Positions 1-46,757 of a DNA stretch of 46,757 nucleotides are shown here, in pieces. The stretch comes from Nanobdellati archaeon (GTDB lineage Archaea > Nanobdellota > Nanobdellia > Woesearchaeales > JAADFO01). The stretch lies in the NCBI GenBank assembly GCA_013152815.1, contig JAADFO010000063.1, forward strand, positions 1-46,757, given 5' to 3'. The notes under the pieces were generated by a model, which had not been told where the DNA came from, made no database searches, and saw nothing but the letters and a program-made list of their open reading frames with translations. Position 1 is the stretch's first letter. Every line of letters starts with the position of its first letter. The translations under genes and the position numbers were made by a program.

Positions 1-59
1 TCCGGCAAAAGCAAGGAGGACGGTCTGAAGAATCAAGACTCCTCCGAAGAAAGGGCACA

Positions 60-1799
60 TCACTCGCTCGTATGGCCGATGAGGATCTCCATCATGGCGG
101 CGAAGGCAGGTCTCGTCACGAAGACGCCGAAGGTGATGCCGAAGATGGTGGTCAGGGCGAAGCCTTTGAGGAGGCCGGCACCGGCGAACCAGAGCGGCAG
201 CATCGCAACCACCGTGGTGAAATAGGCTGCCATGATGATGAAGAAGGCCCGCTTGATCTTCTGTTTCCAGGTCAGCTGCATCCTGTGCTTCCTGGCGATG
301 ATCTCGTCCGCGATGACGATCTGGTCGTCCACTCCCGTACCGACGGCGATGATGATCCCTGCGATGGCCGCAAGGTCGAGGTTCCATCCGATGAGGGCCG
401 CAAGGCCCAGGAGCAGGGTGACCTCGGAGAGCATGGTGATGGCCGCAGGGATGATGATGACTGCCCGCCTGTACCTGAGGAACAAGACCGTGACGACGGC
501 GAGGATGGCGACCAATGCCATGATGAGCGTGTTCTTGACGAACGCTTTCCCCAGGAGCGGTGAGAGCGTGTTGGTATGGACGATCTTGAGCTTGACCGGC
601 AACGAACCGGTGATGAGGATGGTCTGGAGCCGTTTCATGTTGGTCAGTGCGTCGGTGACCGCATCCTGCCGCGTAGGTCCCTTCCCTGAACCGGAGATGG
701 AGATCTCGGTGACGGCCTTGCCCTTCAGATCACCGGCGACATTCAATGAGTCGACCAACGAGTTGTCAAGATAGAGCTCCATCTGCTGATCGAGATATCC
801 TGTCTTGCTTCCGTCATCATAGTTGATCGGGATGTCTTTGGTGATGTTTGCCTGCCGCTGTGCTGCCTCCGGACTCAGGGATATGCCGAACCGGAAGCTG
901 CATACCCATCCCTGCTGCGCCTGCCGGCATCCCCGCTGAGGATCGATGCCTGCCTTGTCTGCGCTCCTGGCGACATAGGTGATGTCCCTGCCTCCGACGA
1001 ACACGGTCTTGTTGCCTATCTTGGCCTCGAATTTTCCCTGTTTCTCGAGAAGGTTCTTGACCTCCTCTTCATTGACGCCTGCAATCTCCACCAGGATGAA
1101 CTGGTTGCCTTCCAGGTCGACCGATTCTCTGATGGTCAGGTCAGAGAGGCCAAAGACGTTGAGCCGTTCCTTCATGTTGTCTATGAGGAGCGCCATGTCA
1201 TCAGAGGATATCTTCTCTTCAGGTTCCAGCAGGACCCTTGTCCCTCCGGTGAGGTCGAGACCTTTCTTGATGTTGGTCCAGGGGGTGTTGAACACACGGA
1301 GTCCGATGTCTTTTATCCCCACCACCTCCACCTCGGTCTTGGGTACTGTGATGGTGCTGTTGACGGTCTCTTCGATCTCCCTGGTCGTGCCGTTGATGGT
1401 CTGGTTGACCAGGATGGTCTTCTGGACGACCTTCTCCATGGTCTCGTTGGGGATGGTGGTGATGACGCTGATCGGCTGCGCCGTCACCTTATACAATCCT
1501 CTGTCTGTGGCGATGCTCATGACATCTCCTGGCTTGAGGTCGTTGATGATCTTATAATAGTCGTCCGTATTCCTGATGGGCTGCGTGTTTATGGAGATGA
1601 TCCTCTCCCTGCTGGTCAGCCGTTCGTTGGCCGGCGGGTTCTGGATTCCTGCCAGCTCTGCAGAGGAGTTCGAGATGACGTTCCTGATGGAGACTCCCTC
1701 GATGCCCGGTCTCGGCGAGATGGCGATGATAGCGAGGATCAGGAGGACTATCAGGAGGATTATACGAGGATTCCTGAGGATTTTCTTCAGATCACTCAT
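60..1799 (-). CDS. secD: Preprotein translocase subunit SecD
   Basis: 579 aa; N-terminal TM, periplasmic P1-like region 'DLTGGTRVLLEPE', C-terminal TM block 'AAIAGIIIAVGTGVDDQIVIADEI'; followed by SecF on the same strand. Confidence 0.95.
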   Translation of the reverse strand: MSDLKKILRNPRIILLIVLLILAIIAISPRPGIEGVSIRNVISNSSAELAGIQNPPANERLTSRERIISINTQPIRNTDDYYKIINDLKPGDVMSIATDRGLYKVTAQPISVITTIPNETMEKVVQKTILVNQTINGTTREIEETVNSTITVPKTEVEVVGIKDIGLRVFNTPWTNIKKGLDLTGGTRVLLEPEEKISSDDMALLIDNMKERLNVFGLSDLTIRESVDLEGNQFILVEIAGVNEEEVKNLLEKQGKFEAKIGNKTVFVGGRDITYVARSADKAGIDPQRGCRQAQQGWVCSFRFGISLSPEAAQRQANITKDIPINYDDGSKTGYLDQQMELYLDNSLVDSLNVAGDLKGKAVTEISISGSGKGPTRQDAVTDALTNMKRLQTILITGSLPVKLKIVHTNTLSPLLGKAFVKNTLIMALVAILAVVTVLFLRYRRAVIIIPAAITMLSEVTLLLGLAALIGWNLDLAAIAGIIIAVGTGVDDQIVIADEIIARKHRMQLTWKQKIKRAFFIIMAAYFTTVVAMLPLWFAGAGLLKGFALTTIFGITFGVFVTRPAFAAMMEILIGHTSE

Positions 1800-2796
1800 G
1801 ATGCTTCTTCTCCATATACCAACGGATGATGCCCACGTTCTGGATCCAGGTATTTATCATATCGATGAGCAGGCCTATGAACAGGATGGTCATGATCTGT
1901 CTCAGCACCTCAGATTCAGAGAGCAGGAACGCGACGCTGACCGCAGCCAGTGTCGTCATGTTCATCGTAAGGCCTGTCTTGATGGCCCCATAGACCCGCT
2001 CCATGACCGTACCCTCCTTGTTCTTGAGGACCCGCATGGTCAGGAGGATGTCAGTGTCCACCGAATAGCCGATGAGCATGAGAAAAGCAGCTATGCCTGC
2101 CGTCGATACGCGGATGCCCAGGAGGTTGACGATGGCGACGGTCACCAGCATATCTGAGAACGCCGAGAGGATGACCGCTCCGGACGGTACCGGTATCCTG
2201 AAGTAGAGGAAGACCACGATGCCCATGAAGACAAAGGCGATGAGGATGGCGATGAGTGTCTGTTTGAAGAACTGGGCGCCCAACGAGGACCCTATCTCCT
2301 CGATGGAGATGGTCGACCTATCCACTCCGGTCTCCTTGACCAGGTAGGCGATGAAGCCATCCTGTTGGTCGTTACCCACATCGGCGCTGATGATGATGCC
2401 GATGGGCTTGCCGAAGGAAGACATCTGACGCAGGGTGAACGTGGCGTCGCTGAACCGTGCCTTCAGCTTGGTCTCCAGGGCGTTGAGGTCGAAAGTCTGT
2501 CCAGAAGGGATGGTCACCGTGAGCCCTCCCTTGAGGGAGACATCTTTGCTTATGAAATCTCCTGTCGTCGCCTGCTGGATCCCTATCTGGAGGATGGCGG
2601 CAAGCAGGAGGATGAACGGGATGAGCAGCAGTTTCTTGTATTCCTGCTCATAGATCCTTTTCCAGCCGGTGGAACTGCCCCTGGAATGACCATGGCTCGT
2701 TTCGACCTTCTTGCTGGTCGTTTTCTTTTGGGCATGCTGGGCCTGGATGGCTTTCTTGAGCATGAATCCCTGTCTTCTTTTAGAACGCTTGCTCAT
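1792..2796 (-). CDS. secF: Preprotein translocase subunit SecF (start re-assigned to MSKRSKRRQG; the ORF is open to 2871 but a TATA-like stretch lies at ~2808-2830)
   Basis: SecF motifs 'SLKGGLTVTI', 'AFLMLIGYSVDTDILLTMRVL'; overlaps secD by 8 nt. Confidence 0.93.
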   Translation of the reverse strand: MSKRSKRRQGFMLKKAIQAQHAQKKTTSKKVETSHGHSRGSSTGWKRIYEQEYKKLLLIPFILLLAAILQIGIQQATTGDFISKDVSLKGGLTVTIPSGQTFDLNALETKLKARFSDATFTLRQMSSFGKPIGIIISADVGNDQQDGFIAYLVKETGVDRSTISIEEIGSSLGAQFFKQTLIAILIAFVFMGIVVFLYFRIPVPSGAVILSAFSDMLVTVAIVNLLGIRVSTAGIAAFLMLIGYSVDTDILLTMRVLKNKEGTVMERVYGAIKTGLTMNMTTLAAVSVAFLLSESEVLRQIMTILFIGLLIDMINTWIQNVGIIRWYMEKKHHE

Positions 2797-2879
2797 CGGC
2801 TTTGGTGGTTTATATCTCTTTAAAAAGGTTGTGTCTTCCTTCACTGGGGATTCAGACAAAATGACCGTCACAAGGCAGC

Positions 2880-3788
2880 TTATCCGCTGATCCTGTCCAT
2901 GATGACCTTTCGGGGAGAGAGTTCTGTCAGGTAGGCTGTCTTCACGGCGATGGCCGGTCTCTTGGCCCCATCTATGTTATCCTGGTACTGGGTCGCATAT
3001 ACTGCGTCTTTTACGCCTTCCTGATGCATGATGCGGGAGACCGTCTCCCGTCGATATCCCATCAGCCCACCGAGCTCTGTCTGGGAGATGGGAAAAATCG
3101 TATATTCTCCCCTGATCTCGCCTGAACGTTCAGCGAGGTGCCTGAACACATGCTGGAGCCGTAGCACCCTTTTCTCTGATATGGTCATCCTCTGCTCAGG
3201 AGGAGTGTTGAGCCGGTTCTCTATGGGCAGGTTCTTCTTTCTATAAAGGTAGTTCTTTGTTGTGGCCCAATCCTCAGTGGCCTGGGTCTGTTGCGCATAG
3301 CCGGCAAGGAGTTCTGTGAAGAGCCGACCATGGGGCTTTTCCAAGCTCTCTCCTCTCTGGTCTGCTTCTATGAGCGCATCGATGGTCTCCAGAGAGATGT
3401 AGGAAAGGACGGTCTCGTTCTTCGCCTTGAGATGATGGATGATCTCTACTTTTCCTTTGGCGCGGGGTCTCTTGTCCTTGGGCGGGATGAGCGCAGAAGC
3501 CTCCATCGCATATCCCTCGCCGATGAAGATGAGGTCGTTCTTGCCATAGGCAAAGGTCGGTGTCTCAAGGACAAGCGGAGGAAGGACAAGCTTGCTCTCT
3601 TCGCTCTCATCCAGATCGGCTTCATTGTCGCTCCATCTTGGCGGGATATAATCCAGAAGCAGGCCTCTCTGTACAAGGTAGATTCCTGCCGGAAGAAGAA
3701 CGGTATTTTTGGTATCAAACTCTTTATCGTGCAGGGCTCTGAATGAGAGGAGTTCTCCTGCCTCGTCGAAGAGGTCCGGGTAGGGCAT
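2880..3788 (-). CDS. Crp/Fnr-like transcriptional regulator (winged HTH, divergent N-terminal sensor)
   Basis: C-terminal HTH 'ISQTELGGLMGYRRETVSRIMHQEG' matches the HTH_CRP recognition helix pattern. Confidence 0.6.
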   Translation of the reverse strand: MPYPDLFDEAGELLSFRALHDKEFDTKNTVLLPAGIYLVQRGLLLDYIPPRWSDNEADLDESEESKLVLPPLVLETPTFAYGKNDLIFIGEGYAMEASALIPPKDKRPRAKGKVEIIHHLKAKNETVLSYISLETIDALIEADQRGESLEKPHGRLFTELLAGYAQQTQATEDWATTKNYLYRKKNLPIENRLNTPPEQRMTISEKRVLRLQHVFRHLAERSGEIRGEYTIFPISQTELGGLMGYRRETVSRIMHQEGVKDAVYATQYQDNIDGAKRPAIAVKTAYLTELSPRKVIMDRISG

Positions 3789-3865
3789 GTTCGGGTGGGT
3801 CTGGACAGCCCTATATAAATGTTTCGTTACTGGATAGTGGTTATAGTATATTCCCAGAAATCTAA

Positions 3866-5605
3866 CTATTTAGGGGCAAGGCAGGCCCTGACAAAGCCGA
3901 GATAGAGCGGGTTCGGAGAGAGCGGCCTGGACGTGAATTCCGGATGGAACTGGGTGCCGACGAAGAACCTGTGGCTTGGCAGCTCGAGTATCTGCATGAT
4001 GGGATGGTCCGGGGCCTTTCCTGAGAAGACCAGACCAGCCTTCTCGAACCGCCCGATGTATTCGGGATTGCATTCATAGCGATGCCTGAACCGTTCCCGT
4101 ATCCTGGTCTTTTTGCCGTAGAGCTCCCATGCCCTTGTCCCTTCCCTGACCTCGATGTCCCTTCCGCCGAGGCGCATGTTGGCTCCCAGACCTTCGATCT
4201 TCTTCTGTTCAGGAAGGATGTCGATGACCGGGTGCGTTGTGTCGTTGGAGATCTCGGTGGAGTTGGCGTCCTTGAGCCTGAGCACGTTTCTGGCAAACTC
4301 CACCAGTGCCATCTGGAAACCATAGCATAGTCCGAGATAAGGGATGTTGTTCTCCCTTGCATACCGGATGCACTGTACTTTCCCTTCTGCGCCGCGTTTG
4401 CCGAAACCGCCCGGGACGATGATGCCTGCGATGCCGTCGAAGGCCTGCTTGAGGGTCAGTTTGCCTTCCTCGATGTCCGTCGTCTCGATCCACTTGATGC
4501 TGATCCTGGCCTGGTTGTGGGTTGCCGAATGTTCCAACGCCTTGATGACTGATGCGTAGGAGTCGCGAAGTCCAGTGTATTTTCCGATGATGCCGACCGT
4601 GATCGTCTTCTTGGGGTTCTTTATCCGTCGTATATATCCTTTCCATTCCTTGGAACTTTGGACTTCCCTGTGTTTGAGCCTGAGCTTCTCGAGGATGTTG
4701 CGGTCCAGGCCCGTCCCCTTTATCTCTTCGGGGATGAGGTAGATGGAGTCCACATCATGCACGGAGATGACGTTCTTCAGCGGCACGTTGGAATAGATGC
4801 TGATCTTTGATTTGACCTTTTCGGTGGCCTCGTTATGGCATCGGCAGGCGATGGCGTCGGGCTGGATCCCCAGCTCCATGAGACGCCTGATGCCCAGCTG
4901 GGCTGCCTTTGACTTCTGCTCGCCCAGGAAACCTGGCTCGAGGATATAGGTGACATTGATGAAACAGCAGTTCTCTTTTCCTTCCTCATACATCATCTCC
5001 CGCAGCGCCTCGAGGAAATACTGGTTCTCGATATCTCCCACAGTCCCCCCAACTTCCACGATGACGATGTTGGCCTTGCTCTTCATGGCCAGTTCCCTGA
5101 GAAAATGCTTGATCTCTCCGGTCACATGGGGGATGAACTGCACATCCCTCCCGAGGTAGGAGCCCTTCCGCTCTGCCGTGAGGATGCGGCTGAAGATCCT
5201 GCCCCCTGTCAGGTAATTGGCCTCGCTGAGATCGAGATCGAGCATACGCTCATAGGTGCCCAGGTCCATGTCGCATTCAAGGCCGTCATCGAGGACAAAG
5301 ACCTCGCCATGGCGGAAGGGGTTCAATGTCCCTGCATCCACGTTGAGGTATCCGTCGAACTTGATGGGGCTGATGCGATAACCCTGTTCCTGCATGAGCT
5401 TTCCGAGGGATGCGGCGAAGATACCCTTTCCCAGGCCAGACATGACCGAACCGGTAACAAAGATGTATTTCTGCTTGCCCCGTTCATAGCCCTTCGGGAC
5501 TGGGGTGAAGAACTCTTCTTCTCCAGACCTGCGGGCGAGCTTCTTGAGCATGTCCTTGCCGTTCTCAGCAGCCAAGAAGAATCGCCTCGTGCGTCGTTGA
5601 GCCAT
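3866..5605 (-). CDS. pyrG: CTP synthase
   Basis: 'KYIFVTGSVMSGLGKGIFAASLG', glutaminase 'YLGLCYGFQMALVEFARNV', 'FFVGTQFHPEFTSRP'. Confidence 0.97.
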   Translation of the reverse strand: MAQRRTRRFFLAAENGKDMLKKLARRSGEEEFFTPVPKGYERGKQKYIFVTGSVMSGLGKGIFAASLGKLMQEQGYRISPIKFDGYLNVDAGTLNPFRHGEVFVLDDGLECDMDLGTYERMLDLDLSEANYLTGGRIFSRILTAERKGSYLGRDVQFIPHVTGEIKHFLRELAMKSKANIVIVEVGGTVGDIENQYFLEALREMMYEEGKENCCFINVTYILEPGFLGEQKSKAAQLGIRRLMELGIQPDAIACRCHNEATEKVKSKISIYSNVPLKNVISVHDVDSIYLIPEEIKGTGLDRNILEKLRLKHREVQSSKEWKGYIRRIKNPKKTITVGIIGKYTGLRDSYASVIKALEHSATHNQARISIKWIETTDIEEGKLTLKQAFDGIAGIIVPGGFGKRGAEGKVQCIRYARENNIPYLGLCYGFQMALVEFARNVLRLKDANSTEISNDTTHPVIDILPEQKKIEGLGANMRLGGRDIEVREGTRAWELYGKKTRIRERFRHRYECNPEYIGRFEKAGLVFSGKAPDHPIMQILELPSHRFFVGTQFHPEFTSRPLSPNPLYLGFVRACLAPK

Positions 5606-5775
5606 GCATCAGAAAGAGGGAATGATCGAAAAAACGGCCTTTTCGCATTGTCCATCAGATTTCCAGATAGTATATATATTTTTCTTATATTTTTCTGAAC
5701 ACCTTTTCTCGCTCGTTTTCCTGAAATATCCTTCGCTTCACTTCTCTCACTCCTCTTTAAGCTAAATTTTATGGC

Positions 5776-5790
5776 CAAATTTTATATAAG
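5776..5790 (+). promoter_or_regulatory. TATA-box promoter for the rhomboid gene; ATG lies ~25 nt downstream, so the transcript is probably leaderless
   Basis: 'caaattttatataag' with ATG at 5811; 9-bp direct repeat AAATTTTAT-ggcc-AAATTTTAT at 5764-5785. Confidence 0.5.
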
Positions 5791-5810
5791 GCAAGGCTTT
5801 CAGGCCGGTC

Positions 5811-6473
5811 ATGCGACCGATAAGCAGCCGACAGCAGTGGTTTCCGGGATTCCGTATGAGAAGTGCCGTGATCCCCATCATCGGGGTGAACATCCTCTTC
5901 TTCATACTCCAGCAGACGATTCCCGGCTTCACCGATGCTTTCATCCTGGTGGGCAGCGACATCTTCACCCGGCCCTGGATACTCCTCACGCACATGTTCC
6001 TCCATGCCAACCTCAACCACATCTTCTTCAACATGTACGGCATCCTGCTCTTCGGGCCTCTTCTCGAATCAAGGATCGGCCCCAAACGCCTGCTCGAGGT
6101 GTACCTGGTGTCAGGTCTGGTGGCAGGGTTCTTCGCAAGCTTTGCCTATGCCCGGGCATTGGGTGCGAGCGCCGCCCTGATGGGACTCATCGGTGCGCTG
6201 ATCATCATCATGCCCCAGCTTCGGCTGCTCTTCTTTTTCATCATCCCCATGCCTCTCTGGCTGGCAGGGCTTGTCTGGGTGTCCATCGATGTCTTCGGCG
6301 TCTTTTTCCCTTCGGGAGTCGGCAATATAGCCCATCTTTTCGGCATGGGGACCGGCATCCTGTTCGGTCTTTACTTTCTACGGCAGCGGAAAGGGCAGCA
6401 GGAGACCTTTGCCCAGACCACCCATCTGGATGATGCTGCGGTGGATGACTACCTGCGTTCAGGGAGGTTCTGA
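5811..6473 (+). CDS. Rhomboid family intramembrane serine protease
   Basis: 'THMFLHANLNHIFFNMYGILLFGPLLE', catalytic 'ALGASAALMG' (GxS) and 'NIAHLFGMGTG' (His). Confidence 0.88.
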   Translation: MRPISSRQQWFPGFRMRSAVIPIIGVNILFFILQQTIPGFTDAFILVGSDIFTRPWILLTHMFLHANLNHIFFNMYGILLFGPLLESRIGPKRLLEVYLVSGLVAGFFASFAYARALGASAALMGLIGALIIIMPQLRLLFFFIIPMPLWLAGLVWVSIDVFGVFFPSGVGNIAHLFGMGTGILFGLYFLRQRKGQQETFAQTTHLDDAAVDDYLRSGRF

Positions 6474-6514
6474 CTGAGAGGCTGTTTGACAGATTGATTA
6501 TCGAGGTGAAACGC

Positions 6515-6958
6515 ATGGCTGACATCAAGAGGATCATACGGAAAGGGGACAAGGTGGCTGTTACCTACACCGGAACCCTTGACACTGGCGAGATATTCGA
6601 CAGCAATGTGGGAAAGACACCCTTTGTCCATGTGGTGGGAGACGGCCAGACCATCTCCGGCTTCGACGAGAACATCATCGGCATGGCAGAGGATGAGGAG
6701 AAACGTTTCACGGTCCTTCCGGAGAAGGGCTACGGCCAGTACCATGAGAAACTTGCCTATCAGATCCCCCGAAAACAGCTCGGTGACATCACTCCCCAGG
6801 TGGGGACCGAACTGCTGCTGAAATCAAATGCAGGGAACAAGACCACGGCAAAGGCAAGGATAACCAAGGTCGAGCAGGATAAGGTGACCCTCGATATGAA
6901 CCATCCGCTCGCAGGAAAGAACCTCACGTTCCTGGTCAGGATAGATCAGATCTTCTGA
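6515..6958 (+). CDS. FKBP-type peptidyl-prolyl cis-trans isomerase (SlyD-like)
   Basis: 'GDKVAVTYTGTLDTGEIFDSN...PFVHVVGDGQTISGFDENIIGM', 'MNHPLAGKNLTFLV'; SD GAGGTGA upstream of ATG 6515. Confidence 0.93.
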   Translation: MADIKRIIRKGDKVAVTYTGTLDTGEIFDSNVGKTPFVHVVGDGQTISGFDENIIGMAEDEEKRFTVLPEKGYGQYHEKLAYQIPRKQLGDITPQVGTELLLKSNAGNKTTAKARITKVEQDKVTLDMNHPLAGKNLTFLVRIDQIF

Positions 6959-7028
6959 GAAACTGAAACTCTGCTTGTTCTTTCTTTATGGCTCTTCTCT
7001 CTTCTCCACTCTTCTTCTCTATTCCCTG

Positions 7029-7859
7029 TTATTGGCAGCCACCGCCATACTTGAAGTACTGGTTATAGACCATGGTCGGTCCTGAGGTCAATGCATAGCT
7101 CGTGAACTTCCTGAATCGCTCATGGATCTTGCCGTTGATCCTGAAATATGCGCCATCCCCGTCGTCGACAAGCTTGATGATGCTGACCGAGAATGTCTCA
7201 TCTCCCATCATAAAGAACCGGGAACGGTCGTCAGTCACCCGTTTGCAGAGCTCCTCGCCCTGGAAATCCATGCAGACATTCACTGCCTCTCCTGAGGGCT
7301 GGCAGTCCGTGGCTCCTCTGCAGTCAGCACCATCACAGCAATTTCCCATAGGTATGCATCTGCTCTGGAAGTCACACCAGGAATATCCCTGCTTGCAGCC
7401 GCAATCGCCGGTGTCAAGACAGACCTTGTTTGATCCGCAGGCAAGCAGGTCACAGCTGCTCGTCTCTTGGTTTCCTTTCGGTGCCTGTGCTGAGGTATTT
7501 ACTGAGGTATCTTTCTCTTTTGGGTTTTCTTTCACGGCCGTGCTGCAGGCATGATCGACACAGGTCCCTGATGCGCATTCCTGGTCAAAGCAGCATCCTT
7601 CCTTGGGGATGCATCCGTTCATGCATGTCCGGTAATTCTCGGCACAGTAGCACGATCCATCGCGACAGACCTGATTGTCTCCGCAGGTCACGTCTCCGCA
7701 TGTCGCTTTCGCGCCGCCGGAGACCACCAGCTTCACCGTATCGCCTGTGGGCAGGATAACCTGTTTCTCGAGCGGTTTGTAGGTCACGATGACTAAAGCT
7801 ACTATAAGCAGAACGCTTAGTGTTATGATAACCCTCTTGATAACCCTCTTCTGAGTCAC
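7029..7859 (-). CDS. Secreted/membrane-anchored cysteine-rich protein with two tandem Cys modules
   Basis: N-terminal TM segment; modules 'CGDVTCGDNQVCRDGSCYCAENYRTCMNGCIPKEGCC' and 'CDLLACGSNKVCLDTGDCGCKQGYSWCDFQSRCIPMGNCC'. Confidence 0.6.
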   Translation of the reverse strand: MTQKRVIKRVIITLSVLLIVALVIVTYKPLEKQVILPTGDTVKLVVSGGAKATCGDVTCGDNQVCRDGSCYCAENYRTCMNGCIPKEGCCFDQECASGTCVDHACSTAVKENPKEKDTSVNTSAQAPKGNQETSSCDLLACGSNKVCLDTGDCGCKQGYSWCDFQSRCIPMGNCCDGADCRGATDCQPSGEAVNVCMDFQGEELCKRVTDDRSRFFMMGDETFSVSIIKLVDDGDGAYFRINGKIHERFRKFTSYALTSGPTMVYNQYFKYGGGCQ

Positions 7860-7985
7860 TCGATCCCCCTGGGAAGAGGATGTGCCTGTTCTTTTTATAT
7901 ATTGCCCTCTGTCGCTCTCTTGAAGGAGTCACATCCGAGGGGCGAATATGCAATACCTCTCCTGCTTCGCCTCCTGAGGACCCGT

Positions 7986-8015
7986 TCTTATTGGGAACAA
8001 TCTTATTGGGAACAA
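7986..8015. repeat. Perfect tandem duplication of 15 bp (TCTTATTGGGAACAA x2)
   Basis: Direct reading of the sequence. Confidence 0.97.
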
Positions 8016-8170
8016 TCATGAGGTCTTGCTATCTTTTTTTCTCATCCCGGACAGGTGATGCATGCCAGATGAAAGCTGCTGTCATGCCGTCATCCTTTTC
8101 TCTTCTTTTTGTCCAGATGTCCTTCCGGCCTTCACAATCTTTATTAACATCGGTCCCTGCCTCATCTGTC

Positions 8171-8536
8171 ATGACAACGCTCATCGCCATCATCTCGACA
8201 GGAAAGGGCACCTGGTCAGAGGTCAGTCGGCTCATGGACCAGGCGGAATGGGACCATATAGTGCTTGTTACCTACCCCTATGGCAAGGAGCATTTCTCTC
8301 ATCCAAAGAACTTCTCGATGGTGGTCACTGATTTCTCTACGCCGATGGCCCTGCTCTGCGGTGAACTGACCGGACAGATCGGAAAGCTGGTCCCCGGAGG
8401 ACTGGCAACAGAGGTGGCCCTCAACCTTTCATCGGGTTCAGGGAAAGAGCATATGGCCCTGATCGGTGCTGTCCTGAAGAACGGTCTTGCTCTGCGGCTG
8501 GTCGTGCCCGGAGAGAAGGACATCCAAGAGGTCTGA
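8171..8536 (+). CDS. Small Rossmann-like conserved protein, CARF-like pattern (start re-assigned to ATG 8171)
   Basis: 'MTTLIAIISTGKGTW...' and 'EVALNLSSGSGKEHMALIGAVLKNGLALRLV'; the upstream part of the ORF looks non-coding. Confidence 0.55.
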   Translation: MTTLIAIISTGKGTWSEVSRLMDQAEWDHIVLVTYPYGKEHFSHPKNFSMVVTDFSTPMALLCGELTGQIGKLVPGGLATEVALNLSSGSGKEHMALIGAVLKNGLALRLVVPGEKDIQEV

Positions 8537-8541
8537 GAGAC

Positions 8542-8561
8542 ACACCCATCTACACCCATCT
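8542..8561. repeat. Perfect tandem duplication of 10 bp (ACACCCATCT x2)
   Basis: Direct reading of the sequence. Confidence 0.97.
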
Positions 8562-9357
8562 AAGAGGCAGCTATCGGTCCTGCCGGCATGATGCCATACC
8601 AGGTATAGAGAAAACGGTCCACTGCCCTGAGCAGTTCCAGATCCTTGCCTTCAAGGATAATGCAGTTCTTCTTCTTGGTTATCTTTGCAGGTCCCTCATT
8701 GTCGATGATATAGATGACCTGCTGGTCTGTGTTGTTGCAGGTGATGACCGGTACGTCTCTGCAGGCATCGCTCTCGTTCGTGATGCAGCCGACGACAGGT
8801 ATGACTCCGATGACCTGGATGAGGCTGATGGAGAGCTCCGTATTTGCGAGTGCCAGGTATTGGAACTCGTCCGACAACGGGTTGAAGGTGACATAGGTCT
8901 GCGTCCGGTTGCTTGTCCTCACGATCCAGGGAAGGGGATTGCCTTCGATGGTCACATCCCCAACATCCTTTGGCCCGAAATGCATGGGGATGTCATAGAG
9001 CTCTCCTGTGGCAAAGCTCCTTATCCGTGTCATCCATGACCCCTGATAGTTGATGAAGGCATAACCACGATACATATAGCCATAATCTGAATCTCCATTG
9101 TTCACAACAGACATGAACATCTCATCGGGAGTGTCGATGGTCTGGGAGGATTTTCCTGAGAACATGAAGATGAGGATGATGATGGCGACGAAGACACCGA
9201 TGCCTATGAGCACATACATGATGCTCTTCCCTTCAGTGACCGGCTCTTCCTTCTCTTCCTCTTCGGCCTCCTTCTTCCTGTGCTTTCTCGACTTGGCAGA
9301 GGATTTCTTCTTTGCCGCTCTCACTCTTTTGGTCTGTCCTGTCATCTGGGGTCTCAC
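8560..9357 (-). CDS. Membrane-anchored hypothetical protein; paralogue of 9384..9998
   Basis: Basic N-terminus, TM 'SIMYVLIGIGVFVAIIILIFMF', C-terminal 'PVITCNNTDQQVIYI...NCIILEG..LELLRAVDRFLYTWYGIM'. Confidence 0.6.
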   Translation of the reverse strand: MRPQMTGQTKRVRAAKKKSSAKSRKHRKKEAEEEEKEEPVTEGKSIMYVLIGIGVFVAIIILIFMFSGKSSQTIDTPDEMFMSVVNNGDSDYGYMYRGYAFINYQGSWMTRIRSFATGELYDIPMHFGPKDVGDVTIEGNPLPWIVRTSNRTQTYVTFNPLSDEFQYLALANTELSISLIQVIGVIPVVGCITNESDACRDVPVITCNNTDQQVIYIIDNEGPAKITKKKNCIILEGKDLELLRAVDRFLYTWYGIMPAGPIAAS

Positions 9358-9383
9358 CCGGTCATTTCAGATGTCGTGCTTCT

Positions 9384-9998
9384 TCATATGATGCCATAGA
9401 GTCCGTAGAGTATCCTGTCTGCGAGGAGATAGACGTCTGCCTGGTCCCTTGCTGTCGCGATGATGCAGTCGCCCTGCTCTTTGAGGAGCGTCTCGTTGCC
9501 GCCTCTGAAGAGCAGTACCGGCGTTGTGCTGGTGGCATTCTCACAGGTTATCACCTTCTGGCCGTAGGTGTTGGGGAACGCCATGCCTCCATCGACAAAG
9601 ATGTCAAGGTTCGGCTGCAGGAGCCGCTGGAAGTCATACTGGACCAGGGCCATGTCAGAGATGAAGTCGGAATCGTTATCATAGCTCATCAGGAACATCT
9701 TGGTGTTCTTGAGCCGGGCCACCGGGTCTCCCTGTATCTTGACCTGCGCTGCAGCATCGGGTTCATAGATGAAGTCGAGATTGATGTCGTTCCAGTCGGT
9801 TTCCCAGAAGTTCTTGCTCGGGATGAAAGTGAAGGTGTACCCGTTGTATTCCCTCTTGTTTGCTGACGTGTTGTTCCTCGTGACCAGAAAGCCCGCGATG
9901 GAGAGTACCATGATCATGACGATGAATATCGATACTGCGTTCTTTTTGGAGAATAATTTCGATTCTTCCGGACGTCCGCGTCGTCGCATGGGAATCAA
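9384..9998 (-). CDS. Membrane-anchored hypothetical protein; paralogue of 8560..9357
   Basis: TM 'VSIFIVMIMVLSIAGFLV', C-terminal 'KVITCENATSTTPVLLF...DCIIATA..ADVYLLADRILYGLYGII'. Confidence 0.6.
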   Translation of the reverse strand: MIPMRRRGRPEESKLFSKKNAVSIFIVMIMVLSIAGFLVTRNNTSANKREYNGYTFTFIPSKNFWETDWNDINLDFIYEPDAAAQVKIQGDPVARLKNTKMFLMSYDNDSDFISDMALVQYDFQRLLQPNLDIFVDGGMAFPNTYGQKVITCENATSTTPVLLFRGGNETLLKEQGDCIIATARDQADVYLLADRILYGLYGII

Positions 9999-10058
9999 AA
10001 GCCCCGGGCTCTTTATAATCTTTACGGTCAGGGACGGGGCTCTTGGGCGTCCTCAGTA

Positions 10059-10152
10059 TATATCGATTACGATATGCTGGAGAAGATACATCTGTATCGA
10101 TATATTCTTTTACCGATATATTTATATAGATATAACGATAACGACATATCGG
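10059..10152. promoter_or_regulatory. AT-rich intergenic block with repeated CGATAT/ATATCG elements, including an inverted repeat CCGATAT-26nt-ATATCGG
   Basis: TATCGATA at 10095-10102; CCGATAT 10113-10119 / ATATCGG 10146-10152. Confidence 0.6.
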
Positions 10153-10207
10153 CTCTGGATGTCTCTCCCGGGAGATCCGTCCCTTCAACCGGTCGCCCCG
10201 CTCTTAT

Positions 10208-10244
10208 TTACACAATTACACAAAATTACACAGAAATTTACATA
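10208..10244. repeat. Four TTACA(C/T)A direct repeats immediately upstream of the padR start codon
   Basis: TTACACA at 10208, 10216, 10226; TTACATA at 10238; ATG at 10247. Confidence 0.9.
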
Positions 10245-10246
10245 AA

Positions 10247-10771
10247 ATGGCAAAAGGACATCTGAAATATGCATTGCTGAAGTGCCTCTCCCAGGAGCCG
10301 CTCTCGGGCTACGGGCTGATGAAGAAGATAGAGGCCAAGGCCGGCGCATGGCATCCCAACTGGCGGCCCAGCTTCGGTTCGATCTATCCTCATCTGAAGA
10401 CGATGCAGGAAGAAGGGCTCCTGAAGAGCAAGAAAAAAGGCAGGAGCATCGTCTATGAACTCACTCCTCCGGGAAGAGCCGCCCTTGACGTCCTTTCCCG
10501 CGAGCAGAAAGGCCTTTTCATGGAACTCATGGCCCGGATGAAGGTCTTCTACAATACCGACGATCATTTCGATACGAAGGCGCTGAAGATCTGGGAGCTG
10601 GTGATGCAGGGAGACGATCCCTTCAGCGAGATCAACGACCATATCATCCGCTTCAAGAAAGCCATGTTCGACCTTGCCGACAAGAACATCATCAAGAAGA
10701 ACAAGAAGGAGATAACAGCGATCCTGGAGACCGCGACCAGAGGGATGGAGTCCATCAGGAGACGCAGCTGA
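10247..10771 (+). CDS. PadR family transcriptional regulator
   Basis: 'LKYALLKCLSQEPLSGYGLMKKIEAKAG.WHPNWRPSFGSIYPHLKTMQEEGLLKS'. Confidence 0.9.
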   Translation: MAKGHLKYALLKCLSQEPLSGYGLMKKIEAKAGAWHPNWRPSFGSIYPHLKTMQEEGLLKSKKKGRSIVYELTPPGRAALDVLSREQKGLFMELMARMKVFYNTDDHFDTKALKIWELVMQGDDPFSEINDHIIRFKKAMFDLADKNIIKKNKKEITAILETATRGMESIRRRS

Positions 10772-10816
10772 ACGACAAGCAGAAGAACATCGACCACCAA
10801 CAAATTATCGACTACC

Positions 10817-11593
10817 ATGAGCAAAACAAACAAAGATATCCTCATCAGGCTGCAGAACGTCTGGAAGACCTACACCATGGGGGCGAACAAGGTGCATGCC
10901 CTCCGGAACATGAACTTCGAGGCGAAACGGGGAGAGTTCGTCGCCATCATGGGCCCTTCGGGGTCAGGGAAGAGCACCATGGTCAACCTGGTCGGCTGTC
11001 TGGACATCCCCACCAAGGGAGAGATCTTTCTCAAGCACCAGAACATCGCGCACCTCTCTGAATCCAAGCTGGCCCAGATACGAGGGCAGACCATCGGCTT
11101 CATCTTCCAGCAGTTCAATCTCATCCCCACCATCAGCGCCCTCGAGAACGTCATGCTGCCCATGACCTTCCAGAACATGGTCCGGAGCGAACGGGAGAAG
11201 CGGGCGGCGAAGCTCCTCGACCTCGTCGGGCTCGGCGACCGGCTGCACCATCGTCCCACTGAACTTTCAGGAGGTCAGCAGCAACGGGTGGCCATCGCAA
11301 GAAGCCTCTCCAATGACCCTGAGCTCATCCTTGCCGACGAACCGACCGGGAACCTGGACAGCAAGACCGGGGTGAATGTCATGTCCTTCCTCGAGAAGCT
11401 CAACCGGGAGCAGGGCAAGACCATCGTCATGGTGACCCATGACGAAAAGCTGTCTCATATCGCAGAACGGGTCGCCCATCTCATGGACGGACAGATCATC
11501 AACGAGACCAGGCCGACAGCAAAGGAACGCAGGCAGAGCTTCCTGCACAGCGGTCTTGCACCAAAGGAAAGTTCCATCTCAAAGAAGTCATGA
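10817..11593 (+). CDS. ABC transporter ATP-binding protein (MacB/LolD type)
   Basis: Walker A '[12 protein letters not shown]', signature '[15 protein letters not shown]', Walker B '[16 protein letters not shown]'. Confidence 0.97.
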
Positions 11594-11719
11594 TCACTAT
11601 ATGCTATATATGCACATATATGCCTGCGTCGTGAACCGAATTAGGATGAATAATCGAGGATGATACCCATGAACACAAAAAGACAGACCGGGAAAGGAAA
11701 CAACAGAAAGGTGGTGCAC

Positions 11720-13018
11720 ATGAAAAAGAGCATGCTTATGATTCTTCTTGTCTTTGGCTTGGCTTTCGGACTTGCTGCCAATGCCATGGCCGCGGGAAGC
11801 GGCGAAGTGGTGGACTCCTACAGGATCAAGGTGAGCCTCCTTAACCAGGACCCCGACCCTGTAAACCAGGGAAATTTCGTCGATCTCCGTTTCAAGTTCG
11901 AGAACTACGGGCTGAGGGAAGCGGAGAATATCGAAGTCCGTCTCCCTGATCAGGGACCCTTCAGCATGGTACGGGAGGCAGACCGCCTCCAGGAAGTAGG
12001 GACCCTCACCGGCCGGCAGACCGAGGTGGACGGAAAGGTCATCAAGTATCGGGTCAATGTGGCGAACAATGCCGGCGAAGGGGACTACGATGTCAACATC
12101 CAGTACCGTATCGATGGCGGCGCATGGCAGGAACCGTCTCCCTTCACGGTCACGGTGCGACAGACCCGGCCACAGCTCGCTGTCCTCAAGGCAGTCACCG
12201 AACCAGGACGAGTTGTACCTGGCCAGGATGCGACCCTCACGCTCACTCTCGAGAACATGGCCGAGAAGGATTTTAAGGATGTGCGGGTCACCTTCCAGGT
12301 GGTCTCGTTCACGACCACGACGACAACCATCTCCAAGGAAGAGCTGCCCTTCTCTCCTCTGGGGACCACCAACGAGCTCATCGTAGGGACCATGCCCCGA
12401 AGATCGCAGAAAGAGGTCGCCTTCTCCTTCACGACCGACCCCACCGCAGACATCACGGTCTACAAGCTGCCGGTGCTCATCTCCTATGCCGACTATTTCG
12501 GGAACAACTACTCCACCACCCAGTATACCACCATCGTCCTGGAAGCGAAACCAGAACTCTCGGTCACCGTGGACAGCAGCGATCTCAGCAAGCCCGGACA
12601 GAAAGGGGACATCACCCTCAAGTTCGTCAACCGGGGCATCGAGGACATCAAGTTCCTCACGGCCGATCTTCATGACGATGATCATCTCACCGTGCTCTCC
12701 TCCAACGAGGTCTATGTGGGAAACATCGATTCAGACGACTACGAGACCGCAGATTTCACGGTCTATCTGAAAGACGGCTGCTGCGAGGACGGCACCTTCT
12801 CCCTGCCGCTCTCCATCCGGTTCCGTGACGGTTCCAATCGGGCATATGCCGATGAGCCGAAGGATGTCAATCTTCGCATCTACACCGAAGAGCAGCAGGA
12901 GCGGTTCGGCATCCAGCAGAGCAGCAGTTCGGTAGGGATCATCATCGTCGTCCTCATCGTCGTCCTCGGTCTTTTTGTCTATCTCTACCTGAGAAGACGG
13001 AAAAAGAAGAAGAAGTGA
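11720..13018 (+). CDS. Secreted CARDB/NEW3-like repeat protein with signal peptide and C-terminal TM anchor
   Basis: Signal 'MKKSMLMILLVFGLAFGLAANAMAA'; repeated 'NFVDLRFKFENYGLREAENIEVRL' Ig-like segments; C-terminal 'IIIVVLIVVLGLFVYLYLRRRKKKKK'. Confidence 0.75.
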   Translation: MKKSMLMILLVFGLAFGLAANAMAAGSGEVVDSYRIKVSLLNQDPDPVNQGNFVDLRFKFENYGLREAENIEVRLPDQGPFSMVREADRLQEVGTLTGRQTEVDGKVIKYRVNVANNAGEGDYDVNIQYRIDGGAWQEPSPFTVTVRQTRPQLAVLKAVTEPGRVVPGQDATLTLTLENMAEKDFKDVRVTFQVVSFTTTTTTISKEELPFSPLGTTNELIVGTMPRRSQKEVAFSFTTDPTADITVYKLPVLISYADYFGNNYSTTQYTTIVLEAKPELSVTVDSSDLSKPGQKGDITLKFVNRGIEDIKFLTADLHDDDHLTVLSSNEVYVGNIDSDDYETADFTVYLKDGCCEDGTFSLPLSIRFRDGSNRAYADEPKDVNLRIYTEEQQERFGIQQSSSSVGIIIVVLIVVLGLFVYLYLRRRKKKKK

Positions 13019-13081
13019 ACCCATCCTTTTTCCATGTTGCCTGCCCGGCGTCAAGACGGCCAGGAACACGATGGACCTCCC

Positions 13082-14305
13082 ATGATAAAGGACTACTTCC
13101 GGTTGGCGGTGAACGCTCTTCTCCAGCGCAAGCTCCGGTCCTATCTCACCATGATCGGCGTCTTCATCGGGATCGCAGCCGTCGTCTCCCTCATAGGTCT
13201 CGGTGCAGGTCTGCAGAACGCCATCATGGGCCAGTTCGGCAGCTTCTCTCCCGATGTGTTGAGCATACAGGCCGGAGGGGTCCAGGTGGGTCCTCCCGGA
13301 AGCGGCGCTGTCACGCCTCTGACCAGGGATGATGCCGATGCCTTGCAGTCGGTGAAGGGAGTGAAGCTCATCATCCCACGGATGATCCGGACAGCAGAGA
13401 TGACCTTCAACGGCAGGTCACAGTACAATCTTGTCGCTTCCATGGTCAGCGGAGATGCCCGGAAGGAGATAGAACGGGTCCTCCAGCTGGAGATCGCCGA
13501 GGGACGGGCCCTCAAGGACAGCGACCGGAACAAGGTCGTCCTGGGCGCTAATTTCGCCGAGTCCGGCAACGGCTTCGGGAAGACCATCAGTCCCGGACAA
13601 CGGGTGTCGATCAAAGGAAAACTCTTCGAGGTGGTCGGCATCAGCAAGAAGCGGGGCAGTTTCATCTTCGACAACATCGTGCTGATGAACGAAGGGCCCA
13701 TGATGTCGCTTTTCGACGACCACACCAAGGTCGATATCATCGCTGTCGTGGTCAGTGACCAGAATGAGATCGACAGGGTCCAGGCACGCCTCGAGAAGAA
13801 GATGCGGCAGTTGCGCAAGGTCAAGGTCGGTGAAGAAGACTTCGAGGTCACCTCTCCCCAGAACACGCTGCGCACCATCGGGGACACGCTCTTCGCCGTC
13901 CAGCTCTTCGTCTATATCATCGCAGGCATCTCGCTCCTGGTGGGTGGCATCGGCATCATGAATACCATGTACACGGCCGTCCTGGAACGGACCAAGGAGA
14001 TCGGCATCATGAAATCCATCGGTGCCCAGAACTACGTCATCTTCACGCTCTACTTCATCGAGTCCGGTCTCATGGGGATCCTGGGCGGCATCATCGGCAT
14101 CCTTCTCGGCATGGGCCTCGCTTCTGGCCTCGCTTTCGTGGGACGGATGGCCCTGGGTTCAAACCTCATCCAGGCATCATTCTCCCCCTTCATCCTGTTC
14201 GGTGCGCTGCTCTTCTCCTTCCTGCTGGGAAGCGTCGCAGGCCTCACCCCTGCTCTGGGTGCAGCGAAGATGAATCCGGTCAATGCGCTGAGGTATGCGA
14301 AATGA
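13082..14305 (+). CDS. ABC transporter permease (MacB/FtsX family)
   Basis: 'LRSYLTMIGVFIGIAAVVSLIGLG', 'GGIGIMNTMYTAVLERTKEIGIMKSIGAQN'. Confidence 0.93.
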   Translation: MIKDYFRLAVNALLQRKLRSYLTMIGVFIGIAAVVSLIGLGAGLQNAIMGQFGSFSPDVLSIQAGGVQVGPPGSGAVTPLTRDDADALQSVKGVKLIIPRMIRTAEMTFNGRSQYNLVASMVSGDARKEIERVLQLEIAEGRALKDSDRNKVVLGANFAESGNGFGKTISPGQRVSIKGKLFEVVGISKKRGSFIFDNIVLMNEGPMMSLFDDHTKVDIIAVVVSDQNEIDRVQARLEKKMRQLRKVKVGEEDFEVTSPQNTLRTIGDTLFAVQLFVYIIAGISLLVGGIGIMNTMYTAVLERTKEIGIMKSIGAQNYVIFTLYFIESGLMGILGGIIGILLGMGLASGLAFVGRMALGSNLIQASFSPFILFGALLFSFLLGSVAGLTPALGAAKMNPVNALRYAK

Positions 14306-15516
14306 TACGGGACATCATCACCTATGCGGTGAACAACCTCAGGAACAGGAAGATGCGGAGCTGGCTCACGGTGCTCTCCATCCTCATCGGCATCGCGGCG
14401 ATCTTCACCCTGGTCAGTTTCGGTCAGGGCCTCTCGAGCTATGTGAACGGCCTGGCATCCAAGATGGGCACAGACAAGATCATCGCCCTCTCCAGCAAAT
14501 CCCTGACCAGCGGCATCAACGAGGAGCTCTTCTTCACCCAGGACGAGGTCAATCTCCTGGGCAAGGTCAAGGGGGTCGCCGAGCTCAGCCCGAACTATCT
14601 CAAAGGGGTCCAGGTCACCAAGGACAAGAAGGTGGTCTATTCCTTCGGCATCGGCATGAGCACGGGAAAGGACCGTCGGCTTGTGGAAGAGGTCTTCACC
14701 GTCGATATCATCCGGGGGAGGGCCCTCAAGACAGGGGACCGGAACAAGGTCGTCCTGGGATACAACTATCTGGTCCCCGACAAGATATTCAAGAAGCCGG
14801 TCAAGGTCGGAGACAAGCTGGACATCAACGGCAGGCTGTTCGAGGTGGTGGGCTTCTTCGACGAGCTGGGCAATCCCTCCGATGACCGGAACGTCTATTT
14901 CACCTATGCAGGTTTCGAGTCGCTCTTCCCTGACCTCAAGGACCGCTACTACCAGATCATCATGCGTTCCTCCGCCGACACGGTCCCTGCGACGGTGGCT
15001 GCGCGGGCCAAGGAGAAACTGAGAAAATACCGTGGCCTCAAGGAAGGCGAGGAGAATTTCGACATCCAGACCTTTGAGCAGGCGCTCCAGACCTTCACCA
15101 GCATCATCACGGTCATCAACAGCATCCTCCTCCTCATCGCGCTGGTCTCGCTCATCATCGCCGGCGTCAACATCATGAACACCATGTACACGGCCGTCCT
15201 GGAACGGACCAAAGAGATAGGCATCATGAAAGCGGTCGGTGCGCAGAACAAGGACATCCTGGTCATCGTCGTCGTCGAGTCCAGCCTTCTCGGTGTCATC
15301 GGAGGCATCATCGGGGTGATGCTCGGCTGGGGAATCTCTTCCCTCGGCGGGAAGATCGCCGCCGGCGCCGGCTATGCTCTCCTCAGTCCTGTCTTTCCCC
15401 TCTGGCTCATCCTCGGCTGCATCTTCTTCGGAGGAGGCATCGGCGCCCTGGCAGGCTATTTCCCTGCGCGGTCCGCTTCCCGGCTCAGGCCGGTGGACAG
15501 CCTACGCTATGAGTGA
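14302..15516 (+). CDS. ABC transporter permease (MacB/FtsX family), second copy
   Basis: 'NRKMRSWLTVLSILIGIAAIFTLVSFG', 'IMNTMYTAVLERTKEIGIMKAVGAQN'; ATGA overlap with the upstream permease. Confidence 0.93.
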   Translation: MIRDIITYAVNNLRNRKMRSWLTVLSILIGIAAIFTLVSFGQGLSSYVNGLASKMGTDKIIALSSKSLTSGINEELFFTQDEVNLLGKVKGVAELSPNYLKGVQVTKDKKVVYSFGIGMSTGKDRRLVEEVFTVDIIRGRALKTGDRNKVVLGYNYLVPDKIFKKPVKVGDKLDINGRLFEVVGFFDELGNPSDDRNVYFTYAGFESLFPDLKDRYYQIIMRSSADTVPATVAARAKEKLRKYRGLKEGEENFDIQTFEQALQTFTSIITVINSILLLIALVSLIIAGVNIMNTMYTAVLERTKEIGIMKAVGAQNKDILVIVVVESSLLGVIGGIIGVMLGWGISSLGGKIAAGAGYALLSPVFPLWLILGCIFFGGGIGALAGYFPARSASRLRPVDSLRYE

Positions 15517-15574
15517 ACCGCACCCTTCCTCTCCCCCCCACCTGCCCACAGGCGTTCGTCCTTCCTTCCTGTTC

Positions 15575-15611
15575 CTGGTTTCATCATTCTTCTGGTCTCA
15601 TCATTCTTCTG
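15575..15611. repeat. 17-bp tandem duplication (CTGGTYTCATCATTCTT, ~2.2 copies)
   Basis: Direct reading of the sequence. Confidence 0.95.
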
Positions 15612-15681
15612 CAACCCCTGCTTGGTCCAACCTATACTCTGTCTCAACAATCTATATTAATGGAGAGGGCTCTGCCGCTCC

Positions 15682-15885
15682 ATGGGACAGACACATTGGG
15701 GGTGGATAGCATGGTTCCTCATCATCGCCTCATGGACCTATTCCCCGATGGTGGCGCCGGCAGGTGTCTTCTCCCCATTCATCCTGGGGCTTCCCTTCAC
15801 CCTGTTCTGGTGGATGGTCCTCACCCTCATCCTCCTCGTCAGCGTCATCCTTTTCGCGAACAGAGCATTCGGTGATGGCCGATGA
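15682..15885 (+). CDS. Small DUF3311-like membrane protein
   Basis: Two TM segments; 4-nt overlap with the downstream SSS symporter, the usual context of DUF3311. Confidence 0.7.
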   Translation: MGQTHWGWIAWFLIIASWTYSPMVAPAGVFSPFILGLPFTLFWWMVLTLILLVSVILFANRAFGDGR

Positions 15886-17336
15886 ACCTCCTCGCCCTGG
15901 GCCTTCTCCTGGCATATCTCCTGGTTCTTTTGGTCTTCGCCTACTATGGATTCCGGCGCCGGGAGGATACACTTGAAGATTTCTTCGTCGGCAGAAGGGA
16001 GATAGGGAAATTCGTCGCCTTCATGACATTCTCCGCGACCCTCTTCTCCTCCTTCACCCTCGTCGGCATGCCCGGGTTCTTCTACACCCACGGCATCGGC
16101 TCATGGGTCTTCATCGCCTTCGCCGACGTCTTCATGGCAGTGATGATATGGTTCTTCGGGTACCGTATATGGGCCCTGGGCAAGAAGTTCCGCTACATCA
16201 CGCCGACAGAATTCCTCAGGGACCGTTTCGACAGCAACAGTGTCATGATCATCGCAGGGCTGATAGGCATCCTCTTCCTCCTGCCCTACATCTCCATCCA
16301 GCTGGTGGGCGCGTCCATCCTGCTCTCCACGGCGGGATTGCCTTCGCTCATCGGCTCTCTCGGTTTCGTCCTCGTCATCCTCGTCTATTCTGAGTTCGGC
16401 GGCATGAGGACCGTCGCCTGGACCGATGCCTTCCAGGGAAGTCTTTTCCTCCTCATCGGCCTTCTCATCGGCGGCCTGTTCCTCGCCTGGCACCCCGGCA
16501 ACCTGTTCCTCGACGTCCTTCGGGTGGACCCAGCGCTCCTCTCTGTGCCTGGCCCGGCAGGCCTGTTCACCTATCCCATGATGATATCGTTCTTCATCAT
16601 GATCATCTTCATGCCCGCGACCCAGCCTCAGCTCACCGTGCGGTTCTTCCTCCCGAAATCGAAGAAGGTCCTCAAGACCATGATGATCGCCTCTCCCATC
16701 TTCGCCTTCCTGGCCATGCTGCCCACCCTGGTCATAGGCTTGGGGGCAAGACTCATCGACCCTGCGCTGGCATCAGGCGACCTTGCCCTGCCGACCGTCC
16801 TCACGGTCCTTCCCGGCTTTGTCGTCGCCCTCGCCCTCATCTCGGTCATCGCCTCTTCCATGTCGACGGTGGACTCCCAGATCCTTGTCCTGAGCTCCAT
16901 CATAACAAAGGACCTCTTCGTCAATCTCCGGAAGAAGAAGATAAGCAGGAAAGCCAGGATGTGGATAGCACGCCTTTCCATGTTCCTGCTTCTCGGAGCA
17001 GCGTTTCTCATCTCGGTGAAGCCGCCCAAGCTCATCGTGACCCTCTCCATCCTCTCCTTCGCCGGGACCCTGCAGCTTCTTCCCGCCATGATGGGTGCAT
17101 TGTTCTGGAGAAGGACCACCAAATGGGGGGCTCTAGCGAGCATGGTGGTCGGTGTTGCGGTGCTTTCTCTGGCCCAGTGGGGCGGTTGGAGACCCTGGTT
17201 CGGCTTCCATGGCGCCATCTGGGGACTTGCGTTCGGTATGCTTGCTCTTGTCCTGGTGAGTCTCGTCACCAGACCACCGACAAGGAACGGCAGGAAGGTC
17301 GTCGCTTTCCTGGAGAAGGAGTTCGGCATGCTGTGA
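15882..17336 (+). CDS. Sodium:solute symporter (SSS) family protein
   Basis: 'DFFVGRREIGKFVAFMTFSATLFSSFTLVGMPGFFYTHG', 'VIASSMSTVDSQILVLSSIITKDL'. Confidence 0.92.
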   Translation: MNLLALGLLLAYLLVLLVFAYYGFRRREDTLEDFFVGRREIGKFVAFMTFSATLFSSFTLVGMPGFFYTHGIGSWVFIAFADVFMAVMIWFFGYRIWALGKKFRYITPTEFLRDRFDSNSVMIIAGLIGILFLLPYISIQLVGASILLSTAGLPSLIGSLGFVLVILVYSEFGGMRTVAWTDAFQGSLFLLIGLLIGGLFLAWHPGNLFLDVLRVDPALLSVPGPAGLFTYPMMISFFIMIIFMPATQPQLTVRFFLPKSKKVLKTMMIASPIFAFLAMLPTLVIGLGARLIDPALASGDLALPTVLTVLPGFVVALALISVIASSMSTVDSQILVLSSIITKDLFVNLRKKKISRKARMWIARLSMFLLLGAAFLISVKPPKLIVTLSILSFAGTLQLLPAMMGALFWRRTTKWGALASMVVGVAVLSLAQWGGWRPWFGFHGAIWGLAFGMLALVLVSLVTRPPTRNGRKVVAFLEKEFGML

Positions 17337-17361
17337 TACTGCTGTGGTGTGTTGGACTTAT

Positions 17362-18384
17362 TCAGGTGCGGATCCCTCTTCGCCCTGTCTTCTTTCCCTT
17401 CCCGTCCTTTTCTTCTTGTCCCTGTTCCCCTTTCATCATCCCTTTCCTCTTCCGCATGTTATGAAGATAGTTCTCTGTCCTCTTCCTGACCTTCTCCCTT
17501 CGTGCCTCGTCGACATCCAGCGATGCGATGATGTCCTGGACCTCCTGGTCATCGATGCGGAGGAAGGTGCTCTGGAAGTCGACGCCTGCCTCGCCGACGA
17601 GCCGGTGGTAGGCTTCTGCTTTTCGGGAGCCAAAGTACTTGATGGCCTGGAACTTGGTCAGCCCGTCGGCCCCTGCCTCCAGCAGGGCAGGGATCTCCTC
17701 TATCCGGTCCGACCAGGAGCCTGCGATGATGTCCAGGTCAGGAAAGGCCTTCCTGGTCTCCTGTATCCATCGGCAGTAGTATTTGGTGGCAGGTCCTTCA
17801 CCGAAGGGCGTCCCGGGGTGGGGGATGAGACGATAGAACGTGATGCGGTCGACGGCATGCTTCCTGATGAACTCCAGCAGCAGGGGAATGTCCTCTTCGG
17901 TCTCCCCGAGGCCGACGATGAGGGTCATGGCCTTCCGGAGACCCAGCCGGTCGCAGAGGCCGAACATCCTCTTTACCTCAGCAAGCGGCTTGTCCGGACA
18001 GACCTGATCATGGATCCTGGGGTTGATGCATTCCACTGTCCCGGTCATCCCCTGCACATAGGGCAGGAAGCGTTCCAGCGCATGCTGGTCGAAGATGCCG
18101 AAGTTCAGCCATTGCTTCTCGCCCATGATGCTGCTGACCTGCCTCGTGATGTCCACCAGCTCCTGGATGCTGTGGCTGTGGATGCCTCCCGAGAGGAACT
18201 CTATCTTCCACCCGCAAGCTTTCGCGATGACGGCTTCGGTCAGGATGCTCTCCGGCCGCCTCCTCGCTCTCCTGGGGTCGGTTATCTGCTCCTTGATGGT
18301 CGACATATAACAGAAGGTGCAGGTGGGCCTGGCGCAATACCAGGACAGGAAGATGGCACGCTCGAAGAAGACAGGTCGTCTCAT
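17362..18384 (-). CDS. Radical SAM protein (BioB-like) with CX4CX2C cluster motif
   Basis: 'LSWYCARPTCTFCYMST'; 'LIVGLGETEEDIPLLLEFI'; start at 18384 inferred from the 4-nt overlap with the DUF192 gene. Confidence 0.82.
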   Translation of the reverse strand: MRRPVFFERAIFLSWYCARPTCTFCYMSTIKEQITDPRRARRRPESILTEAVIAKACGWKIEFLSGGIHSHSIQELVDITRQVSSIMGEKQWLNFGIFDQHALERFLPYVQGMTGTVECINPRIHDQVCPDKPLAEVKRMFGLCDRLGLRKAMTLIVGLGETEEDIPLLLEFIRKHAVDRITFYRLIPHPGTPFGEGPATKYYCRWIQETRKAFPDLDIIAGSWSDRIEEIPALLEAGADGLTKFQAIKYFGSRKAEAYHRLVGEAGVDFQSTFLRIDDQEVQDIIASLDVDEARREKVRKRTENYLHNMRKRKGMMKGEQGQEEKDGKGKKTGRRGIRT

Positions 18385-18848
18385 TTTCTTGCCGGAAGAT
18401 ATGTTACGGTATCGTTCTTTTCTATCTGGTGCTTCTCGGTGAAACCTGCGTTCATCTCGATGACATAGCGGGCAGGGACGAGCGAGCGGTAGATGGGACA
18501 GGGGTCTTTCTCGCAGGGCTGCACTTCCCTGAAGATGTCCACGATACGCCAATCCCGGTCGATGAACACCATGTCGAGCGGGATCAGCGTGTTCTTCATC
18601 CAGAATGCTCTCGGCTGCTCATCCTGCCAGACGAAGAGCATGCCTGTGGACTTGTTGAGCTGTTCCCGGAACATGAGTCCCTGCTGCCTGGTCTCTGGCG
18701 TGTCCACCACCTCCAGGGCGATCGTCGCATCCTGTTCTCCATGGAACACCGCCGCGGGTCCTGCGGGACGGTTGCTGCAGGAGGCGATGGTCATCCCGAG
18801 GAGCAGCACCAGCGTCAGGATCAGGAAAGTCCCTGCAGAGCTTTTCAT
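18381..18848 (-). CDS. DUF192 family secreted protein
   Basis: Signal peptide; 'VVDTPETRQQGLMFREQLNKSTGMLFVW..EQPRAFWMKNTLIPLDMVFID'. Confidence 0.9.
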   Translation of the reverse strand: MKSSAGTFLILTLVLLLGMTIASCSNRPAGPAAVFHGEQDATIALEVVDTPETRQQGLMFREQLNKSTGMLFVWQDEQPRAFWMKNTLIPLDMVFIDRDWRIVDIFREVQPCEKDPCPIYRSLVPARYVIEMNAGFTEKHQIEKNDTVTYLPARK

Positions 18849-18927
18849 GGCCTCCTGTATTTGGACAACCTTTATATATGTGTGTGCCCTGGGACCGTTG
18901 ACAGGACCGGTGAGGTGAGTTCATCCC

Positions 18928-19278
18928 ATGGTGACCAAGAAAGACGCCGAGAAAGACAACAGCTTCCTGAACACGCTCAAGGGGATCGTGTCCAGTTCCA
19001 TCGTCAAGAACATGAAGGAACGTTCCGAAGACCTGGTGCATCATGCCCAGGAGATCGCCTACCAGACCGCTGAGAACATGATGGAGAAGCTCTTCTCTGC
19101 CGTCCTCTTCGGTGCGGGTGTGCTGTTCATCATGATAGCCATCACCCTCCTCGTCGTCCAATACCTTGACCTTACGCTCGGCTGGAGTTTCCTCCTCATG
19201 GGACTTCTCCTCCTCGTCATCTCCCTGCTCTTCAAGGGACATATCAGACAGAAAAGATATTATCGTTTCAAGAGGTGA
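18928..19278 (+). CDS. Small membrane protein, phage-holin/Holin-X-like topology
   Basis: Amphipathic N-terminus then two TM segments. Confidence 0.5.
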   Translation: MVTKKDAEKDNSFLNTLKGIVSSSIVKNMKERSEDLVHHAQEIAYQTAENMMEKLFSAVLFGAGVLFIMIAITLLVVQYLDLTLGWSFLLMGLLLLVISLLFKGHIRQKRYYRFKR

Positions 19279-19283
19279 GACCC

Positions 19284-19625
19284 ATGGTCCAGAAAAAAGG
19301 AAAAACGGTGGCGAAAAAATCGGTGAAAAAGCCGATGAAGACATCAGCGAAGAAGAAGGTGAAAAAGGTAACCAAGAAGTCTGTGCAGCGGAAGGTCAAG
19401 AAGGTCAGCAAGGTTGCTCAGGCAAAGGCCAACGCACAGGTGAAGAAGGCCCAACAGCAGGCGAGGAAAGCCCTGGCGCAACTGAAAAGGCGATATGCGG
19501 TGGCTGAAAAGAAGGCAGCATCCCTTGTCAAGAAGAACCCCGAGAAGGCAGTGGCCGTGGCAGCGGCCGTCGGTGCGGCCATAGGGGCGGGAGTCATCTC
19601 AGCGCTCAGGAAGAGACGGCGCTGA
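19284..19625 (+). CDS. Lys-rich (histone H1-tail-like) protein with DUF883-like C-terminal glycine-zipper anchor
   Basis: 'KKSVKKPMKTSAKKKVKKVTKKSVQRKVKKVSK' followed by 'LVKKNPEKAVAVAAAVGAAIGAGVISALRKRRR'. Confidence 0.65.
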   Translation: MVQKKGKTVAKKSVKKPMKTSAKKKVKKVTKKSVQRKVKKVSKVAQAKANAQVKKAQQQARKALAQLKRRYAVAEKKAASLVKKNPEKAVAVAAAVGAAIGAGVISALRKRRR

Positions 19626-19660
19626 TACTTTCTTTTCTCTTTTCTTCTTTTCTCATCTTC

Positions 19661-20137
19661 TCAGTATGTCCGGTGGTCTTCCCTTGCTGCCCAGTCCTTG
19701 AACTGCTTTGCGCATTCTTCCTTGAGGATCCCTCCCTCGATCTCCACCGGGCTGTTCCCTCTCTTCTTCATCTCTTCGTTGGAGATGGTGAGCTCTGAGA
19801 ATCCGGCATCCTTGGCATCCCGTATGCTTGCACCGAAGACTATCCTCCCGATGCCTGCCCAATGGATGGCAGAGAAGCACATGGGACAGGGTTCTGTCGT
19901 CGAATAGATGGTCGCGCCTTCCAGCTTGATGCTGCCGGTCTTCCTGCAGGCCTCCCTGATGGCGACGATCTCTCCATGGGCCGTGACATCGGTGTCTTTC
20001 CAGACCCTGTTGTGTTCACAGGAGATGACTTCGCCGTCCTTTCCGACGATGCAGGCCCCGAACGGTGTCTGGCCCTCCTCCATCCCTTCTGCCGATCTCG
20101 CGAGAGCCAGCCTCATGAATCTTTCATCGTCCATCAT
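19661..20137 (-). CDS. Nucleoside deaminase (cytidine/guanine deaminase fold)
   Basis: Zn motifs 'TAHGEIVAIREAC' and 'TEPCPMCFSAIHW'. Confidence 0.92.
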   Translation of the reverse strand: MMDDERFMRLALARSAEGMEEGQTPFGACIVGKDGEVISCEHNRVWKDTDVTAHGEIVAIREACRKTGSIKLEGATIYSTTEPCPMCFSAIHWAGIGRIVFGASIRDAKDAGFSELTISNEEMKKRGNSPVEIEGGILKEECAKQFKDWAAREDHRTY

Positions 20138-20191
20138 ATCATCCCTCCTGCTCTCCTTTTCGTCCCCTCTGGTTCTTTGCTCTTCCTTTAT

Positions 20192-20914
20192 TCATCCCTG
20201 CTTCTCTTTTCTTTCTTTATCTTCTGTTCTCTTCATTGCTTCTCTTTCTTTCGGACGGGAAGGGTGCCTCTCTTTATAGAGGGCGTAAGAATCGGTGAAC
20301 GTATAGGCAACTATCCCCAGGACGGCGGCAGCCATGATCCACAGAGCCGCTCTCGGGAACAGCAGGCCGACCAGGATGATTGCCGCAGCCACCTTGAAGA
20401 GCTTCCCTGCCCGTCGGTGGGTGATGTTCCAGACCTCTTCATCTGCCAATGTCCATGGGGTCCTGATGCCTATGAGATAGTTCTGCTTCGCTTTCCCTAC
20501 CATGATGCCTATGATATAGAACAGGATGGCCAGTGCCGGGATCAGCATGGCTGTGACGTCCATGGTCAAACCTCTGTTCCAGACAAGAGAGATGCCATAG
20601 ACATAGAGCAGGAAGACAAAGAGGGCTGTCATGAACAGGTCATAGGATGGCTGGAAAGTCTTGATGTTCTTCTTCAGCGGGTCGATCCTCGGGATGGCCA
20701 GGTATGCAAGGAACAGCCCAACCAGGATGATCGGCAGAAGGAAGACTCCCCAGAACCTGCCCATGTGGCCGTCCACCTGGCCGGCGGCGTTCCAATGGGA
20801 AGCCATCTGCTCCGGCATCTGGGGATAATAATAGAGTGCAAGCAGGAACGAGACGATGATGATGCCCAGGAGGAACCAGGATGCTTTTCTCATGCAGGAG
20901 AATAGCTGTTTCAT
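20192..20914 (-). CDS. SdpI/DUF1648 family membrane protein
   Basis: 'YPQMPEQMASHWNAAGQVDGHMGRFWGVFLLP', 'LIGIRTPWTLADEEVWNITHRRAGKLF'. Confidence 0.88.
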   Translation of the reverse strand: MKQLFSCMRKASWFLLGIIIVSFLLALYYYPQMPEQMASHWNAAGQVDGHMGRFWGVFLLPIILVGLFLAYLAIPRIDPLKKNIKTFQPSYDLFMTALFVFLLYVYGISLVWNRGLTMDVTAMLIPALAILFYIIGIMVGKAKQNYLIGIRTPWTLADEEVWNITHRRAGKLFKVAAAIILVGLLFPRAALWIMAAAVLGIVAYTFTDSYALYKERHPSRPKEREAMKRTEDKERKEKQG

Positions 20915-21043
20915 CGTATAAATAGGTTATGCTAATGGTGCCTGTACTCGAATCTGACATAGGAGATGTAGGCATTCAGGAAAGTGACAGCCAGATGCAA
21001 CCAGGGATTGTCGGCAAGCCTAGTGATGCGCCTATCCTGTCGG

Positions 21044-21517
21044 TCAGGATATATGATGCCTCCTTATGTTTCCATGGACCCTGCGGTCCCCTTTTTCTTC
21101 TTCCCCTGCCTGTTCCCGTATCTTCTGGATGATGTTGCCGAACGTATCAGCCCGGGACTGCAGCTGGGACATGGCCATCCCTGTATTCTCCAGAAATGCT
21201 CTGAGATGCTCTTGCTCCTCTTCGAACTCTGCTCGTGTAAGGCCGTCGATGGCTCTCTTGAGGATGGCGAGGAAACCGCTGATGATGAATGAGTCAGAGT
21301 AACCGTTCAATGTGAGCTTTCCCTGCTTGTCCATGCGTATGTCCACATAGACCAGGGACAGGCAGCCCCTGACCTTGTTCTGCGGAGTTTTTCGCTCTTC
21401 AGGAAACAGAGGGAGATCTTTCGAGAATTCGACCACCTGCTCCAGCATCTCGCGCTGGGAAGGGCAGGCACGCAACTGTTCTTCGACATAGTCAAGGAAG
21501 CCGGACCGTCTGCTCAT
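21044..21517 (-). CDS. SufE-like protein (Fe-S metabolism-associated domain)
   Basis: 'KTPQNKVRGCLSLVYVDIRMDKQGKLTLNGYSDSFIISGFLAIL' matches SufE 'kV.GC.S.Vw...' around the acceptor Cys; ATGA overlap with upstream spt4. Confidence 0.75.
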   Translation of the reverse strand: MSRRSGFLDYVEEQLRACPSQREMLEQVVEFSKDLPLFPEERKTPQNKVRGCLSLVYVDIRMDKQGKLTLNGYSDSFIISGFLAILKRAIDGLTRAEFEEEQEHLRAFLENTGMAMSQLQSRADTFGNIIQKIREQAGEEEKGDRRVHGNIRRHHIS

Positions 21518-21708
21518 CGTACCTTGATGGCATATTCGCCTTTCTTCTTGATGTCCAGCTGCTTCGCTATGAATGAGATCTCTGGTTCGAGAATGGTTAT
21601 GCGACCGTTCCAGTTGGTGGTGAACTCGCCTTTCGGAAGCCCCTTTTCCTTGATGACATTCTCAGGGAGGATCTCTTTGGTCCTTTTGTTCGCAAGTTTC
21701 CTTGCCAT
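21514..21708 (-). CDS. Spt4 / RNA polymerase subunit E''-like, without zinc-ribbon cysteines
   Basis: C-terminal 'NWNGRITILEPEISFIAKQLDIKKKGEYAIKVR' is characteristic of Spt4; no Cys in the protein. Confidence 0.75.
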   Translation of the reverse strand: MARKLANKRTKEILPENVIKEKGLPKGEFTTNWNGRITILEPEISFIAKQLDIKKKGEYAIKVR

Positions 21709-21905
21709 CATTCATCCCCTTTCTTCTTGAATTCTGTGTAGCCCGAGGCTCCGCAGGTCTGCCTGTTCTTGTGGTCGGCCATGAAGCTGCCGGGTCCTTT
21801 CTTCGGGCTCCACGGGTTCTTCCGGACAAGGGTGTCCCCCTTGACCTCATAGAGCTGCCAGACGCCCTTTTTAGGCTTGTCTTTCTTGGGTTGTTCTTTC
21901 GCCAT
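21708..21905 (-). CDS. 30S ribosomal protein eS31 (S27ae), zinc-ribbon cysteines mostly lost
   Basis: 'LYEVKGDTLVRKNPWSPKKGPGSFMADHKNRQTCGASGYTEF' vs canonical 'CPkCGpG.FMAdHkdR..CGkCGYTeF'. Confidence 0.88.
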   Translation of the reverse strand: MAKEQPKKDKPKKGVWQLYEVKGDTLVRKNPWSPKKGPGSFMADHKNRQTCGASGYTEFKKKGDE

Positions 21906-21997
21906 TTGTTAAATCACCCTGTTGGTCGACCTTCAGAGATGGTCGGCTCTTTATAAAGGTTTAGGTAATCTATGCAGGCTCCTCTCAAGAAATCTTC

Positions 21998-23071
21998 TCA
22001 GCCCTGGCCGGTGATGATGGTGCCTGAGACCGTAGCGCTGCTCTCTGTCCCATCCAATCCGCTGAGGTCGAGGGCCGGGTTGGTGTCCTGGTCACAGACC
22101 TCCTGGCCGTTCTCACGGTAGGGGCTTCTGGGGCTGGTCGAGGTGTCAGCTTCGGTCGTGGTCTCATGATATCGCTTGCTGCTGAACTTGCGCTCGTAGA
22201 CCTGGACGCAGACATTGACCTGTCCGTTGCTGTCGAGGATGACCGGATATCCTTCCGGCGTCTGAGCAATCGTCGTTCCCCGGACGCAGGAACCCAGGAG
22301 GCCAGATGCACTGCTGTAAGCATATCCCTCAAGCTCTCCGTCTCCGTCGGTATCGACAGCGATCCAGGTCCCGGGACCATAGGTGCTGTCAATGGCATCG
22401 GTGCGGAAGGAACAGGCTCCTGGGACATAGACGCTCGTCCAGCTGAAGCTCACGACGCCCGAGGTCCCCTCGTTGCCCAGTTCATCTTCACAGATGACCT
22501 CCAGTCGGTAGGCTCCATCTGCCAGGGACGGTGAGGCAGGGTCATACCCCTGATCGACCATGGGCAGCGGCTCGATGACTGCCGGGTTCCTGAACGGATA
22601 GCTCTCACCGTCCGAGATGAGCGCGCCGGTCGTGTCATCATAGAACCTGCAGGACAGGGTGTCGGCGTCATTGTCGGTTGCCGAGATGCTGAAGAGCGGA
22701 TAGCTCTGGGCGAGCTTGATGGCCGTATCTTCGATGAGCGGCACATAGGATGTTCCGTCCCAGTAGCTGATGAGCAGGACGGGCTTTGTCTGGTCGATGA
22801 CCGGCGTTGTCTGGTCGACAGGAGCAGGTGCCGTGTCGGTCACATTCCCGATGCAGACATTGTCGATACAGGCCTGGTCCACCGGACAGAGCGGGTTCGC
22901 CCATTGGCAACCTTCCGGCATATCGCCGAAGAGATGCTCTATGATGGCATTGACCCGTGTCAGAAGTATCTCGAGAAGGCGGTCATCTTGGAGCTCCTGG
23001 GCTTTGACCGCCTGATTGACGCCAATCAATAGGATGATGACAACAGTCAGTAGTACTAACAGCTTTTTCAA
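21998..23071 (-). CDS. Secreted hypothetical protein (signal peptide, Ig-like region, Cys motif)
   Basis: 'MKKLLVLLTVVIILLIGVNQAVKA'; 'CQWANPLCPVDQACIDNVCIG'. Confidence 0.55.
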   Translation of the reverse strand: MKKLLVLLTVVIILLIGVNQAVKAQELQDDRLLEILLTRVNAIIEHLFGDMPEGCQWANPLCPVDQACIDNVCIGNVTDTAPAPVDQTTPVIDQTKPVLLISYWDGTSYVPLIEDTAIKLAQSYPLFSISATDNDADTLSCRFYDDTTGALISDGESYPFRNPAVIEPLPMVDQGYDPASPSLADGAYRLEVICEDELGNEGTSGVVSFSWTSVYVPGACSFRTDAIDSTYGPGTWIAVDTDGDGELEGYAYSSASGLLGSCVRGTTIAQTPEGYPVILDSNGQVNVCVQVYERKFSSKRYHETTTEADTSTSPRSPYRENGQEVCDQDTNPALDLSGLDGTESSATVSGTIITGQG

Positions 23072-23192
23072 AATAATCCCCCCTCAATGAAACTACGTCA
23101 CTGGTAAGCGAGAAAAATACTTAAAGATAGATGGTACCACTTTTTTCCGTGATTTCTGCAGTGCTTCCTTTCGAAGAAGGAAGTGGTGAAAA

Positions 23193-23627
23193 TCATGGTT
23201 TATTCTGGATCAGTTGCTTGACCTCTTTGATGTATGCTTCACAGATATGAGCAAGCTCTTCCAAGTCTTCACCGATGGTTATCTGTTCAGTGGCATACTG
23301 TGCAGTATGTCGAATGGACATTATTGTTTCAAATGCATCGAGAAATATCTCTTTCAGTTTAGGAACAGTCTCAAGAAATCTTGCTATGCAATAATGGCTT
23401 CTTTCCCTGATGCCTTCCTTCCAGAGAACTGCTCTGGAACAATGAAAGAACGCATTGTATAGTGCAATCGCTCCCATCACTTTTTTGTCAGGTAATAGAT
23501 CTTCTGCTTCAGATAAGAAAAATCCTGCTTGTCTCAGATCTTTTACTGCCAAATCCTTTTGAGGGGTTTCCTTCTTGAGCAATCCTTTTCTAAAACAATC
23601 AGCCAATCTTGTCGAAGGTTCCATCAT
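23193..23627 (-). CDS. HEPN domain protein (MNT-HEPN partner)
   Basis: 'LRQAGFFLSEAEDLL...AIALYNAFFHCSRAVLWKEGIRERSHYCIARFLE'; directly follows an MNT gene with overlap. Confidence 0.72.
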   Translation of the reverse strand: MMEPSTRLADCFRKGLLKKETPQKDLAVKDLRQAGFFLSEAEDLLPDKKVMGAIALYNAFFHCSRAVLWKEGIRERSHYCIARFLETVPKLKEIFLDAFETIMSIRHTAQYATEQITIGEDLEELAHICEAYIKEVKQLIQNKP

Positions 23628-24198
23628 TCAGGACAATGAGTTCCTTTGCTAATCTGCTATAAAATTCGTCATCTCTTGTTTTTAGCTGCGCTACTTTCTT
23701 TTTGTTCAGAAGCAACGAGTTGACGGGAAGCCCTATTTCTTTCGAGAGCGCTCTTATCATTCCCCTTACTTCAATGTCTTTTTTATCTGTCCATATCATC
23801 AGATCGATATCGCTGTTTGCATCGTCTGTGCCTTTTGCATAGCTTCCGTATATCCCGACGGTCCCTATCTTTGCAAGCCTTGCGTATGTTCTTGATCTGA
23901 CTATCCTGTGGGTGTTTGAAAGTGACATTATCTTACAGTAGAACTGGCTGTTATAGTTTGGCTTCAAAATGATTCGATTTTTCCGTTTGGTGACGTTGAC
24001 TATTCCATATTTCTCGAAAATTTTTGTTGCTTGGGTTATCTTTCCCGGAGAACATCCAATCTTCTCGGAAATCTCTCTGATTGATAAGTCCTCTGTCTTG
24101 ATGATGTTCAGAATCTCTAGATTCTTCTCGCTCATAAGACTGCTTAACTCATTCATATTCCTGAGAAAGTGTTCATTATATTTAAACATTCTGTTCAT
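23599..24198 (-). CDS. wHTH-nucleotidyltransferase (MNT) protein, antitoxin-like
   Basis: HTH 'LSIREISEKIGCSPGKITQATKIFEKYG'; MNT 'GTVGIYGSYAKGTDDANSDIDLMIW'; start could also be 24189. Confidence 0.85.
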   Translation of the reverse strand: MNRMFKYNEHFLRNMNELSSLMSEKNLEILNIIKTEDLSIREISEKIGCSPGKITQATKIFEKYGIVNVTKRKNRIILKPNYNSQFYCKIMSLSNTHRIVRSRTYARLAKIGTVGIYGSYAKGTDDANSDIDLMIWTDKKDIEVRGMIRALSKEIGLPVNSLLLNKKKVAQLKTRDDEFYSRLAKELIVLNDGTFDKIG

Positions 24199-24209
24199 TC
24201 TAAATGAAC
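24193..24209. promoter_or_regulatory. Perfect inverted repeat GTTCATT-CTA-AATGAAC at the MNT gene start
   Basis: 7-bp arms, 3-nt spacer, at or just upstream of the ATG. Confidence 0.6.
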
Positions 24210-24210
24210 G

Positions 24211-24233
24211 ACTGGGGAGAATTGAACTCCCCA
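24211..24233 (-). other. tRNA T-arm-like fragment (GGGGAG-TTCAATT-CTCCCC)
   Basis: 6-bp stem with canonical 7-nt T-loop; shares 13 bp GAGAATTGAACTC with the tRNA-Thr T-arm at 25164-25176. Confidence 0.55.
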
Positions 24234-24262
24234 TCCACAATAACAAGTGCCATCAAGTAAAC

Positions 24263-24880
24263 TTAGGAAAGGACAATGGTTCTATTTTTTTTTGGGGTGC
24301 AGGTGACCAATGCCGAACAATCAAACCTATGCCAACCTTGCGATATTTCTTCTACCCGATCTTCTGCATATTCGAACTCGCACATCTGTAAACATGCCTT
24401 GGTCTCGTTCCTTACAGCTACACATCTGTTGTTTTGGCATTCATGCATCCAACCCAGACGGCTGGGGACAGAACAATACAAGCCGCAAGTGAACATTGGA
24501 CAGTCACTCCTACTGTGATACTTGTTTCTCAGAATCGGCGAGCAACTGCACCCACACGAAGAATCAGTTATGCAATCACTTGCCTGCTTGCAATAGCTCT
24601 TATCCTTAACGAATCCAGGAATAAAGAGGATTCTGACGATGTTGATCACCGGCGGATTGTAGGGTATCCCGAAGCATTTGCTGAGCTTGTAGGTGTTTCT
24701 TGGGTTATCTTCATAGTTAACCATCTTCGATGATTTGATACCTAAACAGGCAGAATAGTATGTTAATGGTTCCCCACCGGGGTCTGGTCCAGAGGAGTAG
24801 TCTGGGTTCATGATCTTCGGGAATAAAAAAATCAGAAGAAGTATTGATCCAATAATAATCCATAATTTCAGGAGTTTCAT
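24263..24880 (-). CDS. Secreted/anchored Cys-containing hypothetical protein
   Basis: N-terminal TM 'LWIIIGSILLLIFLFPKI'; Cys-rich middle 'CKQASDCITDSSCGCSC'. Confidence 0.5.
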   Translation of the reverse strand: MKLLKLWIIIGSILLLIFLFPKIMNPDYSSGPDPGGEPLTYYSACLGIKSSKMVNYEDNPRNTYKLSKCFGIPYNPPVINIVRILFIPGFVKDKSYCKQASDCITDSSCGCSCSPILRNKYHSRSDCPMFTCGLYCSVPSRLGWMHECQNNRCVAVRNETKACLQMCEFEYAEDRVEEISQGWHRFDCSALVTCTPKKNRTIVLS

Positions 24881-24971
24881 TAATACTCCCTATAGAATAA
24901 GAATATTTAAAGGTTTGCTAGCAAGAGTAGAAGCAATACCACCGACGTAAAGCCTCCGATGGGAATCCACG

Positions 24972-25145
24972 CCAGACCCGTTCGCAACCCTTTGAGGGTT
25001 GCTGCACTCTTTCGTACTCAGCAAGCAAAGCTTGCTGGCACCGAAGGATTCTGGAGCCCGAAGGGGGTATTCTCAGCAATCTCTAGATTGCTGGGATACC
25101 AAAAACGCTCCGTTCTTGTGGATCGCTTTCGCTCGAGCCCACAAG
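24972..25145 (-). ncRNA. Candidate structured RNA: four consecutive hairpins downstream of tRNA-Thr
   Basis: Stems: GCAACCCT/AGGGTTGC (24984-25002), CAGCAAGC/GCTTGCTG (25019-25037), GGTAT..CAGCAATC/GATTGCTG..ATACC (25066-25100), CTTGTGG/CCACAAG (25115-25145); CCAGA/TCTGG closes the first two. Confidence 0.4.
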
Positions 25146-25154
25146 ACAGGCAAA

Positions 25155-25242
25155 GCCCTCGGTGAGAATTGAACTCACGACCTGCTGCTTTCTGTCCGTT
25201 GAGGATACGAGGCAGCCGCTCTAGCCGCTGAGCTACGAGGGC
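25155..25242 (-). tRNA. tRNA-Thr (anticodon CGU) with a ~16-nt intron
   Basis: GCCCTCG/CGAGGGC acceptor, GCTC/GAGC D-stem, GCTGC/GCAGC anticodon stem, GTGAG TTCAATT CTCAC T-arm; 23-nt instead of 7-nt anticodon loop, intron ~25190-25205. Confidence 0.85.
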
Positions 25243-25278
25243 AGGGTGTGATGGGGCTCAGATGCCCTTTAAAAAAGT

Positions 25279-25941
25279 TTACCTCCTTTGGCCGAAGATA
25301 GCAGTGCCAAGCCGCACCATCGTGCTCCCTTCTTCGATGGCCACCTCGAAATCGTTGCTCATGCCCATCGAAAGGGACTTCACCCCAAGCCTTTCCTGCA
25401 ACCGTCTCATCTCCTTGAAGTGCGGCCGTGTCTCCTCTGCAGGAACGAGCGGCGCGACGGTCATAAGACCTTCCACCCTGATGTTGCGGAAGGTGAGGAG
25501 TTTGCGATGGAACCCTTCTGCCTTCTCAGGTTCGATTCCGTGCTTGCTCTCTTCCCCTCCTATGTTGACCTCGATAAAGACGGGCATGATCTTTTCGGCT
25601 GCATAGGCGCGTTTGTCTATCTCCTTGGCGACCTTCAGGGTCTCCACCGATTGGAGGACGTCGAAATAGTCGACCGCAGATCTTACCTTGTTGGTCTGGA
25701 GATTGCCGATGAAGTGACGTTCAATGCCCCTGAGGTCCAGGCGGTCGAACTTGTCCATGGCTTCCTGGAGCCGATTCTCGCCGATGGCAGTGATGCCCGA
25801 GGCAAGAGCCTCCTGGATCCTGGCAATCTCGACGGTCTTCGTGACGGAGATAAGCTTGACCCCTGAGGGGTCCCTTCCGCTCCTGGCGCAGGCCTCTGCT
25901 ATCCGTCGTCTCACGTCTGCGATGTTCCCTGCGATGCTCAT
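25279..25941 (-). CDS. YggS/PLPBP family PLP-dependent protein
   Basis: 'VKLISVTKTV', 'GENRLQEAMDKF', 'HFIGNLQTNKV', 'SMGMSNDFEVAIEEGSTMVRLGTAIFG'. Confidence 0.94.
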   Translation of the reverse strand: MSIAGNIADVRRRIAEACARSGRDPSGVKLISVTKTVEIARIQEALASGITAIGENRLQEAMDKFDRLDLRGIERHFIGNLQTNKVRSAVDYFDVLQSVETLKVAKEIDKRAYAAEKIMPVFIEVNIGGEESKHGIEPEKAEGFHRKLLTFRNIRVEGLMTVAPLVPAEETRPHFKEMRRLQERLGVKSLSMGMSNDFEVAIEEGSTMVRLGTAIFGQRR

Positions 25942-26414
25942 GCTATCCCCATCCATCTTTCCTTGAGGGTGGAGAGCACCAGCTTGGTCTCGGTCCGCTG
26001 GACAAAGCTGTCCTTCTGGATGCGCTTGAGGAACGCGTCCATGCTCTTCCGGTTCTTGAACCGTCCGATGATGGTGGCGTCGAAATGGCCTGTGTTGTCG
26101 TAGACAGCGATGACGTTGGGATTGCTCGCTATCTTCTTCTCCACCAGATGGAGGTTGCCTTTCGCTATCTGTATCTCGATGATGACCGTGATGTCATAGC
26201 CGAGCCGGTCATAGTCCACCATCGTCGTATACCCCTTGATGACCTTTTCCTTCTCCAGCTGTTTGATGCGGTTCATCACCGTGGCAGGGCTCTTCATGGT
26301 CTTCCGGGCGATCTCCCGATAGCTCTGCCGAGGATCCCGGATCAGCTGGTTGAGGATGGCCCGGTCGGTCTCATCGACGCTAACCAGGGCTTCCATTTGT
26401 TTAGTTTCCGCCAT
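25938..26414 (-). CDS. Lrp/AsnC family transcriptional regulator
   Basis: 'LDETDRAILNQLIRDPRQSYREIARKTMKSPATVMNRIKQLEKEKVIKGYTTMVD'-type HTH plus RAM domain. Confidence 0.93.
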   Translation of the reverse strand: MAETKQMEALVSVDETDRAILNQLIRDPRQSYREIARKTMKSPATVMNRIKQLEKEKVIKGYTTMVDYDRLGYDITVIIEIQIAKGNLHLVEKKIASNPNVIAVYDNTGHFDATIIGRFKNRKSMDAFLKRIQKDSFVQRTETKLVLSTLKERWMGIA

Positions 26415-26420
26415 GATATG

Positions 26421-26435
26421 GTTTGAAAATCAAAC
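26421..26435. promoter_or_regulatory. Inverted repeat GTTTGA-AAA-TCAAAC just upstream of the lrp start
   Basis: Perfect 6-bp arms in the lrp/glnA divergent intergenic region. Confidence 0.55.
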
Positions 26436-26485
26436 ATCTATTTAAATTTTTCTTGATAATCACTCAGATGTTCAGAATTCCTTGG

Positions 26486-26500
26486 AAAAATTATATAAGC
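26486..26500 (+). promoter_or_regulatory. TATA-type promoter for glnA
   Basis: 'aaaaattatataagc' upstream of ATG 26559. Confidence 0.5.
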
Positions 26501-26558
26501 GACCCTCCTTCTCACGCCCCCTATCGGACCCATGGTTCGGGCCCTATGAGGTGAAGGA

Positions 26559-27902
26559 ATGACTGCGACATTGACCAAGGAAGATGTGCTGAGACGCGTT
26601 ACAGAAGACAATGTTAAATTCATCAACCTGCAGTTCACCGACATCCATGGCATGGTGAAGAATGTCACCATCCCTGTCGGCCAGCTGGAGAAGAGCCTGA
26701 CCCAGGGGACCTGGTTCGACGGATCCTCCATCGAAGGGTTCACCCGGATCCAGGAGAGCGACCAGCTGCTCAGGCCGGATCCCTCGACCTATGCGGTCAT
26801 CCCCTGGATGGACAGTGAAGAGCGCTCGGCAAGGCTCATCTGCGACATCTACATGCCTGACGGCAAGCCCTTCGAGGGCGACCCGCGATATATCCTCAAA
26901 CGGGCGCTCGCAAAGGCGAAGAGCATGGGCTATAAGTACTACACCGGCCCTGAACTAGAATTCTTCCTCTTCAGGAAAGATAATGGTCACGTGGAGCCTC
27001 TTCCCCACGACAGAGGAAGCTACTTCGACCTCTCCCTCGACAACGCCTATGAGGTAAGACAGGAGATGATGATGGCTCTCGAGAAGTTCGGCATAGAGGT
27101 TGAAGCATCGCATCATGAGGTCGCAGCAGGCCAGCATGAGATAGACTTCAAGTACGACGATGCGCTGCGCACAGCAGACAACGCGGTGACGCTCAAGGCG
27201 ACGTTCAAGGCCATCGCCCAGCGGCATGGTCTCCATATAACGTTCATGCCCAAGCCCATCGCGGGCGTCAACGGTTCGGGCATGCATGTGCACCAGTCGC
27301 TCTGGGATATAAAAGAAGACAGGAACGCCTTCTACGATGCGAAGGACCCCTACCGCCTCTCCTCTGTCGCGAAGTCTTTCATCGCCGGACAGTTGAGCCA
27401 TATCAAGGAGATCGCCGCGGTGACGAATCCGCTGGTCAATTCCTACAAACGTCTTGTTCCGGGCTATGAAGCCTCAACCTATATCTGCTGGGCCCAGAGG
27501 AACCGGACCGCCCTGATACGCATCCCCAAGATCATAGAAGGGAAAGGCAACGCTGCCCGTGCTGAGATACGCTGTCCTGATCCCGCGTCCAACCCCTACC
27601 TCGTCTTTGCCCTGCTCCTGGAGGCAGGACTCAAGGGGATCCGGGAATCGGCCATACCACCTGAACCGGCGGAAGAGGACGTCTTTGAATACACCGATGA
27701 AATGCTCAGGAAGAAGGGGATAGACTACCTTCCCTATTCGCTCTGGCAGGCCATCGAGAAGATGTCGGCAAGTGAACTGGCCAAGCAGACGCTGGGAGAA
27801 CATACCTTCGGAAGATATCTGGCGGCCAAGACCCAGGAATGGGACGCTTTCCGGGTCAGCGTGACAGATTGGGAGAAGGAGCGATACCTGGAGCTCTATT
27901 GA
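26559..27902 (+). CDS. glnA: Glutamine synthetase
   Basis: 'WFDGSSIEGFTRIQESDQLLRPD', 'PKPIAGVNGSGMHVHQSLW', 'NRTALIRIPKI'. Confidence 0.97.
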   Translation: MTATLTKEDVLRRVTEDNVKFINLQFTDIHGMVKNVTIPVGQLEKSLTQGTWFDGSSIEGFTRIQESDQLLRPDPSTYAVIPWMDSEERSARLICDIYMPDGKPFEGDPRYILKRALAKAKSMGYKYYTGPELEFFLFRKDNGHVEPLPHDRGSYFDLSLDNAYEVRQEMMMALEKFGIEVEASHHEVAAGQHEIDFKYDDALRTADNAVTLKATFKAIAQRHGLHITFMPKPIAGVNGSGMHVHQSLWDIKEDRNAFYDAKDPYRLSSVAKSFIAGQLSHIKEIAAVTNPLVNSYKRLVPGYEASTYICWAQRNRTALIRIPKIIEGKGNAARAEIRCPDPASNPYLVFALLLEAGLKGIRESAIPPEPAEEDVFEYTDEMLRKKGIDYLPYSLWQAIEKMSASELAKQTLGEHTFGRYLAAKTQEWDAFRVSVTDWEKERYLELY

Positions 27903-27998
27903 CAGCATCCCTGTCCTTTCCTGTCCGCCTGGGAAAGGCGGTCGTGCGGTTCCTTTTTCAGAGGAAAGCTATATATTGCACGCCATCTTCAGGACGGC

Positions 27999-28721
27999 AT
28001 GCCTGATTCCATGTCCGACCGCTACGCACGTCAGGAGGCGCTCCCTGCCATCGGGAAAGCAGGCCAGAAAAAACTTGGGGAAGCAACCGTCACGATCGTC
28101 GGTCTTGGCGCCATCGGAAGCCATGCTGCAGAGCTTCTCCTTCGTGCAGGTGTGCATAACCTCATCCTCATCGATGATGATATGGTCGAGCTCTCCAATC
28201 TCCAGCGGCAGGCGCTCTATACCGAGAAGGACATCGGCCTCATGAAGGCTGATGCGATTGCCCGTCATCTGCAGGCGATCGACGGCAAGGCCAGGCTCGG
28301 CATCCATACAAAAAGGATGGACGAAGGGAACATGGATTCATTGCTGCCGTCAATGGGCAGGGACGCAGGCAGGGTCGTCCTCGACTGCACCGACAACCTC
28401 GAGACAAGATACCTCATCGACGCCCGCTGCAAGAGCAAGAACATCCCCTGGGTGCATGCCGCCTGCGTCGGCTGGTGGGGCGAGGTGAAAGTCTTCCCTT
28501 CCTTCTCATCTTCTGTCCGGCAGAAGACCTATCAGGACATCTTCCCGGACAAGAAGACGCCTCTGGGCTGTGTCGATGCCGGTGTCCTCAACCATGCTGT
28601 GGCTATGACCGCGGCCATCCAGGTCGGCGAGACGGTCAAGCTCATCCTCGGAGAGCCACCCACAGAAGAGCTGATGCGCATCAATGCATGGAAGCATACT
28701 ATCGAGAAGATACGGGTCTAG
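27999..28721 (+). CDS. HesA/MoeB/ThiF family E1-like protein (Zn-cysteine pairs absent)
   Basis: 'YARQEALPAIGKAGQKKLGEATVTIVGLGAIGSHAAELLLRAGVHNLILIDDDMVELSNLQRQALY'. Confidence 0.92.
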   Translation: MPDSMSDRYARQEALPAIGKAGQKKLGEATVTIVGLGAIGSHAAELLLRAGVHNLILIDDDMVELSNLQRQALYTEKDIGLMKADAIARHLQAIDGKARLGIHTKRMDEGNMDSLLPSMGRDAGRVVLDCTDNLETRYLIDARCKSKNIPWVHAACVGWWGEVKVFPSFSSSVRQKTYQDIFPDKKTPLGCVDAGVLNHAVAMTAAIQVGETVKLILGEPPTEELMRINAWKHTIEKIRV

Positions 28722-30106
28722 TCAGGATTCCTGAGTCCGGGTCCGGTCGCTTTCCTGATGAGCTCTTCGAATTGCTGTTCGTCCATGATGCCGTTCTCCA
28801 GGACCAGCTCTCTCAATGTCTTTCCCTGCTCCTGCTCTTGCTTCACCAACTCGGCGACCTTGTCATAGCCAAGGAGCGGGTTGAGTATGGTCGCGAGGCC
28901 GGCGCTCGTCTCAAGATGCTTCCTGCATCTCTCTTCATCTGCTTTGATGCCCGTGATGCACTTCTTTCCGAGGCTCTGCGACGCCTTTGTCAGAAGGCCG
29001 ATGGTCTTCAGGATGTTCCTCCCTACCAACGGCATATGGGTGTTGAGCTCCAGCTGTCCTGCGCCTGCCGCAAGGACGATCGCATGGTCCAGTCCCTGCA
29101 CCTGCATGCAGGCCATGATGACGCTCTCGCAGATGCTCGGATTGACTTTCCCGGGCATGATGGACGAGCCCGGTTCCACCGGCGGCAGAATGATCTCATG
29201 GAATCCGGCATGGGGGCCGGACGAGAGCAGCCGCAGGTCGTTGCAGACCTTCTGCAGGTCAAGGGCGAGCATCTTCAGCATCGCTGAGAATGCTGCCAGG
29301 TCGGTGAGCGATTGGGTCATCTCCACACCGTCGACGGCTATCTGGTACGGCAGCTTCGTAAGGGCTTTGAGCTCCTCGATGATCCTCTGCCTGAAGCCTT
29401 CCTTGGTGTTGAGGCCGGTGCCGACGGCGTTGCCTCCCACTCCCAGTTCCAGGAGCCGTTTCCTCGCTTCCTCGACACGACCGAGGTCCTTCTCGAGCAT
29501 GCGGGCATAGGCGTCGAATTCCTGGCCCAGGGTGATTGGCACTGCATCCTGCAGGTGGGTCCTTGCTGCCTTGATGATGCCTTTGAACGCTGCTCCCTTT
29601 TTCCGGAATTCCAGGATGAGCGACTGCAACTGTTCAAGAAGATTGAACGAGGATTCATAGGCTGCCATCCTGATGGCTGAAGGGACGATGTTGTTCGAGC
29701 TCTGCCCCCTATTCACGTCGTCATTCGGATGGACGAGCTTCTTCTCACCCCGCCGTCCGCCGAGCTTCTCTGCTGCAAGGTTCGCGATGACCTCGTTGAC
29801 GTTCATGTGAGAAGACGTTCCGGATCCTGCCTGGTAAGTATCTATCCTGAAGGAACGGTCCCATCTTCCTGAACTGACTTCCTTGGCAGCCTCTTCGATG
29901 GCACGGGCCTTCTCCTCATCCATGTCTCCCGAGGCGGCGTTGGCCCTGGCGCAGGCCTGCTTCAGCCGTGCCATGGCATGGACGATGGGCAAAGGAAAGG
30001 GCTCTTCTCCGATGCCGAAATTCTCCAATGACCTCTGCGTGTGGATGCTGTAGAGCGCATCATCTGGCAGATCCTTCGTCCCGAGCGAATCCTTCTCTGT
30101 TCTCAT
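28718..30106 (-). CDS. Class II fumarase / aspartate ammonia-lyase superfamily
   Basis: 'GSSIMPGKVNPSICESVIMACMQVQG', 'YSIHTQRSLENFGIG', 'GSGTSSHMNVNEVIAN'; substrate not resolved. Confidence 0.88.
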   Translation of the reverse strand: MRTEKDSLGTKDLPDDALYSIHTQRSLENFGIGEEPFPLPIVHAMARLKQACARANAASGDMDEEKARAIEEAAKEVSSGRWDRSFRIDTYQAGSGTSSHMNVNEVIANLAAEKLGGRRGEKKLVHPNDDVNRGQSSNNIVPSAIRMAAYESSFNLLEQLQSLILEFRKKGAAFKGIIKAARTHLQDAVPITLGQEFDAYARMLEKDLGRVEEARKRLLELGVGGNAVGTGLNTKEGFRQRIIEELKALTKLPYQIAVDGVEMTQSLTDLAAFSAMLKMLALDLQKVCNDLRLLSSGPHAGFHEIILPPVEPGSSIMPGKVNPSICESVIMACMQVQGLDHAIVLAAGAGQLELNTHMPLVGRNILKTIGLLTKASQSLGKKCITGIKADEERCRKHLETSAGLATILNPLLGYDKVAELVKQEQEQGKTLRELVLENGIMDEQQFEELIRKATGPGLRNPD

Positions 30107-30184
30107 GGCCTTCTGGAAAGCAAAGACATTTTTAACACTATCGCATGGGAAAAGCATTAAAACAAGGAAGTCTGCCATCCCTCC

Positions 30185-31117
30185 ATGCCCAAGGTGACCA
30201 TCCTCGGAGCAGGGAACGTCGGTGCCACTGCTGCCCATCTCATCCTCCTGAAAGGGCTTGCCGATGTTGTCCTGCTGGACATCGTCCCGGGCATACCCCG
30301 GGGAAAGGCCCTCGACATGCTCGAGAGCATGCCTGTCGAAGGGAAGAACGTCTCGGTCAAAGGGACCGATTCCTACGCAGACACGGCCGATTCTGACATC
30401 GTCATCATCACCGCAGGTCTTCCCCGAAAACCCGGCATGAGCAGGGATGAGCTCCTTGAAAAGAATGCTGCCATCATGAAGGGCTGCGTCGAGCAGGTCA
30501 AGGTGACCTCGCCGAAGGCCATCCTCATCATCGTCTCCAACCCTCTTGACGCCATGGTCTCTGTCGCTTCAGAGGTCTCCGGGTTCCCGAAGAGGAGAAT
30601 CCTGGGCATGGCAGGCATCCTCGATACGGCAAGGTTCAAGACCTTCATCGCCGAGACTCTGGAGGTGTCGGTCAACCAGATCGATGCCCTCGTCCTGGGC
30701 GGACATGGCGATGACATGGTGCCGCTCATCTCAAAGACGACCGTCGCCGGGAAACCCATCATCCAATGCCTCTCTCCGGAGGAGATCGGCCGGCTGGTCC
30801 AGCGGACGAGGCAGGGAGGCATGGAGATCGTCAACCATCTCAAGACCGGCTCTGCCTATTATGCTCCGGCATCTTCGGTGGTCGCCATGGTCGATGCCAT
30901 CCTCAGAGACAAAAAACAGCTGCTTCCTGTCGCTGCCTATTGCGACAAGGAATTCGGTGTCGGCGGATACTTCATCGGTGTCCCTGCTGTCATCGGTGCG
31001 GCCGGGGTGGAGGACATCATCGAAGTGTCCCTCTCAGAAGAGGAGCAGCAGCAGTTCGAGAAGACGAAAGAACATGTCAGGGAGCTCGTCAGGAAGGTCA
31101 GATCCTTGTCGAGATGA
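30185..31117 (+). CDS. mdh: Malate (lactate) dehydrogenase
   Basis: 'VTILGAGNVGATAAHLI', 'VIITAGLPRKPGMSRDELLEKN', 'LGGHGDDMVPLIS'. Confidence 0.94.
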   Translation: MPKVTILGAGNVGATAAHLILLKGLADVVLLDIVPGIPRGKALDMLESMPVEGKNVSVKGTDSYADTADSDIVIITAGLPRKPGMSRDELLEKNAAIMKGCVEQVKVTSPKAILIIVSNPLDAMVSVASEVSGFPKRRILGMAGILDTARFKTFIAETLEVSVNQIDALVLGGHGDDMVPLISKTTVAGKPIIQCLSPEEIGRLVQRTRQGGMEIVNHLKTGSAYYAPASSVVAMVDAILRDKKQLLPVAAYCDKEFGVGGYFIGVPAVIGAAGVEDIIEVSLSEEEQQQFEKTKEHVRELVRKVRSLSR

Positions 31118-31505
31118 TCATCTTTAATCGCCTATGCATATTCTTCAGGAACGTCAGGGCCTTTGTCGCATACTCAACATCATATGATCTGCCATGGCGT
31201 TTTATCTGATCCTGATGGTATCGCAGATCGTCCATGAAAACAGCGTCTGCATAGGAGAACTGCAGCTCAAGGAGATAGCTCACCTCTGCTTCGTGTGATG
31301 CACCGTCTGGACTGTTGTATCCTTCCATGTGGAGGATTGCTCTGATGAGTTCTATGAGAACATCATAGGCCTGCTCAATGCAATAATTTGCATTCAATTC
31401 GCTCACGCCTGTCTTTCTCAGTATGATGTCAAGAAAGGTCTTCCTTTTTTCAGCCTCTTGCATCAGCGATCTTGCCCGTGAGAAATCAGGAGAGCTCTTC
31501 CTCAT
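31098..31505 (-). CDS. HEPN domain protein next to a decayed MNT
   Basis: 'ANYCIEQAYDVLIELIRAILHMEGYNS', 'LRYHQDQIKRHGRSYDVEYATKALTFLK'. Confidence 0.7.
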   Translation of the reverse strand: MRKSSPDFSRARSLMQEAEKRKTFLDIILRKTGVSELNANYCIEQAYDVLIELIRAILHMEGYNSPDGASHEAEVSYLLELQFSYADAVFMDDLRYHQDQIKRHGRSYDVEYATKALTFLKNMHRRLKMIISTRI

Positions 31506-31570
31506 CGCTCCTTTCTTCAGATGCGCTGCAAAACGTTTCACAGGTGTGTTCCCCCAGGCAAGACAATCCC

Positions 31571-31860
31571 TCAAGGCAAAATCCCTTCAAGGATGTTCTC
31601 TCTGAGGTGTTTATGGATGCTCTTCATGTTTTCGTAGAACTATGCGGAACTGTTACGCTCGTGTTGTGGTCTGTATGGTCTTATCCGAAGCCTTTTCTGT
31701 CCCTTCCTGTGGCTGTCAGGCCATATCCGGATCCATCGTATCCTCTCCGCGTGAATAGCTGCCGAACAGAGTGATGGTCGCTCCCGGAAGCGCGTGTTCC
31801 AGATAATCGATATGTCCGATACATGGGAAAGCCGCAGGATCCAGGCACCTCACGCTCTTT
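31571..31860 (-). pseudogene. Frameshifted MNT nucleotidyltransferase
   Basis: Fragment 'AAFPCIGHIDYLEHALPGATITLFGSYSRGEDTMDPDMA*' then, in another frame, 'FYENMKSIHKHLRENILEGILP*'. Confidence 0.7.
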
Positions 31861-32006
31861 TCTCCCCGTCATCGCTGCAAGCGTGTCCGGCACCCGGGCA
31901 GGTCATCTTCCTATCGCTTTCTGCCCTGTCGCCCAATGACGCGGCTCATCATGATAGGTATCGGTCTCACGTCCGTCGCTTAACGACGATCATAACGTCA
32001 TAACGA

Positions 32007-32945
32007 TCATACGATCCCTTTTTCGCGAAGTTCGCGATAGAATGAAAGATTGACGATCTCCTCCTGGATATCCACCAGCAGATTGAAGACCTCTTCCAGA
32101 CCTTCTGCAAGCGCATGCTCTTTGCCTTTCCGTAACGAGACAAGCTGCCTCCCGAAGAGACCTTGGTCTGCCTTCACAAAACCAGGACCCAGACCCCTGA
32201 GCAGATGCTTTATGGTACGACGGAATTCTTCCTGCAGGAACAGGACGGTCTTCTTTGCCTTCTGGAAGGGCAGCCTGGTCTCGGCGAGGTCCTCGATCAG
32301 GTCGTGCACATTCTCCAGTTTCTTCGCGATCAGCACGTAGGACGGTGCATCATGGTTTCTTCCGATCTTCGAGCTTGCCAGCATCGAAGGCTCCAGGAGC
32401 GCAAGAGAGATGAGCTTCATCGCGAGATGGAACAGCCTATCCACCTCTCGTTCATTGGTCTTGATCTCAGACAGGTCGGTCCCTTCCAGGAGTGCGGTGA
32501 ATGAAAGGTTGATGACCAGGCTGATGCGGAAGAGCACCTGGGGAAGATCGCTCTTGGAAAGGTCGAGCAGGCTCGTTATGGTCAGGCTTCTCTCATCCTC
32601 ATAGCTGATCTCTGTCCCGCTCATATGACGCAGGGTCTCTCTTATCCGTTGCTTGATCTCAGCAGGGATCCGTTCCCGATGCTTGATATGGATTGTCCGG
32701 ATGCCAACATAATAGATGGCAAAGAGCACCTGGTCGATGGACTCCCTGTGGGTTTCGATGTCGAGCGTGATCTCTTCCGGCGTGACCTGAGGCTCTTGGC
32801 CGACAAAGAGACGCAACGACCCATCTCTCTGCTCGTCGATCAGCACTTCTTTCCCTTTCTCGAGCTTCTGGCTGAACACCCATCGTTTCGGAAGAGACAC
32901 CGAATAGGTGCTTCCTGCGATGAGCTGGATCTTTCGGCGATGCAT
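32007..32945 (-). CDS. Archaeal PhoU-like protein with N-terminal AbrB/SpoVT-like domain
   Basis: 'RKIQLIAGSTYSVSLPKRWVFSQKLEKGKEVLI' followed by helical PhoU-type repeats. Confidence 0.8.
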   Translation of the reverse strand: MHRRKIQLIAGSTYSVSLPKRWVFSQKLEKGKEVLIDEQRDGSLRLFVGQEPQVTPEEITLDIETHRESIDQVLFAIYYVGIRTIHIKHRERIPAEIKQRIRETLRHMSGTEISYEDERSLTITSLLDLSKSDLPQVLFRISLVINLSFTALLEGTDLSEIKTNEREVDRLFHLAMKLISLALLEPSMLASSKIGRNHDAPSYVLIAKKLENVHDLIEDLAETRLPFQKAKKTVLFLQEEFRRTIKHLLRGLGPGFVKADQGLFGRQLVSLRKGKEHALAEGLEEVFNLLVDIQEEIVNLSFYRELREKGIV

Positions 32946-33079
32946 CCTGTGAAGAAAGCATCAGGACTATATAAATTAATCGTGAACTATATAGTCTATG
33001 TACTGAAATTATATATCTTGTGCTGCCTACCTTCTGGGAGAAGAGAAAAAACGAAAGAAGAAAAGAGGAGGTGAACATC

Positions 33080-33166
33080 ATGGAAGATATATTCAGAAAC
33101 ACCCGAGAGCCCTGGTTCGACGACTGGTTCTTTCCAGGACCCGAGGACGACCTGAGCGATAAATAA
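33080..33166 (+). CDS. Putative 28-aa acidic/aromatic small protein MEDIFRNTREPWFDDWFFPGPEDDLSDK
   Basis: Strong SD GGAGGTGA 6 nt upstream; TATA-like 'attatatatc' ~70 nt upstream. Confidence 0.45.
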   Translation: MEDIFRNTREPWFDDWFFPGPEDDLSDK

Positions 33167-33186
33167 TCGGCAAAGGCGGCAACAAT

Positions 33187-33492
33187 GTGCATACAGCGAC
33201 AAAACCATCGATATTGATCGTGAACCTGCAGGAAGGACACGAGTCCATGACCTATGAACAGGGAACGCTTACCGGAGGGATTGCAAGGATGCGCCCGATC
33301 ATGGCCTGTGCCTCAGAAGAGGGTCATCGGATCGTCTTCCTGAACAGATACAGGAAAGGACAACCGTTCGACATGCTTCCTGAGGCAGCAGGAGAGGATC
33401 CCTGTGTGATCGAGACCCTGAAGCTCCCCTGCCCGGGATAATAAACCCTTTGAGATATTCTGGGCACCGACTACTGCACAGTCGATATGCTG
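33187..33492 (+). pseudogene. Decayed isochorismatase-like hydrolase (tentative)
   Basis: 'KPSILIVNLQEGHESM...' then stops, then in the same frame 'DILGTDYCTVDML*' resembling the GxxTDYCV motif. Confidence 0.4.
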
Positions 33493-33523
33493 TAGCTGAT
33501 AAGACCGTTGAACGAAGAAAGAC

Positions 33524-36028
33524 TCAGCCCATATAACTGGGCTTCTCCTCCTGCATCTGTTTCGCCTTTGCCTGTCTGAAGAAGTTCTCGAGCTGCTTGT
33601 AGTTTTCGATGATATCCTTGGATACGGATGGTTTGACTATCTCCCTGGCCTTGTCGAAATGCTTCTTTGAAATCTTCTTGGCCTTGATGTCATCCCGAAG
33701 GGCCATGATGGCCGCTTCTCTGGTCATCCCCTCGATGTCTGCTCCGACATAGCCTTCGGTGATCTCAGCGAGTTTCATCAGGTCCACGTCATTGTCCAGA
33801 GGCATCTTCTTTGTATGGATATCGAAGATCTTCTTCCGGGCAACGGCATCGGGGACCGTACACATGATGATCCTGTCGAACCGTCCTGGTCTCAAAAGGG
33901 CTGTATCCAGGATGTCTGGCCTGTTGGTGGCAGCGAGGACGACGATGTCGTTCATCTCGGTGAGGCCGTCCATCTCGGTGAGCAGCTGGTTGACGACCCT
34001 CTCTCCCACCCGATTGTCGCCTTCCATGCCTCTTCGGGCCGCGATGGAGTCTATCTCGTCGAAGAAGACGATGGCTGGTGAAGCCTGTCGTGCCTTGTCG
34101 AAGATCTTCCTGATGCCTTTCTCAGACTCGCCGACCCATTTGGAGATGAGCTCAGGCCCTTTGACCAGGATGAAGTTTGCTTCTGACTCGTTGGCGACGG
34201 CCTTGGCGAGCAGGGTCTTCCCGGTTCCCGGAGGTCCGTAGAGCAGGATGCCCTTGGGGGGTGTCACGCCCATCCGGGTGAATGCCTCAGGGTTGGAGAT
34301 GGGCCACTCGACCGCTTCCATGAGGCTCTGCTTCACGTCGGCAAGTCCGCCGATCATGTCCCAGGTCACGTTGGGCCTCTCGATGAGCACCTCCCGCAGC
34401 GCAGAGGGCCTGACGACCTTGAGCGATTCGATGAAATCCTTATGGGTGATGATGAGCTTCTCAAGCGTTTCTTTGGGGATGGGCTCGTCTTCCTTGAGCT
34501 TGAGGTCAGGGAGTATCCTCCGAAGGACGATCATCGCGGCCTCCTTGGCCAGGGCAGAGAGGTCGGCTCCCACGAAGCCGTGGGTACGATGGGCGAGTTC
34601 GTCCAGGTTGACGATTCTTTTGTTGTCGGCCAGCCTGTGCCAGTACTTATAGAGTTTCTCAGAATCGATCTGCTTGAAGAAGTCATTCTTCTCTGGATTT
34701 GACTTCAGGTATTTGGAGACAGCGTTCGTGATGCTTTTCTTTGATGCCTTGCCGTTGGCGTCCATGAATGACATGATGTTCATCATCGCTTCCTTATATG
34801 CCTCTTCGATGTCTGTGGCATCCTTGATGGCCTGGGCGAAGGAGTAGAGCGGCATATAACGGGTATGGATCTGGAGGATGGAATGCCGTCCCTTCATCGA
34901 GGGGACGCCTATCTCGACCTCCCGGTCGAACCGGCCAGGCCGGCGCAGTGCGGGATCAAGAGAGTTCGGGATGTTGGTGGCTGCGATCACCACCACTTTT
35001 CCACGGGACTTGAGCCCGTCCATGATGGCGAGCAGCTGTGCCACCACTCTCCGTTCCACCTCGCCATGGGCTTCTTCCCGTTTGGAGGCGATGGCGTCCA
35101 CTTCGTCGATGAAGATGATGGCCGGAGCGTTCTTCTCTGCCTCTTCGAACTTCTTCCGGAGGTTCTCTTCGGACTGGCCGTAGTACTTGGACATGATCTC
35201 CGGACCGTTGATGACGATGAAATGGGAATTGGTCTCGTTGGCGACGGCCTTGGCGAGCAGGGTCTTCCCTGTCCCGGGGGGTCCATGGAGCAACACCCCT
35301 TTCGGTGCGTCGATGCCCATGCGCTCGAAGAGTTCAGGATGCTTCAGCGGCAGTTCGACCATCTCCCTTATCTTGGTGATCTCCTCCTGAAGGCCCCCGA
35401 TGTCCTCATAGGTGACTTCCAGGATCTTGTGGTCGTCGATCTCCACCGCTTCCGGGTTGAATTCCACCTCGGTGAGCTCAGAGATGAGCACGGCATCGCC
35501 GGGTGTGGTGTCTGCGACGATGAACTTGATGTCGCCGAAACCCAGCCCCACCATGTCATCATCGATGATGTTGAAGATGTCGTTGAAGAACGGGCTCTGG
35601 GACATCGTGTTCCTTCTTCGCCGGGTGCCTCCCAGAGAGACGATGTCGCCCTTGACGACTGCCCTTCCCAGAAGTCCCTGCTTGAAGATGTTGGACGATG
35701 CCCGTATCATGATCCCTTTGGATGCAGGGCCGATCTTGATCCTCTTGGCCTCTTTCACTTCTGCTTTCCTGATGGTGACGTTCTCTCCGATGCCGGTCTT
35801 GGCGTTCCTCCTGATGATGCCGTCGGTGCGGATGATGCTCAGGCCGATATCACCCGGGTAGGCACGGTCCACGATGCCCACGGTCTTCCGCTGGCCTTCG
35901 ATCTCGACGATGTCCCCCGGCCGTACATCTATCTCCTTCATGAATGCAGTGTCGATGCGGACGATGCCCTTGTTCACATCATCCTGGATGGCCTCGGCGA
36001 CCTTGAGTCTTATCTCTTGTCTTCCCAT
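33524..36028 (-). CDS. Cdc48/VCP-type AAA ATPase with insertion in D1
   Basis: Two AAA modules '[17 protein letters not shown]' with Walker B '[10 protein letters not shown]' and '[10 protein letters not shown]'; N-terminal '[25 protein letters not shown]'. Confidence 0.96.
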
Positions 36029-36213
36029 GGGGTTTCAGCTCCTGTGCATGGTCAAATATTCATAAATATTGCGGTTTTTACGGGCATCGTCCTTTGCCCC
36101 TCCTTTTCACATATCTTCCTCTCATCTGAACCGATGCCGAAAAGGAACACAGAGAAAGGAGAACGTCCATAGCTCAGCAGAGGGTTATCGCCGCAGAGCT
36201 ATCCCTCAGCAGA

Positions 36214-36639
36214 TCATTTCTTCTTGCCGGCCCCTTCCATGTTCACCTTGGGCATGGGGATCGGTGGCGGCAGGTTGACCTCTCTGCTCATCAGCAGGGC
36301 CTCGACGTTGCTCTTGGCAAGGACCGTATTGAGGATGGCTGTCATCTCTTCAGAGGGCACCTGCTTATCCTTCTTCCAGGCGTCGAGGATCCTCTTGGTG
36401 CGTGCCTTGTCGCCGATGAAGAGCACATCCCCTCCCAGCTCGATGTTGCCCACATCAGGATCATAGGTCGATGTGAAGAGGAAGACATATCTCAGGCCTT
36501 CCTGCTTGGCGTCCCCCAGCGAGAGGTCTGCCTTATGGACGTCCTTGATGGAGACGTTGTTGGAGATGTTGATCTTTCCCTTGAGCGGGGTCTTCTTCTC
36601 GACATGGATCTTGGTAAAGTTAAAGCCTACGATGGTCAT
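36214..36639 (-). CDS. Conserved archaeal protein, possibly SecB-like fold
   Basis: 'MTIVGFNFTKIHVEKK...LRYVFLFTSTYDPDVGNIELGGDVLF...NLPPPIPMPKV'. Confidence 0.6.
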   Translation of the reverse strand: MTIVGFNFTKIHVEKKTPLKGKINISNNVSIKDVHKADLSLGDAKQEGLRYVFLFTSTYDPDVGNIELGGDVLFIGDKARTKRILDAWKKDKQVPSEEMTAILNTVLAKSNVEALLMSREVNLPPPIPMPKVNMEGAGKKK

Positions 36640-36835
36640 GGTATCACCGCCTTCACGGGTTCTCTAAGGGTTTTTAAATGTTGTGTCTGTGACGGTTGCG
36701 GTCGCTTCTTGCCCGTCAGTCGATGAAGCGGGGGGAGGAGAGATGTTGAAATGAGGAGAGATGTTGAGGGGCAGAGAGATGTTGAAGAAACAGTGGCTGC
36801 TTTGGCCCTGGATACCGATTGCCTCTGCCTTTTCT

Positions 36836-37288
36836 TCAGAGCCGTTGGCCGCAGACCGCGCAGAAGCTCGCCCGCACCGGCATCCTGGTGCCGCAGTTGC
36901 TGCAGACCTTCACGCCCTGGGGAGCAGGTTGGGTAGGTTCCTGTCTCTGTTGTTGCTGTTGTATCCCCTGTGCCTGTCCTGCCTGAGTTGGCTGGTTCAC
37001 TCTTGTTTTCCGGGCGTCCGGAAAGGGGCTTTTCGCGTTCCATTCAGGGACCTTGAAGCCTTCGCTCTTCTCCCTGCTGATGCGGTAGATGCCGAAGAGG
37101 ATAAGAAATACCCCTGCAAAGATGAAAAGGGCGAACTTGTTCGTCCCGGTCTTGCTGTTGAGGACAAGAGATCCTACCGTAACAAGGATGCCCGCCACCA
37201 GGAGGGTCGCTCCCCGCATATGGCTTCCTGGTCTGCCTTTAGGCCTTTTCCTGCTTCTTTCCATTCTTGCCGATGACCGTGATTCCAT
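36836..37288 (-). CDS. Membrane protein with C-terminal zinc ribbon
   Basis: Two TM segments and 'VCSNCGTRMPVRASFCAVCGQRL'. Confidence 0.7.
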   Translation of the reverse strand: MESRSSARMERSRKRPKGRPGSHMRGATLLVAGILVTVGSLVLNSKTGTNKFALFIFAGVFLILFGIYRISREKSEGFKVPEWNAKSPFPDARKTRVNQPTQAGQAQGIQQQQQRQEPTQPAPQGVKVCSNCGTRMPVRASFCAVCGQRL

Positions 37289-38537
37289 GCATGTACGGAT
37301 GCAGCGCTTTCGGGATCCCGACAGAGCCGTCCTTCTGCTGGAAATTCTCGAGTATCGCGACCATCACCCTTGTCGTGGCGATGGCTGTGCCGTTGAGCGT
37401 GTGCACTGTCCTGTTCCCCTCTTTGCTCCTGAAGCGGATGTTCAGGCGGTTCGCCTGGTAATCGGTGCAGTTGGACACCGAGACGACCTCTCTATACTTC
37501 TTCTGCACCGGCATCCACACCTCGATGTCATACTTCTTCGCGGCGACGCTGCCGATATCCCCTGTGCAGATGTTGACGACCTGATAGGGCAGTCCGAGCT
37601 TCCTGAAGAGCTCCTCTGCGTTCCTGAGGAGTTCCTCCTGCATGTTCCAGGAGTCCTCAGGCCTGCAGAACACGAACTGTTCCACCTTCGAGAACTGGTG
37701 GACACGGAATATGCCCTTGGTGTCCTTGCCGTGGGAACCCGCCTCCTTGCGGAAGCAGGGCGAGATTCCGGCCAGCCGCATGGGCAGCTGTTCCGGGAAG
37801 AGAAGCTCATCCATGTACATGGCTGCCATGGGATGCTCTGAGGTCGCGATGAGATAGAGGTCTTCTCCCTCGATCTTGTACATGACCTCTTCGAAGTCGT
37901 TGAGGTCGGTGACGCCTTCATAGGGTTGCCGTCTCATCATGAACGGCGGCTGTATCAGCGAAAAACCTTTGTCGTAGAGCTCGTCCAGGGCAAAACGTAT
38001 CAGCGCCTGCTCCAGGAGCACCAGCTCATCCTTCAGGTAATAGAACCGTGCACCGGCAATCTTCGCAGCCCGCTCCAGGTCAGCGAGGTCATGCCGTTCC
38101 ATGAGATCGACGTGGGACATGAGCGGGAAGCTTTTCTCTGTCACCTTTCCTACCTTGCGGATGACCTGGTTGCCTTCTTCGCCATCTCCATAGGGGACCG
38201 ACTCATGGAGGATGTTCGGCAGGGACATGAGGATCCTGCGTATGTCCTTCCGCAGGACATCCTGCTCCTCCTCAATCTCTGCTATCCTCGGGGGTATCTT
38301 CTTTGCCTTCGCAAGCTCTTTCGCTGCATCTTTTCCTTCTTTCTTCAGCCGGGCTATCTCTTTGGTGAGTGCGTTGCGCTGATGACGGAGCTGTTCTGAT
38401 TCCTGTATCAGGGAACGGTGCTTCCTGTCGATGGCAAGTGCTTCATCGATGAGCGCGATCTTCGCGGTATCTTTTCTTTTCTCCAGATCCTTGCGGATGA
38501 GGTCAGGAGATTCCCGCAGCATCCTGATGTTGAGCAT
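37239..38537 (-). CDS. serS: Seryl-tRNA synthetase
   Basis: N-terminal coiled-coil; 'FRKEAGSHGKDTKGIFRVHQFSKVEQFVF', 'VSNCTDYQANRLNIRFRSKEGN..VHTLNGTAIATTRVMVAILEN'. Confidence 0.97.
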   Translation of the reverse strand: MLNIRMLRESPDLIRKDLEKRKDTAKIALIDEALAIDRKHRSLIQESEQLRHQRNALTKEIARLKKEGKDAAKELAKAKKIPPRIAEIEEEQDVLRKDIRRILMSLPNILHESVPYGDGEEGNQVIRKVGKVTEKSFPLMSHVDLMERHDLADLERAAKIAGARFYYLKDELVLLEQALIRFALDELYDKGFSLIQPPFMMRRQPYEGVTDLNDFEEVMYKIEGEDLYLIATSEHPMAAMYMDELLFPEQLPMRLAGISPCFRKEAGSHGKDTKGIFRVHQFSKVEQFVFCRPEDSWNMQEELLRNAEELFRKLGLPYQVVNICTGDIGSVAAKKYDIEVWMPVQKKYREVVSVSNCTDYQANRLNIRFRSKEGNRTVHTLNGTAIATTRVMVAILENFQQKDGSVGIPKALHPYMHGITVIGKNGKKQEKA

Positions 38538-38608
38538 GGGACAAAAAGAGAAAGAGACATATAAATAGGTTTGGGTCAGTTGTCAGTCAGCCCATGAACG
38601 ATCCACCG

Positions 38609-40492
38609 TCAACCCAGGACGCGGACATCCTCCCGTTCGGTCAGGGCCTCTGCGAGGAGCCGTCCTATCTTGTTCTTCTTGCTTATCTTGATCATGCCGG
38701 ACTTGCCTGCCTTCGCCGACATGAGATAGTCGTCTCCCAGAAAGATGTCCACGTCCTTCTTCGCTCCCTGATGGTCCAGCATCAGCTGCACGTGGTTCTT
38801 GGTCATCTTCACCTGATACGGAAAAACCCGTTTTCCACTGCTGTCCTTCGGCGGCCTGCTCTCCTGCAGCGTGTCCAGGGACTTGACGTCGAGCTTGATC
38901 CCCAGCTGGGCTTCCATCTCCTGGATGTTCTTCCCCTGTTTCCCTATGACCGCGGCAATCTTCCCTTCGGGCACGAAGACGACGGCCTTATGGTCGCTGA
39001 TCATGTCGACCTTGACCCTGTCTGAATACCGGTAGAAGCTCTTCTCGATGCTCTGTTCAGCAAGGTGATGGGCAGGTTTCTTTGTATCGCCATAGCCCAT
39101 GACAGGGACCACGACGGTCTCTTCGCCATAGGTGTACAGTTCATATTCTGCCTTGCCGGTCATGAAATCCTGCACGACCACTATCGGGCGGGCAAGGTCT
39201 GCTTCGGTCATGCCGGCAGGGACCTTCACGGTCATGGTGAGCGAGAGTATCTTCTCGGGGTTCCCGTTCTTGATGAAGATGACCGTGTCGATGATCTGGG
39301 GGATGACTCCCAGCTCTATCCTGCCGACAAAGCGCTGGACCGCGTCCACCGGGTTCGTCGCGTGGACGATGCCGACCATGCCCACGCCCGACAGGCGAAG
39401 ATCAGCGAAGAGCCTGAAATCGTCGGTGTTCCTCATCTCATCAAAGATGGTATAGTCCGGCCTGGTCAGGAGCAGGATGTCGTGGATCTCCTGGTTGCCC
39501 CCCTGGCTCATGGAATACTGGGTGACATTGTCCGGCAGGGAAAGGTCGCGGGGAGCCTCGATGGTCTTCACGATCTTGTCCGAGGAGGCATAATGCTCTG
39601 CCAAGGCCTGGGCAAAGGTGGACTTGCCATGTCCTGGCGCTCCTGCGATCAGGATGCCTTCTGCGTGGGAGATGATGCGTTGGCGAAGCTTCTCCGGCAG
39701 TTCATACTCGTCCAGGGTAAGTTTCCTCACCGGTCTCACTGCGGTGATCTCCCAGCCGTCTGAGAATGCGGGTTTGGTGATGACGATCCTGAACTTGCCC
39801 AGTTGGACGATGGTCGATCCCGGCCGTTCGATCTCCAGAAAGCCATCCCGTCGTATCGATGCCTCTTCGATGATCTCCCTTGAGATCTCCTGGATGAGCT
39901 CCCTGGTCAGTTTCTTCTTGTTCACTTCGACGAAGGTCCATTCCCCTGGATGCCCTTTCTTCGCGTAGGGCACCACATTCTCCCGCAGATGGACGCTCAT
40001 GGTGGTCTTGTCGAAGTAGGATTCCAGGAGGAGCTTCTTGTGGAGCTTCTCTATCTGGATGAAGATGATGGACATGCCCTTCGCTATGGCGACTTCCTTC
40101 TGCACGTTGTCTCCGGTGAAAAGACAGCCTCCTTCGTCATAGGCCAGGTCCCTGATGAGCGCATCGATCTCTCCCATATTCGCGAACTTGATCTCTGCTG
40201 CCGACGGCTTCCTGCCGCCGAAGGCCAGCTCAAAGCCATAGGTCGAAGAGAGCTCTCTGAGCCGGGAGATCTCCTTGAGACCAAGATAGCCGGTCTCCTT
40301 GTTCTCGTTGGCCTGATGTTCCAGTTCTGAAAGGACTGCTTCATGGATGATGATCTTCTTTGGCGTGATCTTGCCTTTCTTCAGGTGGTCTGAGACCAAC
40401 CCTTCCACCAGGACAGATGTGTCGGGGATGAGCTTCTCCACCTCTTGCTCTGGCTCTGGGGCTTTTTTTTGTGGTTTTGGTGATTTTGCCAT
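38609..40492 (-). CDS. PIN domain-ATPase-KH protein (archaeal COG1855-type)
   Basis: PIN 'LIPDTSVLVEGLVS', ATPase 'ILIAGAPGHGKSTFAQALAEHY', KH 'VFVPEGKIAAVIGKQGKNIQEMEAQLGI'. Confidence 0.93.
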   Translation of the reverse strand: MAKSPKPQKKAPEPEQEVEKLIPDTSVLVEGLVSDHLKKGKITPKKIIIHEAVLSELEHQANENKETGYLGLKEISRLRELSSTYGFELAFGGRKPSAAEIKFANMGEIDALIRDLAYDEGGCLFTGDNVQKEVAIAKGMSIIFIQIEKLHKKLLLESYFDKTTMSVHLRENVVPYAKKGHPGEWTFVEVNKKKLTRELIQEISREIIEEASIRRDGFLEIERPGSTIVQLGKFRIVITKPAFSDGWEITAVRPVRKLTLDEYELPEKLRQRIISHAEGILIAGAPGHGKSTFAQALAEHYASSDKIVKTIEAPRDLSLPDNVTQYSMSQGGNQEIHDILLLTRPDYTIFDEMRNTDDFRLFADLRLSGVGMVGIVHATNPVDAVQRFVGRIELGVIPQIIDTVIFIKNGNPEKILSLTMTVKVPAGMTEADLARPIVVVQDFMTGKAEYELYTYGEETVVVPVMGYGDTKKPAHHLAEQSIEKSFYRYSDRVKVDMISDHKAVVFVPEGKIAAVIGKQGKNIQEMEAQLGIKLDVKSLDTLQESRPPKDSSGKRVFPYQVKMTKNHVQLMLDHQGAKKDVDIFLGDDYLMSAKAGKSGMIKISKKNKIGRLLAEALTEREDVRVLG

Positions 40493-40639
40493 TTTACCTA
40501 TCTTCTCTTCCTGAGATTTATATAGTTTTAGCAGCGAGACAAGAATGGCAGAGAAGAAATAGGAAGAGCGAAGAAGAAATAGGAAGAGCAGAGAATGATC
40601 GGTATGGTGGTTGCTTCTTCTGTTCTCTTCTTTTGTCCC

Positions 40640-42736
40640 TTACCTCCGTCTTCCTGCACGGAGGACGATGAAGAGCGTCACCAGGAAGAAGGCCAGCGCG
40701 ACCAGAAGCATGGCCGGAAGATAATTTCCCATGGACCGCAGCATCCTCGATGCCCGTATCTCGACGCTGTCCATCAGATTTACCTTGTCCATCCTCACTG
40801 TTATTTCCCGGTGCGTTCCATAGTCTCGTCCCCGCTCGTCGCTGAAGCCCACCGAGAGGTTGAAGGTGTTGTTTCCTGGTTCCAGTCCCTTGGCCACCAT
40901 GTTCAGGGCGAACTGTTTATCCCCATGGAGTGCGTCCACCTGCCATGTCCGGTCATAGGAGTCGCTGCGGAGCCGTATGGTGAGATTCTTCGGGTCAGAG
41001 GAAGATCCCTTCTTCAGGAGAAAATCGATGTCATAAGGCTGCTTATACTGGACTGTCTTCGGAATCTTCACCTTTTCGATGGAGAGCGCTGGTTCGTCAT
41101 AGACCTCGACGGTCATCTGTTCGAGCATCTCCTTTCCTTCCTGCCCTAGCCGGACGAAGAGCTCTTTCCTTCCCGGAGTGTCGGGGATGTAGGTGAGATT
41201 GCTCTTCTGCTCCTGGGCGATGGGAAGGGTGAAATGGGTGCACCGGTCCAGGCAGAGGGTCATGTTCCGGAGCAGCACATTCCCCCTGTTCTTGACCGTG
41301 CAGCCGATGCGGAGCGTCTCGTTGAGATAGACAAATGATGTTTCAGGGACACAGGTGAGGACGGTCTCCTCTTCAGGGGAAGCTTTTGCTCTGGAGCGTT
41401 CCCGCTCTCTTCCCTGTTCTGCATAGGCCAGGGCATCCTTCTTGCTGATGAACGATCGGCCCTTTCTCGCCCTGAAGATCCCCTGGACGCTGTTGTTGGT
41501 GTTGGTGGCTGCACCGACCGTGAACGTGTAGATGAATTGGTCGTCCAGGGACTGGACCTGGAAAAGGTAATACGCTGTGACAGCTTCCGACGGCCTGACA
41601 AGCACATGCTGGGTCTGTGGCCCGATCAGGGTCACTCCTTTGGAGCGTTGATAGGTCAACCGCAACGGAACATAGGACGACCCGAGGTTCTTCGCCTTCA
41701 CTTCCATGACATTGTAAGAGCCGAGGTCGACCTCCTCCCTGAGGAAAGCCATGCTCAGTGCCACCTTCTTTTCTGACGGGCCATCGAAGCCTGTTACGTT
41801 CACCTGCTCGTCCAGCGGCGATGCCTGAAGGTCGATGTCCCTGCCTTTCCAATGATAGCGGGTGGAACCGGCCTTGGTGTCCTTGTCGTGTTTGAGTTCG
41901 ATGTGGGATGCATCGACGAATCCATACTCCTGATAGCTGATGTCAAAGGGCACCCATCCGAAGCCAGGGAAATAGACCTCTGCCCAGCCGTGGGGGCTGA
42001 AACCTTCGTCGAAGACCTCATAGTCGGTGTAGGCGAGGCCGGAGACATATCTCGCCGGAACTCCGAGGGAGCGCATCATGGCGATGAAGAGCGTCGAGAG
42101 CTCGTCACAGACACCTTTCCTGTTCTCCAATACCCATGATGCCTTCTGGGACGCGTCCGCCGTCAGCGTCGACAGGCTGTACTTGATGTTCTCCTCTACC
42201 CAGGTGGCCACGGTGAAGGCGACATCGTAGAGGTCGTCCTTTCCGGTGGCGAGTTCAGATGCCCTTATCATGATGTCCGGGTCGGCAGCGTCCACATTCG
42301 GCGTCGGCAGGGTATAGCTCTTTATTTCTTCCGAGAGATTTCTCACCGGGAACGCGACTTTTCTGCTTATCCTGGGAAAATGATGGTCTGTGGAGATGTC
42401 CGCGCTCACCGAGAAGGTCAGCCGATCCTGGTCCGGGTCTGAGAACTCGAAGATGAGGTGATCCTTCCCTGTCACCGATCCCGGCCGGGTGACCATATCC
42501 CTCACCTGTTGCCTCTCTGTCTGCCGCGGAAAACTGCTGAGGTTCACCCTTACACTCTGGAGAAGGCTGTCAGCTGATTTTGCTATCACCTTCAGGGTTC
42601 CGGTCATGACGATGGTCGCGTTCATGCCCGACGCGGTATAATACGGTTGTGCTGTCGTGATGGACGTGAAGAGCGTGACCAGTAAGAGAAGAAGCGACAG
42701 CAGGGCCAGCCTATGAGCAAGGGACACCTCTTTCAT
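40640..42736 (-). CDS. Membrane-anchored transglutaminase-like domain protein
   Basis: 'RKGVCDELSTLFIAMMRSLGVPARYVSGLAY...SPHGWAEVYFPGFGWVPFDISY'; signal peptide and C-terminal TM. Confidence 0.88.
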   Translation of the reverse strand: MKEVSLAHRLALLSLLLLLVTLFTSITTAQPYYTASGMNATIVMTGTLKVIAKSADSLLQSVRVNLSSFPRQTERQQVRDMVTRPGSVTGKDHLIFEFSDPDQDRLTFSVSADISTDHHFPRISRKVAFPVRNLSEEIKSYTLPTPNVDAADPDIMIRASELATGKDDLYDVAFTVATWVEENIKYSLSTLTADASQKASWVLENRKGVCDELSTLFIAMMRSLGVPARYVSGLAYTDYEVFDEGFSPHGWAEVYFPGFGWVPFDISYQEYGFVDASHIELKHDKDTKAGSTRYHWKGRDIDLQASPLDEQVNVTGFDGPSEKKVALSMAFLREEVDLGSYNVMEVKAKNLGSSYVPLRLTYQRSKGVTLIGPQTQHVLVRPSEAVTAYYLFQVQSLDDQFIYTFTVGAATNTNNSVQGIFRARKGRSFISKKDALAYAEQGRERERSRAKASPEEETVLTCVPETSFVYLNETLRIGCTVKNRGNVLLRNMTLCLDRCTHFTLPIAQEQKSNLTYIPDTPGRKELFVRLGQEGKEMLEQMTVEVYDEPALSIEKVKIPKTVQYKQPYDIDFLLKKGSSSDPKNLTIRLRSDSYDRTWQVDALHGDKQFALNMVAKGLEPGNNTFNLSVGFSDERGRDYGTHREITVRMDKVNLMDSVEIRASRMLRSMGNYLPAMLLVALAFFLVTLFIVLRAGRRR

Positions 42737-43061
42737 CGGTGAAATCCCCTCTCTGTGGCTATTTAATTGTTTCGCTCAGAAGGACTATTATGAGATCCTC
42801 TGCTTTTTTGCCGAATGCATGATCGTCTGTGCCATCGATGTCAGCATTTCCGACTGAAAGGAGGACAATGATGGCTGGCCAGACGTAATCGACGGGGTTC
42901 GTATACAACGTATACGGTTCCCTTTGGTGCCAGCAACTTGTTGCTGAGCATCGTCGATGGAGTAGGTCATGCATTGGGCATGCTCTTGCAGGGTCTCATA
43001 GCAGCCGCTCAGAAGGATGTTGTAGACAGTCACGCTGATACGTGGCCAGCATCAAGCCGGT

Positions 43062-43081
43062 CGCAGATTTCCTAATCTGCG
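43062..43081. repeat. Perfect hairpin CGCAGATT-TCCT-AATCTGCG
   Basis: 8-bp stem; intergenic, upstream of the Ubl operon. Confidence 0.85.
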
Positions 43082-43233
43082 GAATGTTTTCCTGGCGAGG
43101 GGTCTTTTCCGAAAGATATTCCTTCCCTTCCGGAAACCCATCGTCCTCGTCGAGAACCTTCTGTCTTTTCGTCAGAAAACCAGTTCTTCATTCCTTTCTT
43201 TCCTCGTTGCCATAACTCTGCGAGGTGCGGGAC

Positions 43234-43839
43234 ATGGAAAAGAGTAAACAGAGTAAACAGGCGATATATCTGATCATGACGACAGAACTGGTCAAGGAGA
43301 AGCAAGAGCAGCCATCGGACCGGCGTGACGACAGCGCCTCTGCATCGACCTCTGCCGGCGAATCAGGCCAGTCCAACGAATCCATCGTCCTCTATGAACC
43401 GATGATCAAGGCGGCGAATCTCAATGATGTGCTGAAGTGGAACATGATCGAGCTGAAGGACTACATGCTCAACAACGAACCAGACCTTGTGGGAGACATG
43501 TATCAGAAGGGACCTCAGGAGACTGCAACTGTTGTCAGGGACTTCTATCAAAAGGTCACTGAGAATCCCGGGCGTTTCCGGGCAGACCTCTATCTCTTCC
43601 CCAAGGATACAGGAGAAACAGTAAAGATCATGGTTCGGCCGTTCGATACGGTGGCTGATTTCGCAGACCGTGTCATCGGTGAACAGACGCCCGACATCGA
43701 TGGAATGGAACTCACCGACAAGGTCCTTGCAGGCATGTTCCTTCTGGTCGACGGTCTTGGCAGTCTTGGCAGTCTTAGCAATGCGCCACGAATGGATGCA
43801 CCCAACCTGTATCGGTTGCTTGCAGCCTACGGGCAGTGA
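43234..43839 (+). CDS. Putative ubiquitin-like (beta-grasp) protein
   Basis: C-terminal half 'RADLYLFPKDTGETVKIMVRPFDTVADFADRVIGEQ' aligns by eye with ubiquitin '[33 protein letters not shown]'; operonic with E2-like and E1-like genes. Confidence 0.6.
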   Translation: MEKSKQSKQAIYLIMTTELVKEKQEQPSDRRDDSASASTSAGESGQSNESIVLYEPMIKAANLNDVLKWNMIELKDYMLNNEPDLVGDMYQKGPQETATVVRDFYQKVTENPGRFRADLYLFPKDTGETVKIMVRPFDTVADFADRVIGEQTPDIDGMELTDKVLAGMFLLVDGLGSLGSLSNAPRMDAPNLYRLLAAYGQ

Positions 43840-43854
43840 GGTGCTTCTCTGCCC

Positions 43855-45210
43855 ATGCTCACCCTCACCAGCCAGACACCGTTCAGCAGCACGCTAGGTC
43901 AGGGGTATGGCTATGTTCTCATGGGATCCCAGCTGTTCACGCTTGATGATAGGCGGAACGGTCTTGCACGCCATGTCTTCACCGATGGTCAGGTCTACTG
44001 GTTTCAGGGCGGTCTCAATTATGATACCCTGGAAAAACGGATCATCACCAACAATCTTCCCTCCATCCTTGCTGAAGTGAACGATCAGCTGGCCGAGGAA
44101 GCAGCCAGCGGAACCAAGGATCGGCTCAGAGCAGACACCATCCGTGCCTCTTTCAAGCATCTCACTCCGCAAACCTATGAGCAGTATATCCTCCAGCACA
44201 TTCTCGGGAGCTATGATGTTCCTCTCAGGGCATCTCCCGGCAGGTGCACATCATCTGCTGCAAATGAGTGGAGGATCACCGGTCGGGATCTGCTCAGTCG
44301 TCTTCCCATCCTCACTCCACCATACCAGGATACTGCTCTCTATTTTCATCAGGACCTCGTGGATCTGTTCTCTCTTCGGAAAACAAACGACACTTCTGTT
44401 GTTTCTTGGCAGACTGCTCGGCAGCAGGTGATGCAGGCGGTGGCTAATCTCATCAGTTCGAAACAGCGGCTTCAGCCTCAATACATCGCTCTTGGTTCTA
44501 CAAAGCTCTTCAGGAAGTCGACCCTGAGCATCGACATGTTCCTGCAGGAATATGAGCAGCGCTATCAGGGGATCCTTGATGATCTCATCCGGACAAGCAC
44601 CGCAAAGGTGGATAAGTTGAAGATGGTCGCTGCTCAGGACTATCAGCAGAGCAGTGACCAGTTGCGTGCGCTCAGTCGGGGACGTGCCCATCAGCAGGAT
44701 AAGGATCCTATCTGGTACGAACGGCTGACTGACAAGACCTTTCATCTTTTCCTGCGCATACCTCCCTTTGTGATGGTCTCAAGCGAGACCTACTATTATT
44801 TCAAAAGACCTGTCACCGTCAGGATGAAGATATCTTTCGCTGATAGCCACGGAAGTGTGGAACTTCCTCGGATCATCCATCCTCTGAAGTATGTTCATCC
44901 GTTCGTTTATTCCCCTTCAGCCGATGTCAAGGGACAAAGCATCTGCTTCAATAGTGGTTCTTCCTTGACTTCCTTGGGGGTCCGGTTGCACGATACCCCT
45001 GTCCACGGCATGGATGACCCTTCTTTTGCAAGGAATGTCCTCCTGCTTCTCAAGAAGACCGTCAACGGCCTGACGTCGGGCTATGTTGAGGGAGTGAAAC
45101 CTGTCCATAACTTGAGCGCTTTCTCTGACTTGGCTGTTCCTCCCTCTGAGATACCTTCCCACGTGCCTGTCTACTATCAGGACACCATGGACTGGGGCGG
45201 TCAGCGATGA
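43855..45210 (+). CDS. Putative E2-like (UBC-fold) protein with long N-terminal extension
   Basis: C-terminal 'FHLFLRIPPFVMVSSETYYYFKRPVTVRMKISFADSHGSVELPRIIHPLKYVHPFVYSPSADVKGQSICFNSG'; HP motif plus candidate catalytic Cys (codon 44944-44946); SD GAGGTG. Confidence 0.6.
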   Translation: MLTLTSQTPFSSTLGQGYGYVLMGSQLFTLDDRRNGLARHVFTDGQVYWFQGGLNYDTLEKRIITNNLPSILAEVNDQLAEEAASGTKDRLRADTIRASFKHLTPQTYEQYILQHILGSYDVPLRASPGRCTSSAANEWRITGRDLLSRLPILTPPYQDTALYFHQDLVDLFSLRKTNDTSVVSWQTARQQVMQAVANLISSKQRLQPQYIALGSTKLFRKSTLSIDMFLQEYEQRYQGILDDLIRTSTAKVDKLKMVAAQDYQQSSDQLRALSRGRAHQQDKDPIWYERLTDKTFHLFLRIPPFVMVSSETYYYFKRPVTVRMKISFADSHGSVELPRIIHPLKYVHPFVYSPSADVKGQSICFNSGSSLTSLGVRLHDTPVHGMDDPSFARNVLLLLKKTVNGLTSGYVEGVKPVHNLSAFSDLAVPPSEIPSHVPVYYQDTMDWGGQR

Positions 45211-46691
45211 ATGCGGCAAGCACCCAACTCCGTTTCGACCGCAATATCCTTCTTTTTGGTGAAGAGGGACAACGACGTCTCATGGATACTCACGTCCTCC
45301 TTCACGGGACCAACACCCTCTCCCAGAAGATCGCCCTGTCCCTGATCAGCCTTGGCATCGGCAGGCTCTCGCTCATCGGACCAGAACATCTGCAGGGATA
45401 TGATCCTTCTGATTTCCTGCTGTATCTGAATCCTTCCCGCCCGGCCGAGGGAATGAAGGCAGATGGTCTGCGTTCGACCCTGGAGCAGATCGCTCTCCGC
45501 GGAAAACAGCAGGTCGATTCCTATGGCATCCCCCCTGATCCTGGTTTCCTCTCTTTTCTCTCACCAGACATCATCATCGACGCGACCAATGCTCTGGAGA
45601 GCAAGGATGCCTTGTCTGCCTATGCGATGTCCCATGGGACACATCTCATCTCTGCCAGCGCGACGTCTACCGACGGACTGGCCCAGTTATGCTCCTCAGG
45701 ACAGTCCCCTGTCGACAGAGCATCGCTTGAACGCCTGATAGGCAAGGACTACGGCATCTTCACCGGTTCCATCACCGCGGGACTCGTGAGCAATCTGGTG
45801 CGTCGGATCGCCATTCCCTTCGCAAACGAACAGAAGACCCTGCCTCCTGTCCTGACCCAGTCCTACGCGCTCTCAAGGATTGCCGGCATCACCACACCCA
45901 TCGATGCTCCTGATGCTTTACCCTGGCCCTCTTCAAGGCCCTATGCTGGTGTCAAAGCGCTCGTGATCGGCACAGGAGGCATCGGCAACTTCCTCGCGCT
46001 TGACCTTGCGCTGCTGGGAATCACTCATGTTACCTTGGTGGACCCCGATGTGATCGAGGAATCCAACCTCAACCGGCAGCCGCTGCTCTATGGCCGGGTC
46101 GGAAAGCCAAAGGCAACTGTCATCGGTGAACGCATGGGCCTGATCTATCCCGGAGTATCTGCAAGACCGTTGGTCGACTTTTTCAGCTATAAGCATGATG
46201 ATCGAGGACGGTTTCAGGTCTTGCCTGAACCGCTGGCTTCAGAACACTATGACCTCATCTTCTCCTGCGTGGACAATGAGACCAGCAGGCTTGCCATCAA
46301 CGACTACGCGGTCCAGACGAGGACTGTCCTGGTCCAGGGAAGATTGGGGACAGGCAGCGGACTGCATACCTATGTTCCCGGAAGGAACCGGTGCATCGAC
46401 TGCCAGGAGAACCTGCGCGCATCCCTGGAGAACCAGAAGGCCACGGGCCTTGATGTCGACAAGGTATTGGGCCCCGGCTGCCAGCTCGAGTCCAACCCGA
46501 ACATCGTGGTCCCGAACATCATCGTCGCAGGTCTGATGACAGAGGAAGGTCTGCGTGCGCTCTACAGACCAGCGAGTTTTGCCCGACAGAAGGATGCATT
46601 GTTCTATGAAGGGGTCGGATCGTTCCCTTTCTCCTTCCGGGGAGGCGTCGATCCCTACTATCAAGCCCATCCTTGCATCGATGTTTCCTGA
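45207..46691 (+). CDS. E1-like ubiquitin-activating-type protein with tandem ThiF domains
   Basis: N-half 'RFDRNILLFGEEGQRRLMDTHVLLHGTNTLSQKIALSLISLGIGRLSLIGPE' (no GxGxxG); C-half 'VKALVIGTGGIGNFLALDLALLGITHVTLVDPDVIEESNLNRQPLLYGRVGKPKATV', 'RCIDCQ'; ATGA overlap with the E2-like gene. Confidence 0.88.
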   Translation: MNAASTQLRFDRNILLFGEEGQRRLMDTHVLLHGTNTLSQKIALSLISLGIGRLSLIGPEHLQGYDPSDFLLYLNPSRPAEGMKADGLRSTLEQIALRGKQQVDSYGIPPDPGFLSFLSPDIIIDATNALESKDALSAYAMSHGTHLISASATSTDGLAQLCSSGQSPVDRASLERLIGKDYGIFTGSITAGLVSNLVRRIAIPFANEQKTLPPVLTQSYALSRIAGITTPIDAPDALPWPSSRPYAGVKALVIGTGGIGNFLALDLALLGITHVTLVDPDVIEESNLNRQPLLYGRVGKPKATVIGERMGLIYPGVSARPLVDFFSYKHDDRGRFQVLPEPLASEHYDLIFSCVDNETSRLAINDYAVQTRTVLVQGRLGTGSGLHTYVPGRNRCIDCQENLRASLENQKATGLDVDKVLGPGCQLESNPNIVVPNIIVAGLMTEEGLRALYRPASFARQKDALFYEGVGSFPFSFRGGVDPYYQAHPCIDVS

Positions 46692-46757
46692 CCATCAGGA
46701 ACTGCTTGTCCTGAAGCGATCATCATCGTGAAAAGCACATCCCGAAAAGAAGCAACA

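Follow-up and report, generated by a model that had tools for sequence, protein, structure and literature searches.

A candidate operon for reversible ubiquitin-like conjugation in small-genome archaea

Results

Organization of the operon

Three genes at the end of the window (the whole stretch of 46,757 nt analyzed here, which is the entire contig C63) and a fourth gene on contig C42 of the same genome appear to make up an operon for reversible conjugation of a ubiquitin-like protein (Ubl), encoding a modifier precursor, an E2-like enzyme, an E1-like enzyme, and a JAB/JAMM protease in this order. Judging from the sequences, this joint reading, including the thioester relay and the trimming of the modifier, is quite probable. 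We further propose, tentatively and at slightly less than even confidence, that the genes represent a new Ubl conjugation family, seen so far in a single class of archaea with small genomes (probably DPANN), that has a new type of E2 and, in some operons, AAA+ ATPases, and which spreads horizontally as a cassette and has an immune or targeted-proteolysis role.

All three window genes lie on the plus strand. Gene 1 (43234–43839), for the Ubl-like modifier precursor, encodes 201 amino acid residues, or 187 from an in-frame alternative ATG at 43276; gene 2 (43855–45210), for the E2-like conjugating enzyme, encodes 451 residues; and gene 3 (45207–46691), for the E1-like activating enzyme, encodes 494 residues. 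An earlier reading made from the sequence alone (hereafter the sequence-only reading) had described three co-directional genes with Shine–Dalgarno-like sites or coupling, and the open reading frames were found exactly at these positions, with a 15-nt gap between genes 1 and 2, a 4-nt ATGA overlap between genes 2 and 3, and GAGGTG upstream of the start codon (ATG) of each of the first two genes.

That reading also saw no deubiquitinase, which is an artefact of the contig end, because the window stops 66 nt downstream of the E1 gene and before the JAMM gene. It suggested extending the contig past position 46757 in search of a JAB/JAMM gene, and such a gene exists. The genome contains one JAB profile match, at the end of C42 (E = 3.8e-16), and the last 54 nt of C63 (46704–46757, plus strand) recur exactly as the initial 54 nt of C42 in its minus-strand orientation. 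On the joined sequence, a 513-residue JAB/JAMM open reading frame begins with an ATG 85 nt past the E1 stop codon (L070:7314–8855, minus strand) and is followed by aspS. Since the 54-nt identity joins C63 to C42 and the next gene there encodes a JAB/JAMM protein, the operon reads Ubl-E2-E1-JAB, an order also found in relatives (for example, L040, L042, and L049). The join, and hence the adjacency of the E1 and JAB genes, is very likely, as judged from the overlap and the conserved gene order rather than from reads. The JAMM protein has a complete E...HxH(x7)SxxD metal site (E178, H241, H243, S251, and D254), and 15 of 24 relatives match Pfam Prok-JAB.

E1-like protein

Only gene 3 among the three window genes matched known profiles. 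Its match to Pfam ThiF (E = 8.5e-45) covers two stretches, in agreement with the earlier description of a two-module ThiF/E1 protein. A profile search of the PDB with the E1 placed the SUMO E1 UBA2 and Uba1 at the top, followed by ThiF/MoeB and UBA5, with BubCD and Cap2 lower. The C-terminal ThiF module retains all the adenylation residues: the nucleotide-binding loop GTGGIG (residues 255–260; 45969–45986, plus strand) is followed by NRQ (residues 289–291), K302, and D356. When 25 homologues were aligned, G255, G257, D281, N287, Q291, K302, and D356 were invariant, and R290 was conserved in >90%. The glycine loop of the N-terminal module appears degenerate and resembles those of inactive adenylation domains.

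CIDC (residues 396–399; 46392–46403, plus strand) makes up the first half of a zinc site of the ThiF type, and CxxC is the consensus in the alignment. Downstream of it, 26 residues from CIDC399 in the window E1, lies Cys425 (codon 46479–46481, plus strand) in the sequence GPGC, where the family motif is SC....PSV...N. Conserved in at least 90% of the 25-homologue alignment along with S432 and N437, Cys425 is predicted to be the E1 thioester cysteine.

E2-like protein

Genes 1 and 2 matched nothing in Pfam, NCBIfam, or PADLOC; gene 2 in particular had no match to Pfam UBC and no sequence match in the PDB. A profile seeded by the protein of the window reached convergence with 27 relatives before a wider search was made, and gene 2 matches the profile of these relatives at E = 1.5e-72. 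The E2-like signature HP...IC reported earlier for gene 2 is real and conserved across 70 aligned relatives. It consists of the HPFV motif (residues 348–351; 44896–44907, plus strand), which aligns with the HPN of E2s, and Cys364 (codon 44944–44946, plus strand), the predicted catalytic cysteine. His348 is present in 62, Pro349 in 66, and Cys364 in 68 of the 70 members, and the Cys364 column is invariant in a 55-sequence alignment; the Asn position of HPN is Phe in the family consensus.

In hhalign comparisons of the E2 family with five human E2s, HPFV...IC aligned with HPN...IC at E values of ~0.001, with scores of 26 to 27 and probabilities of 17 to 21%, whereas column shuffles (n = 40) reached a maximum score of 16 and unrelated families 10 to 12. 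A single-sequence AlphaFold model of the C-terminus had a pLDDT of 42, at which a Foldseek search is meaningless. The motif and profile evidence suggests, although not decisively, that the C-terminal domain is likely to have a UBC fold.

The region preceding this UBC-like domain contains a tandem-duplicated domain of ~65 residues. The first copy lies approximately at 43897–44080 and the second, which is weaker in the window member, roughly at 44430–44560 (both plus strand). When both N-terminal segments were compared across the family in hhalign, they matched each other with 97.2% probability (E = 3.7e-11), indicating duplication of a domain without known identity. To our knowledge, no other E2 has such a duplicated domain.

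Ubl candidate

Small proteins encoded beside the E2 form a family that includes the gene 1 product. The profile of this family finds the window protein at E = 3.5e-27, with an own-genome match at 9.5e-25. The family core spans about 43363–43788 (plus strand), with the C-terminal part LAGMFLLVDGLGSLG followed by the tail SLSNAPRMDAPNLYRLLAAYGQ. A diglycine occurs in the last 25 residues of 28 of the 49 family members (shuffled sequences: mean 4.3, maximum 10), usually with a short tail after it; the window copy has LGSLG in its place. Ubl-like open reading frames missed by the profile fill the same slot in further operons.

Neither Pfam nor profile comparison nor structure prediction could confirm the beta-grasp pattern ascribed to gene 1 by the sequence-only reading. 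The hhalign comparison of the family with ubiquitin, SUMO, ThiS, and MoaD gave no significant match, and a single-sequence AlphaFold model had a pLDDT of 42, too low to be of use. From the genomic context, we infer that gene 1 may nevertheless have this fold.

Distribution and horizontal spread

The E1 was searched for among 145 related genomes, and the flanks of the homologues were then fetched. Homologues were present in 33 genomes, and their flanks showed a repeated cassette. Members of the E2 family were detected in 49 genomes out of 353 from the order, and further members in other orders of its class. Where 4 kb was available on both sides of an E2 gene (n = 35), an E1 was found in 30 loci, a JAB protein in 29, and a Ubl in 23. 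In the 71 fetched loci, E1, E2, and JAB occurred together in 55, and all four genes in 34; adjacent core-gene pairs were co-directional without exception (184 of 184), their median spacing was 0 nt, and 35 of them overlapped by exactly 4 nt. The clustering is therefore more than chance, given that 55 of the 71 loci hold E1, E2, and JAB and that every adjacent pair is co-directional. E1 homologues separated from these neighbors, which the sequence-only reading had set against its own proposal, were looked for, and the neighbors were present in most loci. The host is an archaeon, its SSU rRNA scoring 701 bits against the archaeal model, the best of its clan; judging from the genome sizes and from how many families the order contains, it is probably a DPANN archaeon, perhaps similar to Woesearchaeales.

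Single genomes (G004, G041, G119, G294, G316, and G317) have copies that are dispersed over the E1 tree, and closely paired copies belong to hosts of different families or orders (L052/L114/L050, L106/L054, and L107/L112). This scattering of copies from the same genome and the sister pairs that cross families and orders indicate strong horizontal transfer. Searches of viral contigs with three E2s and a plasmid search found no relatives, and a scan of genome contigs returned only distant bacterial ThiF proteins.

Genomic neighborhood

A defence role had been suggested earlier from nearby HEPN/MNT genes. These genes are at about 23.2 to 24.2 kb, 19 kb from the operon, and the genes between are housekeeping genes (GlnA, fumarase, MDH, Cdc48, and SerRS). 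The hint is thus weak, and a defence island was rejected on the distance and the housekeeping neighborhood. An AAA+ ATPase gene (PAN-like or ClpX-like) is embedded in eight operons (L043, L052, L068, L108, L113, L114, L125, and L142), where it adjoins or overlaps the core genes or their operon partner. Genes for a 20S-type proteasome are present in 143 of the 145 relatives, including the window genome. The Cdc48 gene of the window (33524–36028) is on the strand opposite to the operon; Cdc48 is a usual archaeal gene.

Discussion

The genes described here suggest a complete conjugation cycle. The JAMM protease would trim the pro-Ubl at a C-terminal glycine, after which the C-terminal ThiF domain of the E1 would adenylate the Ubl and then bind it to Cys425 as a thioester. 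The E2 would take the Ubl onto Cys364 and hand it to target proteins, the operon having no separate E3 gene, and the JAMM protease would also strip the Ubl from its targets. Conjugation probably leads to a response of the stress or immune type, which may be tied to an unfoldase or proteasome where the operon embeds an AAA+ gene.

With respect to the outcome, an antiviral or anti-mobile-element function, in which Ubl conjugation, as in Bil and CBASS, would inactivate viral proteins or prime an effector, is possible rather than probable. This reading concerns the outcome only and is compatible with the four-gene conjugation mechanism. A patchy presence, several divergent copies per genome in scattered positions of the E1 tree, and sister pairs across lineages, all of which were found here, are typical of defence genes, and the gene content is the same as that of Bil. 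By contrast, no known defence gene is linked to the operon in the window, where the neighbors are housekeeping genes, PADLOC gave for the E1 no more than a generic E1-E2 similarity, and the viral contigs searched held no copies of the system. A role in defence is plausible from the distribution of the system and by analogy.

It appears rather unlikely that the operon tags proteins for unfolding or degradation, with PAN-like or ClpX-like AAA+ proteins recognizing the conjugates and the JAMM protease acting in an Rpn11-like manner. The eight operons with AAA+ genes argue for such a role, but most operons, including that of the window, have no AAA+ gene. A 20S-type proteasome is encoded in the window genome, but its presence is uninformative because it is near-universal (all but two of the 145 relatives), and the window Cdc48 gene is on the other strand and of a kind usual in archaea.

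A sulfur-carrier or biosynthetic function resembling ThiS/ThiF, MoaD/MoeB, or SAMP/UbaA, in which gene 1 is thiocarboxylated and gene 2 is a downstream enzyme rather than an E2, is very improbable: the E1 belongs to the ThiF superfamily and its best NCBIfam similarity was to ThiF/MoeB (all similarities being far below the cut-off), but it has a tandem-ThiF architecture with the extra conserved Cys425, the E2-like gene has a conserved Cys, a JAMM gene is present in most operons whereas thiamine and MoCo operons lack JAB according to Iyer et al. 2006 (PMC1779556), and no rhodanese or cofactor-biosynthesis genes occurred among the recurrent neighbors scanned.

Archaeal E2-dependent cascades of the ubiquitin type have been described chiefly for Caldiarchaeum and Asgard. 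The proposed conjugation operon would be a mobile, highly diverged gene set in archaea with minimal genomes, linked in some cases to AAA+ unfoldases. Such a set is relevant to the number of times that Ubl cascades arose or were spread, and to whether defence or proteolysis was their original role. The operons are compact and could be reconstituted in E. coli.

Comparison with known systems

A literature search, conducted largely in papers available without subscription, found no description of such operons in these archaea. Among the closest known systems is Bil (BilABCD, the bacterial ISG15-like operons), described in a review as a Ubl, an E2, a JAMM protease that trims the Ubl tail, and an E1 with inactive and active adenylation domains (PMC11354881). 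Both have a Ubl (with a putative fold here), an E2, a JAMM protease, and an E1 with two adenylation domains in one operon. However, the CEHH motif of BilB (C, +6 E, +8 H, and +13 H) was found in none of the 71 E2s, and the archaeal E2s, mostly of 320 to 550 residues, carry the duplicated N-terminal domain. The window E1 lacks the helical Cys domain of ~80 residues, its Cys lying 26 residues after CxxC. The hosts are archaea, and the Ubl has no recognizable two-domain form.

Caldiarchaeum subterraneum has an archaeal operon with ubiquitin, E2, and E1, and a neighboring Rpn11/JAMM gene, and its pro-ubiquitin has a short tail after the diglycine that is cut by the Rpn11/JAMM protease (PMC5654768). 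The present system is likewise archaeal, with the tag, E2, E1, and JAMM genes in an operon, and the diglycine and short tail found in many members of the Ubl family, though not in the window copy, resemble pro-ubiquitin. It differs from the Caldiarchaeum and Asgard systems in that no RING (srfp) gene was found among the recurrent operon-linked neighbors scanned with Pfam, the Ubl and E2 are not recognized by the Pfam ubiquitin or UBC models, the E1 is a tandem-ThiF protein, and the E2 has an extra duplicated domain.

Bub (bacterial ubiquitination-like) is a Ubl conjugation operon with E1 and E2 functions (PMC13373217). It shares this character with the archaeal operons, and the E1 profile matches Citrobacter BubCD in the PDB. 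The PDB entry name BubCD suggests a fusion, whereas the parts are separate genes here, and regulators of the CapW, CapH, or CapK type were not seen here. In type II CBASS and in operons 6a to 6e of Iyer et al. 2006, the E2, E1 (ThiF), and JAB functions cluster as they do here (PMC1779556); Cap2, however, combines E2 and E1 in a fusion protein that acts on a CD-NTase, whereas E1 and E2 are separate in these archaea and the operon has no CD-NTase.

The proposal that this conjugation operon is distinct from the named systems is thus well supported by the absence of CEHH, of a large Cys domain, of a RING gene among the neighbors scanned, and of an E1-E2 fusion. It follows the same logic as Bil, Bub, CBASS Cap2/Cap3, and Caldiarchaeum, and is hence of a kind already known; by the tests run, the family is none of them.

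Gene content of the probable conjugation operons

Two conserved, uncharacterized protein families are encoded immediately after E1 in many of these operons. Their representatives, located directly 3′ of E1 at 4354–5970 in locus L050 and 10929–11774 in locus L134, have relatives in 17 and 12 loci, respectively. Neither family had a Pfam match, and both are candidates for substrates, adaptors, or E3-like factors.

Transglutaminase-like proteins adjoin or lie inside the operons of the window (40640–42736, minus strand) and of loci L041, L067, L121, L124, L126, and L132; in L067, the transglutaminase-like gene overlaps that of the JAB protease. These recurrent proteins are possibly an accessory peptidase, or else a chance association, which is conceivable because the transglutaminase-like fold is common in archaea. 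The window's own genome encodes a further Ubl-family member of 168 aa (contig C57, 127–633, minus strand; profile match, E = 1.2e-4), divergent from a neighboring gene with a transglutaminase-like core, as judged by eye. No E1 or E2 was found near it within the 2 kb fetched.

Elsewhere in the window, a single-module ThiF protein (27999–28718, plus strand; Pfam, 6.1e-58), a distant paralogue of E1, is encoded separately between the glutamine synthetase and fumarase genes. A HEPN protein adjoining a winged-helix and nucleotidyltransferase (MNT-like) protein (23193–24246, minus strand) probably forms a toxin–antitoxin pair with it. The Cdc48/p97-type double AAA ATPase gene (33524–36028, minus strand), 7 kb from the operon and on the opposite strand, is probably an ordinary archaeal gene.

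In the operon of locus L043, E1 is flanked by four mutually related protein copies (4095–5847 and 7258–8975) with an N-terminus that appeared SH3/KOW-like by eye. In the enlarged locus L121 (G316:C14, 6026–17281; approximately 11 kb), a single E1 accompanies three E2 paralogues, two JAB proteins, and four genes of the Ubl family, an arrangement suggesting that several modifiers use one common E1.
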